Source: Mesorhizobium opportunistum WSM2075
Lineage (GTDB): Bacteria; Pseudomonadota; Alphaproteobacteria; Rhizobiales; Rhizobiaceae
DNA: 64,000 nucleotides
Assembly: GCF_000176035.2 (NCBI RefSeq)
Contig: NC_015675.1
Location: forward strand, 1,864,001 to 1,928,000
Direction: 5' to 3'
A program made the translations under genes and the position numbers. This document shows positions 1-64,000 of the stretch, in pieces (position 1 is the stretch's first letter; each line of letters starts with the position of its first letter). The notes beneath the pieces are model-generated. The model made no database searches. It was not told where the DNA came from and saw nothing but the letters and a program-made list of their open reading frames with translations.

Positions 1-1
1 G

Positions 2-325
2 GGCGCGGCAAAGGGCCTGGCAATCACCGGCTCGCCGGTGGTTTCCATCATCACCGGCATGCTGACCGCGACCTTCGGCGGCATATTGCGCGATCTCCTG
101 GCCGGTGAGCCATCGGTGCTGCTGAAGCCCGAGATCTACGTCACGGCTGCCCTGGCGGGCGCCGCTATCTTCACACTGGGCGACGTCGCCGGACTGCCGC
201 AGCTTGTCTCAGGCTTGGCCGGTTTCGCCGTGGCGCTCGCGGTGCGTGGCGGTGCGCTTCGTTTCGGCTGGGCATTTCCGTCCTACAAGAGCCGGCCCGG
301 CCGGCGGCCTGAGGATATTCCGTAA
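2..325 (+). CDS. TRIC/UPF0126 family membrane protein (5'-truncated)
   Basis: This is the C-terminal part of a small polytopic inner-membrane protein; its start lies before the window. The visible 107 residues include a glycine-rich segment with the pattern G-x-L-T-A-T-F-G-G-I-L-R-D-L-L and then hydrophobic helices. That pattern is typical of the UPF0126/TRIC trimeric cation-channel family, where the GG-x-x-R-D element lies in the pore region. The family has two repeats of three helices; only the second is present here. The tail is short and basic. The gene converges with olsB across a hairpin-containing gap. Family assignment is good; the transported ion is not known. Confidence 0.8.
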   Translation, partial: GAAKGLAITGSPVVSIITGMLTATFGGILRDLLAGEPSVLLKPEIYVTAALAGAAIFTLGDVAGLPQLVSGLAGFAVALAVRGGALRFGWAFPSYKSRPGRRPEDIP

Positions 326-327
326 AA

Positions 328-404
328 GAGGCAGTAGGGACTAGTCAGTAGTGAGTAGTGAGAGGAGCGTGACTCGTGACGTCTTGCCTACTGCCTACTG
401 CCTC
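328..404. repeat. Inverted repeat between convergent genes, possible bidirectional terminator
   Basis: Two 11-base arms (GAGGCAGTAGG and CCTACTGCCTC) flank a 55-base centre containing short tandem units of the type TAGTGAG and CTACTGC. The right arm reaches the olsB stop codon. It lies between two converging genes, so it could end both transcripts, but there is no U-tract. Confidence 0.45.
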
Positions 405-1290
405 ACGCGGCGAAGCGCTGGGCTTCCCCGCCATAGTAGTTGACGTAGCGGGCACCGATCTCCTTGACCGGCATCACCACGAAGACGTCGACCGTCGAAA
501 ACTCGCGGTCGATGACGCAGCCGTCGCCGATGCGGGCACCGACGCGCAGATAGCCCTTGACCAAAGGCGGCATCGCCGCGATCGCTGCCTTGGCATTGAC
601 CGCCTCGATCGGCATCAGGTCCATGGAACAATAGCGCCCGGACACCGCGCGCACGTCCCAGGCCGAGTTCGTACGGCAATGATGAGAGAGATAGGTGAGC
701 GCCTCGGCATGCGCCGCCGGCACGGTGCCCTGGAAGGAAGCACAGCCGGTCATCACGCCGATTTCGTAGTGATTGATGTAGGCCCAGATGCCTTGCCAGA
801 GCGCCTCGATGGTGCGCTTCGACCGGTATTCGGGCAAAACGCAGGAACGGCCGAGCTCGAGAAAACGTTGGCCAGGATGACGGGCGATGAGCTTGGTCAG
901 CTCGAATTCGCCTTCGGAATAGAAGCCTCCGGCGGCAGCCGCGATTTCTTGCCGCAGCAGGCGATAGGTGCCGACGATGCGGCGATGCTCGGGGCCGGAA
1001 ATTGAATTGTCGAAGACAAGCAGATGGTCGCAGAGCGGATCGAACCGGTCGGCGTCACGGCGGTCCTGCGCCTGGAACAGATCTTTCCTGGCACCAAGCT
1101 CGTCGTAAAACACCCGGTAACGCACTTCCTGCGCGGCCGCGATCTCGGCCTCGTTGCGAGCAAGCCGCACTTCGAGATTGCCGATTCGGCCGAGTGCTGC
1201 GCCCTTTATGACGGAATCGACATTACGTCCGGCAAGCAAGGCGCTGCTGGCGTTCGGCCGAGTGTCACATTCCGGCATAACTGTATGCAC
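403..1290 (-). CDS. olsB: L-ornithine N-alpha-acyltransferase (OlsB-like)
   Basis: OlsB transfers a 3-hydroxyacyl group from acyl carrier protein to the alpha-amino group of ornithine, the first step of ornithine-lipid (phosphorus-free membrane lipid) synthesis; OlsA then adds the second acyl chain. The 295-residue length equals that of rhizobial OlsB. The N-terminal half has a GNAT-like fold with the segment R-Y-R-V-F-Y-D-E-L and the later motif E-L-G-R-S-C-V; the C-terminal part contains the D-G-C-V-I-D-R-E-F block. A GTG start at 1290 is chosen because AAGGAG lies 8 bases upstream. No olsA is next to it, as is usual in rhizobia. Ornithine lipids are made under phosphate limitation, but no Pho box was identified here. 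Confidence 0.85.
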   Translation of the reverse strand: MHTVMPECDTRPNASSALLAGRNVDSVIKGAALGRIGNLEVRLARNEAEIAAAQEVRYRVFYDELGARKDLFQAQDRRDADRFDPLCDHLLVFDNSISGPEHRRIVGTYRLLRQEIAAAAGGFYSEGEFELTKLIARHPGQRFLELGRSCVLPEYRSKRTIEALWQGIWAYINHYEIGVMTGCASFQGTVPAAHAEALTYLSHHCRTNSAWDVRAVSGRYCSMDLMPIEAVNAKAAIAAMPPLVKGYLRVGARIGDGCVIDREFSTVDVFVVMPVKEIGARYVNYYGGEAQRFAA

Positions 1291-1489
1291 GAGTGATTCT
1301 CCTTCGAGCCATCCCTCTTGGCACGGGGATACGGTGTAGGTGCAACAGGATTGTGACAGTACCGTGATACGACGTCGCGGGCAATACTTCGTCGGCTGGC
1401 GAAAACGGTCAACCGGCTACGTTCGGTAAGGAGACTCGAGGCGCGACGCGCCCGCGCGGGTTCAGGCAACGCGCTCCAGGCCTTGTTTT

Positions 1490-1530
1490 CATGCATGTCG
1501 TTTTTCCGAAGCGGAGGCCCACTTTTGGGC
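1490..1530. repeat. Rhizobial palindromic intergenic repeat
   Basis: The stretch beginning CATGCATGTCG and ending CACTTTTGGGC resembles a short palindromic repeat often seen between rhizobial genes. It sits between olsB and the hybrid kinase in a 273-base gap that holds no other recognisable feature. The family assignment is from memory of the motif; only one copy is seen in the window. Confidence 0.4.
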
Positions 1531-1563
1531 AAATGGATCAGCCGCGTACCGGAAAAAACCGGC

Positions 1564-3852
1564 TCAAGCGGCGACCTGGCCCTCGACGGCGTTGACCAGC
1601 GCGTCGGGATCGAGCGGCTTGGTGACAAAACCGCTGGCGCCGTGAGCAAGCACGGCATGGCGGGTCTTTTCCTGGCTATCGGCCGACAGCACCATGATCG
1701 GCACGGGCGGCGCGGATGTCTCCTCCTCATGGCGGCGGATCGCGGCAATGGCGTCCAGCCCATCCATGACCGGCATATGCAGGTCCATCAGCACCACGTC
1801 GAAGCGGTGCTTGTGCCCGGCGCTGGTGACGGCCTCGACCGCTGCCTTGCCATTGCCGACCACCTGGACGCGATGCCCAGCCTTCAGCAGCGTGGCGCGG
1901 GCCAGCATGGCATTGATGTCGTTGTCCTCGGCGATCAGCACGGACAGGCCTTGCTGGCGCTCGCTCGATGCACGCAGCGCCGGTGCCCGACGCTTTTCCG
2001 GTTGCGGGTGGGCAAGTGCCGGCGCATGGCTGCTCAAGAGGACACGCAAAAGTGTTCCCCCGCGCACCGGCCGGGCAAGGAAGGTCGTGTAGCCGCTGGC
2101 GCGGAATTCGCCCAGCATGCCGCGGTCGGTCGGTGCGATCAGCGTGATGGCCTCGCAATCGGAGAAGCCGCTTTGGCGCAACCGCTTGAGCAGCCTTCCA
2201 TCGCTCTCTTCCATGGCCGCGTCGACCAGAAGCACGTCGCAGCCGTGAGCGAAGGGCGCGGCCTGCGCCACGGTGGTGGCGATCCCGGCCGTGCCGCCAC
2301 TGGCGCGGATGGTGCGGGCGATGGCATCGGCCTCGACGGCGTTCCTGGACAGGATCACAGCGCGCCTGCCGGCAAGCGCGTCGAGCCGGCCCTGCGGCGC
2401 CTCGGTGGCCGCTGTGGCGGGGATCTCGAAGACGAATTCCGATCCCTGACCAAGCCGGCTGGAGACCGAAATCGTGCCGCCCATGGCAGCCACCAGGCGC
2501 TTGGAGATGGCAAGTCCCAGGCCGGCTCCGCCATGCGTGCGCGTCGAGGTGCCGTCGGCCTGCTCGAACTCCTCGAAGATGCGCTCCATATCCTCGTCGC
2601 GCAGGCCGGGACCGGTATCGGCGATGGTGAAGCAGATGCGGTCGGTGGTCGCGGTGCGGGCGCGCGCGACGCTGACCAGCACGCCGCCGCCGTCGGTGAA
2701 CTTGATAGCGTTGCCGATGAGATTGAGCAGCACCTGCCTGACCCTGCCCGGATCGGCGGTGATCATCTGCGGCACATCCGGTTCGACGTGGCAGCCGAGG
2801 CCGATATCCTTGGCGAAGGCGCGCGCGGCCAGGAGTTCGATGATGTTGTCGGCGATCTCGCGCACCGATATCGGCTGCGGCTCGGGGTCGAAGCGGCCGG
2901 CCTCGATCTTGGAATAGTCGAGCAGGTCCTCGATCAGGGCGAGCAAGGCGCTGGCCGATGTCGAGATGGCGCCGACATAAGTCTGCTGCTCCGGCGACAG
3001 GCTGGTGTCGGCGAGCAGCCTGGCCATGCCCATGATGCCGTTCATCGGCGTGCGGATCTCATGGCTGACGGTGGCGAGGAAGCGCGATTTGGCCTGGCTT
3101 GCGTATTCGGCCCGCTCGCGCGCGGTGATCAGCGAGGATTCGGCGCGCTTGCGGGCGGTGATGTCGCGGGCGATCGCGCGATGCGAAGCCGCTCCGCTGT
3201 CCTTGTCGCGCACCGACAGTTCGATCCACGAGAACCAGCGCGGGCCGCTCGGCGTGCGGATGGCGACATCGGTGGAACTCAGGCATTCATGGTCGGAAAA
3301 GGCGGCATCGGGGACGATGCCGACCTCGATTCCGAGTTCGGCCAGCGTCTTGCCGGCAAGGTCGCGCTGATCGGTTTCGACGAGGTCGGCGAATACTTTG
3401 TTGGCATAGACGATGTAGCCATCGCGGTCGCGATGGATGACGAGGTCGCCAAGTGCGTCGATGAGACCGCGAAAGCGCTCTTCGCTTTCCTGCATTTCCC
3501 ACATGCGGTCGGCCAGCGTCTCGATCTCGGCGCGGCTGCGGGCGCTGGTCTCGTCGAGCAGGACCGCGGTGCGGTGTACGCTGCGCCTGGCATGCAGATG
3601 CATGGCAAGGCCGGCGAGGCCGGTTGCCAGCAGAGCGAGGCTGATGAAGATCGGGGCTCCGGTCAGATGCGCGAGGCCGGCCAGCACGACGATGGCAAAG
3701 AAGGTCACAAGCGGCAGACCTTCCCGCCCGGCCAATTGCTGCTCGGGCACCAGCGGTGGCGCGGCGATGAACCGCCGCGCCGGCGCCGGCGCGGCAAGCG
3801 CGTCGACGTCGTTGCCAATATCCGCCTGTTGGCTGCCGGATTCCGCGATCAT
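1564..3852 (-). CDS. Hybrid sensor histidine kinase with PAS and two receiver-like domains
   Basis: A 762-residue membrane-anchored hybrid kinase. Two transmembrane segments lie near residues 48-85 with almost no periplasmic loop, so the signal is probably sensed in the membrane or cytoplasm. A PAS domain follows (about 125-235), then a HisKA domain with phospho-accepting His264 in S-H-E-I-R-T-P, and an HATPase domain with an N-box (N-L-I-G-N-A) near 378-382 and G-x-G-L-G-L near 444. The first receiver-like domain (about 490-610) keeps an aspartate (LLVDA) but has Arg in place of the conserved Lys (F-L-A-R-P), so it may be inactive. The last receiver (about 636-760) is intact with Asp690. There is no cognate regulator or HPt gene beside it. 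Its signal is unknown. Confidence 0.88.
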
Positions 3853-3981
3853 GCGAAACCCTTGCCAGACAGAGATTATGGAAAATTGCGGCGGATCGTT
3901 CGAATTTTAGCGGTTAAGCGTTTTTGTCCCGACAGCGGCGGATTTGCCACCGGATTGGCCGATTCTGGCCTACCAGGCAGG

Positions 3982-4971
3982 TCACATGTCGACGACGACG
4001 CGCCCACGGATCTTGCCGTCGACGATGTCGCGCGCGGCATCGATGATGCCGTCGAAGCCGATAGTCGTGGACAGGCCGGCGAGCTTCTGCAGGTCGAGAT
4101 CGGAGCCGATGCGCCGCCAGGCTTCGAGGCGCACTGCCTTCGGCGCCATCACTGAATCGATGCCGAGCAGGGAAACGCCGCGCAGGATGAAGGGGGCCAC
4201 GCTCGACGGCAGATCCATGCCGCCGGCCAGGCCGCAGGCGGCGACAGCGCCACCATAGGAGGTCATCGACAGCACATTGGCCAACGTGTGGCTGCCGACC
4301 GCATCGATGCCGCCGGCCCAGCGTTCCTTGGCCAGCGGCTTGGCGGGCTGGTTGAGCTCGTCGCGCGAGATCACCTCGGCGGCGCCAAGATTGATCAGAT
4401 AGGGGCTTTCGGCATTGCGGCCGGTCGAGGCAATGACATGATAGCCGAGGCTGGACAGGATGGAGACCGCGACCGAACCGACGCCGCCGGCGGCGCCCGT
4501 CACCACCACCGGGCCGCGATCGGGTAGGATGCCGTGCCGTTCCAGCGCCATGACGCAGAGCATGGCGGTATAGCCGGCGGTGCCGACCGCCATCGCATCA
4601 TGCGGGCTCATGCCTTCCGGCAGCGGCACCAGCCAGTCGCCGTTGACACGGGCGCGCACCGCATAGGCGCCGAAATGCGTTTCGCCGACACCCCAGCCGT
4701 TCAAGATCACCTTGTCTCCCTTGCGCCAGCCGGAATGGGAAGACGAGACGACGGTGCCGGAGAGATCGATGCCCGGCACCAGCGGCCAGCGGCGGATCAC
4801 CGGCGCCTTGCCCGTAATGGCCAGTCCGTCCTTGTAATTCACCGTCGTTGCCTCCACCGCGACAGTGACGTCGCCGTCCATTAGGTCGGCATCGGTTAGA
4901 TTTGTCACGGCTACCGACTGCTTCTTGTCGGCGTCGCGCGAAACGAGGATGGCTTTGAAGGTTTCGGGCAT
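3982..4971 (-). CDS. acuI: Acrylyl-CoA reductase-type MDR oxidoreductase (AcuI/YhdH family)
   Basis: A medium-chain dehydrogenase/reductase without zinc ligands. AcuI enzymes use NADPH to reduce acryloyl-CoA to propionyl-CoA, which detoxifies acrylate. The 329-residue length matches. Visible features are V-N-Y-K-D-G-L near residue 44, the P-G-I-D-L-S-G-T-V stretch near 66, and the nucleotide-binding V-T-G-A-A-G-G-V-G-S-V-A motif near 154. The start has GGAG shortly upstream. It stands alone between the hybrid kinase and lspA. Substrate identity is inferred from the subfamily; a general quinone-oxidoreductase-like role cannot be excluded. Confidence 0.8.
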   Translation of the reverse strand: MPETFKAILVSRDADKKQSVAVTNLTDADLMDGDVTVAVEATTVNYKDGLAITGKAPVIRRWPLVPGIDLSGTVVSSSHSGWRKGDKVILNGWGVGETHFGAYAVRARVNGDWLVPLPEGMSPHDAMAVGTAGYTAMLCVMALERHGILPDRGPVVVTGAAGGVGSVAVSILSSLGYHVIASTGRNAESPYLINLGAAEVISRDELNQPAKPLAKERWAGGIDAVGSHTLANVLSMTSYGGAVAACGLAGGMDLPSSVAPFILRGVSLLGIDSVMAPKAVRLEAWRRIGSDLDLQKLAGLSTTIGFDGIIDAARDIVDGKIRGRVVVDM

Positions 4972-5028
4972 CTTCTTCTCCGCGAGTTTGCTTGGCGGTG
5001 TGAACTGTGCGGCGATGGCCGCGCGCGG

Positions 5029-5571
5029 TCAATCTTTGGAAGGCTTGGCGTCCGAAGCCTCGGCGCTCGAAGGCTTGGCGTTGGAAGGCTTGGCGTTGGA
5101 AGGCTTGGGCTCGCGCCGCCAGCCGATGAGCTCGTCGAAGACGACCAATGCCGCGCCCACGGAAATGAAGGCGTCGGCGAGGTTGAAGACGGCGAAGGAC
5201 CAGACCGGAGTGTGAAACAGGATGTAATCGATGACGTGGCCGTAGACGGCGCGATCGATCAGATTGCCCAGCGCTCCGCCGATGATCAGGGCAAAGCCGG
5301 TGCGGGCGATGACATGGCCCGATGGCGTGTGCGTAGCAAGGTAGAGCACGAAAGCGACGACCAACACGGCGATGACCACGAGGCCGGTATCGCCGAGGGA
5401 GGAGAACATCGAAAAGGCGATGCCGGTGTTGTAGGTGCGAAACAACGCCAGGAACGGCAAGAGATCGAGCTTTTCCTGAAAGGGCAGGCCGGTCTCGACC
5501 AGGTGTTTTATCCACTGGTCGAGCGCTATGGCGACGATGGCGAGCAGTGCATAGGGGGACCATGATCTCAC
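5029..5571 (-). CDS. lspA: Lipoprotein signal peptidase (signal peptidase II) with repetitive tail
   Basis: LspA is the inner-membrane aspartyl protease that cleaves the signal peptide of prolipoproteins after diacylglyceryl transfer. Four transmembrane helices are visible. The two catalytic-aspartate motifs are present: G-N-L-I-D-R and F-N-L-A-D-A. A GTG start at 5571, giving the N-terminus M-R-S-W-S, is preferred over an upstream TTG at 5601 because homologues begin there and AAGG lies about 10 bases upstream. The C-terminus carries a non-conserved tail of five-residue repeats close to K-P-S-N-A, encoded by 15-base tandem repeats. It lies 13 bases after the TrmH-family gene on the same strand. 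Confidence 0.92.
   Translation of the reverse strand: MRSWSPYALLAIVAIALDQWIKHLVETGLPFQEKLDLLPFLALFRTYNTGIAFSMFSSLGDTGLVVIAVLVVAFVLYLATHTPSGHVIARTGFALIIGGALGNLIDRAVYGHVIDYILFHTPVWSFAVFNLADAFISVGAALVVFDELIGWRREPKPSNAKPSNAKPSSAEASDAKPSKD
5038..5109. repeat. 15-bp tandem repeats in the 3' end of lspA
   Basis: About five units related to GAAGGCTTGGCGTTG run in tandem inside the lspA reading frame. Because the unit is 15 bases, copy-number change adds or removes five residues without shifting the frame. Two central units are identical and the outer ones are diverged. Confidence 0.75.
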
Positions 5572-5584
5572 GGGCAGGCAACCT

Positions 5585-6442
5585 TCACTGCTGGTCGGCA
5601 ACGGGTTCGAGCTTCAGCGCGCCGCGCCGGATCTCGAACAGCATGATGCCGGTGGCGACGGCCAGATTGAGCGAATCGGCGCGGCCCGCTTGGGGAATCC
5701 TGAGCAGCCTGTCGCAACTCGCCGCCAGGCTTTCAGGCAGGCCCTGCTGCTCGTTGCCCATCATCAGGAGCACCGGGCCGCGGGAAAAATCGACCGAACG
5801 GTAGTCGACCGCGCCCTTCAGGTGGGTGCCGGCGACGAGGCCTGAGAAGGCTCCGCGCCAGGCGAGGAAAGCCTCGGTCGTCGCCTTGGCGATGGGTACG
5901 GCGAAGATCGAACCCATGGTCGCGCGCACCGTCTCCACGGAAAACGGATCGGTGGTGTCGCCGACCAGGATGATACCCTTGGCGCCGACGGCGTCGACGG
6001 TGCGGATGACGGTACCGAGGTTGCCGGGATCGCGCACCCGGTCGAGCGCCACCCAGACGTCGCCATTGTCGGCGTGGACATCTTTCAGGGCCAGGAATTT
6101 CTGCGAGAAGACGCCGACCACCATTTGCGGATTGTCGCGGCGGGTGATGGCGACGAGCACCTTTTCCGACACTTCGAGCACCGTGCCGCCGGCGGCAACC
6201 GTGCGCGCCGCGACCTTTCCCACCGCGGGGTTGCCGCGTCCGGCCTTGGCGAACACAAGCGTCCGGATCTGCCAGCCCAGATCGAGCGCATCGATGACCA
6301 GCTTCAGTCCTTCGGCCATGAAGGCGTTCTGCTGGTCCCGGAATTTCTTCAAGGCGAGCGCCTTGATATCCTTGACCAGCGGATTGGCGAGGCTGGTGAC
6401 TTCCTTAACCTGCCCGGGTGCGCCGGCGTGCCGTTCGTTCAT
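5585..6442 (-). CDS. TrmH/SpoU-family RNA 2'-O-methyltransferase
   Basis: A 285-residue SPOUT methyltransferase that probably 2'-O-methylates a ribose in rRNA. The N-terminal 80 residues form the L30e-like RNA-binding domain seen in RlmB and TsnR-like proteins. The C-terminal knot has the three family motifs: D-R-V-R-D-P-G-N-L-G-T-V-I-R-T near 133, M-G-N-E-Q-Q-G-L near 225, and S-L-N-L-A-V-A-T near 254, which bind S-adenosylmethionine. It precedes lspA by 13 bases and follows another RNA methyltransferase gene by 17 bases, so these three are probably one transcript. The exact target nucleotide cannot be told from sequence. Confidence 0.88.
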   Translation of the reverse strand: MNERHAGAPGQVKEVTSLANPLVKDIKALALKKFRDQQNAFMAEGLKLVIDALDLGWQIRTLVFAKAGRGNPAVGKVAARTVAAGGTVLEVSEKVLVAITRRDNPQMVVGVFSQKFLALKDVHADNGDVWVALDRVRDPGNLGTVIRTVDAVGAKGIILVGDTTDPFSVETVRATMGSIFAVPIAKATTEAFLAWRGAFSGLVAGTHLKGAVDYRSVDFSRGPVLLMMGNEQQGLPESLAASCDRLLRIPQAGRADSLNLAVATGIMLFEIRRGALKLEPVADQQ

Positions 6443-6459
6443 TCAGGACTCCGGGGCAT

Positions 6460-7551
6460 TCACGCTACCCAGCGCGAAAACAGTGAGGTCGAAAGTGCCC
6501 GGCCGGCGGACTTTTCGCGGATGATCAACTCGCCCGACTCGACCTTGCCGCCCATGCCGGCAAACGTATCGCGCATCAAGGCATGGATGGCGAAGAAGGA
6601 AGCTCGGATCGAATAGGCGGTCAGCACAACGGCAAGCGGCTTTGGGGTCAGGATCGAGCGGCAGAGATCGGTCAGCGCCGGCAAATCCTCGAACAATTGC
6701 CAGACTTCGCCCCTGGGGCCGCGACCATAGGCCGGCGGATCGAAGAGCACGATGTCGTAGCGGCTGCCGCGGCGTTCCTCGCGCTCGGCGAACTTCACCG
6801 CGTCGTCGACGATCCAGCGGATCGGCTTGCCACCAAGCCCGGCCATCTCCTGGTTTTCACGCGCCCAGCCGATGGCTTTCTTCGAGGCGTCGACATGGGT
6901 GACCTCGGCGCCGGCGCGGGCCGCCACCAGCGAGGCAAGACCCGTGTAGCCGAACAGGTTCAGCACCTTGACCGGACGCTTGGCCGCCGTGATCAGCCCT
7001 GCCATGTGGTCCCAGTGCGAGGCCTGCTCGGGAAAGACGCCGACATGGCGAAACGAGGTGAAACGGCCGAGATAATCGATGCCGTCATGCTTCATCGGCC
7101 AGGTCTCGCCGAGCGGCATCTTTGGAAAACGCCAGCGGCCAATGCCTTCCTCGTCGGTATCGCCGGTGAAGACGGCGTCGGCACGCTCCCAGTCCTTCGC
7201 CGGCAAGGCCTTTTGCCAGATCGCCTGGCCTTCCGGCCGCACGATCCGGTAGGGGCCGTACTGCTCGAGTTTTTGGCCAGTACCGCTGTCGAGCAGCGCA
7301 TAATCGGCATTCGGCGCCACTTCGAGGATCACGGGAAGCTGCTCGGCGGGCAGGGCGCCATCGCGGCGGGCCAGGATGCGCGGCGCGGATTTCGGCTCGG
7401 GCTGGTTGTCCGGTTTCACGATGTGTTGTTCGCGCGGCCTGGCGTCTGCCTTGACCGCCGGCCGATTCTCCGGCGGGCGCGGCTGTGCGGCCCCACTTTT
7501 CGTCGGCTGGTGCGGGCGGCCGTCGCGGCGTTTGTCGCGAAAAGACTTCAA
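6460..7551 (-). CDS. Class I SAM-dependent rRNA methyltransferase (RlmI/RlmK-like)
   Basis: A 363-residue Rossmann-fold methyltransferase. Residues after about 200 contain the SAM-binding motif V-L-N-L-F-G-Y-T-G-L-A-S and the catalytic D-P-P-A-Y-G-R-G-P motif typical of enzymes that methylate nucleotide bases in 23S rRNA. The first 65 residues are basic, proline-rich and probably disordered. The start appears to be TTG, with GGAG about 10 bases upstream; an ATG in another frame just before it was rejected. It is followed closely by the TrmH-family gene. The modified nucleotide is unknown. Confidence 0.82.
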   Translation of the reverse strand: MKSFRDKRRDGRPHQPTKSGAAQPRPPENRPAVKADARPREQHIVKPDNQPEPKSAPRILARRDGALPAEQLPVILEVAPNADYALLDSGTGQKLEQYGPYRIVRPEGQAIWQKALPAKDWERADAVFTGDTDEEGIGRWRFPKMPLGETWPMKHDGIDYLGRFTSFRHVGVFPEQASHWDHMAGLITAAKRPVKVLNLFGYTGLASLVAARAGAEVTHVDASKKAIGWARENQEMAGLGGKPIRWIVDDAVKFAEREERRGSRYDIVLFDPPAYGRGPRGEVWQLFEDLPALTDLCRSILTPKPLAVVLTAYSIRASFFAIHALMRDTFAGMGGKVESGELIIREKSAGRALSTSLFSRWVA

Positions 7552-7639
7552 GAAGCAGCATCTCCGGCGGTTCGGCCCGCTTCTGCCACAGCTTCACCCC
7601 TGTGCGCAACAAACGGCGATCGCCGACGGCTCCAACCGG

Positions 7640-8128
7640 TCAGCCGTGCCGGATCGAAAGCAAGCCGACAACCAGCGATACGAAGCCGGCGGCCTTGATG
7701 CCGGTGACGACCATATGGCCGGTTTCCCAACGCAGCCGGATGGCGTCGAAGTTCTCAGGGATCGGTCCGGGTACCCATGTGGCCAGAACGTCATTCGCCG
7801 GTTTGACCAGAACGGACCACATCGCCAGGGAGACGGCATAAAGCACGGCGGCGGCCAGCACGAACCAGAAGGCCGGACGATCGGCACGCAGCAACCACGC
7901 CAGAAGCCCCGGACAGGCAATCGCAGCCACGTCCAGGGGAGCGCCAATAACCGCGAACAGCAGGAATTGGCCGTTGAAAACGGTGGTTTCGCGCCAGAGG
8001 GATGGCGACCATTTGGTCAGTCGAGGGACCGATTCCAGGACATGGGCGAAGGACGGTCCAAGGCTGAGCGCCGCGATGGTGGCGGTCAGGGCACACCAGA
8101 ACAACAGGAAGCCGCGGATCTCCGTCAT
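7640..8128 (-). CDS. DUF1772-like four-helix membrane protein
   Basis: A 162-residue integral membrane protein with about four transmembrane helices, beginning directly with a hydrophobic segment (residues 7-25). The arrangement, with a conserved W-x-x-x-x-x-x-R-W-E-T-G-H block before the last helix, resembles the DUF1772/anthrone-oxygenase-like family, whose cellular roles are mostly unknown. It is transcribed divergently from the WYL regulator at 8228 with about 100 bases between the starts, so the regulator may control it. Function unknown. Confidence 0.65.
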   Translation of the reverse strand: MTEIRGFLLFWCALTATIAALSLGPSFAHVLESVPRLTKWSPSLWRETTVFNGQFLLFAVIGAPLDVAAIACPGLLAWLLRADRPAFWFVLAAAVLYAVSLAMWSVLVKPANDVLATWVPGPIPENFDAIRLRWETGHMVVTGIKAAGFVSLVVGLLSIRHG

Positions 8129-8227
8129 CTTCGGATAACGGGGGGATGCCGAACGTGTTCCAGGTCAAATCGCTTGCCGTCGAAAGCGCGGGAGCCCTAT
8201 CGTCCGGCAGTACCGGATTGTAGCATC

Positions 8228-8917
8228 ATGTCCCGCTCCGAACGCCTTCTCGACCTCATCCAGTGCCTGCGCCGGCACCGCCGGCCGGTGAGCGGTCAAG
8301 CGCTGGCCGCTGAACTCGGGATTTCGATCCGCACGCTCTACCGCGACATCGCAACGCTGCAGGGGCAGGGCGCGCCGATTGAGGGTGAGGCAGGTGTCGG
8401 CTATGTGCTCAAGCCTGGTTTCATGCTGCCGCCGCTGATGTTCAGCGACGAGGAGATCGAGGCCATCGTGCTCGGCTCGCGCTGGGTCGCAAAGCAGCCG
8501 GACCGGCGTCTCTCGGCCGCGGCCGCCAATGCGCTGGCCAAGATCGCCGCGGTGTTGCCGGATGATCTGCGCGAGGATCTCGATGCCTCGACGCTGCTTG
8601 TCGGGCCGCCCGCGGCGATTATCGAGGGCATCGACCTCGGCGTCGTGCGGCAGGCCATCCGCAACGAACGCAAGCTCGGCTTCCTCTATCGCGACGCGGG
8701 TGGCGCCGCTTCCGAGCGCGTGGTCTGGCCGTTTGCGCTCGGCTTCTTCGACAAGGTGCGGGTAGTGGTGGCGTGGTGCGAAATGCGGCAGGATTTTCGC
8801 CATTTTCGCGCCGATCGTATCGCCGAGCTGAAGGCAACCGACATGCGCTACCCGCGCCGCCGGCAGGCGCTGCTCAAGGAATGGCGGGCGACGCTCGACC
8901 AGCCGCGTGGTCCATGA
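8228..8917 (+). CDS. YafY-type transcriptional regulator (HTH_11 + WYL domains)
   Basis: A 229-residue DNA-binding regulator. The N-terminus is a winged helix of the HTH_11 type (L-G-I-S-I-R-T-L-Y-R-D-I near residues 33-44). The rest matches a WYL sensor domain, which in this superfamily binds ligands or nucleic acid and often regulates neighbouring genes. The ATG at 8228 was chosen because the frame continues upstream without homology. It is followed 76 bases later by a VOC protein and then an EVE protein, and is divergent from a DUF1772-like gene. YafY-type regulators commonly control adjacent glyoxalase-like genes, so local regulation is a reasonable inference. Confidence 0.85.
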   Translation: MSRSERLLDLIQCLRRHRRPVSGQALAAELGISIRTLYRDIATLQGQGAPIEGEAGVGYVLKPGFMLPPLMFSDEEIEAIVLGSRWVAKQPDRRLSAAAANALAKIAAVLPDDLREDLDASTLLVGPPAAIIEGIDLGVVRQAIRNERKLGFLYRDAGGAASERVVWPFALGFFDKVRVVVAWCEMRQDFRHFRADRIAELKATDMRYPRRRQALLKEWRATLDQPRGP

Positions 8918-8993
8918 ATGCTGCTGCCAGAATCTGACAGTATGTCATCCTATACAGGGCACATATCGAAACGCTCAGCCCTGGAGAACAGAT

Positions 8994-9389
8994 ATGGCAA
9001 CCCCGAATTTCGTTATCCTCTATGTCGACCAGCCGCTGCGGAGCGGCGCCTTCTATAGTGCGCTGCTGGGACGCGAGCCGGTGGAAAGCGCGCCGACCTT
9101 CGTGCTGTTCGTGCTCGACAACGGCTTCAAGCTCGGCCTCTGGTCGCGGCATACGGTGGAGCCGGCGGCCGAAGCGGTCGGTGGCGGCGCCGAGATCGTC
9201 TTTGCGCTCGATACGCCTGAGGCGGTCGATGCCGCCCATGCCGACTGGTCCGGGCGTGGCCTGAAGATCCTGCAGGCGCCGACCGACATGGATTTCGGCC
9301 GCACATTCGTCGCGCTCGATCCCGACAATCATCGGCTGCGCGTCTACTGGCTGTCCGACGGGGAACAGGCCGACGGGGAAAAGAAATGA
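8994..9389 (+). CDS. VOC superfamily (glyoxalase/bleomycin-resistance-like) protein
   Basis: A 131-residue protein with the duplicated beta-alpha-beta-beta-beta fold of the vicinal-oxygen-chelate superfamily. Typical features are F-V-I-L-Y-V-D at the N-terminus, [13 protein letters not shown] near 17-30, and the C-terminal block [15 protein letters not shown]. Members act as glyoxalases, dioxygenases, epimerases or antibiotic-binding proteins; which applies here cannot be decided. The ATG has GGAG eight bases upstream. Its stop overlaps the EVE gene start by four bases (ATGA), so the two are co-translated. Confidence 0.82.
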
Positions 9390-9826
9390 GCGCGCATTGG
9401 ATTGCGGTGGCGTCGGCGCAACATGTCCGGCGCGGCCGCCAGGGCGGCTTCATGCAGGTCAACCACGGCAAGTCGGCACCCCTGCGCCGCGTCAAGCCCG
9501 GCGATGGCGTCGTCTATTATTCGCCGACCACTATCCTGGGCGAGAAAGATGGCCTGCAGTCGTTCACGGCGATCGGCACGGTGCGGGAAGGCGAACTCTA
9601 TCAAGGCGAGATGGGCGGCGGCTTCACGCCGTTCCGCCGCGATGTCGACTGGGCAAGGGCCGAGGAAACGCCGATCAAGCCGTTGCTCGACAGGCTGGAC
9701 TTCACCGTCGGCAAATCGAATTGGGGGTATCAGCTGCGCTTTGGCCTGTTCCCGATCAGCGCGGCCGATTTCGCGCTGATCGCCGGGGCAATGGGTGCCG
9801 AAGTGGCGGTGCCGGCGTCAAGCTAG
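9386..9826 (+). CDS. EVE domain protein (UPF0310)
   Basis: A 146-residue single-domain EVE protein. EVE domains are PUA/YTH-like folds that bind modified bases in DNA or RNA. The N-terminus H-W-I-A-V-A-S and the block [13 protein letters not shown] are characteristic of the UPF0310 subgroup. It overlaps the preceding VOC gene by four bases and the convergent cyclodeaminase-family gene also by four bases at their 3' ends. The physiological role of stand-alone EVE proteins is not settled. Confidence 0.85.
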
Positions 9827-10788
9827 TTCTTGAGCGCCTCGTAGACGGCAATGCCGGCGGCAAGATCCTCGAGCGCGGCGCCGACCGATTTGAACAACGT
9901 GATTTCGCCGGCGCTTTCGCGGCCCTTCTTCTGGCCGCGCGCCAGTTCGTGCAAGTCGGCGACGATGGCTTCCGGCTTCAGTACGCCCGAGGCCAACGGC
10001 TGGACGATGTCGCCGGCCTCCTTGGTGGCGCCGGCGCGGGTGTCGACATAGACGCGGGCGCGCACGATGGTGTCGTCATCGCTCTCGCGCATCGCCGGCG
10101 TGAAGCCGCCGACCAGGTCGACATGGGTTCCGGGCTTGAGCAGTGCGCCCTTGATGAGCGGCGTGGTGGTGATTGTCGCCGAGGAGATAATGTCGGCCTG
10201 CCCAAGTTCGGCATCGAGATCGGTCGCGGCGCTGGCCGCGAAGCCCTCGGCGCGCAGCTCGGCCGCGACTTTCTCGGCGTTGGCCGGCGTGCGGTTCCAG
10301 ATGCGGATGGTCTTGATCGGCCGCACTGCCGAATGCGCCTTGGCGAGGAAGGGCGACAGCGCCCCGGCGCCGACCACGAGCAGCCGCGCGGCATCGTCGC
10401 GGGCGAGATAGGACGCCGCCAGCGCCGATGCACAGGCCGTGCGCCACTGGGTTAGCCGCTGGCCGTCGATCAAGGCTTCCGGTTCGCCGGTGGCGCCGTC
10501 GAGCAGGAGATAGAGCCCCATCACCGCGGGCTTGCCGACGGCGTTGTTGTCGGGCGAGACGGTGACGATCTTGACGCCGATGTGACCGCCGGCCGAGGTG
10601 CCGGCGGCGTTGAAATCGGTCCATGCCGGCATCAGCAGCAAGGTCGAGGCCGCGCCATCCGGCCGCTCGACCGCATGATGATGCCTGACCGGCTGCACCG
10701 CGCCCTCGCGAAACGCCGTGCGCAATGTCTCGACCAGTCCAGGAAAGGTCAGCGCACGGTCGACCTCGGCGGCCGAAATGGTCAGCAT
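9823..10788 (-). CDS. Ornithine cyclodeaminase / mu-crystallin family protein
   Basis: A 321-residue NAD(P)-binding enzyme. The Rossmann motif L-V-V-G-A-G-A-L-S near residue 130 and the preceding Q-R-L-T-Q-W-R-T-A segment, whose arginine binds substrate carboxylates, are typical. The family includes ornithine cyclodeaminase, alanine dehydrogenase, delta1-pyrroline-2-carboxylate reductase and related imine reductases. There is no arginine or hydroxyproline catabolic gene nearby to decide between them. The ATG has GGAG six bases upstream. Confidence 0.82.
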
Positions 10789-10825
10789 GAAAAGCTCCGT
10801 TGAACGAAAGACGGCGACCAGCGGT

Positions 10826-11170
10826 TCAAGCGGTCGGCTTCGGCAATACTGCCCCTTGGACAGGCCCCTGTGGTGCCGCCGGCGCGCGGCTGACCGCCTG
10901 GCGCAGGTTCTCGGCCTCGACGCCGCGCTGGCGCGCCAGCTTGCGGTAACGGCCCTGCTTGACCCAGGTTGCCAGGCTGCCGACGATCATGCCGATGGCG
11001 AGAGCCGCGAACAGGAAGATGAACAGTGGCAAGCTCAGCGTCAGCTTTGGATTGCCTGGGTTGAACGGGTCCAGCGTGAAGGCGACGAGTTCGCGGTTGG
11101 CGACGGCGAGCGCGATCAGGATGATCGCGAGAGGCACGAAGACCACGATGAGCATGAAACGATTGAGCAT
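10826..11170 (-). CDS. LapA-domain inner-membrane protein (DUF1049)
   Basis: A 114-residue protein with two transmembrane segments (about residues 5-23 and 47-68) separated by the motif P-F-N-P-G-N-P-K-L, then a cytoplasmic coiled-coil-like tail rich in R, A and Q. This is the LapA/YciS layout; in E. coli LapA and LapB help control LpxC and hence LPS level, though LapB is absent here. It lies 36 bases downstream of ihfB on the same strand, a pairing common in alphaproteobacteria. Confidence 0.82.
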   Translation of the reverse strand: MLNRFMLIVVFVPLAIILIALAVANRELVAFTLDPFNPGNPKLTLSLPLFIFLFAALAIGMIVGSLATWVKQGRYRKLARQRGVEAENLRQAVSRAPAAPQGPVQGAVLPKPTA

Positions 11171-11206
11171 TGTGTTTTCCGTCGGAAGCTGGCGCTGACG
11201 CGGCGC

Positions 11207-11491
11207 CTACTTGCCGCCGTTCAGCCTTTCGCGCAGTTCCTTGCCGGTCTTGAAGAACGGCACCCACTTCTCCTCGACCTCGACGGATTCGCCGGTGCGC
11301 GGATTGCGGCCGGTGCGGGCAGGGCGGTTTTTCACAGAAAACGCACCGAAGCCGCGCAACTCGACCCGGTTGCCTTCGGCAAGCGCGTCGGTGATCTCAT
11401 CGAAGATCGCGCCGACGATGTTTTCGACATCGCGCAGGAAAAGATGCGGATTGCGCGTGGCAATAATCTGCACAAGTTCGGACTTGATCAT
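11207..11491 (-). CDS. ihfB: Integration host factor beta subunit
   Basis: A 94-residue HU/IHF-family DNA-bending protein. The start M-I-K-S-E-L-V, the arm tip R-N-P-R-T-G near residues 62-67 and the block R-G-F-G-A-F-S identify the beta subunit, which pairs with IhfA to bend DNA sharply. IHF assists sigma-54 promoters, recombination and replication. Order sppA-ihfB-lapA on one strand is conserved in related genomes. Confidence 0.93.
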
Positions 11492-11571
11492 CAGACGGGT
11501 CCCCGTGAAAGTACTGCGGTCAAAATTATGAGGATGATTTTATTTGCTTTTTCGGCTGTCCCAAACGGCGC

Positions 11572-12528
11572 TCAAGGGTGCCAGACGGAAACGAGACCGT
11601 CAAGAAACAAGCGGTCGGCGCCAAGTTCATGGATGATGTCGCCGCCGGAATCGGGCAGGCCGAGCGCGCTGCCGATCGTTTTCACCATGGATTTTGACCA
11701 CAGGAAGCCGCCGCGCCGTTCTGTCTCCTTCCACTCGACCACCTTGAGTTTGGCATCGACCCCTTTGGTCGCCAGCCAGTCGATCGCCACGGTCTCGCCG
11801 CCGACAGCGTCGATCAGTCCGTTGGCGACGCCCTGGCGGCCAGTGAAGATCGAACCATCGGCCAGCGCCAGCGCTTGCTCATGGCTCATCTTGCGGCGCT
11901 CGGCAACGATGCCGACGAACCAGTCGTAGCTGTCGAGGATAAGCTTGCGGACCATGGCGCGCTCGTCGTCATTGGTCGGCTTGAAGGGCGAGGGCGAGGC
12001 CTTCAGCGGCGAGGATTTCACCTCTTCCAGCTTGACGCCGAGCTTGTCCATCATGCCGCTGACGTCAGGATACTGGATCAGCACGCCGATCGAGCCGACG
12101 ATCGAGGTCTTGCGGGCGACGATGTGATCGGCGGCACTGGCGATCATGTAGCCCGCCGAAGCGGCGAGCGTGCCGACCTCGGCCACGACAGGCTTGTCGG
12201 CGGCCAGCTTGCGCACCTCCTCGTAGATCGATTCACCACCGACGGTGGTGCCGCCGGGCGAATCGATCGCCAGGATCACGCCCTTCACCTTCGACGACTG
12301 GCGGATGGTCTCCAGCCGCTTGATCAGTTCGTCATCCTCGGTGATGGTGCCTTCGATCCTGACCTTGGCGATATGGTCGACCGTCGCGCCGCCGAAATCG
12401 TCGCCATAAAGCCAGGCCGACAGCGCAATCACCCCGAGGGCCACGATGCCGAAGGCCGCGACACGCCAGAATGTCAGCTTGCGCCGCAAACGGCGGCGGT
12501 CGATCAGGTCGTCGGCTCTTAGTGCCAT
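11572..12528 (-). CDS. sppA: Signal peptide peptidase SppA (36 kDa type)
   Basis: A 318-residue serine protease of family S49 anchored by one N-terminal transmembrane helix (about residues 24-45). It degrades cleaved signal peptides in the inner membrane. The central block I-D-S-P-G-G-T-T-V-G-G and the catalytic region A-A-S-A-G-Y-M, followed by S-I-V-G-S-I-G-V, are visible. The start is placed at the internal ATG (M-A-L-R-A-D-D), 12 bases inside the longest frame. It is the first gene of the sppA-ihfB-lapA group, with 80 bases between sppA and ihfB. Confidence 0.9.
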   Translation of the reverse strand: MALRADDLIDRRRLRRKLTFWRVAAFGIVALGVIALSAWLYGDDFGGATVDHIAKVRIEGTITEDDELIKRLETIRQSSKVKGVILAIDSPGGTTVGGESIYEEVRKLAADKPVVAEVGTLAASAGYMIASAADHIVARKTSIVGSIGVLIQYPDVSGMMDKLGVKLEEVKSSPLKASPSPFKPTNDDERAMVRKLILDSYDWFVGIVAERRKMSHEQALALADGSIFTGRQGVANGLIDAVGGETVAIDWLATKGVDAKLKVVEWKETERRGGFLWSKSMVKTIGSALGLPDSGGDIIHELGADRLFLDGLVSVWHP

Positions 12529-12885
12529 GGTCAGCCTCACAGTCGGCGGGAAGAGACGCTTTTAGACCATGATGTCCCTATCGGGAAGCAGTTCCGTCCT
12601 TTTACGGCGCGGCAATCCGCGCACGGCGTTTCCATGCGGTCGGTTTTGTGGATGGCCCGCGCAACGCACGCAAGGTGAGCCGAGGCGCGCCAGTCATGAA
12701 AAAAAGACGCAAGGGCGTCCATTTCTGCTATGAAGCAGCGGCTGTTGTGCTGACCTCGTTTTCGTTTGTACAACGACAGCTGTCACATTTTTGCGGTTTT
12801 CGTGGGCTTGTGCTTGCTTGAGAGCGCTGGCGTCCCACCTATAGGCGGTGCTCCCCGGCGGGCGGGGTTTTAGAAGAAAGCAGTC
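12529..12885. other. Intergenic region between divergent sppA and lptC
   Basis: These 357 bases hold no convincing gene; short frames here lack family features or consistent ribosome sites. The right end contains the predicted lptC promoter. The sppA promoter must lie at the left but was not pinpointed. Confidence 0.6.
12817..12844 (+). promoter_or_regulatory. Predicted sigma-70 promoter of the lptC operon
   Basis: CTTGAG at 12817-12822 and CTATAG at 12839-12844 with a 16-base spacer fit the alphaproteobacterial housekeeping consensus (CTTGAC, CTATAT). The first gene, lptC, begins about 40 bases downstream. Confidence 0.5.
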
Positions 12886-13599
12886 ATGTTAGCGCGACCG
12901 ATTGAACCGACCAGTCCCGAGGCGGAGTTGGCGCCCCCGGCGGATGACCAGACGCGGGGCGATGCGTTCGACCGCGCCCAGCGTCATTCGCGCCGCGTGC
13001 GGGTGCTCAAATTCGCCGTGCCCTTGGCCGCGGCGCTGATCGCCGTCGCCTTCCCGGTCTATTCCTATCTCGCCGCACCCGTTTCCGTCGCCGTACAGGC
13101 GGAAGGTACCGCCTTTTCGAATGGCAAGCTGGTGATGGCCAATCCCAAGCTCAACGGTTTCACCAAGCTGAAGCAGCCCTATTCGATGACGGCCCTGCGG
13201 GCGATACAGGACGTCAGCACGCAAGGCATCATCGAGCTTGAGGGCATAGACGCCAAGGTGCCGATCGCGCCCGACAATGTCGCGGCGGTCAAAGCCTCGC
13301 ACGGTACCTACGATCGCGACGGCAATACGATGAAACTGAACAGCGATGTCACGATCACCACGACAGACGGCTTGCAAGCCAAGTTCAAATCGGTCTTCCT
13401 CGACATGGGCAAAGGCACTATGAAGACGGATGATCCCGTCGATGTCAGCCGTGGCGGGTCGCAGATCACGGCGGATTCGATGTCGGTCCAGGACAATGGC
13501 AAGGTCCTGGTGTTCGAGAACAAAGTGCGCGTCAACATCGATCCCGCCGCTCTGAAGGCGGCTGAGGCAAAGGGCGAAGAAGCGAATGTGGCTCAATAG
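12886..13599 (+). CDS. lptC: LPS export protein LptC
   Basis: LptC is the single-pass inner-membrane protein that receives LPS from the LptB2FG transporter and passes it to LptA. The 237-residue protein has a cytoplasmic N-terminus, one transmembrane helix around residues 42-60, and a periplasmic beta-jellyroll. Alphaproteobacterial LptC is diverged, so assignment rests on topology, the beta-rich domain and the position directly before lptA and lptB. It overlaps lptA by 14 bases. Confidence 0.87.
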   Translation: MLARPIEPTSPEAELAPPADDQTRGDAFDRAQRHSRRVRVLKFAVPLAAALIAVAFPVYSYLAAPVSVAVQAEGTAFSNGKLVMANPKLNGFTKLKQPYSMTALRAIQDVSTQGIIELEGIDAKVPIAPDNVAAVKASHGTYDRDGNTMKLNSDVTITTTDGLQAKFKSVFLDMGKGTMKTDDPVDVSRGGSQITADSMSVQDNGKVLVFENKVRVNIDPAALKAAEAKGEEANVAQ

Positions 13600-14176
13600 T
13601 TCGACACGGCTGGTGGCCGCAACGTCAGCGCTGCTCCTGCTGGGCCTGGCACCGTCGTCGGCGCAGTCCGGTGCCGCCAGCCAGATGTCCGGGCTCAAAC
13701 TGTCCGGAGACCAGCCGATCCAGATCGAGAGCGACAAGCTGGAAGTCCATCAGGCCGACAGCACCGCAATCTTCACCGGCAACGTCACCGTCGTGCAAGG
13801 GGCGACCATGATGAAGGCCGGCAAGATGACCGTCTACTACGTCAAGGATCCCAACGCTGGTGCCAAAGGCACGGAAGCCGCCGGCGCGGCGGCCATGACC
13901 GGCTCAGCCAACATCGATCATCTCGAGGTCAGCAGCAAGGTCTACATAAAGTCGAACGACCAGGTCGCCACCGGTGACAACGGAACCTTCGACATGAAGA
14001 CCCAAGTGCTGGTGCTGTCGGGGAAGGAAGTCGTTCTCTCGCAAGGAGACAACGTTCTCAAGGGCTGCAAGCTCACCGTGCAGATGAAGAGCGGCCTGGC
14101 CCAAGTCGACGCCTGTGGCGGTCGTGTCATCATGTCGATCACGCCGCCGCCGAAATCGGGAGCGACGAACCCCTGA
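13586..14176 (+). CDS. lptA: Periplasmic LPS bridge protein LptA
   Basis: LptA oligomerises into a beta-jellyroll bridge carrying LPS across the periplasm. A signal peptide is clear (hydrophobic residues 10-26, cleavage near S-A-Q-S). The OstA-like domain begins at [11 protein letters not shown] and includes [12 protein letters not shown], the family hallmark. At 196 residues it is close to the usual length. It overlaps lptC, and its TGA shares one base with the lptB ATG. Confidence 0.9.
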
Positions 14177-14994
14177 TGGCCAGCCTGTCGTCGCTGACGG
14201 CACGTCTTCCGGGACGAGCCGCAGCTAAGCTTTCGGCTCCGGCCACGATCACCGTCGACAAGGCGAAGTTCAAGGGAACCTTGATCGCCAAGGGTCTGAC
14301 CAAGAGCTACAAGGGCCGCAAGGTCGTCAGTGGCGTCACGCTCGGCGTGCGTGCCGGCGAGGCTGTGGGGCTGCTTGGCCCCAACGGCGCCGGCAAGACC
14401 ACCTGCTTCTACATGGTCACCGGCCTGGTGCCGGTCGATGAAGGCACGATCGAGATCGACGGCTTCGACGTCACCTCGATGCCGATGTACCGCCGCGCCC
14501 GCCTCGGCATCGGCTACCTGCCCCAGGAAGCGTCGATTTTCCGTGGCCTCAACGTCGAGCAGAATATCCGCGCCGTGCTGGAAGTGGTCGAGAAGGACCG
14601 CAAGGTGCGCGAGCGCAACCTGGACGAACTGCTCGAGGAATTCCACATCAGCCACCTGCGCAAGGCGCCATCCATGTCGCTGTCGGGCGGCGAGCGGCGG
14701 CGCCTGGAAATCGCGCGCGCTCTGGCGACGCGCCCGGCCTACATGCTGCTCGACGAGCCCTTTGCCGGTATCGATCCGATCGCCGTCGCCGACATCCAGC
14801 AGCTGGTGCGCCACCTGACGGCGCGCGGCATCGGCGTGCTGATCACCGACCACAATGTGCGTGAGACGCTCGGCCTGATCGATCGCGCCTACATCATCCA
14901 CGCCGGCCAGGTGCTGACCCATGGCCGCGCCGATGAAGTGGTGGCAAACCCCGACGTGCGGCGACTTTACCTCGGTGAGGGTTTTACGCTGTAA
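14176..14994 (+). CDS. lptB: LPS export ABC transporter ATPase LptB
   Basis: LptB is the cytoplasmic ATPase that powers LPS extraction with LptF and LptG. The 272-residue sequence has Walker A (G-P-N-G-A-G-K-T-T), the signature L-S-G-G-E-R-R-R, Walker B ([11 protein letters not shown]) and a switch histidine in I-T-D-H-N-V. About 35 residues precede the ATPase domain, an extension seen in rhizobial LptB. The start overlaps the lptA stop (TGATG). lptF and lptG are not in the window. Confidence 0.95.
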
Positions 14995-15032
14995 GCGGTT
15001 CACCGCTTCACGGAAACGCTAAGCCGCTCAGC

Positions 15033-15119
15033 CTTTTGTCGTGACGCAATTCCCTGGGGAAAGCGTTGGGTGCTTTTCCCAGGGAAGGCCGTCTGACACT
15101 TTGTCTGGAATCGCTCTGA
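15033..15119. repeat. Dispersed intergenic repeat, copy A
   Basis: Imperfect palindrome beginning near TTTTGTCGTGACGCAATTCC, with an internal hairpin (CTGGGGAAAGC and GCTTTTCCCAG) and ending TGGAATCGCTCTGA. It belongs to the same family as copies near 18420, 33220 and 55713 and lies between lptB and rpoN. It could act as an RNA hairpin; it has no coding potential. Confidence 0.8.
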
Positions 15120-15226
15120 GCGTGAAATTTGTTTCCTGACACGATTTTTGGCGCGTTGCGGCCCCGTTTTTCCGCGATTTTGCTCCGGGATAACGCTCCG
15201 GTAAGCGGGTTTTGCTAGCCTTTGCC

Positions 15227-15255
15227 TTGACAAGCAAAAGCCGGGCCAGTTTCTA
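15227..15255 (+). promoter_or_regulatory. Predicted rpoN promoter
   Basis: TTGACA at 15227-15232 is followed after 17 bases by TTTCTA (15250-15255). The rpoN ATG is about 65 bases downstream. It lies beyond the repeat, implying rpoN can be transcribed separately from lptCAB. Confidence 0.5.
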
Positions 15256-15320
15256 TGGCCGGCCGCGAAAATTCTTTTCCGGATGTCCGGATGCGTAGAC
15301 GAGGCGTTTGAAACCGAACC

Positions 15321-16847
15321 ATGGCGTTGGCGGCCAAACTACAGCTCCGACAATCGCAGTCGCTGGTGATGACACCGCAGCTGATGCAGTCGATTCGGCT
15401 GCTGCAGTTCACCCATGTCGAACTCGAACATTTCATCGACGAGGAGATCGAGCGCAACCCCCTCCTGGAGCGCGCCGAGCCGCAGGACGATGCCGTGGGC
15501 GACCTGGCGCAGAAAACCGAGGCGGAGCCGCAAGCGGCCGCCGAAGGCGACTGGTTCGAGAACGAGGCGGGCTGGAGCGCCGAGGCGATCTCGGAAAAGC
15601 TCGATACGTCCCTGGAAAACCTGTTTCCCGACGACCCGGGCACCAGCGAGCGGCTCGGGCCTGACCTGACGGCGCAATGGAAATCGGCTTCGGGCAATAG
15701 CGGCGGCTCCTCGTCCGAAGGGCTCGATGCCGGCGACATGGCGGCGAGCGCCATCACGCTGCGCGACCATGTCGGCGAGCAAATCGCACTCGCCTTCATC
15801 GATCCCGCGGCACGCCTGATCGCCAGGGAACTCGCCGATGGCCTCGACGAAACCGGCTATGTCAGGGCCGATCTCGCCGAAATCGCCACGCGGCTGGGCG
15901 CCGACGCCGCTGCCGTGGGCAAGGTGCTGGCCGTGTGCCAGACCTTCGAGCCGGTGGGGCTGTTCGCGCGCGATCTTGCCGAATGCCTGTCGCTGCAGCT
16001 TGCCATGCGTGACCGGCTCGATCCGGCGATGAAGGCCCTGGTCGCCAATCTCGAACTGTTGGCGCGGCGCGATTTCCACGCGCTGAAACGGATCTGCGGC
16101 GTCGACGAAGAAGACCTGCTCGACATGCTGGCCGAGATCCGAGCTCTCGATCCGCGGCCGGGCATGGCGTTTTCGGGCGGCGCCAGCGACGCCATCGTCG
16201 CCGATGTCGAGGTGCGCGCGGCCAATGACGGCAGCTGGACCGTCGAACTCAATGCCGAAACGCTGCCGCGCGTGCTGGTCGATCATATCTATTTCGCCCA
16301 GGTCTCTCCGCACGCCAAGAACCAGGCGGAAAAGGATTTCCTGGCCGAGTGCCTGCAAAACGCCAACTGGCTGACGCGCAGCCTCGACCAGCGGGCAAAG
16401 ACGATCCTCAAAGTGGCCTCGGAGATCGTCCGCCAGCAAGATGCCTTCCTGGTCCATGGCGTGCGCCACCTGAAGCCGCTCAACCTGCGCACGGTGGCCG
16501 ATGCCATCGGCATGCACGAATCGACCGTGAGCCGGGTCACCGCGAACAAATATATGCTGACCCCGCGCGGTGTGTTTGAGCTGCGCTATTTCTTCACCGC
16601 TTCGATCGCGGCATCGGGCGGCGGCGACGCGCATTCCTCGGAAGCCGTGCGTGACCGCATCAAGCAGCTGATCGACGAGGAGAAGCCCGTCGACGTGCTG
16701 TCGGACGATGCGATCGTCGACATGCTCAGGGAAAGCGGCGTCGATATTGCGCGGCGAACGGTCGCCAAATACCGGGAAGGCATGAATATTCCATCCTCCG
16801 TGCAGCGCCGGCGCGAGAAACGAGCGTTGGCCAGCGCCGGACGCTAG
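15321..16847 (+). CDS. rpoN: RNA polymerase sigma-54 factor
   Basis: RpoN directs RNA polymerase to -24/-12 promoters of nitrogen-fixation, C4-dicarboxylate and nitrogen-assimilation genes and needs enhancer-binding activators. Region I (residues 1-50) is the glutamine/leucine-rich segment starting M-A-L-A-A-K-L-Q-L-R-Q-S-Q. Region II (about 50-125) is acidic. The C-terminus has the helix-turn-helix and the RpoN box A-R-R-T-V-A-K-Y-R near 480. At 508 residues it has the usual rhizobial length. Position between lptB and hpf-ptsN is the conserved order. Confidence 0.96.
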   Translation: MALAAKLQLRQSQSLVMTPQLMQSIRLLQFTHVELEHFIDEEIERNPLLERAEPQDDAVGDLAQKTEAEPQAAAEGDWFENEAGWSAEAISEKLDTSLENLFPDDPGTSERLGPDLTAQWKSASGNSGGSSSEGLDAGDMAASAITLRDHVGEQIALAFIDPAARLIARELADGLDETGYVRADLAEIATRLGADAAAVGKVLAVCQTFEPVGLFARDLAECLSLQLAMRDRLDPAMKALVANLELLARRDFHALKRICGVDEEDLLDMLAEIRALDPRPGMAFSGGASDAIVADVEVRAANDGSWTVELNAETLPRVLVDHIYFAQVSPHAKNQAEKDFLAECLQNANWLTRSLDQRAKTILKVASEIVRQQDAFLVHGVRHLKPLNLRTVADAIGMHESTVSRVTANKYMLTPRGVFELRYFFTASIAASGGGDAHSSEAVRDRIKQLIDEEKPVDVLSDDAIVDMLRESGVDIARRTVAKYREGMNIPSSVQRRREKRALASAGR

Positions 16848-17192
16848 AGGCAATTCCCGAGGGAATTGCGTGAAGGCAAAGAGATGAAGCGGTTCGGCGT
16901 TTCCGCGAAACGACGAACCGCTCCAGACGCCCCCGATTTTCCACAGCTTTCGAGCTTCATTGACAAGCCGCGGTGAAGTGGCTAGAAGCCCGCCCGCATG
17001 AGACGGGCTCGATGCCCGCTAGCGGATGGTCCGTCACGACAATGACCTCGGGATGGTCAAGAAGGCGGCTTGTGATCAACCGGAAAGTTTGGATTTAAAT
17101 CGGCGCGAGTGACGCCGCAAAGCTTGTGCGCACGGACCACGAGTATAAACTCTGGCCAGTTTGAAGCCTGAGCAAGGAAGGTCAGTTTTCAG
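16848..17192. other. rpoN-hpf intergenic region with possible hpf promoter
   Basis: Apart from the hairpin above, the 345 bases show TTGACA at 16960-16965 and TAGAAG at 16983-16988 with 17 bases between, a plausible promoter that would give hpf a leader of about 200 bases. No tRNA or known small RNA fold was recognised in the leader. A -24/-12 element was looked for and not found convincingly. Confidence 0.4.
16850..16869 (+). terminator. Hairpin after rpoN (repeat fragment)
   Basis: GCAATTCC and GGAATTGC flank a four-base loop immediately after the rpoN stop. The arms match the ends of the dispersed repeat family, so this may be a minimal derivative. There is no U-tract, so termination is uncertain. 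Confidence 0.4.
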
Positions 17193-17777
17193 ATGAATCT
17201 GCGCATATCGGGAAAACACATGGATATCGGCGATGCGTTCCGCACACGCATCAACGATCGTGTCGGCGAAGCAATCGGCAAATATTTCGATCGCGGCTTC
17301 GCGGGACACGTCACGGTCATCAAATCGGGCTCGCGCTATTCGGCGGATTGCATGATCCGGCTGGATTCGGGCGCTTCGCTGCAGGCCACCGGCGATGCCC
17401 AGGATCCGACGCTTGCCTTCGAGACGGCGGCGGACCGGTTGGAGACCCGGCTTCGGCGCTACAAGCGTCGCCTGAAATCGCACAATTCAGGCTCCGCCAA
17501 TGGCGATCCGACCAACATCGCCTATACGGTGATGGCGCCGCTGGCTGATGACGACGAGGATATTCCGGAGAATTTCGCGCCGGCCATCGTCGCCGAATCG
17601 ACCATGACGCTGAAGACAATGTCGGTGGCGTCGGCGGTGATCGAACTCGACACCAAGGACAGCCCGGTCTTCGTCTTCCGTAACGCTGGAACCGACCATC
17701 TCAACATCGTCTATCGTCGGCCCGATGGAAATATCGGCTGGATCGACCCGTCCACGACCAAGGTCTCACAAGGGTGA
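17193..17777 (+). CDS. hpf: Long ribosome hibernation promoting factor
   Basis: This 194-residue protein has the RaiA/HPF domain (residues 1-105, starting M-N-L-R-I-S-G-K-H-M-D-I-G) that binds the 30S decoding centre, and a C-terminal domain (about 125-190, with F-V-F-R-N-A-G-T-D and I-V-Y-R-R-P-D-G-N-I-G-W-I-D) that pairs two ribosomes into 100S dimers. The presence of both marks the long form. It sits between rpoN and ptsN, the standard place for the sigma-54 modulation protein. Its stop codon overlaps a 24-base tandem repeat. Confidence 0.93.
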   Translation: MNLRISGKHMDIGDAFRTRINDRVGEAIGKYFDRGFAGHVTVIKSGSRYSADCMIRLDSGASLQATGDAQDPTLAFETAADRLETRLRRYKRRLKSHNSGSANGDPTNIAYTVMAPLADDDEDIPENFAPAIVAESTMTLKTMSVASAVIELDTKDSPVFVFRNAGTDHLNIVYRRPDGNIGWIDPSTTKVSQG

Positions 17778-17820
17778 CGACAAGGGTCGCACTGGGCGTG
17801 ACGACAAGGGTCGCACTGGG
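17774..17820. repeat. 24-bp tandem duplication over the hpf stop
   Basis: The unit GTGACGACAAGGGTCGCACTGGGC is present twice (17774-17797 and 17798-17820, the second lacking its last base). The first unit contains the hpf TGA. Confidence 0.85.
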
Positions 17821-17882
17821 ATAAAAGCCGGCCGCACGAGGGGTGGGGACTGGTGACGGCAGGCGAACAAGGATTTTCAAGT

Positions 17883-18347
17883 ATGGGTCTGAGCGATCTT
17901 ATCAGCGTTCCGGCGATTTTGCCGGCGTTGAAGGCCAACTCCAAGAAGCAGCTTCTGCAGTTGCTGTCCGAGCGTGCCGCGGCGATTTCGGGCATTCCGG
18001 AACGGGAGGTGTTCGACACCATCCTGCAGCGTGAGCGGCTGGGCTCGACCGGCGTCGGCAATGGCATCGCCATTCCGCACGGCAAGCTGGCCGGCGTGAA
18101 GCGCATTGCCGGTGTTTTCGCCCGGCTGGAGACGCCGGTCGATTTCGAATCGCTGGACGACCAGCCTGTCGATCTGGTGTTTCTGCTGCTGGCGCCGGAA
18201 GGGGCGGGCGCCGATCACCTGAAGGCGCTGTCGCGCATTGCCCGGGTGCTGCGCGACGCCGACACCGTGGCCAAGGTCAGGGGTACGCGCGATGCCACGG
18301 CGATCCACGCGCTTTTGTCGGATACGCAGGCCTCGCACGCCGCCTGA
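17883..18347 (+). CDS. ptsN: Nitrogen regulatory PTS IIA protein (EIIA-Ntr)
   Basis: PtsN is the terminal phosphoacceptor of the regulatory PTS-Ntr chain (PtsP-PtsO-PtsN) and modulates potassium transport and stress responses. The phosphorylatable histidine lies in G-I-A-I-P-H-G-K-L near residue 66. The ATG at 17883 (M-G-L-S-D-L-I) is chosen over an upstream start at 17853 because rhizobial PtsN begins there; the protein is then 154 residues. In enteric bacteria unphosphorylated PtsN activates KdpD; a kdpD gene is in this window, so such a link is possible but not shown. Confidence 0.92.
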   Translation: MGLSDLISVPAILPALKANSKKQLLQLLSERAAAISGIPEREVFDTILQRERLGSTGVGNGIAIPHGKLAGVKRIAGVFARLETPVDFESLDDQPVDLVFLLLAPEGAGADHLKALSRIARVLRDADTVAKVRGTRDATAIHALLSDTQASHAA

Positions 18348-18369
18348 TGTCTTTTTTGAACGGATATCC

Positions 18370-18395
18370 AAGGGCCGCGATGAGCGGCCCTTTTC
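18370..18395 (+). terminator. Rho-independent terminator of ptsN
   Basis: AGGGCCGC and GCGGCCCT pair over a five-base loop and run into TTTTCGTTT, 22 bases after the ptsN stop. Confidence 0.85.
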
Positions 18396-18419
18396 GTTTC
18401 AGCCGGCCAGTCCGCCGAT

Positions 18420-18500
18420 TTTTGTCTTATGCAATTCCCAAGGGAAAACGCCATGCGTTTTTCCCGGGAAAACCGCCAAACACTCTTCCTGGAATTGCCT
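18420..18500. repeat. Dispersed intergenic repeat, copy B
   Basis: Starts near TTTGTCTTATGCAATTCCCA, has an internal hairpin (GGGAAAAACGC on one strand against GCGTTTTTCCC) and ends CTTCCTGGAATTGCC at the DUF1150 stop codon. Same family as copies at 15033, 33220 and 55713. Confidence 0.8.
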
Positions 18501-18754
18501 TAATGAATGGCGACGGTGGTCAGGTCGTTTTCCATGGCGCCGGCCAGTGCGCGGTCACGCGCGTCGGAAAGCAGGATCGGCTGGCCATTGGCGGCAAACA
18601 GGGCCCACAATTCCATGCCGGGCGCGATTTCACCGATATTAGGGAAGCGGCCGAGCAGTTCATCGCTCGAGACCTTGCGCAGATAAGCGACGGAGCCCTC
18701 GCCGAGATGGGCGAATTCGCCATTGGTCATGGTGATATTTTCAGTTCTGGTCAT
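18500..18754 (-). CDS. DUF1150 family protein
   Basis: An 84-residue protein of unknown function typical of Rhizobiales, where it usually lies next to a small heat-shock gene. The sequence has Y-L-R-K-V-S-S-D-E-L and G-M-E-L-W-A-L-F-A-A-N-G-Q-P-I blocks. The ATG at 18754 is favoured over an upstream frame start by an excellent AAGGAGG seven bases before it. It follows hsp20 by 76 bases on the same strand, so it is probably part of the same heat-shock transcript. No membrane segment or signal peptide is present. Confidence 0.85.
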   Translation of the reverse strand: MTRTENITMTNGEFAHLGEGSVAYLRKVSSDELLGRFPNIGEIAPGMELWALFAANGQPILLSDARDRALAGAMENDLTTVAIH

Positions 18755-18830
18755 TTCAAGCCTCCTTGGCGCGAAGACGCCGCCCTTTTCAGGGGCATAG
18801 GCCATCCCGCATGAGAGCCATCGGTAAAGA

Positions 18831-19256
18831 TCAGTCTTTCACCGATATGTTTATTTTCCGTACCAGCCGTTCGGACTCCGGCCGATCGAGGTCGATCGAC
18901 AAAAGGCCGTTCTTCAGTTCCGCCGCGATAACCCGCATGCCGTCGGCCAGCACGAAGCAGCGCTGGAACTGGCGCGCGGCAATGCCGCGATGGAGGAATT
19001 CGCGCTCGGTGTCGTCGGTCTGACGGCCGCGCACGACCAACTGGTTTTCCTCCGTTGTCACATCGAGATCGCTTTCGGCGAAACCGGCGACGGCGAGCGT
19101 GATGCGCAGCCTTTCGGCCTTGCCGTCGGCACCGCTGAGCCGTTCGATGTTGTAGGGAGGGTAGCTGTCGCCGGATTTCGCCAGACGTTCCAGCGTCTTT
19201 TCCATGGCGTCGAAACCCAGGAGAAGCGGGCTGGAGAAAGGCGTCATTCGGCTCAT
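18831..19256 (-). CDS. Hsp20 small heat-shock protein (IbpA-like)
   Basis: A 141-residue ATP-independent chaperone that holds unfolding proteins. The alpha-crystallin domain spans about residues 35-130, with Y-N-I-E-R at its start, L-A-V-A-G-F and the G-L-L-S-I-D-L strand; the C-terminal K-I-N-I contains the I-x-I-like anchor. The ATG at 19256 is supported by AGAGGAC upstream and by the leader structure described separately. Rhizobia often carry several such genes, many under ROSE thermometers. DUF1150 follows on the same strand. Confidence 0.93.
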   Translation of the reverse strand: MSRMTPFSSPLLLGFDAMEKTLERLAKSGDSYPPYNIERLSGADGKAERLRITLAVAGFAESDLDVTTEENQLVVRGRQTDDTEREFLHRGIAARQFQRCFVLADGMRVIAAELKNGLLSIDLDRPESERLVRKINISVKD

Positions 19257-19317
19257 GTTACACTGTCCTCTCAAGAGCGACATAAAGTGGAAAAACCCAG
19301 ATGGCATTTTTCCCGTT
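19257..19317 (-). promoter_or_regulatory. ROSE-type RNA thermometer in the hsp20 leader
   Basis: Read on the minus strand, the leader has a hairpin with arms GGAAAAA and TTTTTCC, then the last hairpin GTCGCTC-TTGA-GAGGAC just before the ATG. In it U-C-G-C-U pairs with A-G-G-A of the ribosome site, with one G bulged out. This is the defining feature of ROSE elements, which melt at heat-shock temperature. The leader of about 60 bases from the predicted start fits the class. Confidence 0.75.
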
Positions 19318-19324
19318 GTCCTTG

Positions 19325-19353
19325 ATATGGTCCGCCCCACGACCAAGTTCAAG
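19325..19353 (-). promoter_or_regulatory. Sigma-32 (RpoH) promoter of hsp20
   Basis: On the minus strand CTTGAA (19353-19348) and CCATAT (19330-19325) are separated by 17 bases, close to the alphaproteobacterial RpoH consensus CTTGAA-N17-CCTATNT. It is positioned to start transcription near 19317. Confidence 0.75.
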
Positions 19354-19387
19354 CCGTCAAAGACCCGCCCAAAAAGACCAGGCCTTG

Positions 19388-19427
19388 GACTCACAGGAAT
19401 AATCGACGACTCACAGGAATAATCGAC
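19388..19427. repeat. 20-bp perfect tandem duplication
   Basis: The unit GACTCACAGGAATAATCGAC occurs twice without mismatch (19388-19407, 19408-19427) in the gap between divergent hsp20 and the nucleoside hydrolase gene. Confidence 0.9.
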
Positions 19428-19578
19428 ATGGCGCTTGAAACGACGCGCGGATGCAAGGAGAAGCGTTGGGGTCGGGATCGTTCCCGGTCGAGCGGTTCGG
19501 CAGTTTGCAGACGTTTCGGCGTCCTACGGGCGCGTGATCGACCCGGTGAGCTCACGGCCAGCCAGACAAGGAATTGAA

Positions 19579-20520
19579 ATGCCTCAACCACGCAAGATCA
19601 TCATCGACACCGACCCCGGCCAGGACGATGCCGTCGCCATTCTGCTGGCACTTGGCAGCCCCGAACTGGAGATCGTCGGCATATCCGCCGTCGCCGGCAA
19701 CGTGCCGCTGAAGCTTACCGAAAAGAATGCCCGCAAGATCTGCGAACTGGCCGGTCGACCCGACATGAAGGTCTATGCCGGCGCCATCCGTCCGCTGGCG
19801 CGCGAACTGGTCACCGCCGAGGCAGTGCACGGCAAGACCGGCCTCAACGGGCCGCAATTGCCCGAACCGACGATGAAGCTGCAGGAGCAGTATGCCGTCG
19901 ACTTCATCGTCGAGACGCTGATGAAGGAAGACAGTGGCACCATCACGCTCTGCCCGCTCGGACCGCTGACCAACATCGCGCTGGCGCTGATCCGCGAACC
20001 GCGGATCGCGCCGCGCATCAAGGAAATCGTGCTGATGGGCGGCGGCTTCTTCGAAGGCGGCAACGTCACCCCGACGGCCGAATTCAACATCTATGTCGAT
20101 CCGCAGGCGGCCGACCTGGTGTTCAAGTCCGGCATTCCGATCGTGATGATGCCGCTCGACGTCACCCACAAGGCGCTGACCACAGCCAAGCGCACGCAGG
20201 CCTTCCGCAAACTCGGCACCAAGGTCGGCATTGCCGCCGCCGAGATGCTGGAATTCTTCGAGCGCTTCGACGAGGAGAAATACGGCACCGACGGTGGCCC
20301 GCTGCACGATCCCTGCGTCATCGCCTATTTGTTGAAACCCGACCTGTTCAAGGGCCGCAACTGCAACGTCAGCGTGGAAACCGCTTCGGAGCTGACCATG
20401 GGCATGACCGTCATCGACTGGTGGGGCGTCACCAATCGGAAAAAGAACGCCATGGTGATGCGCGACATCGACCATGACGGCTTTTTCGCGCTGCTGGTGG
20501 AGAGGCTGGGGCGGCTCTAG
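19579..20520 (+). CDS. Nucleoside hydrolase (IunH/Rih family)
   Basis: A 313-residue enzyme that hydrolyses the N-glycosidic bond of nucleosides to base and ribose. The calcium-binding D-T-D-P-G-Q-D-D motif lies at residues 10-17; the catalytic region with A-E-F-N-I-Y-V-D-P near 165 and the late D-P-C-V-I-A block supply further metal and ribose ligands. The ATG at 19579 follows AAGGAATTGA; the frame extends upstream without homology. Base preference cannot be read from sequence. A ribokinase gene about 2.4 kb away (opposite strand) could use the ribose released. Confidence 0.9.
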   Translation: MPQPRKIIIDTDPGQDDAVAILLALGSPELEIVGISAVAGNVPLKLTEKNARKICELAGRPDMKVYAGAIRPLARELVTAEAVHGKTGLNGPQLPEPTMKLQEQYAVDFIVETLMKEDSGTITLCPLGPLTNIALALIREPRIAPRIKEIVLMGGGFFEGGNVTPTAEFNIYVDPQAADLVFKSGIPIVMMPLDVTHKALTTAKRTQAFRKLGTKVGIAAAEMLEFFERFDEEKYGTDGGPLHDPCVIAYLLKPDLFKGRNCNVSVETASELTMGMTVIDWWGVTNRKKNAMVMRDIDHDGFFALLVERLGRL

Positions 20521-20527
20521 GGGCCGT

Positions 20528-20723
20528 CCTTTTGCCTTCTCCCCCTGCGGGGCCCGAAGGGCGGGCGAGGCACGTGACTCGTCCAGGGCGGTGGCCGAGC
20601 GAAGCTCGGTCGGATGAGGGGTGCTCCAGGGAACTCCAACGTCTCACTCCGCTGGAACACCCCTCAACCGTCTCGGCGCTGCGCGCCGATCCACCTTCTC
20701 CCACAGGGGGAGAAGGAGGCAAG
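20528..20723. repeat. Composite palindromic intergenic repeat
   Basis: Arms TTGCCTTCTCCCCCTG (20532-20547) and CAGGGGGAGAAGGAGGCAA (20704-20722) enclose a GC-rich centre containing GCGAAGCTCGGTCGGATGAGG. Such elements are frequent between Mesorhizobium genes. It fills the gap between the convergent nucleoside hydrolase and LysE genes. Confidence 0.75.
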
Positions 20724-20731
20724 GTTCCGCT

Positions 20732-21346
20732 TCACTTCGACCGTGAAAACGCCAGCCACAGGCCGCCGCCGACCAGGAAGCTGCCGCTGATCCTCGACAT
20801 GAGCTTGATACGGCTGGCCGACAGCAGGCGCCCGGCGCGGCCGGCAGCGAGCGCATAGGACGAATCCGAGAAGGCGGCGAAGATCATGGCGGTGAGGCCC
20901 ATGACGGCGATCTGCAGCGAATAATTGCCTTGCGGGGCGATGAACTGCGGGAAGAAAGCGCCGAAGAACACCAGCGTCTTGGGATTGCTCAGCGCCACCA
21001 GCAGGCCCTGCAGGAAGAAGCCGCCGCGCGGCTTTCGCGCCGTTCCGTCGGCATTCAGCGTGCCCTTGGAGCGGAACATCTGCACGCCCATCCAGATCAG
21101 GTAGGCGGCGCCGATCAGCCTGACCCATTCGAACCAGTGGCCCATGCCCGCGATCAGCGTGTTGAGGCCGATGCCGACGATGGCGATCATGATGGCAAGC
21201 CCGGCCTGCGTGCCGGCGACATTGGCAAGGCCGGCGCGGGAGCCGTGGCGGATGCTGTTGGCGATGATCAGCGTGACCGTCGGACCGGGCACAAGGATGA
21301 TGACGATGCAGGCGAGGACATAGGCGGCGTAGAGTTCCAGCGACAT
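20732..21346 (-). CDS. LysE/RhtB-family exporter
   Basis: A 204-residue inner-membrane protein with about six transmembrane helices. The conserved G-P-T-V segment after the first helix and the L-S-N-P-K-T block near residue 120 are hallmarks of the LysE/RhtB amino-acid exporters. Substrates in the family include lysine, homoserine, threonine and cysteine; none can be assigned. It is single, 114 bases downstream of the amidase on the same strand. Confidence 0.88.
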   Translation of the reverse strand: MSLELYAAYVLACIVIILVPGPTVTLIIANSIRHGSRAGLANVAGTQAGLAIMIAIVGIGLNTLIAGMGHWFEWVRLIGAAYLIWMGVQMFRSKGTLNADGTARKPRGGFFLQGLLVALSNPKTLVFFGAFFPQFIAPQGNYSLQIAVMGLTAMIFAAFSDSSYALAAGRAGRLLSASRIKLMSRISGSFLVGGGLWLAFSRSK

Positions 21347-21460
21347 GGATTTTTCCCTTGGAATGCCGCCGATGCGGTGCGGCTGGCGGCAATCAATGCA
21401 TGGCGGCGATGGCGATGCAAGCCGGCGCGCGAAGCGTTGCGATACGCCGATGCGCCCGGG

Positions 21461-22906
21461 TCAGGCGCCGGCCTGCCAGGGCAGTGTCGCCTCATAGGCC
21501 GCCGCCGCCTTGAGCACGGCGAGGTCGGCGCGCGGCCGGCCGATCAGCTGCATGCCCATTGGCCGGCCCTTGTCGTCGAAGCCAATGGGCACGTTGACCG
21601 CCGGGCAGCCGCCCAGCGTGGCGAAGGCCGAAACCTGCATCCAGCGATGATAGCTGTCCATCGCCCGACCGGCGACCTCGCGCGGCCAATGGGTGCCGAC
21701 GTCGAAGGGAAAGACCTGCGCGGTCGGCAGCGCGATGAGGTCGAAGCGGTCGAAGATCGACAGCAGCATCCGATGCCAGGACGTGCGGATGACCGATGCC
21801 GCGCGGATCTGCGGTGCCGTCAGCCGCATTGCGTTTTCCACCTCCCAGGTGGCTTCCGGCTTCAGCAGGCCACGCCTGGAAGGATCGTCATAGTGGGTTT
21901 TGAGCGCGCAGCCGCTGCTGGCCTGGCGCAGCGTCACGAAGGCCTGCCACAGCGCCTCCAAATCGAAATCCGGCTTGAAGGGGTCGGCCAGGAAGGATGC
22001 TTCCGTGAACCGGCCCAGTGCCGCCTCGCACAGGTCGAGGATGCCCGGTTCGACCGGCAGATGGCCGCCGAGATCGCCGAACCAGGCGATGCGGCCGCCT
22101 TTCACCGGCGTTCCAAGCTCCTCGAGGAACGAGCCTTCCTTCTCATAGGACAAGGGCGCTTGCGGATGGTAACCCGCCTGCACGTCGAGCAGCAGCGCCA
22201 TGTCGGCGACATTGCGGCCCATCGGCCCGTCGACGCCCATCTGAGCGTGGAAGACCTCGACGTCCGGCCCGCCGGGGACAAGCCCCTGCGACGGGCGGAA
22301 GCCGTAGACATTGTTCCAGGCCGCCGGATTGCGCAGCGAGCCGCCGAAATCGCTGCCGTCGGCGACGGGCACCATGTCGAGCGCCAGCGCCACCGCCGCG
22401 CCGCCGCTCGATCCGCCGGCGGTGAGCGCCGGATCGAAAGCGTTCAGTGTCGGCCCGAATACGGGGTTGTAGGTGTTCGAGCCGAGCCCGAATTCGGGGA
22501 CATTGGTCTTGCCGATGATGATGGCACCGGCGTCGCGGATGCGCTCGACGAAGAAATCGTCTTCCTGGGGGACGAAATCGGCGAAGATCGACGAGCCGAA
22601 GGAGGTTCTGAGGCCGGCGGTCGAGGCGAGGTCCTTGATGGCGATCGGCAGGCCGAAGAGCGGGCCTGTTTCGCCCTGCCGGCGGCTATCGGCCGCATCG
22701 GCCTCGCGCAGGATATCGCCACGGTCGCGCAAGGAGACGATGGCGTTGACCTGCGGATTGACCGCCTCGATGCGGTCGAGGAAGGCCGCCACCACCTCGC
22801 GCACGGAAAGTTTCTTGTGCCGGATCGCGGCGGCCAGGTCGATCGCCGACAGGCGGCAGATGTCACCGGCCGGCGGCACGGCGTGTTTGGTTTTGGGGCG
22901 CAGCAT
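21461..22906 (-). CDS. Amidase signature family hydrolase
   Basis: A 481-residue amidase. The Ser-cisSer-Lys triad is visible: Lys in L-P-I-A-I-K-D-L-A near 75, and the G-G-S-S-G-G-A-A loop with the nucleophile in D-G-S-D-F-G-G-S-L. The ATG at 22906 lies one base after the ribokinase stop (TGAGATG), so it is translationally coupled. Typical members hydrolyse aliphatic or aryl amides or act in catabolic pathways; there is no GatB or GatC neighbour and the sequence is not GatA. Substrate unknown. Confidence 0.88.
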   Translation of the reverse strand: MLRPKTKHAVPPAGDICRLSAIDLAAAIRHKKLSVREVVAAFLDRIEAVNPQVNAIVSLRDRGDILREADAADSRRQGETGPLFGLPIAIKDLASTAGLRTSFGSSIFADFVPQEDDFFVERIRDAGAIIIGKTNVPEFGLGSNTYNPVFGPTLNAFDPALTAGGSSGGAAVALALDMVPVADGSDFGGSLRNPAAWNNVYGFRPSQGLVPGGPDVEVFHAQMGVDGPMGRNVADMALLLDVQAGYHPQAPLSYEKEGSFLEELGTPVKGGRIAWFGDLGGHLPVEPGILDLCEAALGRFTEASFLADPFKPDFDLEALWQAFVTLRQASSGCALKTHYDDPSRRGLLKPEATWEVENAMRLTAPQIRAASVIRTSWHRMLLSIFDRFDLIALPTAQVFPFDVGTHWPREVAGRAMDSYHRWMQVSAFATLGGCPAVNVPIGFDDKGRPMGMQLIGRPRADLAVLKAAAAYEATLPWQAGA

Positions 22907-22907
22907 C

Positions 22908-23813
22908 TCAGCGCTTTTCCTGCAAAGCCTGGTCGACATCCCCAGCCAGCGGGATCGCCGGCTGGGCGCCGGGCTTCAGGCAGGCCAGCGAGCCGGCCGC
23001 ACCGGCGCGCGCCAGCGCCTTGTCAAGCGCAAGGCCGGACGACAGGCCGGCGGCGAAGTAACCGCAGAACGTGTCGCCGGCGCCGACCGTGTCGACAGGC
23101 GCGATCTTCATGGCCGGAACAGTCAGGAAGTCGGCTGGCGTCGCCGCCATGACGCCGTCGCCGCCGAGTGTGACGACGATGGTGCGGCCGGTTTTCGCCG
23201 CGAAGTCGCGCATGCGTGCCGCCCGGTCGCGGCCGCTCAGCTTCAACGCTTCGCCATAGAGGTCGAACTCGGTCTCGTTGGCGATCGCGTAGTCGGCCTT
23301 GCCGAGGAAGGCCGCTGCTTCGCCCTGGAAGGGCGCCGTGTTGAGCACGGTGATGGCGCCGGCCGCCCTGGCCTGGTCGAGTGCTGCATCGACGGTCGCC
23401 AGCGGGATCTCGTGCTGCAAAAGCACGATATCGCCCTTTTTCAGAAAGGCCTTCGAGAGGTCGCCGGGCAGGACGGAAGCGTTGGCCCCCGGCACCACGG
23501 CGATGATGTTCTCGCCGTCATCGCCGACCATGATCAGCGCCGTACCCGTCGAGGCAAAGGTTTCGGCGACGCCGGACAGGTCGACCTTGCCGTCGCGCAG
23601 CAGTGCCAGCGCCTCCGCGGCGAAGCTGTCCTTGCCAACGGCGCCCACCATGCGCACTTGGCCACCGGCGCGCGCGGCGGCCAGCGCCTGGTTGGCGCCC
23701 TTGCCGCCTGGCGCGGTGGCGAAACTCGAGCCGCTCACCGTCTCGCCAGGGCTCGGCAATCGGTCGACATTGGCGATAAGATCGAGGTTGATCGAGCCGA
23801 CAACGATAATCAA
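22908..23813 (-). CDS. rbsK: Ribokinase (PfkB family)
   Basis: A 301-residue sugar kinase. The N-terminal G-S-I-N-L-D and G-G-K-G-A-N-Q-A motifs bind ribose, and the C-terminal D-T-V-G-A-G-D-T-F-C-G-Y is the PfkB ATP/catalytic-aspartate signature. It phosphorylates D-ribose to ribose-5-phosphate. It forms a two-gene unit with the amidase, and no rbs transporter is adjacent. In context it could recycle ribose from nucleoside hydrolysis, which is inference. Confidence 0.9.
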   Translation of the reverse strand: MIIVVGSINLDLIANVDRLPSPGETVSGSSFATAPGGKGANQALAAARAGGQVRMVGAVGKDSFAAEALALLRDGKVDLSGVAETFASTGTALIMVGDDGENIIAVVPGANASVLPGDLSKAFLKKGDIVLLQHEIPLATVDAALDQARAAGAITVLNTAPFQGEAAAFLGKADYAIANETEFDLYGEALKLSGRDRAARMRDFAAKTGRTIVVTLGGDGVMAATPADFLTVPAMKIAPVDTVGAGDTFCGYFAAGLSSGLALDKALARAGAAGSLACLKPGAQPAIPLAGDVDQALQEKR

Positions 23814-23966
23814 GCAAGGCCTCCTGCCGGTACAAATTCAAGACGCCGGAGCGTCGCTTGCGCATCCTGCCGACGCACGTCGCTCCAATCGCGCGGGAAG
23901 CTAGCCTGTAAGGCCGCGGCTTGCCAGACCACGCGAGTGGTCCAGCCGGATTTGTCCTGCCGGAGC

Positions 23967-24455
23967 CTATTCGCAGCGCACGGTGACCGTGCCCTGATAG
24001 CTGCCGGCAGGAAAGATTCCGCTCGATTTGGTGGCGATGAGGTCGACCTGCATGCTGTGCGTTCCGTTGACGATCTTCTGCGCCACGCTGCCGGTGTTGT
24101 CGACCCCGGCACCATCCAGGCGGAAGACCGAGGCAAAGGTCACGTTGGTGCCGCCGCCGCTCGGCGCGGACGAGAATGCGGCAGGCGCTGGGGCCGAAAC
24201 GGAATAGCAGTCCAGCAGGTTGAACAGGGAGCACAGCAGGGAGCTTGCCACGATGGTCGCGCTCGCGCTCGATCCGCCTGCCTGCTTGGAACTCAGTATG
24301 CCGATGGCCGGATTGGCGGTCATCGTCCCCGATCCCCCGACCATGATGGTGCAAGTGCCGATGATAGCGGCCTGCGCCGGAAGGCAAAGGCCGGCAAGTG
24401 CGGCCATCGCCAGCAGCGCGCGGTTATTTCTTCTTCTTTTTCCTGCCGTCGCCAT
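23967..24455 (-). CDS. Secreted pilin-like/SCPU-type protein, last gene of four-gene operon
   Basis: A 162-residue protein with a signal peptide (hydrophobic residues 14-30, cleavage after A-Q-A). The mature part is beta-rich, glycine/serine-rich, has paired cysteines and ends Y-Q-G-T-V-T-V-R-C-E, nearly the same end as the first gene of the operon (Y-Q-A-T-V-T-L-R-C-E). This arrangement resembles SCPU and pilin-like Ig-fold subunits that polymerise or are chaperoned. The ATG at 24455 overlaps the preceding gene by 32 bases. No exact family could be assigned. Confidence 0.72.
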   Translation of the reverse strand: MATAGKRRRNNRALLAMAALAGLCLPAQAAIIGTCTIMVGGSGTMTANPAIGILSSKQAGGSSASATIVASSLLCSLFNLLDCYSVSAPAPAAFSSAPSGGGTNVTFASVFRLDGAGVDNTGSVAQKIVNGTHSMQVDLIATKSSGIFPAGSYQGTVTVRCE

Positions 24456-24933
24456 TTCCGGTCCTGATGCTCCAGCCTTCATTGGCCCACCCAGGTGACG
24501 CGGCCGTGGGCGCTGCGGCGACGCTCGCCGTCTGGCCGTCGGCACCGAGGCCCATCTTGAGAAGTTTCAGCTCCAGCTGCAGGCGCTCGACCTCAAGTTC
24601 GTAGAGGCGGCTGCAATCGACACGCTTGGGCGTGCGCCCGATCGGGATCACCACGCGGCCGTAGGTGGCGACGTCATTGTTCGACTGGCTGTTGCCTCTG
24701 ATGACGCCGAGATCGAGATAGGCGCCGCTTCCCGAAACCGCCGAGCGGCAGGTGGTGCCGTCAGCGGCATGAACCTCGTCCTGGCCCTGGGGCAAGGTGA
24801 CGCCGGGCAGGTTGAAGCCGCTCTCGTTCTGGTTGAGGTTGTAGACATCCTCGGCCAGCACCGGACTGATCCCCGCCGACGCGGCCGCGAGCGCGGCTGT
24901 CAGGACTTGCGGCGCCCAAAAAACTTTCCGCAT
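24424..24933 (-). CDS. Secreted protein of unknown function with poly-lysine tail
   Basis: A 169-residue exported protein with a signal peptide (cleavage near V-L-A-E at residue 28). The mature protein contains T-T-C-R-S-A-V-S-G-S-G-A-Y-L-D-L-G and later R-V-D-C-S-R-L-Y-E, which could form a disulphide, followed by a short amphipathic helix rich in E and L, and ends in R-K-K-K-K-K. Its start overlaps the chaperone gene by 34 bases and its end overlaps the next gene by 32 bases in a purine-rich run. I do not recognise the family. The operon position suggests a structural or adaptor role. Confidence 0.7.
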   Translation of the reverse strand: MRKVFWAPQVLTAALAAASAGISPVLAEDVYNLNQNESGFNLPGVTLPQGQDEVHAADGTTCRSAVSGSGAYLDLGVIRGNSQSNNDVATYGRVVIPIGRTPKRVDCSRLYELEVERLQLELKLLKMGLGADGQTASVAAAPTAASPGWANEGWSIRTGNGDGRKKKKK

Positions 24934-25289
24934 ATCTGTGCCCTTATCTGCGTCTGTTGATTGGGGAAGGGGATGCTTTCGGTACAGATACGCACTTTAC
25001 GCTCGGCGGCGCCGTCGAAGGGCACGACCACAAGGACAGGGCGGGAAGCCTGGGAAGCGAGTTGAAAGGCAGGCGGAGATATCCTGGCGTCCACCGGCTC
25101 AAAATCCTGATCGTAGACATGGATTTCGACCTTGATCTTCCGATCGTAGGGATTGGCCGGGAAAACGCGAACCGCGAAGACGTCGGTGAAGCTGTTGACC
25201 TCGCCGCGCATCGGCGACATCGACTGGGCGCCGGCGGCAATCGGCAGCAAGCCGAGAGTCAGCGCCATCAGGATTCGAGCTTGTTTCAA
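24900..25289 (-). CDS. Periplasmic PapD-like chaperone, single N-terminal-type domain
   Basis: A 129-residue exported protein (signal peptide to about residue 21, A-G-A-Q). The mature part aligns by pattern with the first Ig domain of pilus chaperones: a V-x-N-x-x-x-x-x-x-K-I-K-V-E-I-H-V-Y-D strand, I-S-P-P-A-F-Q-L near 75 and R-K-V-R-I-C near 103. Classical chaperones have about 220 mature residues in two domains; here the second is missing. It lies 22 bases after the first pilin-like gene. Function as a subunit chaperone is inferred. Confidence 0.65.
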   Translation of the reverse strand: MKQARILMALTLGLLPIAAGAQSMSPMRGEVNSFTDVFAVRVFPANPYDRKIKVEIHVYDQDFEPVDARISPPAFQLASQASRPVLVVVPFDGAAERKVRICTESIPFPNQQTQIRAQICGKFFGRRKS

Positions 25290-25311
25290 GGATCCCTCCT
25301 TCGCGATGACG

Positions 25312-25782
25312 CTATTCGCAGCGCAGCGTGACCGTTGCCTGATAGTTTCCGTTCGCGAAGCGGTTGCTGCCGCCCTTGGTGCCGGCGAGATGGACCGAGA
25401 CGAGGTCGGCGCCGGGTGTGCCGATGCTGGTGGCCGAGCCGGTCTCGGCGATGGAATGCGCGCCGGCGGCGAAGTAGGTCGGCGTCCAGGTGGTCGAGGT
25501 GGTGTCGGCGGACGGCACCGTGGTGGTGGTGACGGGATCGACGCTCAGCGACACGCCTCCGGTTGTCGTCAGCGTGACCGTTCCGGCCGAGCCGCCGCTG
25601 TTGTGGGAACTGAGGGACTGGAGATCGGGACTGACCATCATCGTGCCATTGGTGGCAACGACAAGCGTGCAGGTCGGGTTGATCGTGCCATTGAAAGTGA
25701 CGTTCTGCGTTGTGGCCAATGCGGCCCGGTCAAAACAGACAACCAGCAGAGCGGCGCCGAAGGCGGCGCGAAACGACAGCAT
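25312..25782 (-). CDS. Secreted pilin-like protein, first gene of the operon
   Basis: A 156-residue exported protein with a signal peptide (cleavage near A-L-A-T at residue 23). The mature beta-rich, threonine/serine-rich domain begins with N-V-T-F-N-G-T-I-N-P-T-C-T-L, a pattern like pilin or DUF4402-type subunits, and ends Y-Q-A-T-V-T-L-R-C-E. Two cysteines probably form the disulphide. The ATG has TAGGAGG seven bases upstream, the best ribosome site in the operon, so this is probably the major product. A paralogue is the fourth gene. Confidence 0.75.
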   Translation of the reverse strand: MLSFRAAFGAALLVVCFDRAALATTQNVTFNGTINPTCTLVVATNGTMMVSPDLQSLSSHNSGGSAGTVTLTTTGGVSLSVDPVTTTTVPSADTTSTTWTPTYFAAGAHSIAETGSATSIGTPGADLVSVHLAGTKGGSNRFANGNYQATVTLRCE

Positions 25783-26003
25783 CGAGACCCTCCTATCAAG
25801 CCGGCTCGCCCGAGTTAATACAGGTCATCATCGCGGTACCGTGGTTAATTTAGCGTTAACTTAAATAATAGACGAAAATAACATTCGTAATAACCATAGG
25901 TTGTTGCTGGTTGCATAAAGGAAAATTCGGAACAACAATCGCAGTAATACTCAATCAGAACGGCATTTATATATTTTTTCGGTGAAAATAGAAAAATCGA
26001 CAT
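25783..26003. promoter_or_regulatory. AT-rich control region upstream of the secreted-protein operon
   Basis: This stretch is far richer in A and T than the rest of the window. It contains an imperfect 20-base palindrome (25845-25864, TTAA at both ends, 16 of 20 positions symmetric) and A/T runs near 25970. It lies between the operon's first ATG and the stop of the Ada-like gene. AT-rich promoters of this type are common targets of MucR/Ros-like silencers in rhizobia, which is inference. Confidence 0.5.
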
Positions 26004-26882
26004 TCACGTCGACACTTGCCCGGCCTCCCATCCAAGGATGGCGCGCTTGCGAGTCAGGCCCCAGTGATAGCCGGTGAGGTCGCCGGACTTGCCGATGGCG
26101 CGGTGGCAGGGAACCACGAAGGAGAGCGGATTGGCGCCGTTGGCGGCGCCGACCGCCCGGCTGGCGCTTGGCGCGCCTATGCTGGCGGCGATCGAGGAAT
26201 AGGTGCGAGCCTTGCCCATCGGGATCTTGAGCAGCGCCTCCCAGACACGAACCTGGAAGTCGGTACCAATCATGACGACATGCAGCGGCTGATCGGGACG
26301 CCACAGCGTCGGGTCGAAGATGCGCGCGGCATAGGGGCCGGTCGCGGCCATGTCCTCGACATAGTTGGCGTTCGGCCAGCGGCTGGACATGTCGGCGAAG
26401 GCGGTGCGCTCCTCGCCCGGATCGCTGAAGGCAAGGCCGGCAAGCCCGCGGTCGGTGGCCATGATCAGTGCGGTGCCGAACGGCGAGGGGTGGTAGCCAT
26501 AGCGGATGGTGAGGCCCGCGCCGCGCGTCTTGTAGTCGCCCGGCGACATCGCCTCATGGGTGACGAACAGGTCATGCAGCCGGCCGGGGCCGGACATGCC
26601 CAGTTCGAATGAGGTTTCAAGCAGCGGCATGCCGGAATCGAGCAATCTGCGCGCATGGTCCAGCGTCACTGCCTGGAGGAACGCCTTGGGCGACAGGCCG
26701 GCCCAGCGGGTGAAGAGTTTTTGCAGGCCGGTCGGTGTCTCGCCGACCTCTTCGGCCAGTTCTTCCAGCGATGGCTGGTCACGGTAGTCGAGGCTGATCT
26801 TCTCGATGGCGCGGCGCACGATCTCGTAGTCGCTGCCTTGCGGCGTGATGTCCTTCTCGAGGACTGCTGTGTGTGTGCTCAT
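26004..26882 (-). CDS. Ada-like AraC/methylated-DNA-cysteine methyltransferase lacking the N-terminal domain
   Basis: A 292-residue protein with an AraC-type helix-turn-helix (about residues 15-115) followed by an O6-alkylguanine-DNA methyltransferase domain. The active cysteine is in F-V-V-P-C-H-R-A-I-G near 260. Full Ada has an extra N-terminal zinc domain that reads phosphotriester damage; it is absent. The protein can repair O6-methylguanine by suicide transfer, but how it would be activated as a regulator is unclear. The ATG at 26882 has AAGGAGAT upstream. No alkA or alkB is next to it. Confidence 0.87.
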   Translation of the reverse strand: MSTHTAVLEKDITPQGSDYEIVRRAIEKISLDYRDQPSLEELAEEVGETPTGLQKLFTRWAGLSPKAFLQAVTLDHARRLLDSGMPLLETSFELGMSGPGRLHDLFVTHEAMSPGDYKTRGAGLTIRYGYHPSPFGTALIMATDRGLAGLAFSDPGEERTAFADMSSRWPNANYVEDMAATGPYAARIFDPTLWRPDQPLHVVMIGTDFQVRVWEALLKIPMGKARTYSSIAASIGAPSASRAVGAANGANPLSFVVPCHRAIGKSGDLTGYHWGLTRKRAILGWEAGQVST

Positions 26883-26997
26883 GGAAGCATCTCCTTGAGC
26901 CGGAATATCGCCCCTTGGGGCGCCGATCGCCACCCGAAACTTGCCTTCTTGCGGCGCATACCCAGATAGACACCCAATTTCGAACCACGAGGCACCG

Positions 26998-27813
26998 ATG
27001 GCTGGCGAGAAAGTGCATCTGACCGGGGAAAGGGAAACCTTGCTGATGACGCTCTACGGCAAGGCGCTGGAGAGCCGGCTGCCCAATTCGCTGCTGGAGG
27101 ACCATTTTGCCGACGAGGCGGTTGGCAAGATCGACTATGATTTTGCCAGGCTCAAGGTCGACGTCAATCTTGGCATCGGCCTGGCGATCCGGGCCAAGAC
27201 ACTGGACGTCCACGTGCAGGATTTTCTAGCCAGAAATCCCGGCGCCATCGTGCTGCATCTGGGTTGCGGGCTCGATACGCGTGTCTTTCGGGTCGATCCA
27301 CCATCAGGCGTGGACTGGTTCGACGTCGACTATCCCGAGGCCATCGAACTCAGGCGCAAACTTTACCCGCCACGCGATCGCTACCATTTGGTCGGTTCGT
27401 CGCTGACCCATCCCGATTGGCTGGCTGAAATGCCGCGCAACCGCGCAGCCATCGTCGTGGCGGAGGGGCTGACGCCCTATCTCCCGGCCGAAGAAGGGCC
27501 ACGCCTGCTTTCGAGGCTTGTCTCCCATCTTGCCGGCGGCGAGCTGATATTCGACGCCTATAGCCGTTTCGGCCTGAAGCTGCTTCGCCTCAATCCGGCG
27601 GTCAGGGCGACAGGCGCCGAGGTCCATTGGGCGATCGAGGATCCGCACGAGCTGGAACTGGCGATTCCGAAGCTGCGGTTCGTCGAGGATATCCCAGCCT
27701 ACAAGCCCGAACACGCCGCCCGCATGGGCTGGCCCGCCAAGCTGTTCGTTCGCCTCTGGAAGCACATTCCCGCATTGCGCAAGATCGGCAGGCTTTTGCG
27801 CTACAGGTTCTGA
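26998..27813 (+). CDS. LCM/TcmP-family SAM-dependent methyltransferase
   Basis: A 271-residue methyltransferase. The SAM-binding motif is L-H-L-G-C-G-L-D-T-R near residue 85, and D-W-F-D-V-D-Y-P-E-A-I-E-L-R-R near 106 is characteristic of the leucine carboxyl methyltransferase/TcmP-like O-methyltransferases. The ATG at 26998 begins M-A-G-E-K-V; the frame extends upstream into non-homologous sequence. It is divergent from the Ada-like gene. The acceptor molecule is unknown. Confidence 0.83.
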   Translation: MAGEKVHLTGERETLLMTLYGKALESRLPNSLLEDHFADEAVGKIDYDFARLKVDVNLGIGLAIRAKTLDVHVQDFLARNPGAIVLHLGCGLDTRVFRVDPPSGVDWFDVDYPEAIELRRKLYPPRDRYHLVGSSLTHPDWLAEMPRNRAAIVVAEGLTPYLPAEEGPRLLSRLVSHLAGGELIFDAYSRFGLKLLRLNPAVRATGAEVHWAIEDPHELELAIPKLRFVEDIPAYKPEHAARMGWPAKLFVRLWKHIPALRKIGRLLRYRF

Positions 27814-28055
27814 ATACGTTGTTTGCCGTAGTTCCCCGGGTTGAACGATGGGCCGCATTCGACCCTTCTCTGCCGCTGGTCGTTATGAATGACGTTCCTC
27901 ATTCCGGGCGCCAAGGTGGCCAAAGCTGTCGCATGTTTTGGGGAATTTCGCGATGCCAAACTGGCATGGGCTCTTTTCAATTTCAGATTCGACGGTCGCA
28001 AATGACTGTGCAATCTGGCATTCTTTAGGCCCAATCATGATTGACCGGAGGAACA

Positions 28056-28436
28056 ATGAGCGATCATCAAGAACACAACCCATTTGATGGCCCTCAGATG
28101 CAGGGAATGCATTACGAGCGGGCCGATATGTCGGGCGCTCATTTCGATGGTGTAAACCTCGCAGACGCACGATTTTACGCAGTTTTGACTAAGGCAAAAT
28201 TCACCGACACCAATTTAAGCGAAGCGCTTTTTGACGATATCAGCCTTGCAGACGCGCGCTTTAACAACGTCAATCTGTCCGGAACCACCATCACGAACGC
28301 AAATCTATCGCGATTGACCATACGCGATGTCACATTGGCAAATTCAGATATCAAAGACGCCGATTTGACTGGGATGCGGATCAACGGCGTTCTCGTAACC
28401 GATCTATTCATGGCCTATGAACAGACGAAAACCTAA
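28056..28436 (+). CDS. Pentapeptide-repeat protein
   Basis: A 126-residue protein consisting largely of A-(D/N)-L-x-x type pentapeptides (for example A-D-M-S-G, V-N-L-A-D, T-N-L-S-E, A-N-L-S-R), which form a right-handed quadrilateral beta-helix. Such proteins may mimic DNA (Qnr-like) or scaffold, but no specific role can be assigned. The ATG is preceded by GGAGGA with ideal spacing. Its base composition is visibly lower in GC, with codons such as AAT, TTT and GAT, unlike flanking genes, suggesting recent transfer. Confidence 0.85.
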   Translation: MSDHQEHNPFDGPQMQGMHYERADMSGAHFDGVNLADARFYAVLTKAKFTDTNLSEALFDDISLADARFNNVNLSGTTITNANLSRLTIRDVTLANSDIKDADLTGMRINGVLVTDLFMAYEQTKT

Positions 28437-28616
28437 AGAAACCAGACTTGCGCGACAGATTTTTTGCAACATTGGAAGTCCGCTTTCTCGCATCGTCAGC
28501 CCGGAAGCTGACTGATCGGTTCACAAAAAGCTGCCCATCCAGGGGAGCCGAACCCACCGACATTAGGACTGGGCACCAGGTCGCGCGCAACCCGTCAAAT
28601 CCTCTGCGCAGAGCTA

Positions 28617-29111
28617 CTAGCGCGTCTTGGCGGTCGCCAGCGCCCGCGAAAAGGCCGTCGCAAAACTCTCGCGTGACTCGGGATCGAGAAAGCCGCCGAT
28701 TGGTACGTTCTGGCCTTGCCCCTCGACCGTCATTTTGGTGATCCCGATCTCGGCGTGGCGGGCGACCGAAAACCTTGCCCAGAACGGATTGAAGCGATGC
28801 GCTTCCGATTTTCCGGAGGGGGCGGTCTTGCGGATGTCGAGGCTGGTGCGGGAGACCGACACCTCCTCGCGGGCGCGGGCAGCCCGATAATTGACGCGAA
28901 AGGCGATGTAGACGGCAACCACGTCGAGGCCAAAGAAGCCGAACACCGGCCAGGCGCCGCGCGACAGGAAAAACGCGCCCGTCACCAGCCAGCCGAACAG
29001 CAGCGCTCCCATCAGCACGAAGAAACCCGTCCTGCCCAGCGACCGGTGTGGGGTCAGCAGTGCCTGGAAGAATGGTTCGTCGGCCTGGAATGAGGCGTTT
29101 GTGTCGCTCAT
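28617..29111 (-). CDS. DUF2244 membrane protein
   Basis: A 164-residue protein with two transmembrane helices (about residues 28-48 and 52-70) followed by a cytoplasmic beta-rich domain containing F-N-P-F-W-A-R-F and G-x-F-L-D-P-E-S-R. This matches the alphaproteobacterial DUF2244 family, function unknown, often encoded divergently from nth as here (about 20 bases between the starts). Confidence 0.82.
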   Translation of the reverse strand: MSDTNASFQADEPFFQALLTPHRSLGRTGFFVLMGALLFGWLVTGAFFLSRGAWPVFGFFGLDVVAVYIAFRVNYRAARAREEVSVSRTSLDIRKTAPSGKSEAHRFNPFWARFSVARHAEIGITKMTVEGQGQNVPIGGFLDPESRESFATAFSRALATAKTR

Positions 29112-29133
29112 GACTGGATATTATAGGAAGGGA

Positions 29134-29934
29134 ATGGCGAGCCCCAAGTCCAAAGAGTCTTCCATGCCCAAAAAAGAACTCGCTCCCGGCCGGCGTGACG
29201 GCTCGAACGCCAAACCACGCCCACGTCCGGCACGGGGTTCGTCGCGCTACAGCCCGGCCGAAGTGCACGAGATATTCCGGCGCTTTTCCGTCCAGCGGCC
29301 GGAGCCGAAGGGCGAACTCGAACACATCAACGCCTTCACGCTGCTGGTGGCGGTGGTGCTGTCGGCGCAGGCGACAGATGCCGGCGTCAACAAGGCGACA
29401 CGAGCCCTGTTCAAGGCCGCCGATACGCCGCAGAAGATGCTGGCGCTGGGTGAGGCCAAGGTCGGCGACCACATCAGAACCATCGGTCTGTGGCGCAACA
29501 AGGCCAAGAACGTCATCGCGCTGTCCGAAGCGCTGATCCGCGACCATGGCGGCGCAGTGCCTGACGACCGCGATGAGTTGGTCAAACTGCCCGGGGTCGG
29601 GCGCAAGACCGCCAATGTCGTGCTCAACATGGCCTTCGGCCAGCATACGATGGCGGTCGACACACATATTTTCCGGATCGGCAACCGGCTCGGGCTGGCG
29701 CCCGGCAAAACGCCGGAGCAGGTCGAGCATGGGTTGTTGAAGATCATCCCGGACGAATATATGCGCCATGCGCATCACTGGCTGATCCTGCATGGCCGCT
29801 ATGTCTGCAAGGCGCGCAAACCGGATTGCCCGGCCTGCGTCATCGCCGACATCTGCAAGGCGGAGGTGAAGACGACCAGCATTCCGGCGCCCCTGGTGCC
29901 GATCGCTCCACTCGAAACGGTTGCCGCTGGTTAG
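29134..29934 (+). CDS. nth: Endonuclease III
   Basis: Nth is a DNA glycosylase/AP lyase that removes oxidised pyrimidines. The helix-hairpin-helix L-P-G-V-G-R-K-T-A-N-V-V and catalytic Lys lie near residues 156-160, with the essential Asp in A-V-D-T-H. The iron-sulphur ligands C-x6-C-x2-C-x5-C are intact near the C-terminus. The 266-residue protein has a basic N-terminal extension. The ATG at 29134 follows AGGAAGGG; 29164 is the alternative. It ends four bases into the convergent DUF2214 gene. Confidence 0.93.
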   Translation: MASPKSKESSMPKKELAPGRRDGSNAKPRPRPARGSSRYSPAEVHEIFRRFSVQRPEPKGELEHINAFTLLVAVVLSAQATDAGVNKATRALFKAADTPQKMLALGEAKVGDHIRTIGLWRNKAKNVIALSEALIRDHGGAVPDDRDELVKLPGVGRKTANVVLNMAFGQHTMAVDTHIFRIGNRLGLAPGKTPEQVEHGLLKIIPDEYMRHAHHWLILHGRYVCKARKPDCPACVIADICKAEVKTTSIPAPLVPIAPLETVAAG

Positions 29935-30386
29935 TAACCGTAGCCGCGCGCCATCGCCGCCGCGAAGACCGGGATCAGCAGGAAGACGAAGGCTTCGGCG
30001 CGGATATAGGTCTTGACCGAAGCCAGTTCGCTTGCTGGCACGGCGAAGGCTGGATTGGCGCTGGCCTGCCTGTTCCAGGAGATAAAACGGATGGTCGGGA
30101 TGATCGACAGCAGGCCGACAACGCCAAAAGCCGCCATCTTGGCCCAGAACATCCAGTTGTAGACATAGAATTCCCAACCCTTGAGGCCCCAGAAGACACG
30201 GCCGATGCCGACGATGATGATCAGCACGGCGATGATGCCATAGTGGCGGTCGATGCCGGCGAGCCGCTTGAGCGTGACGGCGGCGAGGTCGCCGCGGATC
30301 AGCACGAACTCGGCGCCGATGATGCCCGCAAGGGAAAACACCAGCAGATGATGGACGATGGCAAGCACAAGGTCAGTGGTGTCCAT
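29931..30386 (-). CDS. DUF2214 membrane protein
   Basis: A 151-residue inner-membrane protein with four predicted helices. The first starts immediately (M-D-T-T-D-L-V-L-A-I-V-H-H-L), with His pairs that could bind haem, as in cytochrome-like DUF2214 members. The ATG at 30386 is favoured by AAGGGA six bases upstream; an ATG two codons earlier is possible. Function unknown. It overlaps nth at their 3' ends. Confidence 0.8.
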   Translation of the reverse strand: MDTTDLVLAIVHHLLVFSLAGIIGAEFVLIRGDLAAVTLKRLAGIDRHYGIIAVLIIIVGIGRVFWGLKGWEFYVYNWMFWAKMAAFGVVGLLSIIPTIRFISWNRQASANPAFAVPASELASVKTYIRAEAFVFLLIPVFAAAMARGYGY

Positions 30387-30582
30387 GCTCATTCCCTTGG
30401 GTTTGATGACGGCACCAGAAGGGTGCTTGAATCCGCCTGCCGGGAAAATAACACTCCCGGACAAAATTCCCAGAGCGAGCTTGTGTAGCGCCACGGCGCC
30501 CTGGACGATGGCGCGTGTCGCCCTGGCCCTTGCGCCGCAGCGGCGATTTGATAAGCGCTGACGACCAGCGAGGCAGATCATC

Positions 30583-31116
30583 ATGAACAATCCGCACGGC
30601 GTTCCGGTCATCGAGACGCAGCGAACCATCCTGCGGGCGCATCGGCTCGGCGATTTCGATGCTTATGTCGCCATGTGGGCCGATCCGATCGTCACTCGCT
30701 TCATCGGCGGCAAGCCACGCACGCGCGAGGAAAGCTGGATCCGCTTCCTGCGCCACGCCGGCCTATGGTCGCTGCTCGGCTACGGCTTCTGGGCCATCGA
30801 GGAGAAGGCGACGGGCCGCTTCGTCGGCGAGGCCGGTTTTCATGACCTGAAGCGCGATATCCAGCCATCGATAGAGGGTATCCCGGAGGCTGGCTGGGCG
30901 CTGGCGCCGACGGTGCATGGCGCCGGCCTTGCCACCGAGGTCGTCGGCCGCGTGCTTTCATGGGGTGAAGAGACATTCGGGCGCACGAAAACCGTCTGCA
31001 TCATCGATCCGGAGAATACCGCCTCATTGAACGTCGCGACGAAGTGCGGCTACCGGGAAGTGGTTCGGACAAGCTATCACGACGCCCCGATGGTCCTGCT
31101 GGAGCGGCAGCCTTAA
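30583..31116 (+). CDS. GNAT-family N-acetyltransferase (RimJ/RimL-like)
   Basis: A 177-residue acetyltransferase. The opening I-E-T-Q-R-T-I-L-R-A-H-R and the segment G-W-A-L-A-P-T-V-H-G-A-G-L-A-T-E, which binds acetyl-CoA, plus I-D-P-E-N-T-A-S-L-N-V-A-T-K-C-G-Y, are typical of the RimL-like group that acetylates protein N-termini, amino acids or drugs. Acceptor unknown. The ATG has GAGG nine bases upstream. Confidence 0.87.
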   Translation: MNNPHGVPVIETQRTILRAHRLGDFDAYVAMWADPIVTRFIGGKPRTREESWIRFLRHAGLWSLLGYGFWAIEEKATGRFVGEAGFHDLKRDIQPSIEGIPEAGWALAPTVHGAGLATEVVGRVLSWGEETFGRTKTVCIIDPENTASLNVATKCGYREVVRTSYHDAPMVLLERQP

Positions 31117-31356
31117 AACCGGGATTGGAGACCTTGGCCCGCCTTGCGGCGCAGCTTGCGCGCCTGATCGGCTCAAGGATCGGCGGTGTCGGCTGTGGCT
31201 GGAGTGCTTCTCGGGCCGAGCGCACCGCCGAGGCATCGAAGGGCTGCGGCATGGCGATCCCATAGCCCTGGGCATCGACGCCGATCGTCGGCAGGGCGGC
31301 TGCGATGCCGTCGCTTTCGACGACCTCGGGATGGTGCGCTTGCCCATGGCCTTGCC

Positions 31357-31833
31357 TCAGGCAGCGTCGACCGGCAGGGGCTCGGGAAGCTTCAAGGTCT
31401 TCACCAGCGTCGAGAGATCGGGCTCATCGATGAGCATCGCCGCGTCGGCCGGCGCCAGCCAGGCCCGCTGCCGCCGCTTGGCTTCCTGCCAGTCGGCAAG
31501 CTCTTCGGTCACTTCAAGCAGATAGACGATGACGTCGACGCGGACAAAACGGTTGGCCAGCCGCTTCCAGTAGGAATAGAGGCCCGCCGGCTGCTTCAGC
31601 GTCCTGCCGAGCACGCCGGCTTCCTCTTGCGCCTCGATGGTGGCCGCCTTGCGCCCGCTCTTGCCTTTCATTGGCCAGCCCTTGGGCACGATGAAGCGTC
31701 TCGTCGTTCTCGATGTGACCAGCATCACCTCGATGCCGCCGTGCGCGTTCAGCCGAAAGGGGATAGCCGCCACCTGGCGGATTCTCTCGCCTTTCTTGGC
31801 TTTGCGCACGGCCTTTTTCTTGGTGGCTGCCAT
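31357..31833 (-). CDS. Nudix hydrolase of the diphosphoinositol-phosphatase-like type
   Basis: A 158-residue protein with the signature layout G-W-P-M-K-G-K-S followed by A-A-x-x-E-A-x-E-E-A-G-V, similar to the DIPP-like Nudix subgroup. The canonical box is G-x5-E-x7-R-E-U-x-E-E-x-G-U; here the first Glu is Lys and the Arg is Ile, while the metal-binding E-E and G are kept. The ATG at 31833 precedes a lysine-rich N-terminus. The true substrate is unknown. The 240 bases downstream toward 31117 show no clear gene. Confidence 0.8.
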   Translation of the reverse strand: MAATKKKAVRKAKKGERIRQVAAIPFRLNAHGGIEVMLVTSRTTRRFIVPKGWPMKGKSGRKAATIEAQEEAGVLGRTLKQPAGLYSYWKRLANRFVRVDVIVYLLEVTEELADWQEAKRRQRAWLAPADAAMLIDEPDLSTLVKTLKLPEPLPVDAA

Positions 31834-31961
31834 TCGTAAAAATCCAGTCGGTGCAGTGCCCCATAGCGTGATGCGGCATCTTTGCAAAACCCAAACTGCC
31901 GCAGGGGCACTTGAAGGTCCCTACCATGTAAGTCGGCTAAATAAAAGAAGGTAGCCGCCTG

Positions 31962-32270
31962 TCAGCGGCAGGTGCTCACGGCGGTGTTGCCAATTATCTG
32001 CGTCTGACAGCTCGGCTTGACCCGCGGCACGACCGGCTGCGGCGGCTGGACGACCACGCGGTCCTGGGCACGATACTGCTGCTGCTGCTGCTGGAATTGC
32101 TGGCGCTGAACCCGGTTCTGCAAGGCCTGCAGGTCGTTCTGCTGGATCTGGGCATTGCCGTTGGCCGAGGGAATGATGATCTGCGCGGAAGCAGATTGAC
32201 CAAAGCCCGCCAGGACCACAGCGGCCAATAGCGCCGCGGCAATGGCCGCCGGTGTTCGACGCGCTGACAT
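31962..32270 (-). CDS. Small secreted glutamine-rich protein
   Basis: A 102-residue protein with a signal peptide (hydrophobic residues 9-24, cleavage near A-S-A-Q). The mature part has a Q-rich stretch in the middle (about 35-60), proline-rich P-P-Q-P-V-V-P, and two cysteines near the C-terminus. The start is set at 32270 because AGGAACGA lies upstream. No family recognised; probably a periplasmic or surface protein found mainly in close relatives. Confidence 0.6.
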   Translation of the reverse strand: MSARRTPAAIAAALLAAVVLAGFGQSASAQIIIPSANGNAQIQQNDLQALQNRVQRQQFQQQQQQYRAQDRVVVQPPQPVVPRVKPSCQTQIIGNTAVSTCR

Positions 32271-32328
32271 TCGCTCGTTCCTGCAAAAAATCCTGTTCAT
32301 CCCTTGCATATAGGGTGTTTATCCGGCG

Positions 32329-32559
32329 ATGCCATGGCCGGCACATGGATCGCCCTGGATTGCCTTCGCGGCGGCGGAGAATCTGCCCGGCAACCCAGCA
32401 TTGCACTTGACGGAAGCGATCGATTCGCCGCTCTATCGGGTTGGCGCCGGTCTCGAAACGAATGGCGTCAATGGTGTCGGCGTGTCCGTCAGGTACAACG
32501 GCGCTTTCGGGGAAACGGTCAAACAGAATGCAGTCAGCGCGTCTCTCAAGGTCGGTTTC
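32329..32559 (+). pseudogene. Autotransporter beta-barrel remnant
   Basis: The 77 residues read like the last strands of an autotransporter outer-membrane domain: alternating hydrophobic residues, G-V-G-A-G-L-E-T-N, V-S-V-R-Y-N-G-A-F-G, and a final strand A-V-S-A-S-L-K-V-G-F ending in phenylalanine, as porin-type barrels do. A stop lies just upstream (near 32311), so the passenger and most of the barrel are gone. Where the stop would follow the Phe there is CAG, so the frame runs on into the ialB-like gene. Confidence 0.6.
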
Positions 32560-32598
32560 CAGGCTGGCTCGAGGCGGAGCTGGGCGGGAGAGATCTTG

Positions 32599-33174
32599 AT
32601 GCGGAAGTCCGTGTATTTCGTGGCGATGCTGGGTGCCGCCTGCATCGCCGGCCTGCCGGCAGCGGCGGCGCAAACCAAGGGCGACAAGGTGGCGGCGCCG
32701 CCGGCAGCCGATGCGCCACAACTGCCCGGCGGGGCATCGGCACTGTCCGAAACCCATGGCGACTGGACCGTCAACTGCCAGATATCGGGCACGAACAAGA
32801 TCTGCAGCCTGTCGCATCAACAGTTCAACAAGCAAAACAACCAGCGCCTGCTGGCGATAGAACTGTCGAGCAAGACCGGCGATGACGCGACGGGTACGCT
32901 CGCCTTGCCGTTCGGACTGGCGCTCGCCAAGGGCGTCAGCCTGACCATCGACGACCAGAAACTCGACGGCAGCCTGTCATTCAACACGTGTCAGGCGGTC
33001 GGCTGCCTGGTGCCGGTGGCGTTCGATGCCAACACCACGCCGCTGCTCAAGACGGGCACGACGCTCAAGATCGACGCCTTCGCCGCCGATACCGGCCAGG
33101 CGGTGAGTTTCTCCATTCCACTCAACGGTTTCGGTGGGGCGCTGGCTCGAACCGCGGAACTCCTGTCCAATTGA
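32599..33174 (+). CDS. IalB-family (invasion-associated locus B) protein
   Basis: A 191-residue exported protein with a signal peptide (residues 1-24, A-A-A-A-Q). The mature domain has the family pattern H-G-D-W-T-V-N-C, two disulphide-forming Cys pairs (N-C...I-C-S-L and N-T-C-Q-A-V-G-C), and the L-P-F-G-L-A-L segment. IalB affects erythrocyte invasion in Bartonella; in rhizobia the role is unknown. The ATG at 32599 is chosen from the signal peptide, since the frame extends upstream into the autotransporter remnant. A terminator hairpin follows. Confidence 0.85.
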   Translation: MRKSVYFVAMLGAACIAGLPAAAAQTKGDKVAAPPAADAPQLPGGASALSETHGDWTVNCQISGTNKICSLSHQQFNKQNNQRLLAIELSSKTGDDATGTLALPFGLALAKGVSLTIDDQKLDGSLSFNTCQAVGCLVPVAFDANTTPLLKTGTTLKIDAFAADTGQAVSFSIPLNGFGGALARTAELLSN

Positions 33175-33176
33175 CG

Positions 33177-33212
33177 GAGCAGTTCACTGTCAACGGAACC
33201 GGTGAACTGCTC
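33177..33212 (+). terminator. Hairpin terminator after the ialB-like gene
   Basis: GAGCAGTTCAC and GTGAACTGCTC form an 11-base-pair stem with a 14-base loop directly after the stop, followed by the T-rich TAACTCTTTGTTTT. Confidence 0.75.
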
Positions 33213-33219
33213 TAACTCT

Positions 33220-33301
33220 TTGTTTTGACGCAATTCCCAAGGGAAAGCGCTACGCGCTTTTCCCGGGAAAACCGTTCACACTTTTCCTGGAATTGCTCTG
33301 A
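33220..33301. repeat. Dispersed intergenic repeat, copy C
   Basis: Starts TTGTTTTGACGCAATTCCC, has an internal hairpin around AAAGCGC-TAC-GCGCTTT and ends CTTTTCCTGGAATTGCTCTGA. It overlaps the 3' end of coaBC: on the minus strand its end encodes the last residues and the TGA. Same family as copies at 15033, 18420 and 55713. Confidence 0.85.
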
Positions 33302-34748
33302 CGGCGATCGTTTTCAGCCGCTCGGCGATGAGGGCGGCGAGCCGTGCCGCCACCTCGTCCTTGGTCATCTCGGGCCATTCCTCGACACCGGCCTCGGACA
33401 CGATCCGCACCCGGTTGCGATCACCGCCCATCACGCCCGAAGCGCCGATGCCGCTTTCCTGCGACACATCGTTGGCGACGATGAAATCGGCGCCCTTCTT
33501 CCTGAGCTTGGCCTCGGCGTTGCGCAGGAGATCCTGGGTCTCGGCCGCGAAGCCGACGACAAGGCGGGGCCGCTGCTTGTGATGGCCGACCCCTGCAAGG
33601 ATGTCGGGGTTCTCGACCATGCGCAGTACCGGTGGCCCTTCGCCAGCCACCTTCTTGATCTTTTCATCGGCTGAATTTTCGGTGCGCCAGTCGGCGACGG
33701 CGGCGACGAACACCGCCGCGTCGGCGGGCAGGAGCTGTTCCACCGCGTCACGCATTTCCTGTGCACGCTCGACATGGATGGTCTTCACGCCGGCGGGATC
33801 GGCGATGCCGACAGGACCGGAGACGAGGCGCACGTCGGCGCCAAGCCTTGCCAATGCGGCGGCGATCGCATGGCCCTGCTTGCCGGACGAACGGTTGGCG
33901 ATATAGCGCACCGGGTCGATCGGCTCGTGCGTCGGGCCGGAGGTGACGATGATCTTGCGCCCCGCCAGCGGCTTGGGGCCGACATCGAGCAGCGCCTCGA
34001 CGGCGGCCACGATCTCCAGCGGTTCGGCCATGCGGCCTTCGCCGGCCTCGTTGCTCTCGGCCATCTCGCCTTTGGCCGGGCCGACGAAGCCGACGCCATC
34101 CTTGCCCAGGGTCGCGCGATTGCGGCGGGTGGCGGCGTGTGACCACATCCTGGGGTTCATGGCCGGCGCCATCAGCACCGGCTTGTCGGTGGCGATGAGC
34201 ACTGTCGAGGCAAGATCGTTGGCATGGCCGTTGGCGAGCTTGGCCATCAGGTCGGCGGTGGCGGGAGCGACCACCAAAAGGTCGGCTTCGCGCGACAGCC
34301 TGATGTGGCCGACATCGTGCTCGTCATTGCGGTCGAACAGTTCGGTGAAGACATGATCGGCCGAGAGCGCGCCGACCGACAATGTGGTGACGAATTCCTG
34401 CGCCGCCAGTGTCATGACCACGCGCACCTTGGCACCGCGCTCGCGCAGCCGGCGGATGAGATGGAGCGATTTGTAGGCGGCGATGCCACCGCCGATGATG
34501 AGCAGGATGCGTTTGCCGGAAAGGGCGCCGCGCGGCGACATCTTGCCTGCCGGGGCGGCAGCCGGAATCGCCGTGCCGTGCACGCTGGTCAGCTCGCGCA
34601 GGGTCTTTTCAGGCACGATCTGGCGGTCGACAGCGGCCCGGATCATCACCCGCGCCTGTTCTTCCATGGAACGGCTATTTTCCGCCGCGAGTCGGCGCAG
34701 CAGTTCCTTGACCTCATGGTCGAGATTGCGGATCGTGATGCTAGCCAT
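33276..34748 (-). CDS. coaBC: CoaBC with an N-terminal ribbon-helix-helix domain
   Basis: CoaBC makes 4'-phosphopantetheine from phosphopantothenate: CoaB adds cysteine, CoaC decarboxylates. The CoaC domain runs from about residue 78 (K-R-I-L-L-I-I-G-G-G-I-A-A-Y-K), with the catalytic His in D-V-G-H-I-R and P-A-M-N-P-R-M-W; CoaB starts near residue 260 with I-I-V-T-S-G-P-T-H-E-P-I-D. Residues 1-42 are unlike normal CoaBC: M-A-S-I-T-I-R-N-L-D, then two helices with S-M-E-E-Q-A-R, matching FitA/VapB-type antitoxin ribbon-helix-helix domains. No stop separates the parts. An internal ATG (34541) could start a standard enzyme but has only a weak ribosome site. The last residues A-I-P-G-K-V come from the repeat. 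Confidence 0.92.
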   Translation of the reverse strand: MASITIRNLDHEVKELLRRLAAENSRSMEEQARVMIRAAVDRQIVPEKTLRELTSVHGTAIPAAAPAGKMSPRGALSGKRILLIIGGGIAAYKSLHLIRRLRERGAKVRVVMTLAAQEFVTTLSVGALSADHVFTELFDRNDEHDVGHIRLSREADLLVVAPATADLMAKLANGHANDLASTVLIATDKPVLMAPAMNPRMWSHAATRRNRATLGKDGVGFVGPAKGEMAESNEAGEGRMAEPLEIVAAVEALLDVGPKPLAGRKIIVTSGPTHEPIDPVRYIANRSSGKQGHAIAAALARLGADVRLVSGPVGIADPAGVKTIHVERAQEMRDAVEQLLPADAAVFVAAVADWRTENSADEKIKKVAGEGPPVLRMVENPDILAGVGHHKQRPRLVVGFAAETQDLLRNAEAKLRKKGADFIVANDVSQESGIGASGVMGGDRNRVRIVSEAGVEEWPEMTKDEVAARLAALIAERLKTIAVRAIPGKV

Positions 34749-34774
34749 ATGATTGCACTTTGCTGAGATTGATC

Positions 34775-34798
34775 GATTGCAATGATATCAATGCAATC
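34775..34798. promoter_or_regulatory. 24-bp palindromic operator candidate upstream of coaBC
   Basis: Arms GATTGCA (34775-34781) and TGCAATC (34792-34798) flank a perfect TGATATCA centre; only the two A spacers (34782 and 34791) break the symmetry. It ends 26 bases before the coaBC ATG, and a further copy of TGATTGCA is at 34750-34757. This is the length and place expected for a dimeric ribbon-helix-helix repressor site. Confidence 0.65.
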
Positions 34799-34837
34799 AA
34801 ATGCTCGCAAGCTATGGCGCTATGGCGATAGCCGAGC

Positions 34838-36424
34838 CTAAAAGATCTTCCAGGCGATATAGACCAGCGTCAGCGCGATCACCCATAGCGCGACACGGCC
34901 GGAGCGGCTGTAGCGCGCTTCGGCCTTGCCGATCGCGTGGGCGGTGGTCTCGTCGAAGCGCAGGCCGTGCTCGGCCATCAGGTCGATCTCGCGCGACAGC
35001 CGCTCGGTGCGGACCGCAAGCTCAGGCACCTGGCGAAGCAGCGCCAGCATCGCCTTGCCGCCGTCGCGCGCATCGGCCATCAGGCCACGCGGGCCGAGAT
35101 TGCCTGATATCCAGCCGCCGACCACCGGCTCGGCCGTCTTCCACATGTTGAAGGCCGGATCGAGCGTGCGCGCCACGCCCTCGACCACCACCATGGTCTT
35201 CTGCAGCAGGATCAGTTCGGGCCGCGTCGCCATGTCGAAGAGTTCGGTGACCTCGAACAGCAGCGTCAGAAGCTTGGCCATCGAAATCGTCTCGGCCGGC
35301 TGGCCATGGATCGGCTCTCCGATGGCGCGGATCGCCTGCGCGAAAGCCGAGACATTGTGCTGGCGCGGAACGTAGCCGGCCTCGAAATGCACCTCGGCGA
35401 CACGCAGATAGTCGCGCGTGATGAAGCCGTAGAGGATTTCGGCGAGGAAGCGGCGCTCCTTCTTGCCGAGCCGGCCGGCAATGCCGAGATCGACGGCGAC
35501 GATGGTGCCGTTTGCCTCGACGAACAGGTTTCCCGGATGCATGTCGGCGTGGAAGAAGCCGTCGCGCAACGTATGGCGCAGGAAGGACTGGATGAGGTTG
35601 GTGGCAATCGCCTTGAGATCGTGGCCCGCCGCTTGAAGGCTCGCGATATCGTTCATCTTGATGCCGTCGACCCACTCCATGGTCAGCACGTCGCGGCCGG
35701 TGCGCTCCCAGTCGACGGATGGCACGCGAAAACCAGGATCATTCCTGGTGCTTTCGCCGAGTTCCGAGAGGGCCGCCGCCTCGAGGCGCAGATCCATCTC
35801 GATCCTGGTGGTCTGCGCCAGCGTCTCAGTCACCTCCACCGGCCGCAGCCGGCGCGACGACGGGATGTATTTCTCCTGCAGGCGCGCGGCTAGAAAATAG
35901 CTTTCCAGATCCTGGAAGAAGCGGCGGCGCACGCCCGGTCGGATCACCTTGACCGCCACCTTGGTCGCGGCGCCAGCCTGGACGGTTTCAGCGGCATGAA
36001 CCTGGGCGATCGAGGCAGCGGCGACCGGATCGCCGAATTGCGTGTAGAGATCGCCTATCTTGCGCCCGAGAGAAGCCTCGATGGCGGTGACCGCCTCGAC
36101 CTTCGGGAAGGTGTGCATCTTGTCTTGCAGCATGGCGAGATCGAGCGCCATGTCGTTGCCGACGACGTCGGGCCTTGTCGCCAGGAACTGGCCGAGCTTG
36201 ACGTAGGACGGTCCGAGCCGGACCACCGCCTTGGCCAGTCGGTCGCTGCGCTCATAGGCCAGTGCGCGGCGGCGGGTGAACAGGCGCGCCAGTCGCCAGC
36301 CGAGTTTCGGCAGGCCTGAGAGTTCCTCGCCCGGCAAGGCGGCGACGACGCCCTCGCGCACCAGCACCCAGCCGGCCCGCACCAGCCTGAAACCAGCGCC
36401 GACGCTGCTCATGGCTGCATCCAT
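34838..36424 (-). CDS. ubiB: Ubiquinone biosynthesis protein UbiB
   Basis: UbiB is an atypical ABC1/ADCK kinase-like ATPase needed for ubiquinone synthesis. The 528-residue protein has the K-x-G-Q motif (V-K-L-G-Q-F-L-A-T-R-P-D near 77), the alanine-rich A-A-A-S-I-A-Q-V-H loop near 135, and the catalytic H-x-D and N motifs (F-H-A-D-M-H-P-G-N-L-F). Two C-terminal hydrophobic helices anchor it. M-D-A-A-M gives two possible starts, 36424 or 36412. It follows ubiE by 58 bases, an order conserved in alphaproteobacteria. Confidence 0.92.
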   Translation of the reverse strand: MDAAMSSVGAGFRLVRAGWVLVREGVVAALPGEELSGLPKLGWRLARLFTRRRALAYERSDRLAKAVVRLGPSYVKLGQFLATRPDVVGNDMALDLAMLQDKMHTFPKVEAVTAIEASLGRKIGDLYTQFGDPVAAASIAQVHAAETVQAGAATKVAVKVIRPGVRRRFFQDLESYFLAARLQEKYIPSSRRLRPVEVTETLAQTTRIEMDLRLEAAALSELGESTRNDPGFRVPSVDWERTGRDVLTMEWVDGIKMNDIASLQAAGHDLKAIATNLIQSFLRHTLRDGFFHADMHPGNLFVEANGTIVAVDLGIAGRLGKKERRFLAEILYGFITRDYLRVAEVHFEAGYVPRQHNVSAFAQAIRAIGEPIHGQPAETISMAKLLTLLFEVTELFDMATRPELILLQKTMVVVEGVARTLDPAFNMWKTAEPVVGGWISGNLGPRGLMADARDGGKAMLALLRQVPELAVRTERLSREIDLMAEHGLRFDETTAHAIGKAEARYSRSGRVALWVIALTLVYIAWKIF

Positions 36425-36482
36425 CCGGCCGGTTCAAAGAACAGGCAGGAGCCATATCGAGGATGGGAAACGCGGTGCAGCC

Positions 36483-37259
36483 TCAAAGCTTCCAGCCCGA
36501 ATGCAATGCCGCGATGCCGCCGGAATAATTGCGGAAGGAAACACGGTCGAAGCCCGCGTGGGTGATCATGGAAGCAAAGTTTGCCTGGTTGGGGAATTTC
36601 GCGATCGATTCGACCAGATAGGAATAGGGCTCGCCGTCGCCGGTGACCATCTTGCCGATCCTGGGAATGGCGTTGAACGACCAGGCTTCATAGACTTTGT
36701 CGAGCAGCGGCATCTCGACCTCGGAAAATTCCAGGCACAGGAAACGGCCGCCCGGCTTCAGCACGCGGAACGCTTCACCCAGAGCGACGTCGATATGCGG
36801 CACGTTGCGAATGCCGAAAGCGATGGTGTACGCGTCGAAAGTGGCGTCGGCGAAAGGCAGTTCCTCGGCATTTGCCTCGACGAAGTCGGTGTTGCCGGAC
36901 AAGCCTTTCTTCTGCGCCCTGTCGCGGCCGACAGCGAGCATCGAGCCATTGATGTCGAGCACGGTGGCATGTGCGTTGCCATGGCTTGCGTCGACGATGC
37001 GAAACGCGATGTCGCCGGTGCCGCCGGCCACGTCGAGCACCTTCCAGCCCACTCTTTTCGGAGGGTTCAGCCACGTCACCATGGCATCCTTCCATAGCCG
37101 GTGCAGGCCGCCCGACATCAGATCGTTCATCAGGTCGTAGCGGTTGGCGACCTTGTGGAAAACATCGTTGACTAGGGACTGCTTTTCGCCTTCCCCTACA
37201 CGCTTGAAACCATAGGAGGTTTCCATGCCGCCCGCGGCCGTGGTTCTCTCAACTGACAT
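36483..37259 (-). CDS. ubiE: Demethylmenaquinone/2-polyprenyl-methoxybenzoquinol C-methyltransferase
   Basis: UbiE methylates the ring carbon of ubiquinone precursors. The 258-residue sequence has S-Y-G-F-K-R-V near 15, the SAM motif [12 protein letters not shown] near 75, and the UbiE signatures [11 protein letters not shown] near 40 and A-F-G-I-R-N-V near 150. It is the first gene of ubiE-ubiB. In many relatives mutM is divergent upstream; here add is instead. Confidence 0.94.
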
Positions 37260-37393
37260 TTTTTTGATCCGTCATAAAACCGGCGGGACCATAGCCGATC
37301 GATGGTGCGGGCGCTATTGTTTAAGGCGCGGTGTTCAGCCGCGCTTCCAGGTGCTGGTTTTCAAGGACCTGGACTGACCGACGGGATGTTTGA

Positions 37394-38368
37394 ATGCCTT
37401 TGAAAGCGGAACTGCACTGCCACATCGAAGGGGCAGCGGCGCCCGAACTCGTCATCCGCCAGGCGCAGAAATACGGCAAGGATACCTCGCCCTATATCCA
37501 GAACGGTTCCTTCGTCTGGCATGATTTCACGTCCTTTCTCGCGGCCTATGACTTCTCATCCGATCTGTTTCGGACCGAGGAGGATTATGCGCGGCTGGCC
37601 GACCATTATCTGACCAGCCTGGCCCGCGACGGCGCCATCTATTCCGAGGTGTTCACCTCGCCGGACCATGCGGCGAAAGCCGGACTGTCGCCCAAGGCCT
37701 ATACCGACGCGCTCGGCGAAGGCATGCTGCGCGCCAAGGCCAAGACGGGCATAGAGGGCCGCATGATTGTCACCGGCGTGCGTCATGTCGGCGTGGAATC
37801 GATCGAGCGGGCGGCGCGCTTTGCGGCGCGCTGCGGGCATCCGCTGGTCACCGGCTTCGGTGTCGCCGGCGATGAGCGCATCGGCGACATGGAGGACTAT
37901 GTCAGGGCTTTCGAGATCGCCCGCGAGGCTGGGCTCGGCATCACCGTCCATGCCGGCGAACTGACCGGCTGGGAGACTGTCCAGGCAGCGCTCGACCACA
38001 TCCGTCCCTCGCGCATCGGCCATGGCGTGCGCGCCATCGAAAACCCGGATCTTGTCCGGCGCATCGCGGACGAAGGCGTCGTTTTGGAGTGCTGCCCGGG
38101 TTCCAACATCGCGCTCAAAGTGTTCGACAGTTTTGCCGATCATCCGTTTCCGGCGCTCAAGGCCGCCGGCTGCAAGGTGACGCTCAACTCCGACGACCCG
38201 CCCTATTTCTGGACCTCGCTGAAGCGCGAATACGACATCGCCGCCGAACATTTCGCGATGAGCGAGAAGGCGCTGGCCGCCGTCACCAAAACGGCGATCG
38301 AGGCCGCTTTCGTCGATCGCAAGACCAAGTCCGCGCTTCTTGCCCGGCTGAACGCGGCGGCGCGCTGA
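37394..38368 (+). CDS. add: Adenosine deaminase
   Basis: Converts adenosine and deoxyadenosine to inosine forms. The 324-residue TIM-barrel protein has the zinc-binding H-x-H (E-L-H-C-H-I-E-G-A), the third His in V-H-A-G-E-L, the catalytic E, and N-S-D-D-P-P near 270. It may also represent adenine deaminase, which shares these motifs, but the surrounding nucleoside genes favour adenosine. It is followed 122 bases later by upp. Confidence 0.85.
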
Positions 38369-38490
38369 TTTCTGCGAAATCTGTGGTCCACCGAGCCCAG
38401 GCGGTTCCTTGGCCGGCGCATAGCCGCTAGGGTCGTCCGAGCTGCCTGCCGCGCCTGCGCGCATAGGGCGACACGCATGAGGAGAACATC

Positions 38491-39120
38491 ATGAAGGGCG
38501 TCACCGTCGTCGACCATCCGCTTGTCCAGCACAAGCTGACCATCATGCGCAAGAAGGAGACCTCCACGGCCGGCTTCCGGCGGTTGCTGCGCGAAATATC
38601 GCTGCTGCTCGGCTACGAGGTCACCCGCAATCTCGAACTGACGACGACGACGATCGAAACGCCGATGGAGACCATGGAAGCGCCGACGCTCGAGGGCAAG
38701 AAGCTGGTCTTCGCCTCGGTGCTGCGCGCCGGCAACGGCTTGCTGGAAGGCCTGCTCGACCTGGTGCCGGCGGCTCGCGTCGCCCATGTCGGCCTCTACC
38801 GCGATCACGAAACGCTGGAAGCAGTCGAGTATTTCTTCAAGGCGCCGAGCGATCTGGCCGACCGGCTGGTGATCGTCGTCGATCCGATGCTGGCGACAGC
38901 CAATTCGGCGATCGCGGCGATCGACAAATTGAAAGAGCGCGGCGCCACCAACATCCGCTTCCTGTGCCTGCTGGCGGCACCCGAAGGCATCGAGCGCTTC
39001 ACCACCGCGCATCCCGACGTTCCGGTCTTCACCGCGTCCATCGACCGCCAGCTCAACGAGAAGGGCTATATCATGCCCGGCCTCGGCGACGCCGGCGACC
39101 GCATGTACGGGACCAAATAA
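38491..39120 (+). CDS. upp: Uracil phosphoribosyltransferase
   Basis: Salvages uracil to UMP using PRPP. The 209-residue protein has the PRPP-binding motif [13 protein letters not shown] near 128-140 and the C-terminal [11 protein letters not shown] signature. It accepts uracil released by the thymidine/uridine phosphorolysis enzymes encoded nearby on the other strand. ATG with GAGGAG about six bases upstream. Confidence 0.95.
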
Positions 39121-39216
39121 TTTACCAAATGTTTACGCAACGGCGCGGTTTTAGCGCCCGTTAAAGCGGCAAACACCATCCGGCGCTAAAGGATCGGTAC
39201 TCACAAAGGCCGATCC

Positions 39217-39786
39217 ATGCTGCGCAAACTTCTCATCTTCAGTGTCTTTGCCGGCACATCGGCGTCGATCCCGGTTGTCTACCAGTCAAATCCGCAGGTC
39301 TTCGAAAACCTTCTGAGATCGGCGGTTACGGCCAAGCCCGACGCCGAGGCTCAGGCCCAGCCGGACATCAACCTGGCATCGGTGCCCGACAAGCCGGTGG
39401 CGCCGCAGCCGGCCGGCCGCAAGGTCGTCGTCGCGGCGGACGAGCGCGGACACTTTTCATCGACCTTCAAGCTCAACGGCCGTCAGGTCGATGGCATGAT
39501 CGACACCGGCGCGACACTGGTCGCGGTCAATACCTCGACGGCGCGCAGGATCGGGCTGTCGCTCAATCCGTCCGATTTCAGCCGTGAGGTCAGCACCGCC
39601 AACGGCACCATCAAGGCGGCCGTGGTGATGATCGATCGGCTGCAGATAGGCAGCATCACCGTCAATGACGTGCAGGCCATCGTGCTCGACGACAAGGCGC
39701 TGCACACCAACCTGATCGGCATGAGCTTCCTCAACAGGCTTGGCAAATACCAGGCCGAGAACGGCACCTTGCTGCTCGCCCAATAG
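39217..39786 (+). CDS. TIGR02281-type retropepsin-like aspartic protease
   Basis: A 189-residue protein with an N-terminal hydrophobic anchor (residues 3-19), a proline/alanine-rich linker, and a single retropepsin-like domain. The active-site motif is M-I-D-T-G-A-T near 94-100, with S-I-T-V-N-D-V and N-L-I-G-M-S-F-L-N near the end. Such proteins act as homodimers; a rhizobial homologue has been linked to stress, but the role here is unknown. It is convergent with deoA. Confidence 0.85.
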   Translation: MLRKLLIFSVFAGTSASIPVVYQSNPQVFENLLRSAVTAKPDAEAQAQPDINLASVPDKPVAPQPAGRKVVVAADERGHFSSTFKLNGRQVDGMIDTGATLVAVNTSTARRIGLSLNPSDFSREVSTANGTIKAAVVMIDRLQIGSITVNDVQAIVLDDKALHTNLIGMSFLNRLGKYQAENGTLLLAQ

Positions 39787-39802
39787 GAAGGGTTTGGCCC
39801 GG

Positions 39803-41122
39803 TCAACCGCGCGCCAGAATCCGCCGCATGACGGTTTTATCCGCCGGTGGTTTCGAAGCCCCAATGGTGTAGGCGGAAAGCACGGTTGCGGCGGCGGCCT
39901 CGGCATCGGATGGCGAGCGGGCATGCACCAGCGCCAGCGGCTCGCCAGCCCCCACCTCGGCGCCGATGGGCAGCAGCCTGGTGATGCCGACCGCCGGATC
40001 GATCTTGTCGTCCGGCCGCGTGCGCCCGCCGCCCAGGCCAACCACCGCCAGGCCGATATCGCGGGTGGCGATGCCGGTGACGAAGCCGTCGGTCGTTGCC
40101 TTGACCGCAAATTCGGTTGCCGCCTCAGCCAGGTATTTTTCCGGTCTCTCGATGAAATCGGCGGGGCCGCCGAGCACCGAAACCATGCGCGCGAAGGTGG
40201 CGGCGGCGCGGCCGCTGACAAGCGTCTCCGTGGCGCGCCGCATGCCATCCTGGTTGGATGATACCAGTCCCGCCGACTGCAGCATTTCGGCCGCCAGCGC
40301 CAGCGTCACATCCTCCAGCCGCCGGTCGCGAAAACGGCCGGTCAGGAAATCGACGGCGTTGCGCACCTCGACGGCATTGCCGGCGGCGGACGCCAGCGGT
40401 TCGTTCATGCCGGTGATCAACGCCGAGACCTTCAATCCCGCGCCGCTGGCGACCTCGACCAGACTGTTGGCGAGCGCTGTCGCGTCGCGCGACTTCTCCA
40501 TGAAGGCGCCGTTGCCGACCTTGACGTCGAGCACCAGCGAGCCGAGGCCGGCGGCCAGCTTCTTCGACAGGATCGAGGCGGTGATCAGCGGCACCGATTC
40601 CACGGTTCCGGTGACGTCGCGGATGGCGTAAAGCCGGCGGTCCGCCGGCGCGAGATCGGCGGTCTGGCCGATGATGGCGCAACCCGTTTCCAGCACCGCC
40701 TTGCGAAACAGCGCGATATCGGGCTGGCTGGCATAGCCGGGGATGGCATCCATCTTGTCCAGTGTGCCGCCTGTATGGCCGAGGCCACGGCCCGAGATCA
40801 TCGGTACATAGGCGCCGCAGGCGGCAACGATCGGCGCCAGCATCAGCGAGACATTGTCGCCGACGCCGCCCGTCGAATGCTTGTCGGTGACGGGACCCGG
40901 CAGATCCGACCAGTCGAGCACGTCGCCGGAATCGCGCATGGCCAGTGTCGACGCCACGGCCTCGTCGCGGCTCATGCCGTTGAAGAACACCGCCATGGCA
41001 AAAGCCGCGACCTGGCCATCGGTGACGGCGCCCGACGTCACGCCGTCGATGAAGGCAGCGATCTCACGAGCCGGCAGCCTCTGGCCGTCGCGCTTGTGGC
41101 GGATGATTTCCTGCGGAAGCAT
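39803..41122 (-). CDS. deoA: Thymidine phosphorylase
   Basis: Splits thymidine or uridine with phosphate into base and deoxyribose- or ribose-1-phosphate. The 439-residue protein has the R-D-G-x-x-L start block, the phosphate-binding K-H-S-T-G-G-V-G-D motif near 81-90, and the signature S-G-R-G-L-G-H-T-G-G-T-L-D-K near 110. The ATG at 41122 shares one base with the punA stop (TGATG), so they are coupled; a much longer upstream frame is punA antisense-frame noise. Confidence 0.93.
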   Translation of the reverse strand: MLPQEIIRHKRDGQRLPAREIAAFIDGVTSGAVTDGQVAAFAMAVFFNGMSRDEAVASTLAMRDSGDVLDWSDLPGPVTDKHSTGGVGDNVSLMLAPIVAACGAYVPMISGRGLGHTGGTLDKMDAIPGYASQPDIALFRKAVLETGCAIIGQTADLAPADRRLYAIRDVTGTVESVPLITASILSKKLAAGLGSLVLDVKVGNGAFMEKSRDATALANSLVEVASGAGLKVSALITGMNEPLASAAGNAVEVRNAVDFLTGRFRDRRLEDVTLALAAEMLQSAGLVSSNQDGMRRATETLVSGRAAATFARMVSVLGGPADFIERPEKYLAEAATEFAVKATTDGFVTGIATRDIGLAVVGLGGGRTRPDDKIDPAVGITRLLPIGAEVGAGEPLALVHARSPSDAEAAAATVLSAYTIGASKPPADKTVMRRILARG

Positions 41123-41931
41123 CAGGTCTCCAGCAGTCCGTCGCGGAACACACGCTGCAGGACCGTCGCCAGCCGCGACCCGCCGACCGGCGCCATGTCC
41201 TTGGTCTCCTGGTGCGAAAGCTCGGCTCCGGTCATGCCGGCTGCCAGGTTGGTGATGACCGAGCAGGCGGCGACGCGCAGGCCAAGGAAGCGGGCGAGAA
41301 TGACCTCCGGCACGGTCGACATGCCGACGGCGTTGGCGCCCATGATGCGCGCCATGCGGATCTCGGCCGGCGTTTCGAAGCACGGGCCGGAAAACCACAT
41401 ATAGACGCCCTTGTGCAGCGCCGTGCCGGTTGCCTTCGCGGCCTGTTCAATCGCTTTGCGGATGCCGGCATCATAGGCTTCAGTGAGACCGACGAAGCGG
41501 CGGTCGCTCGGCTCGCCGATCAAAGGATTGGTGCCGGAGAAGTTGATGTGGTCCGATATCAGCATGATCGAGCCCGGCAGCATCTCGGGATCGACCGAGC
41601 CGGCGGCGTTGGTGAGGATCAGTTTGGTGATGCCGATGCCGGCAAGCACTTCCAGCACCGGTCGCATCGCCGCGGCATTGCCATGCTCGTAATAGTGAGC
41701 ACGGCCGGACAGCATCAGCACCGGCGTGCCGGCAAACAGCCCGGCCACCACTTCGCCGGCATGGCCGCTGACGCCGCTTCTGGGGAAGCCGGGCAGGTCG
41801 GCATAGGAGACACGGATCGGGTTCTCGATCCGGTCGACCAAGCCGCCGAGGCCCGAACCCAGCACCAGCGCCGTGGTCGGTGCCAAGCCGTCCAGCCTTT
41901 CGATAAGACGATCCACGGCCTTTTCGATCAT
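41122..41931 (-). CDS. punA: Purine-nucleoside phosphorylase (trimeric type)
   Basis: Phosphorolyses inosine and guanosine. The 269-residue protein has V-L-G-S-G-L-G-G-L near 23, the S-G-R-A-H-Y-Y-E-H block near 75 with the phosphate-site Arg and catalytic His, T-N-A-A-G-S near 108, and G-P-C-F-E-T-P-A-E-I-R with G-M-S-T-V-P-E. These are signatures of the trimeric PNP family rather than the hexameric DeoD. It lies between cdd and deoA. Confidence 0.93.
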   Translation of the reverse strand: MIEKAVDRLIERLDGLAPTTALVLGSGLGGLVDRIENPIRVSYADLPGFPRSGVSGHAGEVVAGLFAGTPVLMLSGRAHYYEHGNAAAMRPVLEVLAGIGITKLILTNAAGSVDPEMLPGSIMLISDHINFSGTNPLIGEPSDRRFVGLTEAYDAGIRKAIEQAAKATGTALHKGVYMWFSGPCFETPAEIRMARIMGANAVGMSTVPEVILARFLGLRVAACSVITNLAAGMTGAELSHQETKDMAPVGGSRLATVLQRVFRDGLLET

Positions 41932-41961
41932 TCCAGCCTGCCCTTCATTGGAGCCGATCTT

Positions 41962-42354
41962 TCACTTGAGAATATCGCCGCGAAAACCGTAGGGCAGCAT
42001 GTCGCCCATGGTCACGGTCTCGGCGACGCCGGTATTGTCGCAGAGGTAGAGCTTGGTTTCCGGCCGGCAAAATTCGGCCAGCCGCTGGCGGCAGCCGCCG
42101 CAAGGCGAGCATTTGGCCATGCGCTCGGCAAGGACGGCGATTTCGACGATCTTGCCGCCGCCGCCCATGATGTAGTGGCCAAGCGCGGTGGTCTCGGCGC
42201 ACCAGCCTTCGGGATAGGAGGCGACCTCGATGTTGGCGCCGCTGAAGACACGCCCGTCCTCGGTGCGCAAGGCAGCACCCACCGGAAACTTCGAGTAGGG
42301 CGCATAGGCTTTGGCCATGGCGGCCCTGGCCGCCTCGAACAGATCATGCGACAT
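41962..42354 (-). CDS. cdd: Cytidine deaminase
   Basis: Converts cytidine to uridine. The 130-residue length fits the homotetrameric type. The zinc ligands are Cys in W-C-A-E-T-T-A-L and the pair in C-S-P-C-G-G-C-R-Q; the glutamate of C-A-E is the proton shuttle. N-terminal Y-A-P-Y-S-K-F-P-V-G-A-A-L is typical. It follows the second permease by 78 bases on the same strand. Confidence 0.94.
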   Translation of the reverse strand: MSHDLFEAARAAMAKAYAPYSKFPVGAALRTEDGRVFSGANIEVASYPEGWCAETTALGHYIMGGGGKIVEIAVLAERMAKCSPCGGCRQRLAEFCRPETKLYLCDNTGVAETVTMGDMLPYGFRGDILK

Positions 42355-42432
42355 TTTAGTACTTCTCTCCCATGATCTTGTTCAAAAAGCTGGTGCCGAT
42401 TTCGACCGCTGCGATTTCCCGCTGGTGCGGTC

Positions 42433-43404
42433 TCAGCGTTCCTTGACATAGGGCACGCCGCCGGCGCGCGGCGGGATCGCCTTGCCGATGAAGCCGGCAA
42501 GCAGGATGACGGTGAGGATATAGGGCAGGGCCTGCATGAACTGTACCGGCACCTTGCCGATCAAGGGCAGCGGTGATCCCTGCAGGCGGATTGCCGCCGC
42601 GTCGAGGAAGCCAAACAAAAGGCAAGCGAACATGGCGTTGACCGGCTTCCATTTGGCGAAGATCAGCGCGGCCAGCGCGATGTAGCCCTTGCCGGCGGTC
42701 ATGTCCTTCACGAAGCCGCCATTCTGCACCATCGACAAATAGGCGCCGGCAACGCCGGTGAGGATGCCGGTGCAGATCAGCGCGCGGTAGCGCAGCCAGG
42801 CGACCGATATGCCGGCGGTGTCGACGGCGGCCGGGTTTTCGCCGACCGCGCGCAGCCTGAGGCCAAAACGGGTGCGAAACAGCACCCACCAGGTGAACGG
42901 CACCATCAGGAAGGCAAGATAGACAAGAATCGAATGGCCGGAGATCAGTTCCGCGTAGATTGGGCCGATGATCGGCACGCCGCGAACCGCCTCGGCGCCG
43001 GGCCAGATGATCGCGTCGAACCGCTCGCCAGGTCCAAGTGCCGGCGTGCGCCCGCCTTGCTGGAACCAGGCCTGGCCGAGGATGATGGTCGATCCGGCGG
43101 CGATGAAATTGATAGCCACGCCGGAGACGATCTGGTTGCCGCGGTGTGTAATCGAGGCGAAGCCGTGCACCAGCGCGAAGGCGACCGAGATCAGGATGGC
43201 CATGCCGAGGCCGAGAAGGGCCGAATGGAACACGGAAGCGGCGGCGGCGCCGGCGAAAGCGCCGACCAGCATCTTGCCCTCGAGCCCGATGTCGAAGATG
43301 CCGGCACGCTCGGAATAAAGGCCGGCGAGGCAGGCCAGCAGCAGCGGCACCGACAGGCGGATGGTCGAGTCGAGTATCTGCACGATGGCGATAAAGACAT
43401 CCAT
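42433..43404 (-). CDS. Nucleoside ABC transporter permease (second)
   Basis: A 323-residue polytopic permease of the BmpABC/NupQ type, with 8-9 hydrophobic helices and the conserved F-D-I-G-L-E-G-K-M-L block near residue 38. It forms a heterodimeric channel with the preceding permease. The ATG at 43404 lies one base after the first permease's stop; a GTG nine bases earlier is also possible. Context with cdd, punA and deoA supports nucleoside import. Confidence 0.9.
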   Translation of the reverse strand: MDVFIAIVQILDSTIRLSVPLLLACLAGLYSERAGIFDIGLEGKMLVGAFAGAAAASVFHSALLGLGMAILISVAFALVHGFASITHRGNQIVSGVAINFIAAGSTIILGQAWFQQGGRTPALGPGERFDAIIWPGAEAVRGVPIIGPIYAELISGHSILVYLAFLMVPFTWWVLFRTRFGLRLRAVGENPAAVDTAGISVAWLRYRALICTGILTGVAGAYLSMVQNGGFVKDMTAGKGYIALAALIFAKWKPVNAMFACLLFGFLDAAAIRLQGSPLPLIGKVPVQFMQALPYILTVILLAGFIGKAIPPRAGGVPYVKER

Positions 43405-43405
43405 C

Positions 43406-44545
43406 TCAGGCACCCTTTCCCTTGACCGCTTCCATCTCGACCGATCCCGGACTGAACGAGGCGAACAGCGCCTGGATGTATGGCCTGAACATGTGCTCCA
43501 GCGCGCCAGCGAACAGGATCACCAACCCCTGGATGATGACGATCATGTCGCGGCTGATCGCAGGCATCTCGAACGCGAGTTCGGCGCCGCCCTGGTAGAG
43601 CATGCCGAACAGGATCGCCGCCAGCACGATGCCGACCGGATGCAGGCGCCCCATCAGCGCCACGGCAATGCCGACGAAGCCGGCGCCGGAAACGAAGTCG
43701 ATCGCGACATTGTGCTGGTCGCCCATCACCGGATTGAGCGCCATCATGCCGGCGAGCGCGCCCGAGATCATCATGGCGGTGATGATGATGCGGGTCTCCG
43801 AAATGCCGGCATAGCGCGCCGCCTTCGGGCTGTGGCCATAGGTGCGCATCTCGTAGCCGAGCTTGGTGCGCCAGATCAGCAGCCAGACCAGGAAGGCCAT
43901 GACCAGCGCCAGCAGGAAGGTGACGTTGAGCGGCGCCGAGCGGATCTTGGCGCCGAACAGTTCGATGATCCAGTTGAGCTTCGGCAATTCGGCGCCGGCG
44001 AGGAAGTTGCGCGTCTGCGGTGCTTGCGAGGCCGCCGGCTTCAAGGGGCCGACCAGCAGGTAGACCATGATGGAGGCGGCGATGAAGTTGAACATGATGG
44101 TGGTGATGACGATGTGGGACCCGCGCCTGGCCTGCAGATAGGCGGGAATCAGCGCCCACAACGCGCCCACAAGCGCCGAAGCGACGATCGCCAGCGGAAA
44201 TGTCAGCCACCACGGGAACACGCTGTCCAAGGGCAGACAGACGATGGCGATGCCGAGGCCGGCGATATAGGCCTGCCCCTCGGTGCCGATGTTGAACAGG
44301 CCACAATGCGCCGCCACCGCAACCGAAAGCCCGGTGAAGATGAACGTGGTGGCATAGAAGAGGGTGAAGGCGATGCCCGTTCCCCTGCCGAAGGCGCCCT
44401 CGACCAGGATGATTGCGGCGCGGAACGGATTTTCGCCGACCAGAAGCACGACGAAGCCGGCGACGATGAAAGCCACCGCCAGGTTGATCAGCGGGATCAG
44501 CCCGTAGTCGGCCCAGGCCGGCAGTTTGGCATAAGGCGTGCTCAT
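43406..44545 (-). CDS. Nucleoside ABC transporter permease (first)
   Basis: A 379-residue permease of the NupP type. About nine transmembrane helices, with F-N-I-G-T-E-G-Q-A-Y-I-A-G near 85 (the EAA-like contact region of this family). Its ATG overlaps the ATPase stop by four bases (ATGA). It is the first of two permeases in the BMP-type importer. Confidence 0.9.
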   Translation of the reverse strand: MSTPYAKLPAWADYGLIPLINLAVAFIVAGFVVLLVGENPFRAAIILVEGAFGRGTGIAFTLFYATTFIFTGLSVAVAAHCGLFNIGTEGQAYIAGLGIAIVCLPLDSVFPWWLTFPLAIVASALVGALWALIPAYLQARRGSHIVITTIMFNFIAASIMVYLLVGPLKPAASQAPQTRNFLAGAELPKLNWIIELFGAKIRSAPLNVTFLLALVMAFLVWLLIWRTKLGYEMRTYGHSPKAARYAGISETRIIITAMMISGALAGMMALNPVMGDQHNVAIDFVSGAGFVGIAVALMGRLHPVGIVLAAILFGMLYQGGAELAFEMPAISRDMIVIIQGLVILFAGALEHMFRPYIQALFASFSPGSVEMEAVKGKGA

Positions 44546-46074
44546 TCCGCAGCCTCCTGGCGCTCGACGCCCGCCATCAGCAGGCCAAGCTCGCCTTCGG
44601 TCGCCTCGGGGCCGCGCTCGCCGACGATGCGGCCGGCAAACATCACCAGGATACGGTCGGAGAGCGAACGGATCTCGTCGAGCTCGACCGACACCACCAG
44701 CACTGCCTTGCCCTGGTCGCGCATGGCAATCAGGCGCTTGTGGATGAATTCGATGGCGCCGACGTCGACGCCGCGCGTCGGCTGGCCCACGATCAGCACA
44801 CCGGGGTCCTGTTCCATCTCCCGCGCGAGCACGATCTTCTGCTGGTTGCCGCCGGAGAAATTGGCGGTCTTCAGGCGCGGATTGCCGGGGCGGATGTCGT
44901 ATTTCTCGATCTTGTCCTTGGCATCGGCGATGATGGCCTCGATGTTGAGCAGCGGCCCTTTGAGATAGCGCGGGTCGTCGTGATAGCCGAGGATCGAATT
45001 CTCGTTCTCCTCGAAGGCCAGCACCAGCCCGACATGGTGGCGATCCTCCGGCACATGGGCCAAGCCCCGGTCGCGCAGTTCGCCCGGATCGGCGGCACCC
45101 GTCAGGTCGATCGGCGTGCCGTCGAGCATGACAGAGCCTGAAACGGCGCGCCTGATGCCGGAAATCGCCTCGAGCAGTTCGGATTGTCCGTTGCCGGCGA
45201 CGCCGGCGATGCCGACGATCTCGCCGGCGCGCACGTCGAAGGAGATGTCGTCGACCATGGTGACGCCGCGGGAATCCTTGACCGTCAGGTTCTTGACTGC
45301 GAGCTTGACGCCGCCGGCTTCCGCCTCGCCCTTTTCCACCCGGAGCAGCACGCGCCGCCCCACCATCAGTTCGGCCAGTTCCCCGACGGTGGTTTTCTTG
45401 GTCTCGCGGGTCGCCACCATCGTGCCCTGGCGCATCACCGACACGGTGTCGGTGATGGCCATGATCTCGCGCAGCTTGTGGGTGATCAGCACCACCGTCT
45501 TGCCCTGTTCCTTCAACTGCTTGAGGATACGGAAGAGATGGTCGGCCTCGGCCGGCGTGAGCACGCCCGTCGGTTCGTCGAGGATCAGGATATCGGCGCC
45601 GCGATAAAGCGCCTTGAGGATTTCGACACGCTGCTGCAGGCCGACCGGCAGTTCCTCGATGATGGCGTCGGGATCGACTTCGAGCCCGTATTCGCGCTCG
45701 AGCCGCTCCAGTTCGGAACGCGCCTTGGCGATGCTGCTCTTCAGCAAGGCATTGGTTTCGGCGCCGAGGATGATGTTTTCCAGCACCGAGAAATTGTCGA
45801 CCAGCATGAAATGCTGGTGCACCATGCCGATGCCGAGCGCGATCGCATCGTTGGGCGTCTTGATCGATGCCAGCTTGCCGCCAACGTGGATCTCGCCGCT
45901 GTCGGCCTGGTAGAAGCCATAGAGGATCGACATCAGCGTCGATTTGCCGGCGCCGTTTTCGCCGACGATGCCGTGGATGGTGCCGCGCGCGATCTCCAGG
46001 TTGATGTCGCGGTTGGCGCGTACGGCGCCAAAGCTCTTGTTGATGCCAATCAGTTCGATCGCGGCTTGCGCCAT
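44542..46074 (-). CDS. Nucleoside ABC transporter ATP-binding protein
   Basis: A 510-residue tandem ATPase of the sugar/nucleoside (RbsA/NupO-like) type. The first domain has G-E-N-G-A-G-K-S-T (near 36) and a Walker B aspartate in I-L-I-L-D-E-P-T; the second has a modified P-loop, G-V-A-G-N-G-Q-S-E, normal for the family, and F-S-G-G-N-Q-Q-K. It energises the two downstream permeases. The BMP gene is about 2.1 kb upstream, with two plus-strand genes in between. Confidence 0.92.
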   Translation of the reverse strand: MAQAAIELIGINKSFGAVRANRDINLEIARGTIHGIVGENGAGKSTLMSILYGFYQADSGEIHVGGKLASIKTPNDAIALGIGMVHQHFMLVDNFSVLENIILGAETNALLKSSIAKARSELERLEREYGLEVDPDAIIEELPVGLQQRVEILKALYRGADILILDEPTGVLTPAEADHLFRILKQLKEQGKTVVLITHKLREIMAITDTVSVMRQGTMVATRETKKTTVGELAELMVGRRVLLRVEKGEAEAGGVKLAVKNLTVKDSRGVTMVDDISFDVRAGEIVGIAGVAGNGQSELLEAISGIRRAVSGSVMLDGTPIDLTGAADPGELRDRGLAHVPEDRHHVGLVLAFEENENSILGYHDDPRYLKGPLLNIEAIIADAKDKIEKYDIRPGNPRLKTANFSGGNQQKIVLAREMEQDPGVLIVGQPTRGVDVGAIEFIHKRLIAMRDQGKAVLVVSVELDEIRSLSDRILVMFAGRIVGERGPEATEGELGLLMAGVERQEAAE

Positions 46075-46272
46075 GCAGCCAGTCCCACTCTTATTTTTTT
46101 ATCGCTTGGTCAAAATGCCTAGCATGACGCTCCGCCCATGCCAATCGGCCGGAGCGGCGTCCACTCTCGGCAAATCCCGGTGCGCTTGTCAATTTCCAAC
46201 GTGTCCCTGGCCTTCATATTCGCTAATATGACGAGCCGAAATCAGCATCTTGATGAAAGCCAGGGATTGCCA

Positions 46273-46482
46273 ATGACCATGCCCGCCGACCGGCTGACGA
46301 CGCTGGAAATTCGCGCCGCCGAGCAGGAGAAGACCATCGAGGAATTGTCAGGCCAGATTGCCGAGCAGTGGAAGGTGATCGAGCGCATGCAGCGCAAGCT
46401 CGACGCGTTGACCGACCGTTTCCTGGCGCTGGAGGAGCAGTCCGCTCCCGACGTGCCGGTGACCAAGCCGCCACATTGGTGA
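46273..46482 (+). CDS. slyX: SlyX-family protein
   Basis: A 69-residue coiled-coil protein. The heptad-like run L-E-I-R-A-A-E-Q-E-K-T-I-E-E-L-S and the C-terminal P-P-H-W (P-P-H-Y/W in the family) identify SlyX. Function is unknown. The ATG at 46273 (M-T-M-P-A-D-R) is used. It is followed by the anti-sigma-like gene 22 bases later. Confidence 0.85.
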   Translation: MTMPADRLTTLEIRAAEQEKTIEELSGQIAEQWKVIERMQRKLDALTDRFLALEEQSAPDVPVTKPPHW

Positions 46483-46504
46483 GGAAAAAGGGGAGGGCGC
46501 AATC

Positions 46505-46912
46505 ATGAGCGACCGCATCGCAAGGGCCGGTGACTATGTGCTTGGCCTTATGAACGACGCGGAGCGCGAACGGGCCGAGCGCGATCTGGAAATCGACCCC
46601 GCCTTCCGCGACGCGGTGGTGCAGCTTGCCGAACGCATGCATATGTTCGACCGTGCCGAAAAGCCGGGTGGCGCCAATCACTGGGCGCTGGTGACGCAAC
46701 GCATCGCCGAACTGCCGCAGATGCGTGTGGTCGGCCAGGACAAGGCGAAGCCGACGCCGGTGATCAGCAAGCTGGAGCATCGTCCCCATGGCGTCGGCGT
46801 GCATTCGCTTGGCGGCCGGCGCGGGGCCATCATCGCCATCGTGCTGATCGCGGTTTTCGCGCTTGGCTATCTCGCTGGGCTTTGGTCGACGGGTAGCGCG
46901 CTTCGGCCCTGA
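46505..46912 (+). CDS. Anti-sigma-factor-like membrane protein without a sigma partner
   Basis: A 135-residue protein. The N-terminus, G-D-Y-V-L-G-L-M-N-D-A-E-R-E-R-A-E-R-D-L near residue 9, matches the anti-sigma domain of RskA-like factors; no zinc-binding H-x3-C-x2-C is present. One transmembrane helix (about 107-126) is near the C-terminus, and almost no periplasmic part follows, unlike RskA. No ECF sigma gene lies nearby. Role therefore uncertain. Confidence 0.65.
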   Translation: MSDRIARAGDYVLGLMNDAERERAERDLEIDPAFRDAVVQLAERMHMFDRAEKPGGANHWALVTQRIAELPQMRVVGQDKAKPTPVISKLEHRPHGVGVHSLGGRRGAIIAIVLIAVFALGYLAGLWSTGSALRP

Positions 46913-46969
46913 CCTGCGAGCCAATCAAATAAGATTCTTGCGAACAAGGACCCGCAACGCCGGAACTGC

Positions 46970-47128
46970 CATCTCCCCCCATGCGGGGGAAATGGCCGGC
47001 AGGCCAGAGGGGGGTGTGAAGGATCGCCAACCTGAATGACTTCTGAATAACGGTGAATTGGCTGTTAGGCCGAGGGACAGCACCCCCCTCTGCCTTGCCA
47101 GGCATCTCCCCCGCAAGGGGGGAGATCG
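46970..47128. repeat. Large inverted repeat between the anti-sigma-like and bmp genes
   Basis: Two arms of about 49 bases (46970-47018 and 47080-47128) are imperfect inverted copies built around CTCCCCCCATGCGGGGG-like and GGGGGGAG segments, with 61 bases between. Typical of Mesorhizobium intergenic palindromes. It fills most of a 320-base gap; the rest is the bmp terminator. Confidence 0.8.
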
Positions 47129-47177
47129 GATATCGCCGAGACCTTCGCCAATCTTCAGCGTCCTTCGATATCCCTCC

Positions 47178-47210
47178 AAAAAACAAAACCGCCGGGCTTT
47201 CACCCGGCGG
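47178..47210 (-). terminator. Rho-independent terminator of the bmp gene
   Basis: On the minus strand CCGCCGGG and CCCGGCGG pair over a six-base loop and run into TTTTGTTTTTT, 22 bases past the stop. Confidence 0.9.
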
Positions 47211-47232
47211 TTCGAAACCTGGTGCCTACCGA

Positions 47233-48222
47233 TCAATAGGGGCAGGCGTTGTCGGCGGTGTAGTCGTGCACTTCGAGCTTGCCGGCGATGATGTCGGCCT
47301 TGGCCTTTTCGACCGCCGCCTTCATCTCGTCGGTCACCAGCGCCTTGTTGTTGTCGTCCAGGGCGTAGTCGACGCCGCCTTCCTTGAGGCCGAGATTTTG
47401 CAAGCCGCCCTTGAAGGTGCCGTTCTTGCCGTCCATGAAGGCGGTGTAGACGGCGACGTCGACGCGCTTCATCATCGAGGTCAGCACTTTGCCTGGCTGC
47501 AGGCCGTTCTGGTTGGAATCGACGCCGATGCCAAGCTTGCCGGCATCCGCCGCCGCCTGCAGCACGCCGACGCCGGTACCGCCGGCCGCCGCGTAGACCA
47601 CGTCGGAGCCCTGGTCGATCTGCGTCTTGGCGATCTCGCCACCTTTGGCCGGGTCGTTCCAGGCCGCCGGCGTGTCGCCGGTCATGTTCTGGATGACGTC
47701 GGTCGCTCCGGCCGACTTGGCGCCGCCGACATAGCCGCATTCGAACTTGCGGATCAGCGGGATGTCCATGCCGCCGATAAAGCTGACCTTCTTGGTCTTC
47801 GAGGCCATCGCCGCCAGGATGCCGACGAGATAGGAGCCTTCATTCTCCTTGAAGACAAGCGAGCGGACATTGGGCAGATCGACGGCATCGTCGATGATGG
47901 CGAAGTTGAGGTCAGGATATTCCTTGGCGACCACCTTCAGCGCATCCTCCCAGGCAAAGCCGGCCATGACGATCGGGTTGCGGCCGTCCTCGGCGAAGCG
48001 GCGCAGCGCCTGCTCGCGCTGCGAAGCGTTGGAGACCTCGAACTCGACATAGGCGGTTCCGGTCTCGGTCTTGAATTTCTCGGCGCCGTGATAGGCTGCC
48101 TCATTGAAGGATTTGTCGAACTTGCCGCCGAGATCATAAAGGATGGCCGGCTGCACATCCGCGGCGAAAGCCGGAAGAACCATTGCGGTTGCGGCCAGGA
48201 GGCCGAGAACGATACGTTTCAT
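47233..48222 (-). CDS. BMP-family nucleoside-binding lipoprotein/periplasmic protein
   Basis: The solute-binding component of the nucleoside importer, 329 residues. A signal peptide (K-R-I-V-L-G-L-L-A-A, cleavage near A-F-A-A) starts at M-K-R; upstream frame is not used. The Bmp/PnrA fold shows D-K-S-F-N-E-A-A near 37 and the G-G-T-G-V-G-V-L region near 205. It lacks a lipobox cysteine, so it is free in the periplasm. A strong terminator follows it, so the ATPase-permease genes downstream probably have their own promoter. Confidence 0.9.
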   Translation of the reverse strand: MKRIVLGLLAATAMVLPAFAADVQPAILYDLGGKFDKSFNEAAYHGAEKFKTETGTAYVEFEVSNASQREQALRRFAEDGRNPIVMAGFAWEDALKVVAKEYPDLNFAIIDDAVDLPNVRSLVFKENEGSYLVGILAAMASKTKKVSFIGGMDIPLIRKFECGYVGGAKSAGATDVIQNMTGDTPAAWNDPAKGGEIAKTQIDQGSDVVYAAAGGTGVGVLQAAADAGKLGIGVDSNQNGLQPGKVLTSMMKRVDVAVYTAFMDGKNGTFKGGLQNLGLKEGGVDYALDDNNKALVTDEMKAAVEKAKADIIAGKLEVHDYTADNACPY

Positions 48223-48475
48223 GTGATCCACACCCTGTCGGTTATTTTTTCCGTTACGCACCGCTTGCCTGCCCGGTTCACCGGCAGGCACGCGACGTCA
48301 GCCAGGAGTGTATTCCCCTCCCGCTCCCGGGCAATCTGGCACGGCCTGAAACAAAATTCACGTGGAATTTTGACCTTTTGGAAAAGCGTGCCACGGGCGA
48401 GCCGCGCCGCAGTCCGATCCTTGCGCGCAAGCCGTTGGAAGGTGGCCCGTCGCTGGGCAGGGAGCAGGAAATCGA

Positions 48476-48799
48476 TCAGTTGGCGGCGAACTGCCCCGTG
48501 CGCCGCTGCCGCCTGTAGCCGATGGCGTAAAGCAGGAAGGCCAGCACCGCGAACACCGCAAATCCCGGCTGGTTGAGCACCCACGCGATGGCGCCGTCCC
48601 ACAGCAACGGACCCGCCTTGGCGCGGACGAAGGTTTCGAAGGCCGCCCGCGTGTCCGGCGAGACGGCCAGCCAGCTTGCGTTGAGCGGGGTCAGCACAAG
48701 CGCCGAGGCCGCCACCGTGCGTGTCGCGTCGAGCACCGCCATGATGACGGAAACCGACAGCGCGACCATGGCCGCTAGCCGAAAGACGAAACGAAACAT
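48476..48799 (-). CDS. Small two-helix membrane protein
   Basis: A 107-residue protein with two transmembrane segments (about residues 5-25 and 74-93), the loop between them probably periplasmic and carrying a D-x-R-A-A-F-E-x-F-V block. The tail R-R-Q-R-R is basic. The start at M-F-R-F-V-F-R is chosen for the signal-anchor. No family recognised. Confidence 0.65.
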   Translation of the reverse strand: MFRFVFRLAAMVALSVSVIMAVLDATRTVAASALVLTPLNASWLAVSPDTRAAFETFVRAKAGPLLWDGAIAWVLNQPGFAVFAVLAFLLYAIGYRRQRRTGQFAAN

Positions 48800-48949
48800 C
48801 AAGCTCTCCCCCGGCCGATCCTGGACGCTTTCCAAGAGATCGCCGGCACGTGTCCCGAAACGACAAATAGAGTGGGTGTGACTGGTCCGCAATCACGATA
48901 CGCGAATTTGAGGACTTGCGCGTTCTCTCCCTACGCGATGCGGCTGGCG

Positions 48950-49720
48950 CTATGCGACCGGCCCCTGTACGGCTGGCCTGCGCCTGCGCCGGTGAACGAG
49001 CCAGACAGCGAGAATGCCGCCGACGATGGCGCCGACCACCAGCCCGGCCAGACCGATGAACGCCGCGAAATATCCGCAGCCGCCCTCGAAGCAGCTTACT
49101 TCGGCAACATCGGCAATCACCGAGCCGGCGAAAAAACCGCCGAGGGCGCCGATGACGGCGCCGAGGATGATGCCGAGCAAGGCTGCGACAATGGAAACGA
49201 AGACCGACGGCGCTTCGGTGTCCGGCTTGGCGTAGACGGTTTCGGCGCCGGAGCCACGGCGCAGCAGGTAGATGCAAAGCAGGCCGATGGCGATCTCGGC
49301 GCCGGTGATGGCCAGGTTCTCGGCGGAGAAAACAAAGCTCGGCGAGGCAAGCACATAGGCTTGCCTCGCCAGCGACCAGATGATGATGACGGCCTGCCAG
49401 ATGATGAAGTGGCGCGGGAAGCGCGCTGAGCGGCTAAAGGCGAGGCCGAGCAGGTAAAGCCCCCACAGGATCGTGACGACGTCGACGATGAGCCCGCCGA
49501 TGAAGAAATAGAAGATGTCGTCCGGCAGGCCGGAATTCCCGAACAGCCACCAGGATGACGCCAGACCGTACACCGACCACGCCATGACGAAGATGAGCCA
49601 TGCCACCGGGACGAAGGACAATCCGCTATCTGGGCCGTTGTGCGGACGATTGCCTGGGCGCCCGAACGGCGCCTTGTCATTGTCCGGCGCGTTGCCCGGA
49701 ATTCCGCTGCTTGACGTCAT
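48950..49720 (-). CDS. Polytopic membrane protein of unknown function
   Basis: A 256-residue protein with a polar, glycine/proline/asparagine-rich N-terminus (about 32 residues) and 6 hydrophobic segments. The last two enclose F-E-G-G-C-G-Y, with two cysteines near 206-212. The ATG at 49720 begins M-T-S-S-S-G. It ends R-R-R-R-R-P. No transporter or enzyme motif was found. Confidence 0.65.
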   Translation of the reverse strand: MTSSSGIPGNAPDNDKAPFGRPGNRPHNGPDSGLSFVPVAWLIFVMAWSVYGLASSWWLFGNSGLPDDIFYFFIGGLIVDVVTILWGLYLLGLAFSRSARFPRHFIIWQAVIIIWSLARQAYVLASPSFVFSAENLAITGAEIAIGLLCIYLLRRGSGAETVYAKPDTEAPSVFVSIVAALLGIILGAVIGALGGFFAGSVIADVAEVSCFEGGCGYFAAFIGLAGLVVGAIVGGILAVWLVHRRRRRPAVQGPVA

Positions 49721-50089
49721 GTCCGGCTGGTGCCCCCGCAAAGCCTCCCGGTCACTCGACAGTTGGTTCGAGGCGAAGTCAAGCACGGCAGCCTCCGCGG
49801 TCCTGGCTGTGCACATCATTCGGGTGGCGGCGCTTCAAAAGCGGATCTGCCGGCGGCCCGCGAAATCCCATGTCGCCGGCAAAGCGAATAGACTGCCGTT
49901 ATGGCTTGGCATTCGGCGCGGGATCGACTAGATGAGCCCCGCGCCTGTTGCTTCGACGGCTCAGGTGCAGGGGAAGGACGTTCGCTGGTTGGGCGGCGTC
50001 CATGGCGCGGAAGTTCCGCATCGCAGCCCTAAGGGAGATGCATCTCCCCAACCCGCGCGGCGAAACCGGCCGGCGCGACATGCAAGGAC
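49721..50089. other. Region between a membrane-protein gene and tRNA-Ser
   Basis: These 369 bases show no gene with supporting features. The tRNA promoter should lie here, but no clear -35/-10 pair was found. Confidence 0.4.
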
Positions 50090-50179
50090 GGAGAGGTGGC
50101 CGAGTGGTTGAAGGCGCACGCCTGGAAAGTGTGTTTACGGGAGACCGTAACGCGGGTTCGAATCCCGCTCTCTCCGCCA
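50090..50179 (+). tRNA. tRNA-Ser (anticodon GGA)
   Basis: Acceptor stem GGAGAGG pairs with TCTCTCC (last pair G-T). The anticodon loop CTGGAAA gives anticodon GGA, reading UCC and UCU serine codons. A long variable arm (around TTTACGGGAGACCGTAA) is present, as in type II tRNAs, then the T-loop GGTTCGAATCC. CCA is encoded (50177-50179). Confidence 0.95.
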
Positions 50180-50268
50180 TTATTCCACATTTCTGTCCAG
50201 CAAGGGCTAAACTGTCAGGGCGTTGGCAGCCTGTATCCGCTGATCCGCCATGGCGGGTCGCAGATAAA

Positions 50269-50526
50269 CTACAGTGCCGAGCCTCTGTAGCGGGTGGCTT
50301 CCTTCCATAAAGCGATCGTCGGCCGCGGGGTGCGTCCCTTCACCTCGAAATTACGACCCCGATAGCTTCCCCTGGCCACCCACACTGTTTTTGAACGTCG
50401 ATAGATCTTGATGCCCAATGCGCACGCCCTCGCAAGCAGTTCTGCATCATTTCGCATTTGATCGACCCTCGTCACCCGCTCCTTGAAAATTGACGTACCG
50501 ATCATGCCCAACGCGCGTTGCAGCAC
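50269..50526 (-). CDS. Hypothetical basic protein
   Basis: An open frame of 85 residues; a shorter start at M-R-N-D-A-E (50457) would give 62. The sequence is basic (V-W-V-A-R-G-S-Y-R-G-R-N-F) with no membrane segment or known motif. It lies just after tRNA-Ser, in DNA of lower GC than the surroundings. It may be a small accessory gene or chance frame. Confidence 0.45.
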   Translation of the reverse strand: MLQRALGMIGTSIFKERVTRVDQMRNDAELLARACALGIKIYRRSKTVWVARGSYRGRNFEVKGRTPRPTIALWKEATRYRGSAL

Positions 50527-50829
50527 TGTGTCGGAGCACGTTCCGTTGGGTAACGTGTCGCCACTTAAGCCTTCCGCGTTCGCGTAATATTGCGATCAAT
50601 TAGAATCACCTAATTTTGGGTTGCGGCGGTACCCAACTCGCCGCCAAGGTCGGCGCGGGCTTTCAGGCAATGCCGCGTCGACCACTCCTGGCGCTTTCAC
50701 TTTCGGGGCTCGTTGGCATGCCATTGCCCGTGCCCGCCGAACCCGTGTGAGCTATGTCATAGTCTGTTTCAGTCCACCCGATATCTTGATTGGCATAGTT
50801 GCATGTTTCGCCACATCGGGAGGAAAGCA

Positions 50830-51108
50830 GTGCCTGGTCCCCAACGCAACGTTGATGGTTATCTGGCCAGTTATGGAGGCCCTCTGGCAACGCGTATTGA
50901 AGTGATTGAGGCCGACGGTGAGTGGTTAGTGCGAATTGTTGAACATGACGAGGAGCGCACCTACTCTTTCACGTTGAAATCTTTCGCTCTGGCCTTTGCC
51001 GAAGGCCAGAGGATTCACGCAAAGCCTCCCACGGTCGTGCGGCTCGAGCGCAACCCATCGCTCCTATTCGCACATGCCCGGTTCACAGCGGTGAACGATC
51101 GATTCTAG
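50830..51108 (+). CDS. Hypothetical protein
   Basis: A 92-residue protein with a GTG start supported by a very good GGGAGGA seven bases upstream; an ATG at 50803 lacks such a site. It contains I-E-V-I-E-A-D-G-E-W-L-V-R-I-V and Y-S-F-T-L-K-S-F-A-L-A-F-A-E-G, an alpha/beta pattern, with no known family. It lies in a gene-poor stretch following tRNA-Ser. Confidence 0.6.
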   Translation: MPGPQRNVDGYLASYGGPLATRIEVIEADGEWLVRIVEHDEERTYSFTLKSFALAFAEGQRIHAKPPTVVRLERNPSLLFAHARFTAVNDRF

Positions 51109-51485
51109 GATGCCGCGAGGCGTGGGTCGGGTCGCGGACCTAGCCGCCCGACATCGGTGTTTGGCGCTGCCTTCCGCCTTTTGCCTGCTATCATTCTGTC
51201 GCCGGACGGGACAGTGATCGCCACGTCCTGCTTATCCCGCTGATCCGCCATTGATGCCGGCGGTCCCACGGGGCCAGCCACGCTGCCGCCCCGAAAACCT
51301 TTATGAAATTCCTATTTCTTTCCGCTTCGCCCCGTCTCGAACCTTTATGGCGATCGGGTCCATATTCCATCTCGAGCAAAAACGTCGAACGCCCTCACCA
51401 ATCGAGGTGTGGCGCGCCGTATCACGTATTTCCACCTGCTTCGAGTGGGCGAAACGTAGAAAAGCGAAAGCAAGGAATAAACACG
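51109..51485. promoter_or_regulatory. Upstream region of the kdp operon with direct repeats
   Basis: This gap precedes the kdp operon. Two imperfect direct repeats, CGCCCCG...ACCTTTATG at 51287-51305 and 51328-51349, sit about 4 helical turns apart, near A/T-rich sequence. They could be binding sites for KdpE, whose gene is at the end of the operon. The remainder shows nothing recognisable. Confidence 0.4.
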
Positions 51486-51566
51486 ATGGATATCGTCGTT
51501 CTCGGAATAGGGATTTTGTTTTTCGTCCTTTCCTTCGCCTACGTCAAAGCCTGCGACATTCTTTAA
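51486..51566 (+). CDS. 26-residue membrane micro-ORF at the head of the kdp operon
   Basis: A 26-residue peptide, M-D-I-V-V-L-G-I-G-I-L-F-F-V-L, then F-A-Y-V-K-A-C-D-I-L: one transmembrane helix ending in a C-D-x-L motif. It has AAGGAA ten bases upstream and lies 15 bases before kdpF. Similar tiny frames with a C-D-R-L or C-E-R-L end are seen before kdpF in other bacteria by my recollection. Likely co-translated; role unknown. Confidence 0.6.
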   Translation: MDIVVLGIGILFFVLSFAYVKACDIL

Positions 51567-51581
51567 CGCGAGGACGAAACG

Positions 51582-51671
51582 ATGCTTGTCGACTACATTC
51601 TCGGTGGCGGCGTGACGCTGTTCCTGCTCGTTTACCTGACATACGCCCTCGTTCGTCCAGAACGCTTCTGA
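51582..51671 (+). CDS. kdpF: KdpF, small subunit of the potassium-transporting ATPase
   Basis: A 29-residue single-helix peptide, with G-G-G-V-T-L-F-L-L-V-Y-L-T-Y-A-L and ending R-P-E-R-F, the usual KdpF C-terminus. It stabilises the KdpABC complex through lipid-like contacts. GAGGA lies upstream, and kdpA begins 12 bases after its stop. Confidence 0.9.
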   Translation: MLVDYILGGGVTLFLLVYLTYALVRPERF

Positions 51672-51683
51672 AGGCCGGAAACC

Positions 51684-53387
51684 ATGACTCTCAACGGATG
51701 GCTACAGATCCTCGTCTACTGCGGGATCGTCGTTTTGCTGGTGAAGCCGCTCGGTGGCTACATATACCGCGTCTTCAATGGCGACCGGACATTCCTGTCG
51801 CCGGTTCTGGGTCCGGTCGAACGCGAGCTCTATCGCATTTCGGGAACCAGTGAGCGCGAGGAACAGCATTGGACCGCCTATGCGGCGGGCATCCTGTTCT
51901 TCAGCGTCGCCAGCTTCCTGGTGCTTTATGTCCTGCAGCGGCTCCAGGGTGTGCTTCCCTACAATCCGACCGGCATGGCGTCCGTCGACGCCAACCTCGC
52001 CTTCAACACCGCCGCCAGCTTCGTCACCAACACCAACTGGCAGAACTATGGCGGCGAGAGCACGATGTCCTACCTCGTGCAGATGGCCGGCCTCACCGTG
52101 CAGAACTTCATGTCGGCCGCCGTCGGTGTCTCGATCGCCATCGCGCTGATCCGCGGCTTTGCCCGTGCCTCGGCAAAATCGATCGGCAATTTCTGGGTCG
52201 ATATGACCCGCTGCACGCTCTACATCCTCCTGCCGCTCTGCATTGTGCTGACGCTGGTCTATGTCTGGCTCGGGATACCGCAGACGCTCGGTCCGTACGT
52301 CGACGCCACCACGCTGGAAGGCGCCAAGCAGACCCTCGCGCTCGGCCCGGTCGCCTCGCAGGTGGCCATCAAGATGCTCGGCACCAATGGCGGCGGTTTC
52401 TTCAATGCCAATGCCGCGCATCCGTTCGAAAATCCCGACGCCATCTCCAACCTGATCCAGATGGTGACGATCTTCGCGCTGGGTGCGGCGCTGACCAACG
52501 TCTTCGGCCGCATGGTCGGCAACCAGCGCCAGGGCTGGGCGATCCTGGCCACGATGGGCGTGCTGTTCATCGCCGGCGTCGCCATCTGCTACTGGGCGGA
52601 GGCATCCGGCAATCCGCTGGTCCATGCGCTCGGCATCGACGGCGGCAACATGGAAGGCAAGGAGAGCCGCTTCGGCATTGCCCTGTCGGCACTGTTCGCG
52701 GTCATCACCACGGCCGCCTCGTGCGGCGCCGTCAACGCCATGCATGACAGCTTCACCGCGCTCGGGGGGCTGATCCCGATGGTCAACATGCAACTCGGCG
52801 AGGTCATCGTCGGCGGCGTCGGCGCCGGTTTCTACGGCATGATGATGTTCATCGTCCTCGCCGTCTTCGTCGCCGGCCTGATGGTCGGCCGCACGCCGGA
52901 ATATCTCGGCAAGAAGATCGAGGCCAAGGAAGTCAAGATGGCGATGCTGGCCATACTGTGCCTGCCGCTGGCCATGCTGATCTTCACGGCAATCGCCGTG
53001 GTGCTGCCGACGGGTGTCGCGTCCATGGCCAATGGCGGGCCGCACGGCTTCTCCGAGGTGCTCTACGCCTACACCTCGGCGGCGGCGAACAATGGCTCGA
53101 CCTTTGGCGGCCTCAGCGGCAACACGCCCTGGTACAACATCACGCTCGGCATCACCATGCTGATGGGCCGCTTCCTGGTCATCATCCCGGCGCTCGCCAT
53201 CGCCGGCTCGCTGGTGGCGAAGAAGACGGTGCCGGCCTCGGCCGGCACCTTCCCGACAGATGGCCCGCTGTTCGTCGGCCTGCTGGTCGGCGTCATCCTG
53301 ATCGTCGCCGGCCTGACCTTCTTCCCGGCACTGGCGATCGGACCGATCGTCGAACACCTGGCCATGATCCATGGGCAGACATTCTGA
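51684..53387 (+). CDS. kdpA: Potassium-transporting ATPase subunit A
   Basis: KdpA is the ion-selecting channel-like subunit of the high-affinity K+ pump. The 567-residue protein has about ten transmembrane helices, four selectivity loops with T-N-x-[12 protein letters not shown] near 112 and N-G-G-G-F-F-N near 230, and [11 protein letters not shown] near 470. Full length and intact. Confidence 0.96.
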
Positions 53388-53412
53388 CACGGCCCGGCCT
53401 TGGATCAACATC

Positions 53413-53622
53413 ATGTCCTGGTTCAACATCATGCGACGGAAGAGCCGGCCCCGGGCCGGAAACGAGGGAGAGGCAACGCCTCCTCCCTTCCCGACCATCT
53501 CCACATTCCTGGGCATTGCGGCGGTCATGATCGTGATCTGGCTGCTGGTCTATGGCCCACCCTTTTCGGCATCCGATCGATCGGTGCCTGCCAACAACAT
53601 CGATACTGGAGCCAACAAATGA
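53413..53622 (+). CDS. Small membrane protein inserted between kdpA and kdpB
   Basis: A 69-residue protein with a basic N-terminus ([10 protein letters not shown]) and one transmembrane helix (about residues 31-48), then a short periplasmic tail. Its stop overlaps the kdpB start by four bases (ATGA), so it is translated with the operon. It is absent from the classic kdpFABC layout. It may be an accessory or regulatory subunit. Start chosen at the first ATG after the kdpA stop. Confidence 0.7.
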
Positions 53623-55712
53623 GCCAGTCCAAATCCGCCAGCATCATGGATGCCGGCATCCTGTGGCCCGCCGTCGGTGGAGCCTTCAGGAAGCTGAATC
53701 CGCGCACCCTGATCAGGAACCCGGTCATGTTCGTCGTTGCCGTCGTCTCGGCGCTGACGACCGTCCTGTTCGCCAAGGACCTGATCACCGGCGGCGGCGA
53801 TTCCAAATTCACGCTGCAGATCATCATCTGGCTGTGGTTCACCGTGCTGTTCGCCAATTTCGCCGAGGCCGTCGCCGAAGGCCGCGGCAAGGCGCAGGCC
53901 GATTCGCTGCGCAAGGCGCGCACCGAAACCCAGGCCAAGCTTCTGACCGGTGAGGACCGCACGAAATACAAACTGGTGCCCGGCACCAGCCTGAAGGTCG
54001 GGGATGCCGTGCTGGTCGAGGCCGGCGACATCATCCCGTCGGACGGCGAGGTGGTCGAAGGCGTCGCCTCGGTGAACGAGGCGGCGATAACAGGCGAATC
54101 CGCGCCGGTCATCCGTGAATCCGGCGGCGACCGTTCTGCGGTCACCGGCGGCACGCAGGTGCTGTCCGACTGGATTCGCGTGCGCATCACGGCGGCATCG
54201 GGCCATACTTTCCTCGACCGCATGATCTCGCTGGTCGAGGGCGCCGAGCGCCAGAAGACGCCGAACGAGATAGCGCTCAACATCCTGCTGGTCGGCATGA
54301 CGCTGATCTTCGTGCTAGCCACCGCCACCATCCCGAGCTTTGCCTCCTATTCGGGCGGCTACATCCCGGTGACCGTCCTGGTCGCCCTGTTCGTCACCCT
54401 GATCCCGACCACCATCGGCGCGCTGCTGTCGGCCATCGGCATCGCCGGCATGGACCGGCTGGTGCGGTTCAACGTGCTGGCGATGTCCGGCCGCGCCGTC
54501 GAGGCGGCGGGTGACGTCGACACGCTGCTGCTCGACAAGACCGGCACGATCACGCTCGGCAATCGCCAGGCGACGCAATTTCGCCCGGTCAAAGGTGTCA
54601 CCGAGCAGGAGCTGGCCGACGCGGCGCAGCTCGCCTCGCTCGCCGACGAAACGCCGGAAGGCCGCTCGATCGTGGTGCTGGCCAAGGAGAAATACGCAAT
54701 CCGCGCCCGCGACATGGCAACGCTGCACGCCACCTTCGTGCCCTTCACCGCGCAGACCCGTATGAGCGGCGTCGACATCGACGGTTCGTCGGTGCGCAAG
54801 GGTGCCGTCGATTCGGTGCTCGCCCATGTCAACCAGTCGGCATCGGCCGCCCATGGCGTGCGCCCGAGCAGTGACTCCATCCGCGACCTCCAGGCCATCG
54901 CAGACGAGGTCGCCAAGTCCGGCGGCACACCGCTGGCGGTGGAACGCGATGGGCGCCTGCTCGGCGTCGTCCACCTCAAGGACATCGTCAAAGGCGGCAT
55001 CAGCGAGCGCTTCACAGAACTGCGCCGCATGGGCATCCGAACTGTGATGATCACCGGCGACAATCCGATGACGGCCGCTGCGATCGCCGCGGAGGCCGGC
55101 GTCGACGACTTCCTGGCCCAGGCGACGCCCGAGGACAAGCTGAAGCTGATCCGCGACGAACAGGCCAAGGGCAAGCTGGTCGCCATGTGCGGCGACGGCA
55201 CCAACGATGCGCCCGCCCTTGCCCAGGCTGATGTCGGCGTGGCCATGAACACCGGCACGGTCGCGGCCCGCGAAGCCGGCAACATGATCGATCTCGACAG
55301 CGATCCGACCAAGCTGATCGAGATCGTCGAGATCGGCAAGGCGCTGTTGATGACGCGCGGCTCGCTGACGACGTTTTCGATCGCCAACGACGTCGCCAAG
55401 TACTTCGCCATCATCCCGGCGATGTTCGCCGTCTTCTACATCGCGCCGGGACAGACGACCGGGCCGCTGCAGGCACTCAACATCATGCATCTGGGGACGC
55501 CGCAGAGCGCCATCCTGTCGGCGATCATCTTCAACGCGCTGATCATCATCGCGCTGATCCCGCTGTCGCTGAAAGGCGTCAAGTATCGTGCCATCGGCGC
55601 CGGTGCGCTGCTCAGCCGCAACCTCTTGGTCTACGGCCTCGGCGGCATCATCGTCCCCTTCGTCGGCATCAAGGCGATCGACATGATCGTCACCGCCCTC
55701 GGCCTCGCTTAA
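53619..55712 (+). CDS. kdpB: Potassium-transporting ATPase subunit B (P-type ATPase)
   Basis: The catalytic P-type ATPase subunit. The phosphorylated aspartate is D306 in D-K-T-G-T-I-T, with T-G-E-S-A-P near 162, T-G-D-N-P and [11 protein letters not shown] for ATP/metal binding. The 697-residue length is typical. The ATG at 53619, inside the small ORF's last codon, has GGAG nine bases upstream. kdpC follows only after a 73-base insertion that holds a repeat. Confidence 0.97.
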
Positions 55713-55776
55713 CTCTTTGTTTTAACGCAATTCCTGTGGGAAACCGCTTCACACTTTTCCTGGAATTGCTTTGAGG
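55713..55776. repeat. Dispersed intergenic repeat, copy D
   Basis: Runs TTTGTTTTAACGCAATTCC, then CTGTGGGAAACCGCTTCACAC and TTTTCCTGGAATTGCTTTGA, between kdpB and kdpC inside the operon. It lacks the internal GCGC hairpin of copy C, so it is a shorter variant of the family at 15033, 18420 and 33220. Confidence 0.8.
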
Positions 55777-55785
55777 AAAATTTCC

Positions 55786-56352
55786 ATGCTCTCCCAGATA
55801 AGACCCGCGATCATCATGATCGTCTTCTTCACGGTGCTGACCGGCCTGATCTATCCCTTGGGCATGACCGGCATCGCCCAGGCGCTGTTCCCGCGCCAGG
55901 CCAATGGCAGCCTGATCGAAAAGGACGGCAAGGTCATCGGCTCCGGCCTGATCGGCCAGGGCTTTGCCAGCGACAAGTATTTCCATGGCCGGCCTTCGGC
56001 GGCCGGCAGCAGCGGCTACGACGCAACCGCCTCCGGCGGCAGCAATCTCGGCCCGACCAATCCGAAGCTGATCGATCGCATCAAGGGCGATGCCGAAAAG
56101 CTGAAGGCGGAGAATCCGAACCAGCCGGTCCCGATGGACCTGGTGACGACGTCCGGCAGCGGCCTCGATCCAGCCATCAGCCCCGAGGCCGCCTACTTCC
56201 AGGTCGCCAGGGTGGCGAAAGCCCGGGGCATCGACGAGGCCAAGGTCAAGGCGCTCGTCGACAGCCACATCGATGGCCGCGAACTGGGCTTCCTGGGTGA
56301 GCCGGTCGTCAATGTGCTGGCGCTCAACCTCGCACTCGACGATGCGAAATAA
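55786..56352 (+). CDS. kdpC: Potassium-transporting ATPase subunit C
   Basis: KdpC is the single-helix subunit that helps KdpB bind ATP. The 188-residue protein has an N-terminal transmembrane helix ([14 protein letters not shown]), the F-x-G-R-P-S-A-A motif near 66, and [12 protein letters not shown] near 115. The ATG at 55786 is used. kdpD follows 55 bases later. Confidence 0.95.
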
Positions 56353-56407
56353 CGAAGGGGTGACCGGGGATCGACAGTACCCCTGGCGCCGTCCATGATC
56401 GAAGCTG

Positions 56408-59137
56408 ATGCCGGACGACCGAAGCAACGAATCCAGACCTTCTCCCGACGCACTGCTCGATCATGCCGAGCGGGAAGGTCGCGGTCGTTTGCGCATATTC
56501 CTCGGTGCGGCACCAGGTGTCGGCAAGACCTATGAAATGCTGATGTCGGGCCGTGCCCGCCTGGCCGACGGCGTGGACGTGGTGATCGGCGTCGTCGAGA
56601 CGCATGGCCGCAAGGAGACGATGGCCCTTGTCGAGGGCTATGAGGTCATTCCCCGCCGCAAGGTCGACTACAAGGGCCGCATCCTCGACGAGATGGATAT
56701 AGACGCCATCCTCGCCCGGCGTCCGGCGCTGGTTCTCGTCGACGAGCTCGCCCACACCAACGCGCCCGGCAGCCGCCATCCCAAGCGCTATCTCGACGTC
56801 CAGGAAATCCTGACGCAAGGCATCGACGTCTACACGACGCTCAACATCCAGCATGTCGAAAGCCTGAACGATGTCGTCGCCCAGATCACCAAGGTCAGGG
56901 TGCGCGAGACGGTTCCCGATTCCATCATCGACCAGGCCGACGACGTCGAGATCATCGACCTCACGCCCGACGACCTGATCAAGCGGCTCGAGGAAGGCAA
57001 GGTCTATTTCCCCAACACCGCCCAGCGCGCGATCGAGAACTATTTCTCGCCGGGCAATCTGACCGCGCTCAGGGAACTGGCGCTGCGCCGCACGGCGCAG
57101 CGCGTCGACGACCAGTTACTGATCCATATGCAGGCCCACGCCATTCCGGGGCCGTGGGCCGCGGGCGAGCGGGTGCTCGTCTGCGTCGACGCGCGTCCGG
57201 GCGGGGCGGCCCGCATTCGCTATGCGCGCCGGCTGGCCGACCGGCTGCGCGCGCCGTGGACGGCGCTGCATGTGGATACGCCTCGTTCGGCCGCCATGTC
57301 CGAGGAGGACAAGGACCGGCTGGCGGCATTGCTGCGCCTTGCCGAACAGCTCGGCGCCGAGGTGACGACCATTCCCGGCCAGAACGTCGCGCAGGATATC
57401 GTGCGGCATGCGACGGCCAACAATTTCACCCACATCGTGGTCGGCCGGCCGACCCGGTCGCGCTGGCGCGAATTGATCGAAGGTTCGCTCACCTATGATC
57501 TCATCCGCAATGCCGGCGACATCAGCGTCCATGTCATTTCGGGAACCGAGCGCAACACCGAGGCGACGTCGAGAAGCGTCAAGGCGGCGGACGAGCAGTG
57601 GCAGTTCCAGATCTGGCCTTATCTCAGCGCCACGGGTTTTGTCGCCGGTTCGCTCGCCTTCGCCGTCCTGCTCGACCAGTTTCTCGACGTTCGCAATCTG
57701 GCGATCATCTTTCTCATCGGGGTGCTGACGTCGGCGGTGACCGGCGGCCTCTGGCCGGCCCTGTATGCCTGTCTCGCCAGCGCCGTCGCCTTCAACTATT
57801 TCTTCCTGGAGCCGCGCTACACGCTGACGATCCGGGATCCGGAGAGCATCGTCGCGCTCGGCGTGTTCCTGGTCGTGGCGGTCATCGCCAGCAATCTGAC
57901 GGCGCGCGTGCAACGCCAGGCGGTCGCCGCCCGCTCGCGGGCGCGGGCCACGGAGGACATCTACCTCTTTTCCAAGAAGCTCGCCGGTGCCGGCACGCTC
58001 GACGACGTTCTGTGGGCCACCGCCTTCCAGATCGCCTCGATGCTGAAGCTGCGCGTGGTGCTGCTTTTGCCGGAAGATGGAACGATCACCGTCAAGGCCG
58101 GCTATCCGCCCGACGATACGCTGGCGGAGGCCGACATCGCGGCCGCCCGCTGGGCCTGGGAGCACAACCGCGCGGCAGGACGCGGCGCCGACACGCTTCC
58201 CGGTGCCAAGCGCCTCTATCTGCCCCTGCGGACAGGGCGCACCGCGATCGGCGTCGTCGGGCTCGACAACGACAAGCAGGGTCCGCTGCTGACGCCAGAG
58301 CAGCAGCGCCTGCTCGACGCGCTGGCCGACCAGGCGGCGGTCGCCATCGAACGCATCCAACTGGTCGCCGACGTCGACCGTGCCAAGCTCGCCGCCGAGG
58401 CGGACAGGCTGCGTTCGGCGCTGCTCACCTCGATTTCGCATGATCTGAAGACGCCGCTCGCCGCCATCATGGGTGCGGCCGGCACGCTGCGGGAATTCGC
58501 ACCGGCATTGCCGGAACAGGATCGGGCGGAACTTTTGTCGACCGTGCTTGACGAGTCCGAGCGGTTGAACCGCTTCATCGCCAATCTGCTCGACATGACC
58601 AAGATCGAGTCCGGGGCCATGGAGCCGAACTACGCTTTCCACTATGTCGGCGATATCGTCGGCTCGGCCCTGCAGAGGGCGAGGAAGATCATCGCCGAGC
58701 ACAAGACCGAGATCGACATCCCCATGGATCTGCCGATGCTGAAGGTCGATCCCGTCCTGTTCGAGCAGGCGCTGTTCAATCTCCTCGACAATGCGGCGAA
58801 ATACGCCCCACCCGGCTCGACGATCCGCGTGCAGGGCTGGACCGACAATGGTTCCGTCATCCTGCAGGTCATGGATGAAGGGCCGGGCATTCCGCCCGGA
58901 GACGTGGAACGGATTTTCGACACCTTCTACCGGGTGCGCAAGCGCGACCAGGTCCGCGCCGGCACCGGGCTCGGCCTGTCGATCTGCCGTGGTTTCATCG
59001 AAGCGATGGGCGGCACGATCACAGCCGCGAACCGAACCGACCGTCCGGGCGCGGTTTTCACCATCAGCATGCCGAAGCCGGCGATCCCGCCCGACCTCGA
59101 CACCTCCACTACCGACGATGTTGGTGACTTGGCATGA
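56408..59137 (+). CDS. kdpD: Potassium-sensing histidine kinase KdpD
   Basis: A 909-residue membrane sensor that phosphorylates KdpE at low K+ or high ionic strength. The N-terminal KdpD domain has a P-loop (G-A-A-P-G-V-G-K-T-Y near 36) and D-E-L-A-H-T-N; a Usp-like domain (about 250-370) follows, then four transmembrane helices (about 400-500), a GAF-like domain and the kinase core with His678 in S-I-S-H-D-L-K-T-P and D-N-A-A-K-Y as N-box. It overlaps kdpE by four bases. All features of an active sensor are present. Confidence 0.96.
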   Translation: MPDDRSNESRPSPDALLDHAEREGRGRLRIFLGAAPGVGKTYEMLMSGRARLADGVDVVIGVVETHGRKETMALVEGYEVIPRRKVDYKGRILDEMDIDAILARRPALVLVDELAHTNAPGSRHPKRYLDVQEILTQGIDVYTTLNIQHVESLNDVVAQITKVRVRETVPDSIIDQADDVEIIDLTPDDLIKRLEEGKVYFPNTAQRAIENYFSPGNLTALRELALRRTAQRVDDQLLIHMQAHAIPGPWAAGERVLVCVDARPGGAARIRYARRLADRLRAPWTALHVDTPRSAAMSEEDKDRLAALLRLAEQLGAEVTTIPGQNVAQDIVRHATANNFTHIVVGRPTRSRWRELIEGSLTYDLIRNAGDISVHVISGTERNTEATSRSVKAADEQWQFQIWPYLSATGFVAGSLAFAVLLDQFLDVRNLAIIFLIGVLTSAVTGGLWPALYACLASAVAFNYFFLEPRYTLTIRDPESIVALGVFLVVAVIASNLTARVQRQAVAARSRARATEDIYLFSKKLAGAGTLDDVLWATAFQIASMLKLRVVLLLPEDGTITVKAGYPPDDTLAEADIAAARWAWEHNRAAGRGADTLPGAKRLYLPLRTGRTAIGVVGLDNDKQGPLLTPEQQRLLDALADQAAVAIERIQLVADVDRAKLAAEADRLRSALLTSISHDLKTPLAAIMGAAGTLREFAPALPEQDRAELLSTVLDESERLNRFIANLLDMTKIESGAMEPNYAFHYVGDIVGSALQRARKIIAEHKTEIDIPMDLPMLKVDPVLFEQALFNLLDNAAKYAPPGSTIRVQGWTDNGSVILQVMDEGPGIPPGDVERIFDTFYRVRKRDQVRAGTGLGLSICRGFIEAMGGTITAANRTDRPGAVFTISMPKPAIPPDLDTSTTDDVGDLA

Positions 59138-59826
59138 CAAACTCGAACGTCAGGATACTGGTCGTGGATGACGAGCCGCCGATCCGCAAGCTGCTGCGGG
59201 TCGGGCTCGGCAGCCAGGGCTATGCAATCAGCGAGGCGCCGAACGCCAAGGTGGCGATCGAATTGATGGAGACGGAAAAGCCTGATCTCGTCCTGCTCGA
59301 CCTCGGCCTGCCGGGCATGAGCGGCCATGAACTGCTGCGCAAATGGCGTGACGATGGCCTCGACATTCCCGTCGTCATCCTCTCTAGCCGCACCGACGAG
59401 GCCGGCATCGTCAACGCGCTCGAACTCGGCGCCGACGACTATGTCACCAAGCCGTTCGGCATGAACGAGCTGGTCGCCCGCATCCGCGTGGCGCTGCGCC
59501 ACAAATTCCAGCAGCAGGGTGAAAAGCCGGTTTTCCAGACCGGTGACCTCAGCGTCGACCTGGTCAAGCGCGTCGTCAAGGTCGAGGGCAAGGAGGTGAA
59601 GCTCTCGCCGAAGGAATACGAGATCCTGCGCATGCTGGTGCAGCATGCCGGCAAAGTGCTGACCCACCATTTCCTGTTGAAGCAGGTCTGGGGCGATTCG
59701 ACCGACGTGCAGTATCTCAGGGTCTATGTCCGGCAACTCAGGCAGAAGATCGAGAAGACCCCGGACCAGCCACGCTACATCACCACGGAGACCGGTGTCG
59801 GCTATCGCCTGCGCGAGGTCGAGTAG
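59134..59826 (+). CDS. kdpE: KdpE response regulator
   Basis: A 230-residue OmpR-type regulator with an intact receiver (Asp56 in L-L-D-L-G-L-P-G; Lys in V-T-K-P-F-G) and a winged-helix DNA-binding domain (about 130-228, ending G-V-G-Y-R-L). It activates the kdp promoter after phosphorylation by KdpD. Its start overlaps the kdpD stop. Confidence 0.96.
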   Translation: MTNSNVRILVVDDEPPIRKLLRVGLGSQGYAISEAPNAKVAIELMETEKPDLVLLDLGLPGMSGHELLRKWRDDGLDIPVVILSSRTDEAGIVNALELGADDYVTKPFGMNELVARIRVALRHKFQQQGEKPVFQTGDLSVDLVKRVVKVEGKEVKLSPKEYEILRMLVQHAGKVLTHHFLLKQVWGDSTDVQYLRVYVRQLRQKIEKTPDQPRYITTETGVGYRLREVE

Positions 59827-59840
59827 GCGAGAGCCGTCAC

Positions 59841-61280
59841 TTAACCGATTGCTTCCTGCTGCAGTCGGTTCGCGGTCGATGATGCCCGCAAGGCGGCCAG
59901 GCAGCCGAGAATTCCAAGCGGCACGAAGGCCAGGAACAGCCAGCTCGCGACATTGGCGGCCGCGTCGTGGTTCAACCCTTGCGAAAAACCGCTGGCATTG
60001 GCGACGATGCCGGCAAGGGCGGCACCCACGGCATAGCCGATGCGCTGCATGGTCGGCACCGCTGCCGAGGCAATTGTCTGCTCGTCATCCGGGGCGGAGG
60101 CGACGATGACGCGGGTCAGGAACGGCCAGGCGATGCCGAAGCCGCCGCCCTGCAACAGGGCGCAGACCAGGATCAGCGGGATAGAGCCCAGCGGTAGCGT
60201 ATAGGCAAAGCCGGCGATGCCGGCGGCGATCATCAGCGCGCCGCAGACGATGATCAGCCGCTCGCGGCGCGGTGGCGCGTTGGCGACGAGGATCGACAGG
60301 ATCGACCAGGCGATCGATTCGGCGGCGATGATATAACCGGTGGTCAGCAGCGGGATGTCGTGCAGGCTGGTCAACAGCAGCGGCCCGTAGACGCCGAAGG
60401 AGCAGGTCGCCACCGAGAAGGCGGCGACCATGGTCATGCCGGCGCCTACCGGCGTGCGCCACGAGAACAGCCGCGCCGGGAACAGCCGGGAGCGCGGCTT
60501 CAGCGCGTCGATGTAGAAGAACAGCGCCAGGCCGCCGAGACCGAGGGCGATCAGCAGCGAAGAGCGCAGCAAGGCGATGTCGACGCCGGCAGAGGCGATC
60601 AGCACCACGGCTACGGCAAGGCAGGCGAGGGCGGCGAACGGGAAGGGCGGCGCCTTGCCCTTGCTCGTGGTGGGTCTCGTCGCCTCGGGCGTGTCGAGCA
60701 CGATGAAGCTTGCCAACGCCATGGCCGTGCCGCCGACGGTGAAGACGCCGAACGCCCAGCGCCATGAGAGAAGCTCGGTCATGATCGCGCCGAGCAACGG
60801 GCCGCTGAAGGCCGCGACGCCCCAGATCGCGGACATGATGCCGAAAAGCTGCGGCCAGATGGCACGCGAAAACAACCGCTCGACCGAGACGAAGGCCAGC
60901 GACACCAGCGCGCCGCCGCCAAGCCCCTCGATCAGGCGGCCGGCGAGGAACAGCTGCATGGAAGGCGAGGTGGCGCAGATCAACGCTCCGGCCGCGTAGA
61001 GCAGGGCGGCGACAACCATGTTGGTGCGCAGCGCCACATAACTCACCAGCCGCCCGGCCGCGGCACCGGCGACGATGGCGCCGAGCTCGTAGATCGCCAG
61101 CGACCAGCCAACGAGCTGCACGCCGGCCAGTTCACCGACCATGGCGGGCATGACGGTCGCCACCATCGTCTCATTGGTCGCGTGCAGCAGGATGCCGAGG
61201 CTGATGAAGCAGAAGCGCGCCAGGTCGCCGCTCGCCCACAATGCGCGCCAGTCGACCCTGTTTATACCGATTTCAGTCAT
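59841..61280 (-). CDS. MFS transporter
   Basis: A 479-residue major facilitator with about 13-14 hydrophobic helices. The loop sequence after helix 2 (G-R-L-V-S-Y-V-A-L-R-T-N) and G-R-L-I-E-G-L-G-G-G-A near 112 resemble drug-efflux (DHA2-like) members. Convergent with kdpE, 14 bases apart. Substrate unknown. Confidence 0.85.
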   Translation of the reverse strand: MTEIGINRVDWRALWASGDLARFCFISLGILLHATNETMVATVMPAMVGELAGVQLVGWSLAIYELGAIVAGAAAGRLVSYVALRTNMVVAALLYAAGALICATSPSMQLFLAGRLIEGLGGGALVSLAFVSVERLFSRAIWPQLFGIMSAIWGVAAFSGPLLGAIMTELLSWRWAFGVFTVGGTAMALASFIVLDTPEATRPTTSKGKAPPFPFAALACLAVAVVLIASAGVDIALLRSSLLIALGLGGLALFFYIDALKPRSRLFPARLFSWRTPVGAGMTMVAAFSVATCSFGVYGPLLLTSLHDIPLLTTGYIIAAESIAWSILSILVANAPPRRERLIIVCGALMIAAGIAGFAYTLPLGSIPLILVCALLQGGGFGIAWPFLTRVIVASAPDDEQTIASAAVPTMQRIGYAVGAALAGIVANASGFSQGLNHDAAANVASWLFLAFVPLGILGCLAALRASSTANRLQQEAIG

Positions 61281-61481
61281 TTCTACCCCGGCCTTGCATA
61301 GCTCGATGACGGCGCTGGGCCCAGAAGCCAGAAAGGGTTTCCGGCAGGACCATGCGTGTTGGCAACGCCGGATCGCGCGTCAGACCGGGGCGCTGTTCCG
61401 GTCAGGGCAGGCTTGTAAAACCTCAACCGCGATTGAGCTCAAGCGAAATTTTCGAGATGTTTGCGGCCGGCGGCCGGCGGT

Positions 61482-61964
61482 TCAATTCTCGGTGCTGCGC
61501 AGTTGGAACTGGCTGACGCCGATGGCGAGATTGATGCCGGTCTGGGTCTGCAGGCTGAGCGGCTGGAGGGTGAAGGCCTGCGACGAACCGCCAACCAGCA
61601 GATTGGCGCCGGCGCCGACGGCCGCCGTCACCTCGGCACTGGCGCCAATATAGTCGCCCGCCAGCGCACCCGGCGCGTAGATGTTCTTCAGCGGCGTCAG
61701 CACCAACCATCGCATCACCGCTTGCTTTGTCGTGCCGATGTCGAGGCCGTATTTGTTGACGGCGCCGAAATAGGCTTCCGGCGCGAAGGTCTTGTCGGAG
61801 GGGGTGAAGGTGCAGCTCAAATCCTTGGTCGAGCCGAAAATGAAGCCGGTGCCGCCTGATATGGCGCATTCAAGCGCGCCGAGTTCGATGCCACGGTCCT
61901 GGGCTCGTGCCGCACCGGCAAGCGCGGTTGCAATCACGGCAGCGGCGATGGCTGTCTTCGGCAT
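61482..61964 (-). CDS. DUF992 secreted protein (first copy)
   Basis: A 160-residue exported protein; signal peptide cleaved near A-R-A-Q at residue 22. The mature DUF992 domain has E-L-G-A-L-E-C near its start, C-T-F-T-P, and the end block G-A-N-L-L-V-G-G-S-S followed by L-Q-P-L-S-L-Q. The family is found mainly in alphaproteobacteria and its function is unknown. A paralogue lies 92 bases upstream on the same strand. Confidence 0.85.
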   Translation of the reverse strand: MPKTAIAAAVIATALAGAARAQDRGIELGALECAISGGTGFIFGSTKDLSCTFTPSDKTFAPEAYFGAVNKYGLDIGTTKQAVMRWLVLTPLKNIYAPGALAGDYIGASAEVTAAVGAGANLLVGGSSQAFTLQPLSLQTQTGINLAIGVSQFQLRSTEN

Positions 61965-62056
61965 ACTGTTCCCCTCAAAAATGAAACGGCGCGGAACCAT
62001 CCTATCCGGTTCCGCGCCGCGAAGTGAGGGGTCGTGGAGCCCATGGCTCCATGCAT

Positions 62057-62533
62057 TCATTTGAGCGAGTGGATCAGCTCGAGCGACGTCACGGCGACGG
62101 CAAGATTGACGCCGGTCTGCGCCTGGACGCTGAGCGGCTCGAGCATGAAGGCGCTGTCGAAGCCACCAACCAGCAGATTGGCGCCACCGCCGGTCACGAC
62201 GCTGGCCTCGGCGTTGACGCCGTAATAGCTGCCGGCGAGGTCGCCCGCGTCACGGTCGCGTGTCGCGGCAAAAACGGCCCAGACCAACTGGCCCTGATGA
62301 GTCTTGCCGAGATCGACGCCAAGCTTGGAGATGACGCCTGTGTAGACCTCGGACGGTCCATGATGGTGGGGCCGGAAGACGCAGGACACGCCCTTGTTGG
62401 ACGTCACGATGTAACCGGTGCCGCCATCGATGGTGCAGTCGAGCGTGCCGAGCTGCAGCTTGCCGGCGCTGGCCGGTGCGGCAGCGAACGCGGTCATGGC
62501 GAGAGCGGCGGCGCAGGCGAGTTTCTTGATCAT
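62057..62533 (-). CDS. DUF992 secreted protein (second copy)
   Basis: A 158-residue exported paralogue of the adjacent gene. Signal peptide cleavage near A-S-A-G (residue 23). The mature domain has Q-L-G-T-L-D-C-T-I-D-G-G-T-G-Y and ends G-A-N-L-L-V-G-G-F-D...L-E-P-L-S-V-Q-A. The same architecture in tandem points to a local duplication. Function unknown. Confidence 0.85.
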   Translation of the reverse strand: MIKKLACAAALAMTAFAAAPASAGKLQLGTLDCTIDGGTGYIVTSNKGVSCVFRPHHHGPSEVYTGVISKLGVDLGKTHQGQLVWAVFAATRDRDAGDLAGSYYGVNAEASVVTGGGANLLVGGFDSAFMLEPLSVQAQTGVNLAVAVTSLELIHSLK

Positions 62534-62739
62534 GGGAGGGTCCTTTTGCGATTGCTTCCAAGTAACGGCTTTGATGGCCAGACCGTTCCGCTGAAAACTT
62601 GGCGCGAACAAGGCAAGGGTCGACGGGTTGCAGCGGGGGTTAACGCGCGGTTGCCGGATCGCCGGCGAAAGCCAGAGCAGCGTGTCCTTTTGGACACGCT
62701 AACGATCTGGAATGTTTAGCGGATCTGGTGAAACCGATG

Positions 62740-63582
62740 TCAGCTGACGCGGGCGAGGCCGTCCTTGGCCGGCTGGTAGGTCGGGTTGAGGCGAACGGCT
62801 TCCTTGTAGGATTTCGCGGCCTTCGCCTTGTCGCCGCGCCGCTCGTAGATCAGCGCCTGGTTGGCCCAGGCCTCGGCGTTCTTGCCGTCAAGCTTGATGG
62901 CCATGTTGAAGTCGGAGAAGGCATTGTCCTCGTCGCCTGTCGCCAGATAGGAAAGGCCACGGCCGTTGTACGGTTCGGCTGCGTCCGGCGCCAGCGAGAT
63001 GGCGGTCGAGAAATCCTCGATGGCGAATTTGTGCTGGCCCTGGCTCTGATAGATCAGGCCGCGATTGTGATAGGCGCGGGCATCGGTGGTGTCGAGCTGG
63101 ATCGCCTTCTGGAAGTCGTTGAAGGCATCCTGGGTGCGGCCCGCCTTGCGGTAGAGATTGCCGCGGCCGATATAGGCGGCGTCATAGTTGCCGTTGATCT
63201 GGATCGAGCGGTTGTAGTCCGCAAGCGCGGCTTCCTGGTTGCCGAGGAAGCGCTGGATGAGTGCCCGGTTCGAATAGGCCTGGTAGAAATTCGGGTTGAG
63301 CTGGATGGCCTGGTTGAAATCCTTGAGCGCCGCCTGGTACTGGCCGCCGCGGCCATAGGCCGAGCCGCGCACATTGTAGCCTTCGGGATCCTGGGGATTG
63401 CGCTGGATCACCGCCGACAGCGAGGAGATGTTCTCGCTCGACCCTTGCGCCTTGTCGATGTTGTTGAACTCGCCGGTCGGGCCCGATGTCTGGCAGCCGG
63501 CAAGCACCAGTCCGGAAAGCAGGGCCGCTGTCAGGGCAAAACCACGCAATGCGGTCCCGCGCTCCACGCTCGTTGCGTTCAT
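62740..63582 (-). CDS. TPR lipoprotein
   Basis: A 280-residue lipoprotein with a type II signal (V-L-A-G-C at residue 29, lipidated Cys) and about six tetratricopeptide repeats of the pattern A-x-x-x-x-x-A-I-x-L-x-P (from about residue 60), for example A-L-K-D-F-N-Q-A-I-Q-L-N-P. TPRs mediate protein contacts; the layout resembles NlpI-like outer-membrane lipoproteins. Partner unknown. Confidence 0.85.
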   Translation of the reverse strand: MNATSVERGTALRGFALTAALLSGLVLAGCQTSGPTGEFNNIDKAQGSSENISSLSAVIQRNPQDPEGYNVRGSAYGRGGQYQAALKDFNQAIQLNPNFYQAYSNRALIQRFLGNQEAALADYNRSIQINGNYDAAYIGRGNLYRKAGRTQDAFNDFQKAIQLDTTDARAYHNRGLIYQSQGQHKFAIEDFSTAISLAPDAAEPYNGRGLSYLATGDEDNAFSDFNMAIKLDGKNAEAWANQALIYERRGDKAKAAKSYKEAVRLNPTYQPAKDGLARVS

Positions 63583-63644
63583 GTCTGCCCTGTCCTCACT
63601 TGCGCCGCGTCATTCAGGCCCGGATCCCCCCTCCGGGCCGGTCA

Positions 63645-63688
63645 CATCAAAATAAAAAGGTGGCGGCGATTCCACATCGCGCCACCTT
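63645..63688 (-). terminator. Rho-independent terminator of rpsU
   Basis: On the minus strand AAGGTGGCG and CGCCACCTT pair over a 14-base loop and run into TTTATTTT, just past the rpsU stop. Confidence 0.9.
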
Positions 63689-63723
63689 GGTATCCTTCGA
63701 AAAGGACGAAATATTGGCGTTAA

Positions 63724-63990
63724 TCAGCGCGGCGGACGCGCTGCACCGGCAGCACCGCCGGCAGCCACCGGACGCGGCGTCATCGGCAGCAGCCCTTCGC
63801 GCTGTGCGCGCTTGCGGGCCAGCTTGCGGGCGCGGCGAACGGCCTCGGCCTTTTCACGGGCGCGCTTCTCGGAAGGCTTCTCGTAGTGACCGCGCATCTT
63901 CATTTCGCGGAAAATGCCTTCGCGCTGCATCTTCTTCTTGAGCGCGCGAAGCGCCTGATCAACGTTGTTGTCGCGGACGAGTACCTGCAC
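63724..63990 (-). CDS. rpsU: 30S ribosomal protein S21
   Basis: An 88-residue S21. Core: [18 protein letters not shown] then R-A-R-K-L-A-R-K, with a basic glycine/proline-rich C-terminus longer than in E. coli. The GTG start at 63990 is chosen because AGGA is six bases upstream; TTG two codons earlier would also be open. A strong terminator follows. The upstream promoter is outside the window. Confidence 0.93.
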
Positions 63991-64000
63991 GGGCAATCCT

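Follow-up and report, generated by a model that had tools for sequence, protein, structure and literature searches.

PutA (proline utilization A) carries a ribbon-helix-helix (RHH) DNA-binding domain on a metabolic enzyme and represses its own operon. The locus described here also joins an RHH domain to an enzyme, but that enzyme is CoaBC rather than proline utilization A, the RHH domain is by profile of the FitA/VapB antitoxin type, and the putative operator precedes coaBC. Like FitA/VapB antitoxins, the protein bears an RHH of family PF22513 and a palindromic operator-like site lies over its own promoter; unlike them, it has no adjoining toxin gene and apparently no conserved tail, and its RHH is attached to an essential enzyme. 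Compared with CoaBC (Dfp) of Mycobacterium smegmatis (6TGV), with which it shares about 40% identity over 414 columns, the protein likewise has complete CoaC and CoaB domains, but about 76 N-terminal residues, comprising the RHH and a linker, are extra. Antitoxin homologues without a toxin have been proposed as regulators of other operons (Makarova et al. 2009, PMC2701414). Unlike the solo antitoxins presented in the main text of that paper, in which the terms "pantothen" and "flavoprotein" were not found, the antitoxin-type domain here is covalently part of the enzyme that it would control.

A preliminary description of this DNA knew of no account of such a fusion, and the searched literature, which lay mostly outside subscription papers, likewise yielded none; no paper on antitoxin domains fused to metabolic enzymes was found in a search that covered few subscription papers. 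Broader literature including antitoxin topics, among them the available part of the antitoxin review PMC4803016, held nothing on an RHH-CoaBC fusion by title and abstract start among the matches listed. CoaBC and an antitoxin were mentioned together in two papers, one of them with a Microcystis gene list, and phosphopantothenate and VapB in an archaeal genetics review. Public protein records already show the RHH and CoaBC Pfam domains side by side.

The window, as we call the whole 64,000-nucleotide stretch of Mesorhizobium opportunistum WSM2075 that was analysed, contains the following features around coaBC:

33276 to 34748, minus strand: RHH::CoaBC fusion gene, an uninterrupted frame of 490 amino acids
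34623 to 34748, minus strand: FitA-like RHH DNA-binding domain, residues 1-42 (Pfam, AlphaFold2, Foldseek, dN/dS)
34521 to 34622, minus strand: linker, residues 43-76, variable and mostly disordered, occupying the place of the antitoxin tail (pLDDT, dN/dS)
33996 to 34520, minus strand: CoaC, phosphopantothenoylcysteine decarboxylase domain, residues 77-251 (profile matches)
33402 to 33968, minus strand: CoaB, phosphopantothenate--cysteine ligase domain, residues 261-449 (profile matches)
34838 to 36424, minus strand: ubiB, the upstream neighbour of coaBC (open reading frame)
34775 to 34798, no strand: operator-like imperfect palindrome GATTGCATTGATATCATTGCAATC, upstream of the coaBC start
34805 to 34810, minus strand: -35-like TTGCGA (promoter scan)
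34782 to 34787, minus strand: -10-like TATCAT, within the palindrome (promoter scan)
34750 to 34757, no strand: extra half-site TGCAATCA directly before the start codon, conserved in relatives

As the preliminary description had proposed, the frame is open throughout, and one chain holds a DNA-binding domain and an enzyme. In hmmscan against Pfam, FitA-like_RHH (PF22513) matched residues 2-40 with 45.7 bits (cut-off 27, E 6e-12), in line with the FitA/VapB-type RHH that had been read into residues 1-42. Flavoprotein (CoaC, 79-251) and DFP (CoaB, 261-449) both exceeded their cut-offs, as did NCBIfam coaBC_dfp (TIGR00521; residues 77-472, 405.4 bits versus a cut-off of 219.7, E 2.5e-121); judged by these profiles, the window protein is the complete CoaC-CoaB enzyme that had been claimed, with both catalytic steps predicted. 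The fusion is real and no artefact of assembly or start-codon choice, since in 101 of 145 congeneric coaBC matches the alignment begins at residue 1 or 2. The ATG at 34541 (codon 70), previously entertained as a possible internal start, occurs among 34 main-type loci at the window's own locus only and is thus not conserved. ATGs at codons 28 and 35, within the RHH, are common to all 34.

A search of the RHH sequence against solved structures gave no significant match (best E 0.082), so that a fold comparison was needed. In an AlphaFold2 model of residues 1-60, block pLDDT lay at 85-96 throughout residues 1-40, with an extended N-terminus and helices at residues 11-23 and 28-43. The top Foldseek match of this 60-residue model was DNA-bound FitAB (2bsq; E 0.05, probability 0.99), no match reached E 0.001, and the rows after FitAB were mostly RHH repressors or antitoxins (Arc, CopASO, CopG and others). 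VIA-align scores for MazE (6.8), FitAB (6.7) and the PutA RHH (6.2 and 6.0) were close to each other; the modelled fold of the fused N-terminal domain is therefore RHH, as the profile search and structure prediction suggested in the preliminary description were meant to reveal, and the FitA assignment comes mainly from the Pfam profile. Residues 42-71 had pLDDT values below 50 when the full-length protein was modelled.

A coaBC match was present in 145 of 146 congeneric genomes. The sequences of the 44 that do not align from residue 1 or 2 were all read: two are fused, with a longer antitoxin-like N-terminus (L058 and L064), 34 have an antitoxin-PIN pair, and eight have neither. The number of Mesorhizobium CoaBC proteins with the RHH, a count called for earlier, thus comes to 103 of 145, 37 of them read at sequence level and 66 called from a match starting at residue 1-2. 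For locus comparisons we used a classified set of 145 loci (147 less the duplicates L129 and L130) with profile-based fused and unfused calls, which leaves out the named loci, the class-wide loci, those of 199 own-family genomes and further own-genome loci.

Among the 34 main-type loci, dN/dS, calculated from 120 randomly drawn pairs of 561 possible, was 0.052 for the RHH, 0.063 for CoaC and 0.085 for CoaB, whereas it was 0.305, sixfold above the RHH value, for linker residues 43-74. In congeners the RHH is hence under purifying selection as strong as that on the enzyme, while the linker is relaxed and mostly disordered. Residues R7, K14, A22, S27, E29 and R33 are invariant in 65 of 65 fused loci and T5 is present in 64 of them; residues 5 and 7 are on the ribbon, the element that contacts DNA in known RHH proteins.

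The site previously singled out at 34775-34798 proved to be an imperfect palindrome over a conserved promoter. In a 5-kb scan, TTGCGA-17-TATCAT (34810-34782) was the sole sigma-70-like match, which taken alone is within chance (1 found versus 0.7 expected), and the palindrome overlies its spacer and -10 element. TTGCNN-N17-TATCAT recurs in 31 of the 34 main-type loci and TGCAATCA-N-ATG in 32, and the operator consensus over all 34 (at least 90% per column) reads TGATTGCATTGCTATCAT. When up to two mismatches were allowed, the pattern GATTGCANTGNTATCANTGC was found at a single place in the 6.88-Mb own genome, at coaBC. An RNA element around coaBC was also considered and dropped, as positions 32000-38000 gave no match to Rfam even at thresholds as lenient as E 1.

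Operator tests across loci were set up after the upstream sequences of the first loci had been viewed. Within 150 nt of the start, GATTGCA/TGCAATC occurred in 34 of 34 main-type fused loci versus 0 of 42 unfused loci of the genus, and in 22 of 25 fused versus 0 of 14 unfused loci of family f35, with a Markov chance of 2-7% in these four groups. Palindrome strength, measured in a motif-free manner, was also greater in fused than in unfused loci (p 3e-10 in the genus, p 0.004 in f35), and the operator tracks the fusion in both. A GATAGCA/GATATCA-type site was seen in unfused loci (3/42 in the genus, 3/14 in f35), and GATTGCA/TGCAATC was found within 150 nt in none of the genus's three fusions of the toxin-loss type and not in the one HTH fusion. 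Outside the genus and f35, the contrast between fused and unfused loci is weak: in other families the motif occurred within 150 nt in 1 of 3 fused and 5 of 23 unfused loci, the motif-free test gave p 0.19 with four fused loci, and a clear palindrome was not found upstream at the fused locus L139. Within f35, operator type follows RHH type: the three of 25 fused loci that lack GATTGCA encode the three RHHs that depart most from the f35 consensus, and their upstream DNA has other repeats. Promoter-like pairs were present in only 19 of the 25, and a conserved operator-like site at the own promoter is present in both main-type and f35 fused loci.

We therefore suggest that CoaBC with its FitA/VapB-type RHH is probably an autogenous repressor of its own promoter, using a domain and an operator of the toxin-antitoxin type. 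Self-control of coenzyme A synthesis, which the preliminary description had raised as a conjecture, appears from sequence comparison to be the best reading, because a conserved operator lies over a conserved promoter, the RHH is under strong purifying selection and the operator type goes with the type of RHH. Neighbouring CoaBC subunits would pair through their RHH domains, which would bind the palindrome over the spacer and -10 element (34810-34782), and rising CoaBC would lead to falling coaBC transcription. From this arrangement we infer that the RHH domains would bind DNA, pair on the CoaBC oligomer and repress; the switch by substrate or CoA state that the preliminary description envisaged would be a further, conjectural step. 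According to PMC7794376, CoaBC of mycobacteria assembles into a dodecamer that has CoaC at its core, and its CoaB is inhibited by CoA and CoA thioesters; several RHH dimers per CoaBC particle might act together, and ligands might tune them.

The statement that no PIN partner is nearby held for the own genome, which has no PIN match beside coaBC, but not for the genus: in the 34 pair-bearing congeners, antitoxin and PIN open reading frames lie between ubiB and an RHH-less coaBC, at exactly the same junction. Long palindromes such as TGCAATGACAGCARTGCTGTCATTGCA mostly precede these pairs, with GATTGCA there in 4 of 34. The pairs are of several types (L007, L008, L059-L063, L065-L088, L092, L093 and L095), some with an extra RHH open reading frame in front. 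An antitoxin-PIN pair also precedes coaBC at L143, from another family, and at L144, from another genus of the own family, where no such palindrome lies in front; the junction therefore holds antitoxin-PIN pairs beyond Mesorhizobium. At L010, L089, L090 and L091, coaBC residue 77 follows ubiB by ~33 nt, with no pair and no fusion, and these loci are candidates for the empty junction state.

The fused locus L006 aligned with the pair-bearing L066 in two pieces (query 1-396 on 1-402 and query 396-483 on 867-954), running from ubiB through the promoter into the antitoxin and then jumping to the spacer before coaBC. The L066 gap, 403-866 (~464 nt), contains the end of the antitoxin open reading frame (197-457) and the whole PIN open reading frame (436-861), and the L006 frame into CoaBC is open; L066, to which the two stretches are about 87% and 93% identical, is a relative rather than the ancestor. 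Read in this way, L006 appears as a toxin-antitoxin operon minus one deletion, with fusion by toxin loss visible for this allele. L058 and L064 have similar junctions, in which remnants of an operon with two antitoxins are left, and a toxin-loss origin is indicated for them. Loss of the PIN gene would fuse the antitoxin RHH in frame to CoaBC, and promoter and operator would stay.

In an RHH tree built from only 44 columns and with many unresolved forks, the RHHs of L006, L058 and L064 cluster with antitoxins encoded next to coaBC, whereas the main-type RHH forms a separate, well-supported clade apart from them. For the allele in the window, which has a main-type RHH, toxin loss is thus a possible origin, extended to it from L006. 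A CoaBC tree, constructed with a quick method and with RHH columns excluded, included all eight plain congeners and 37 of the 103 fused ones; on it, the fused state requires at least 20 changes by parsimony, six of them forced by starred branches, and one clade (support 99) of 67 loci comprises 37 fused, 30 pair-bearing and no plain loci. Parsimony fits gain, loss or cassette exchange by recombination alike. The fusion might thus instead be old, with toxin-antitoxin pairs later replacing the RHH by homologous recombination and toxin loss explaining few alleles, as the separate main-type clade and the interspersion of fused and pair-bearing loci on the CoaBC tree would suggest; the grouping of the L006, L058 and L064 RHHs with coaBC-adjacent antitoxins, and junctions that match toxin-antitoxin operons, argue against it. 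We regard this course of events as plausible but somewhat short of an even chance. It alters the history and not the repressor mechanism, and its odds therefore do not compete with those of autogenous repression.

An in-frame ATG within four codons of CoaC residue 77 is absent from 32 of the 34 main-type fused loci and from all 25 of f35 (GTG and TTG were uncounted in this tally); one is kept in the fused loci L006 and L064 and absent in L058, and an ATG or GTG is found at this place in 37 of the 42 unfused congeners. This pattern is what old versus young fusions would show. It also means that the N-terminus is no longer simply droppable in loci without such an ATG, as would be expected if the RHH were a harmless remnant of a lost toxin-antitoxin pair, kept for its start codon and ribosome-binding context; the toxin-loss origin visible in L006 and indicated in L058 and L064 fits with such a remnant as well. 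A remnant is at odds, however, with an RHH dN/dS that equals the enzyme's in lowness and is far below the linker's, with the joint conservation of promoter and operator, and with an operator type that tracks RHH type in f35, and we consider it unlikely.

A metabolic enzyme that bears a DNA-binding domain could act at any site, and the RHH might allow CoaBC to control other genes rather than mainly its own promoter; however, with the full operator pattern, searched at up to two mismatches, found at coaBC alone in the own genome, such a wider regulon seems very unlikely. That the fused domain still works as an antitoxin against a PIN toxin whose gene lies elsewhere, in an anti-addiction role, as its antitoxin type and the PIN genes at the same locus in congeners might suggest, was rejected as the main reading and is highly improbable, because all eight PIN genes of the own genome have an antitoxin-like open reading frame directly upstream (by eye), and further because the antitoxin tail appears to be replaced by the variable, mostly disordered linker and the only PF22513 match in the own genome besides coaBC is a weak, partial one (C1:3828492, 28.1 bits, profile positions 8-37) with no PIN match nearby.

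Beyond Mesorhizobium, the RHH-CoaBC fusion is common and patchy across Hyphomicrobiales. In genome-wide searches, in which a match from residue 1 or 2 was scored as fused and counts are minimum values, many, not all, genera of the order had such matches, including at least 43 of 199 genomes searched in the own family. By profile, 27 of the 80 named loci closest to the window protein are fused, including Mesorhizobium, Phyllobacterium, Zhengella, Brucella and Bartonella records, and no Rhizobium, Ensifer or Agrobacterium record of the 80 is. In a search with a protein of family f35, the best 120 of 1701 proteins carry PF22513 and CoaBC domains, and those named to genus among these 120 matches listed are from Bradyrhizobium. 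As to the spread outside the order, among the matches listed for a 113-residue query in 240 class genomes the own genome alone gave an alignment over both parts (1-113), several of the listed matches began at query 23-46, and none of nine other class-genome loci examined had an in-frame RHH by profile.

In genome G063, CoaBC (L134:2583-4007, plus strand) carries a Cro/C1-type HTH instead of the RHH (PF01381, 26.3 bits versus a cut-off of 23), with two GGATATATCC copies upstream of the gene, and ten database relatives combine HTH_3 with CoaBC; a second kind of DNA-binding domain on CoaBC also speaks for the repressor reading. FitA-like RHH domains were also noticed on two other database proteins, an amidohydrolase-type protein of 532 residues (P0053) and a PF27151 protein of 665 residues (P0100), which by sequence are possible further enzyme-RHH fusions. 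As a tentative extension of the autogenous-repressor model, which we would not yet favour over its negation, CoaBC of Hyphomicrobiales may have repeatedly captured DNA-binding domains, several from toxin-losing pairs and once a Cro-type HTH; the CoaBC oligomer would replace the toxin as the scaffold for RHH dimers on tandem operators, and CoA, CoA thioesters or intermediates on CoaB would shift the geometry. In that case, what began as a selfish addiction module would have become a feedback loop that governs the supply of coenzyme A.

The transcriptional control of coenzyme A synthesis is, to our knowledge, poorly known, and the present analysis offers, for an essential enzyme in many rhizobia and their relatives, a concrete hypothesis of an autogenous repressor in which promoter, operator and domain are all identified. 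A single junction presents a series of states, namely plain coaBC, coaBC behind a toxin-antitoxin pair, a PIN-deleted fusion and a long-settled fusion, which makes antitoxin domestication directly testable.
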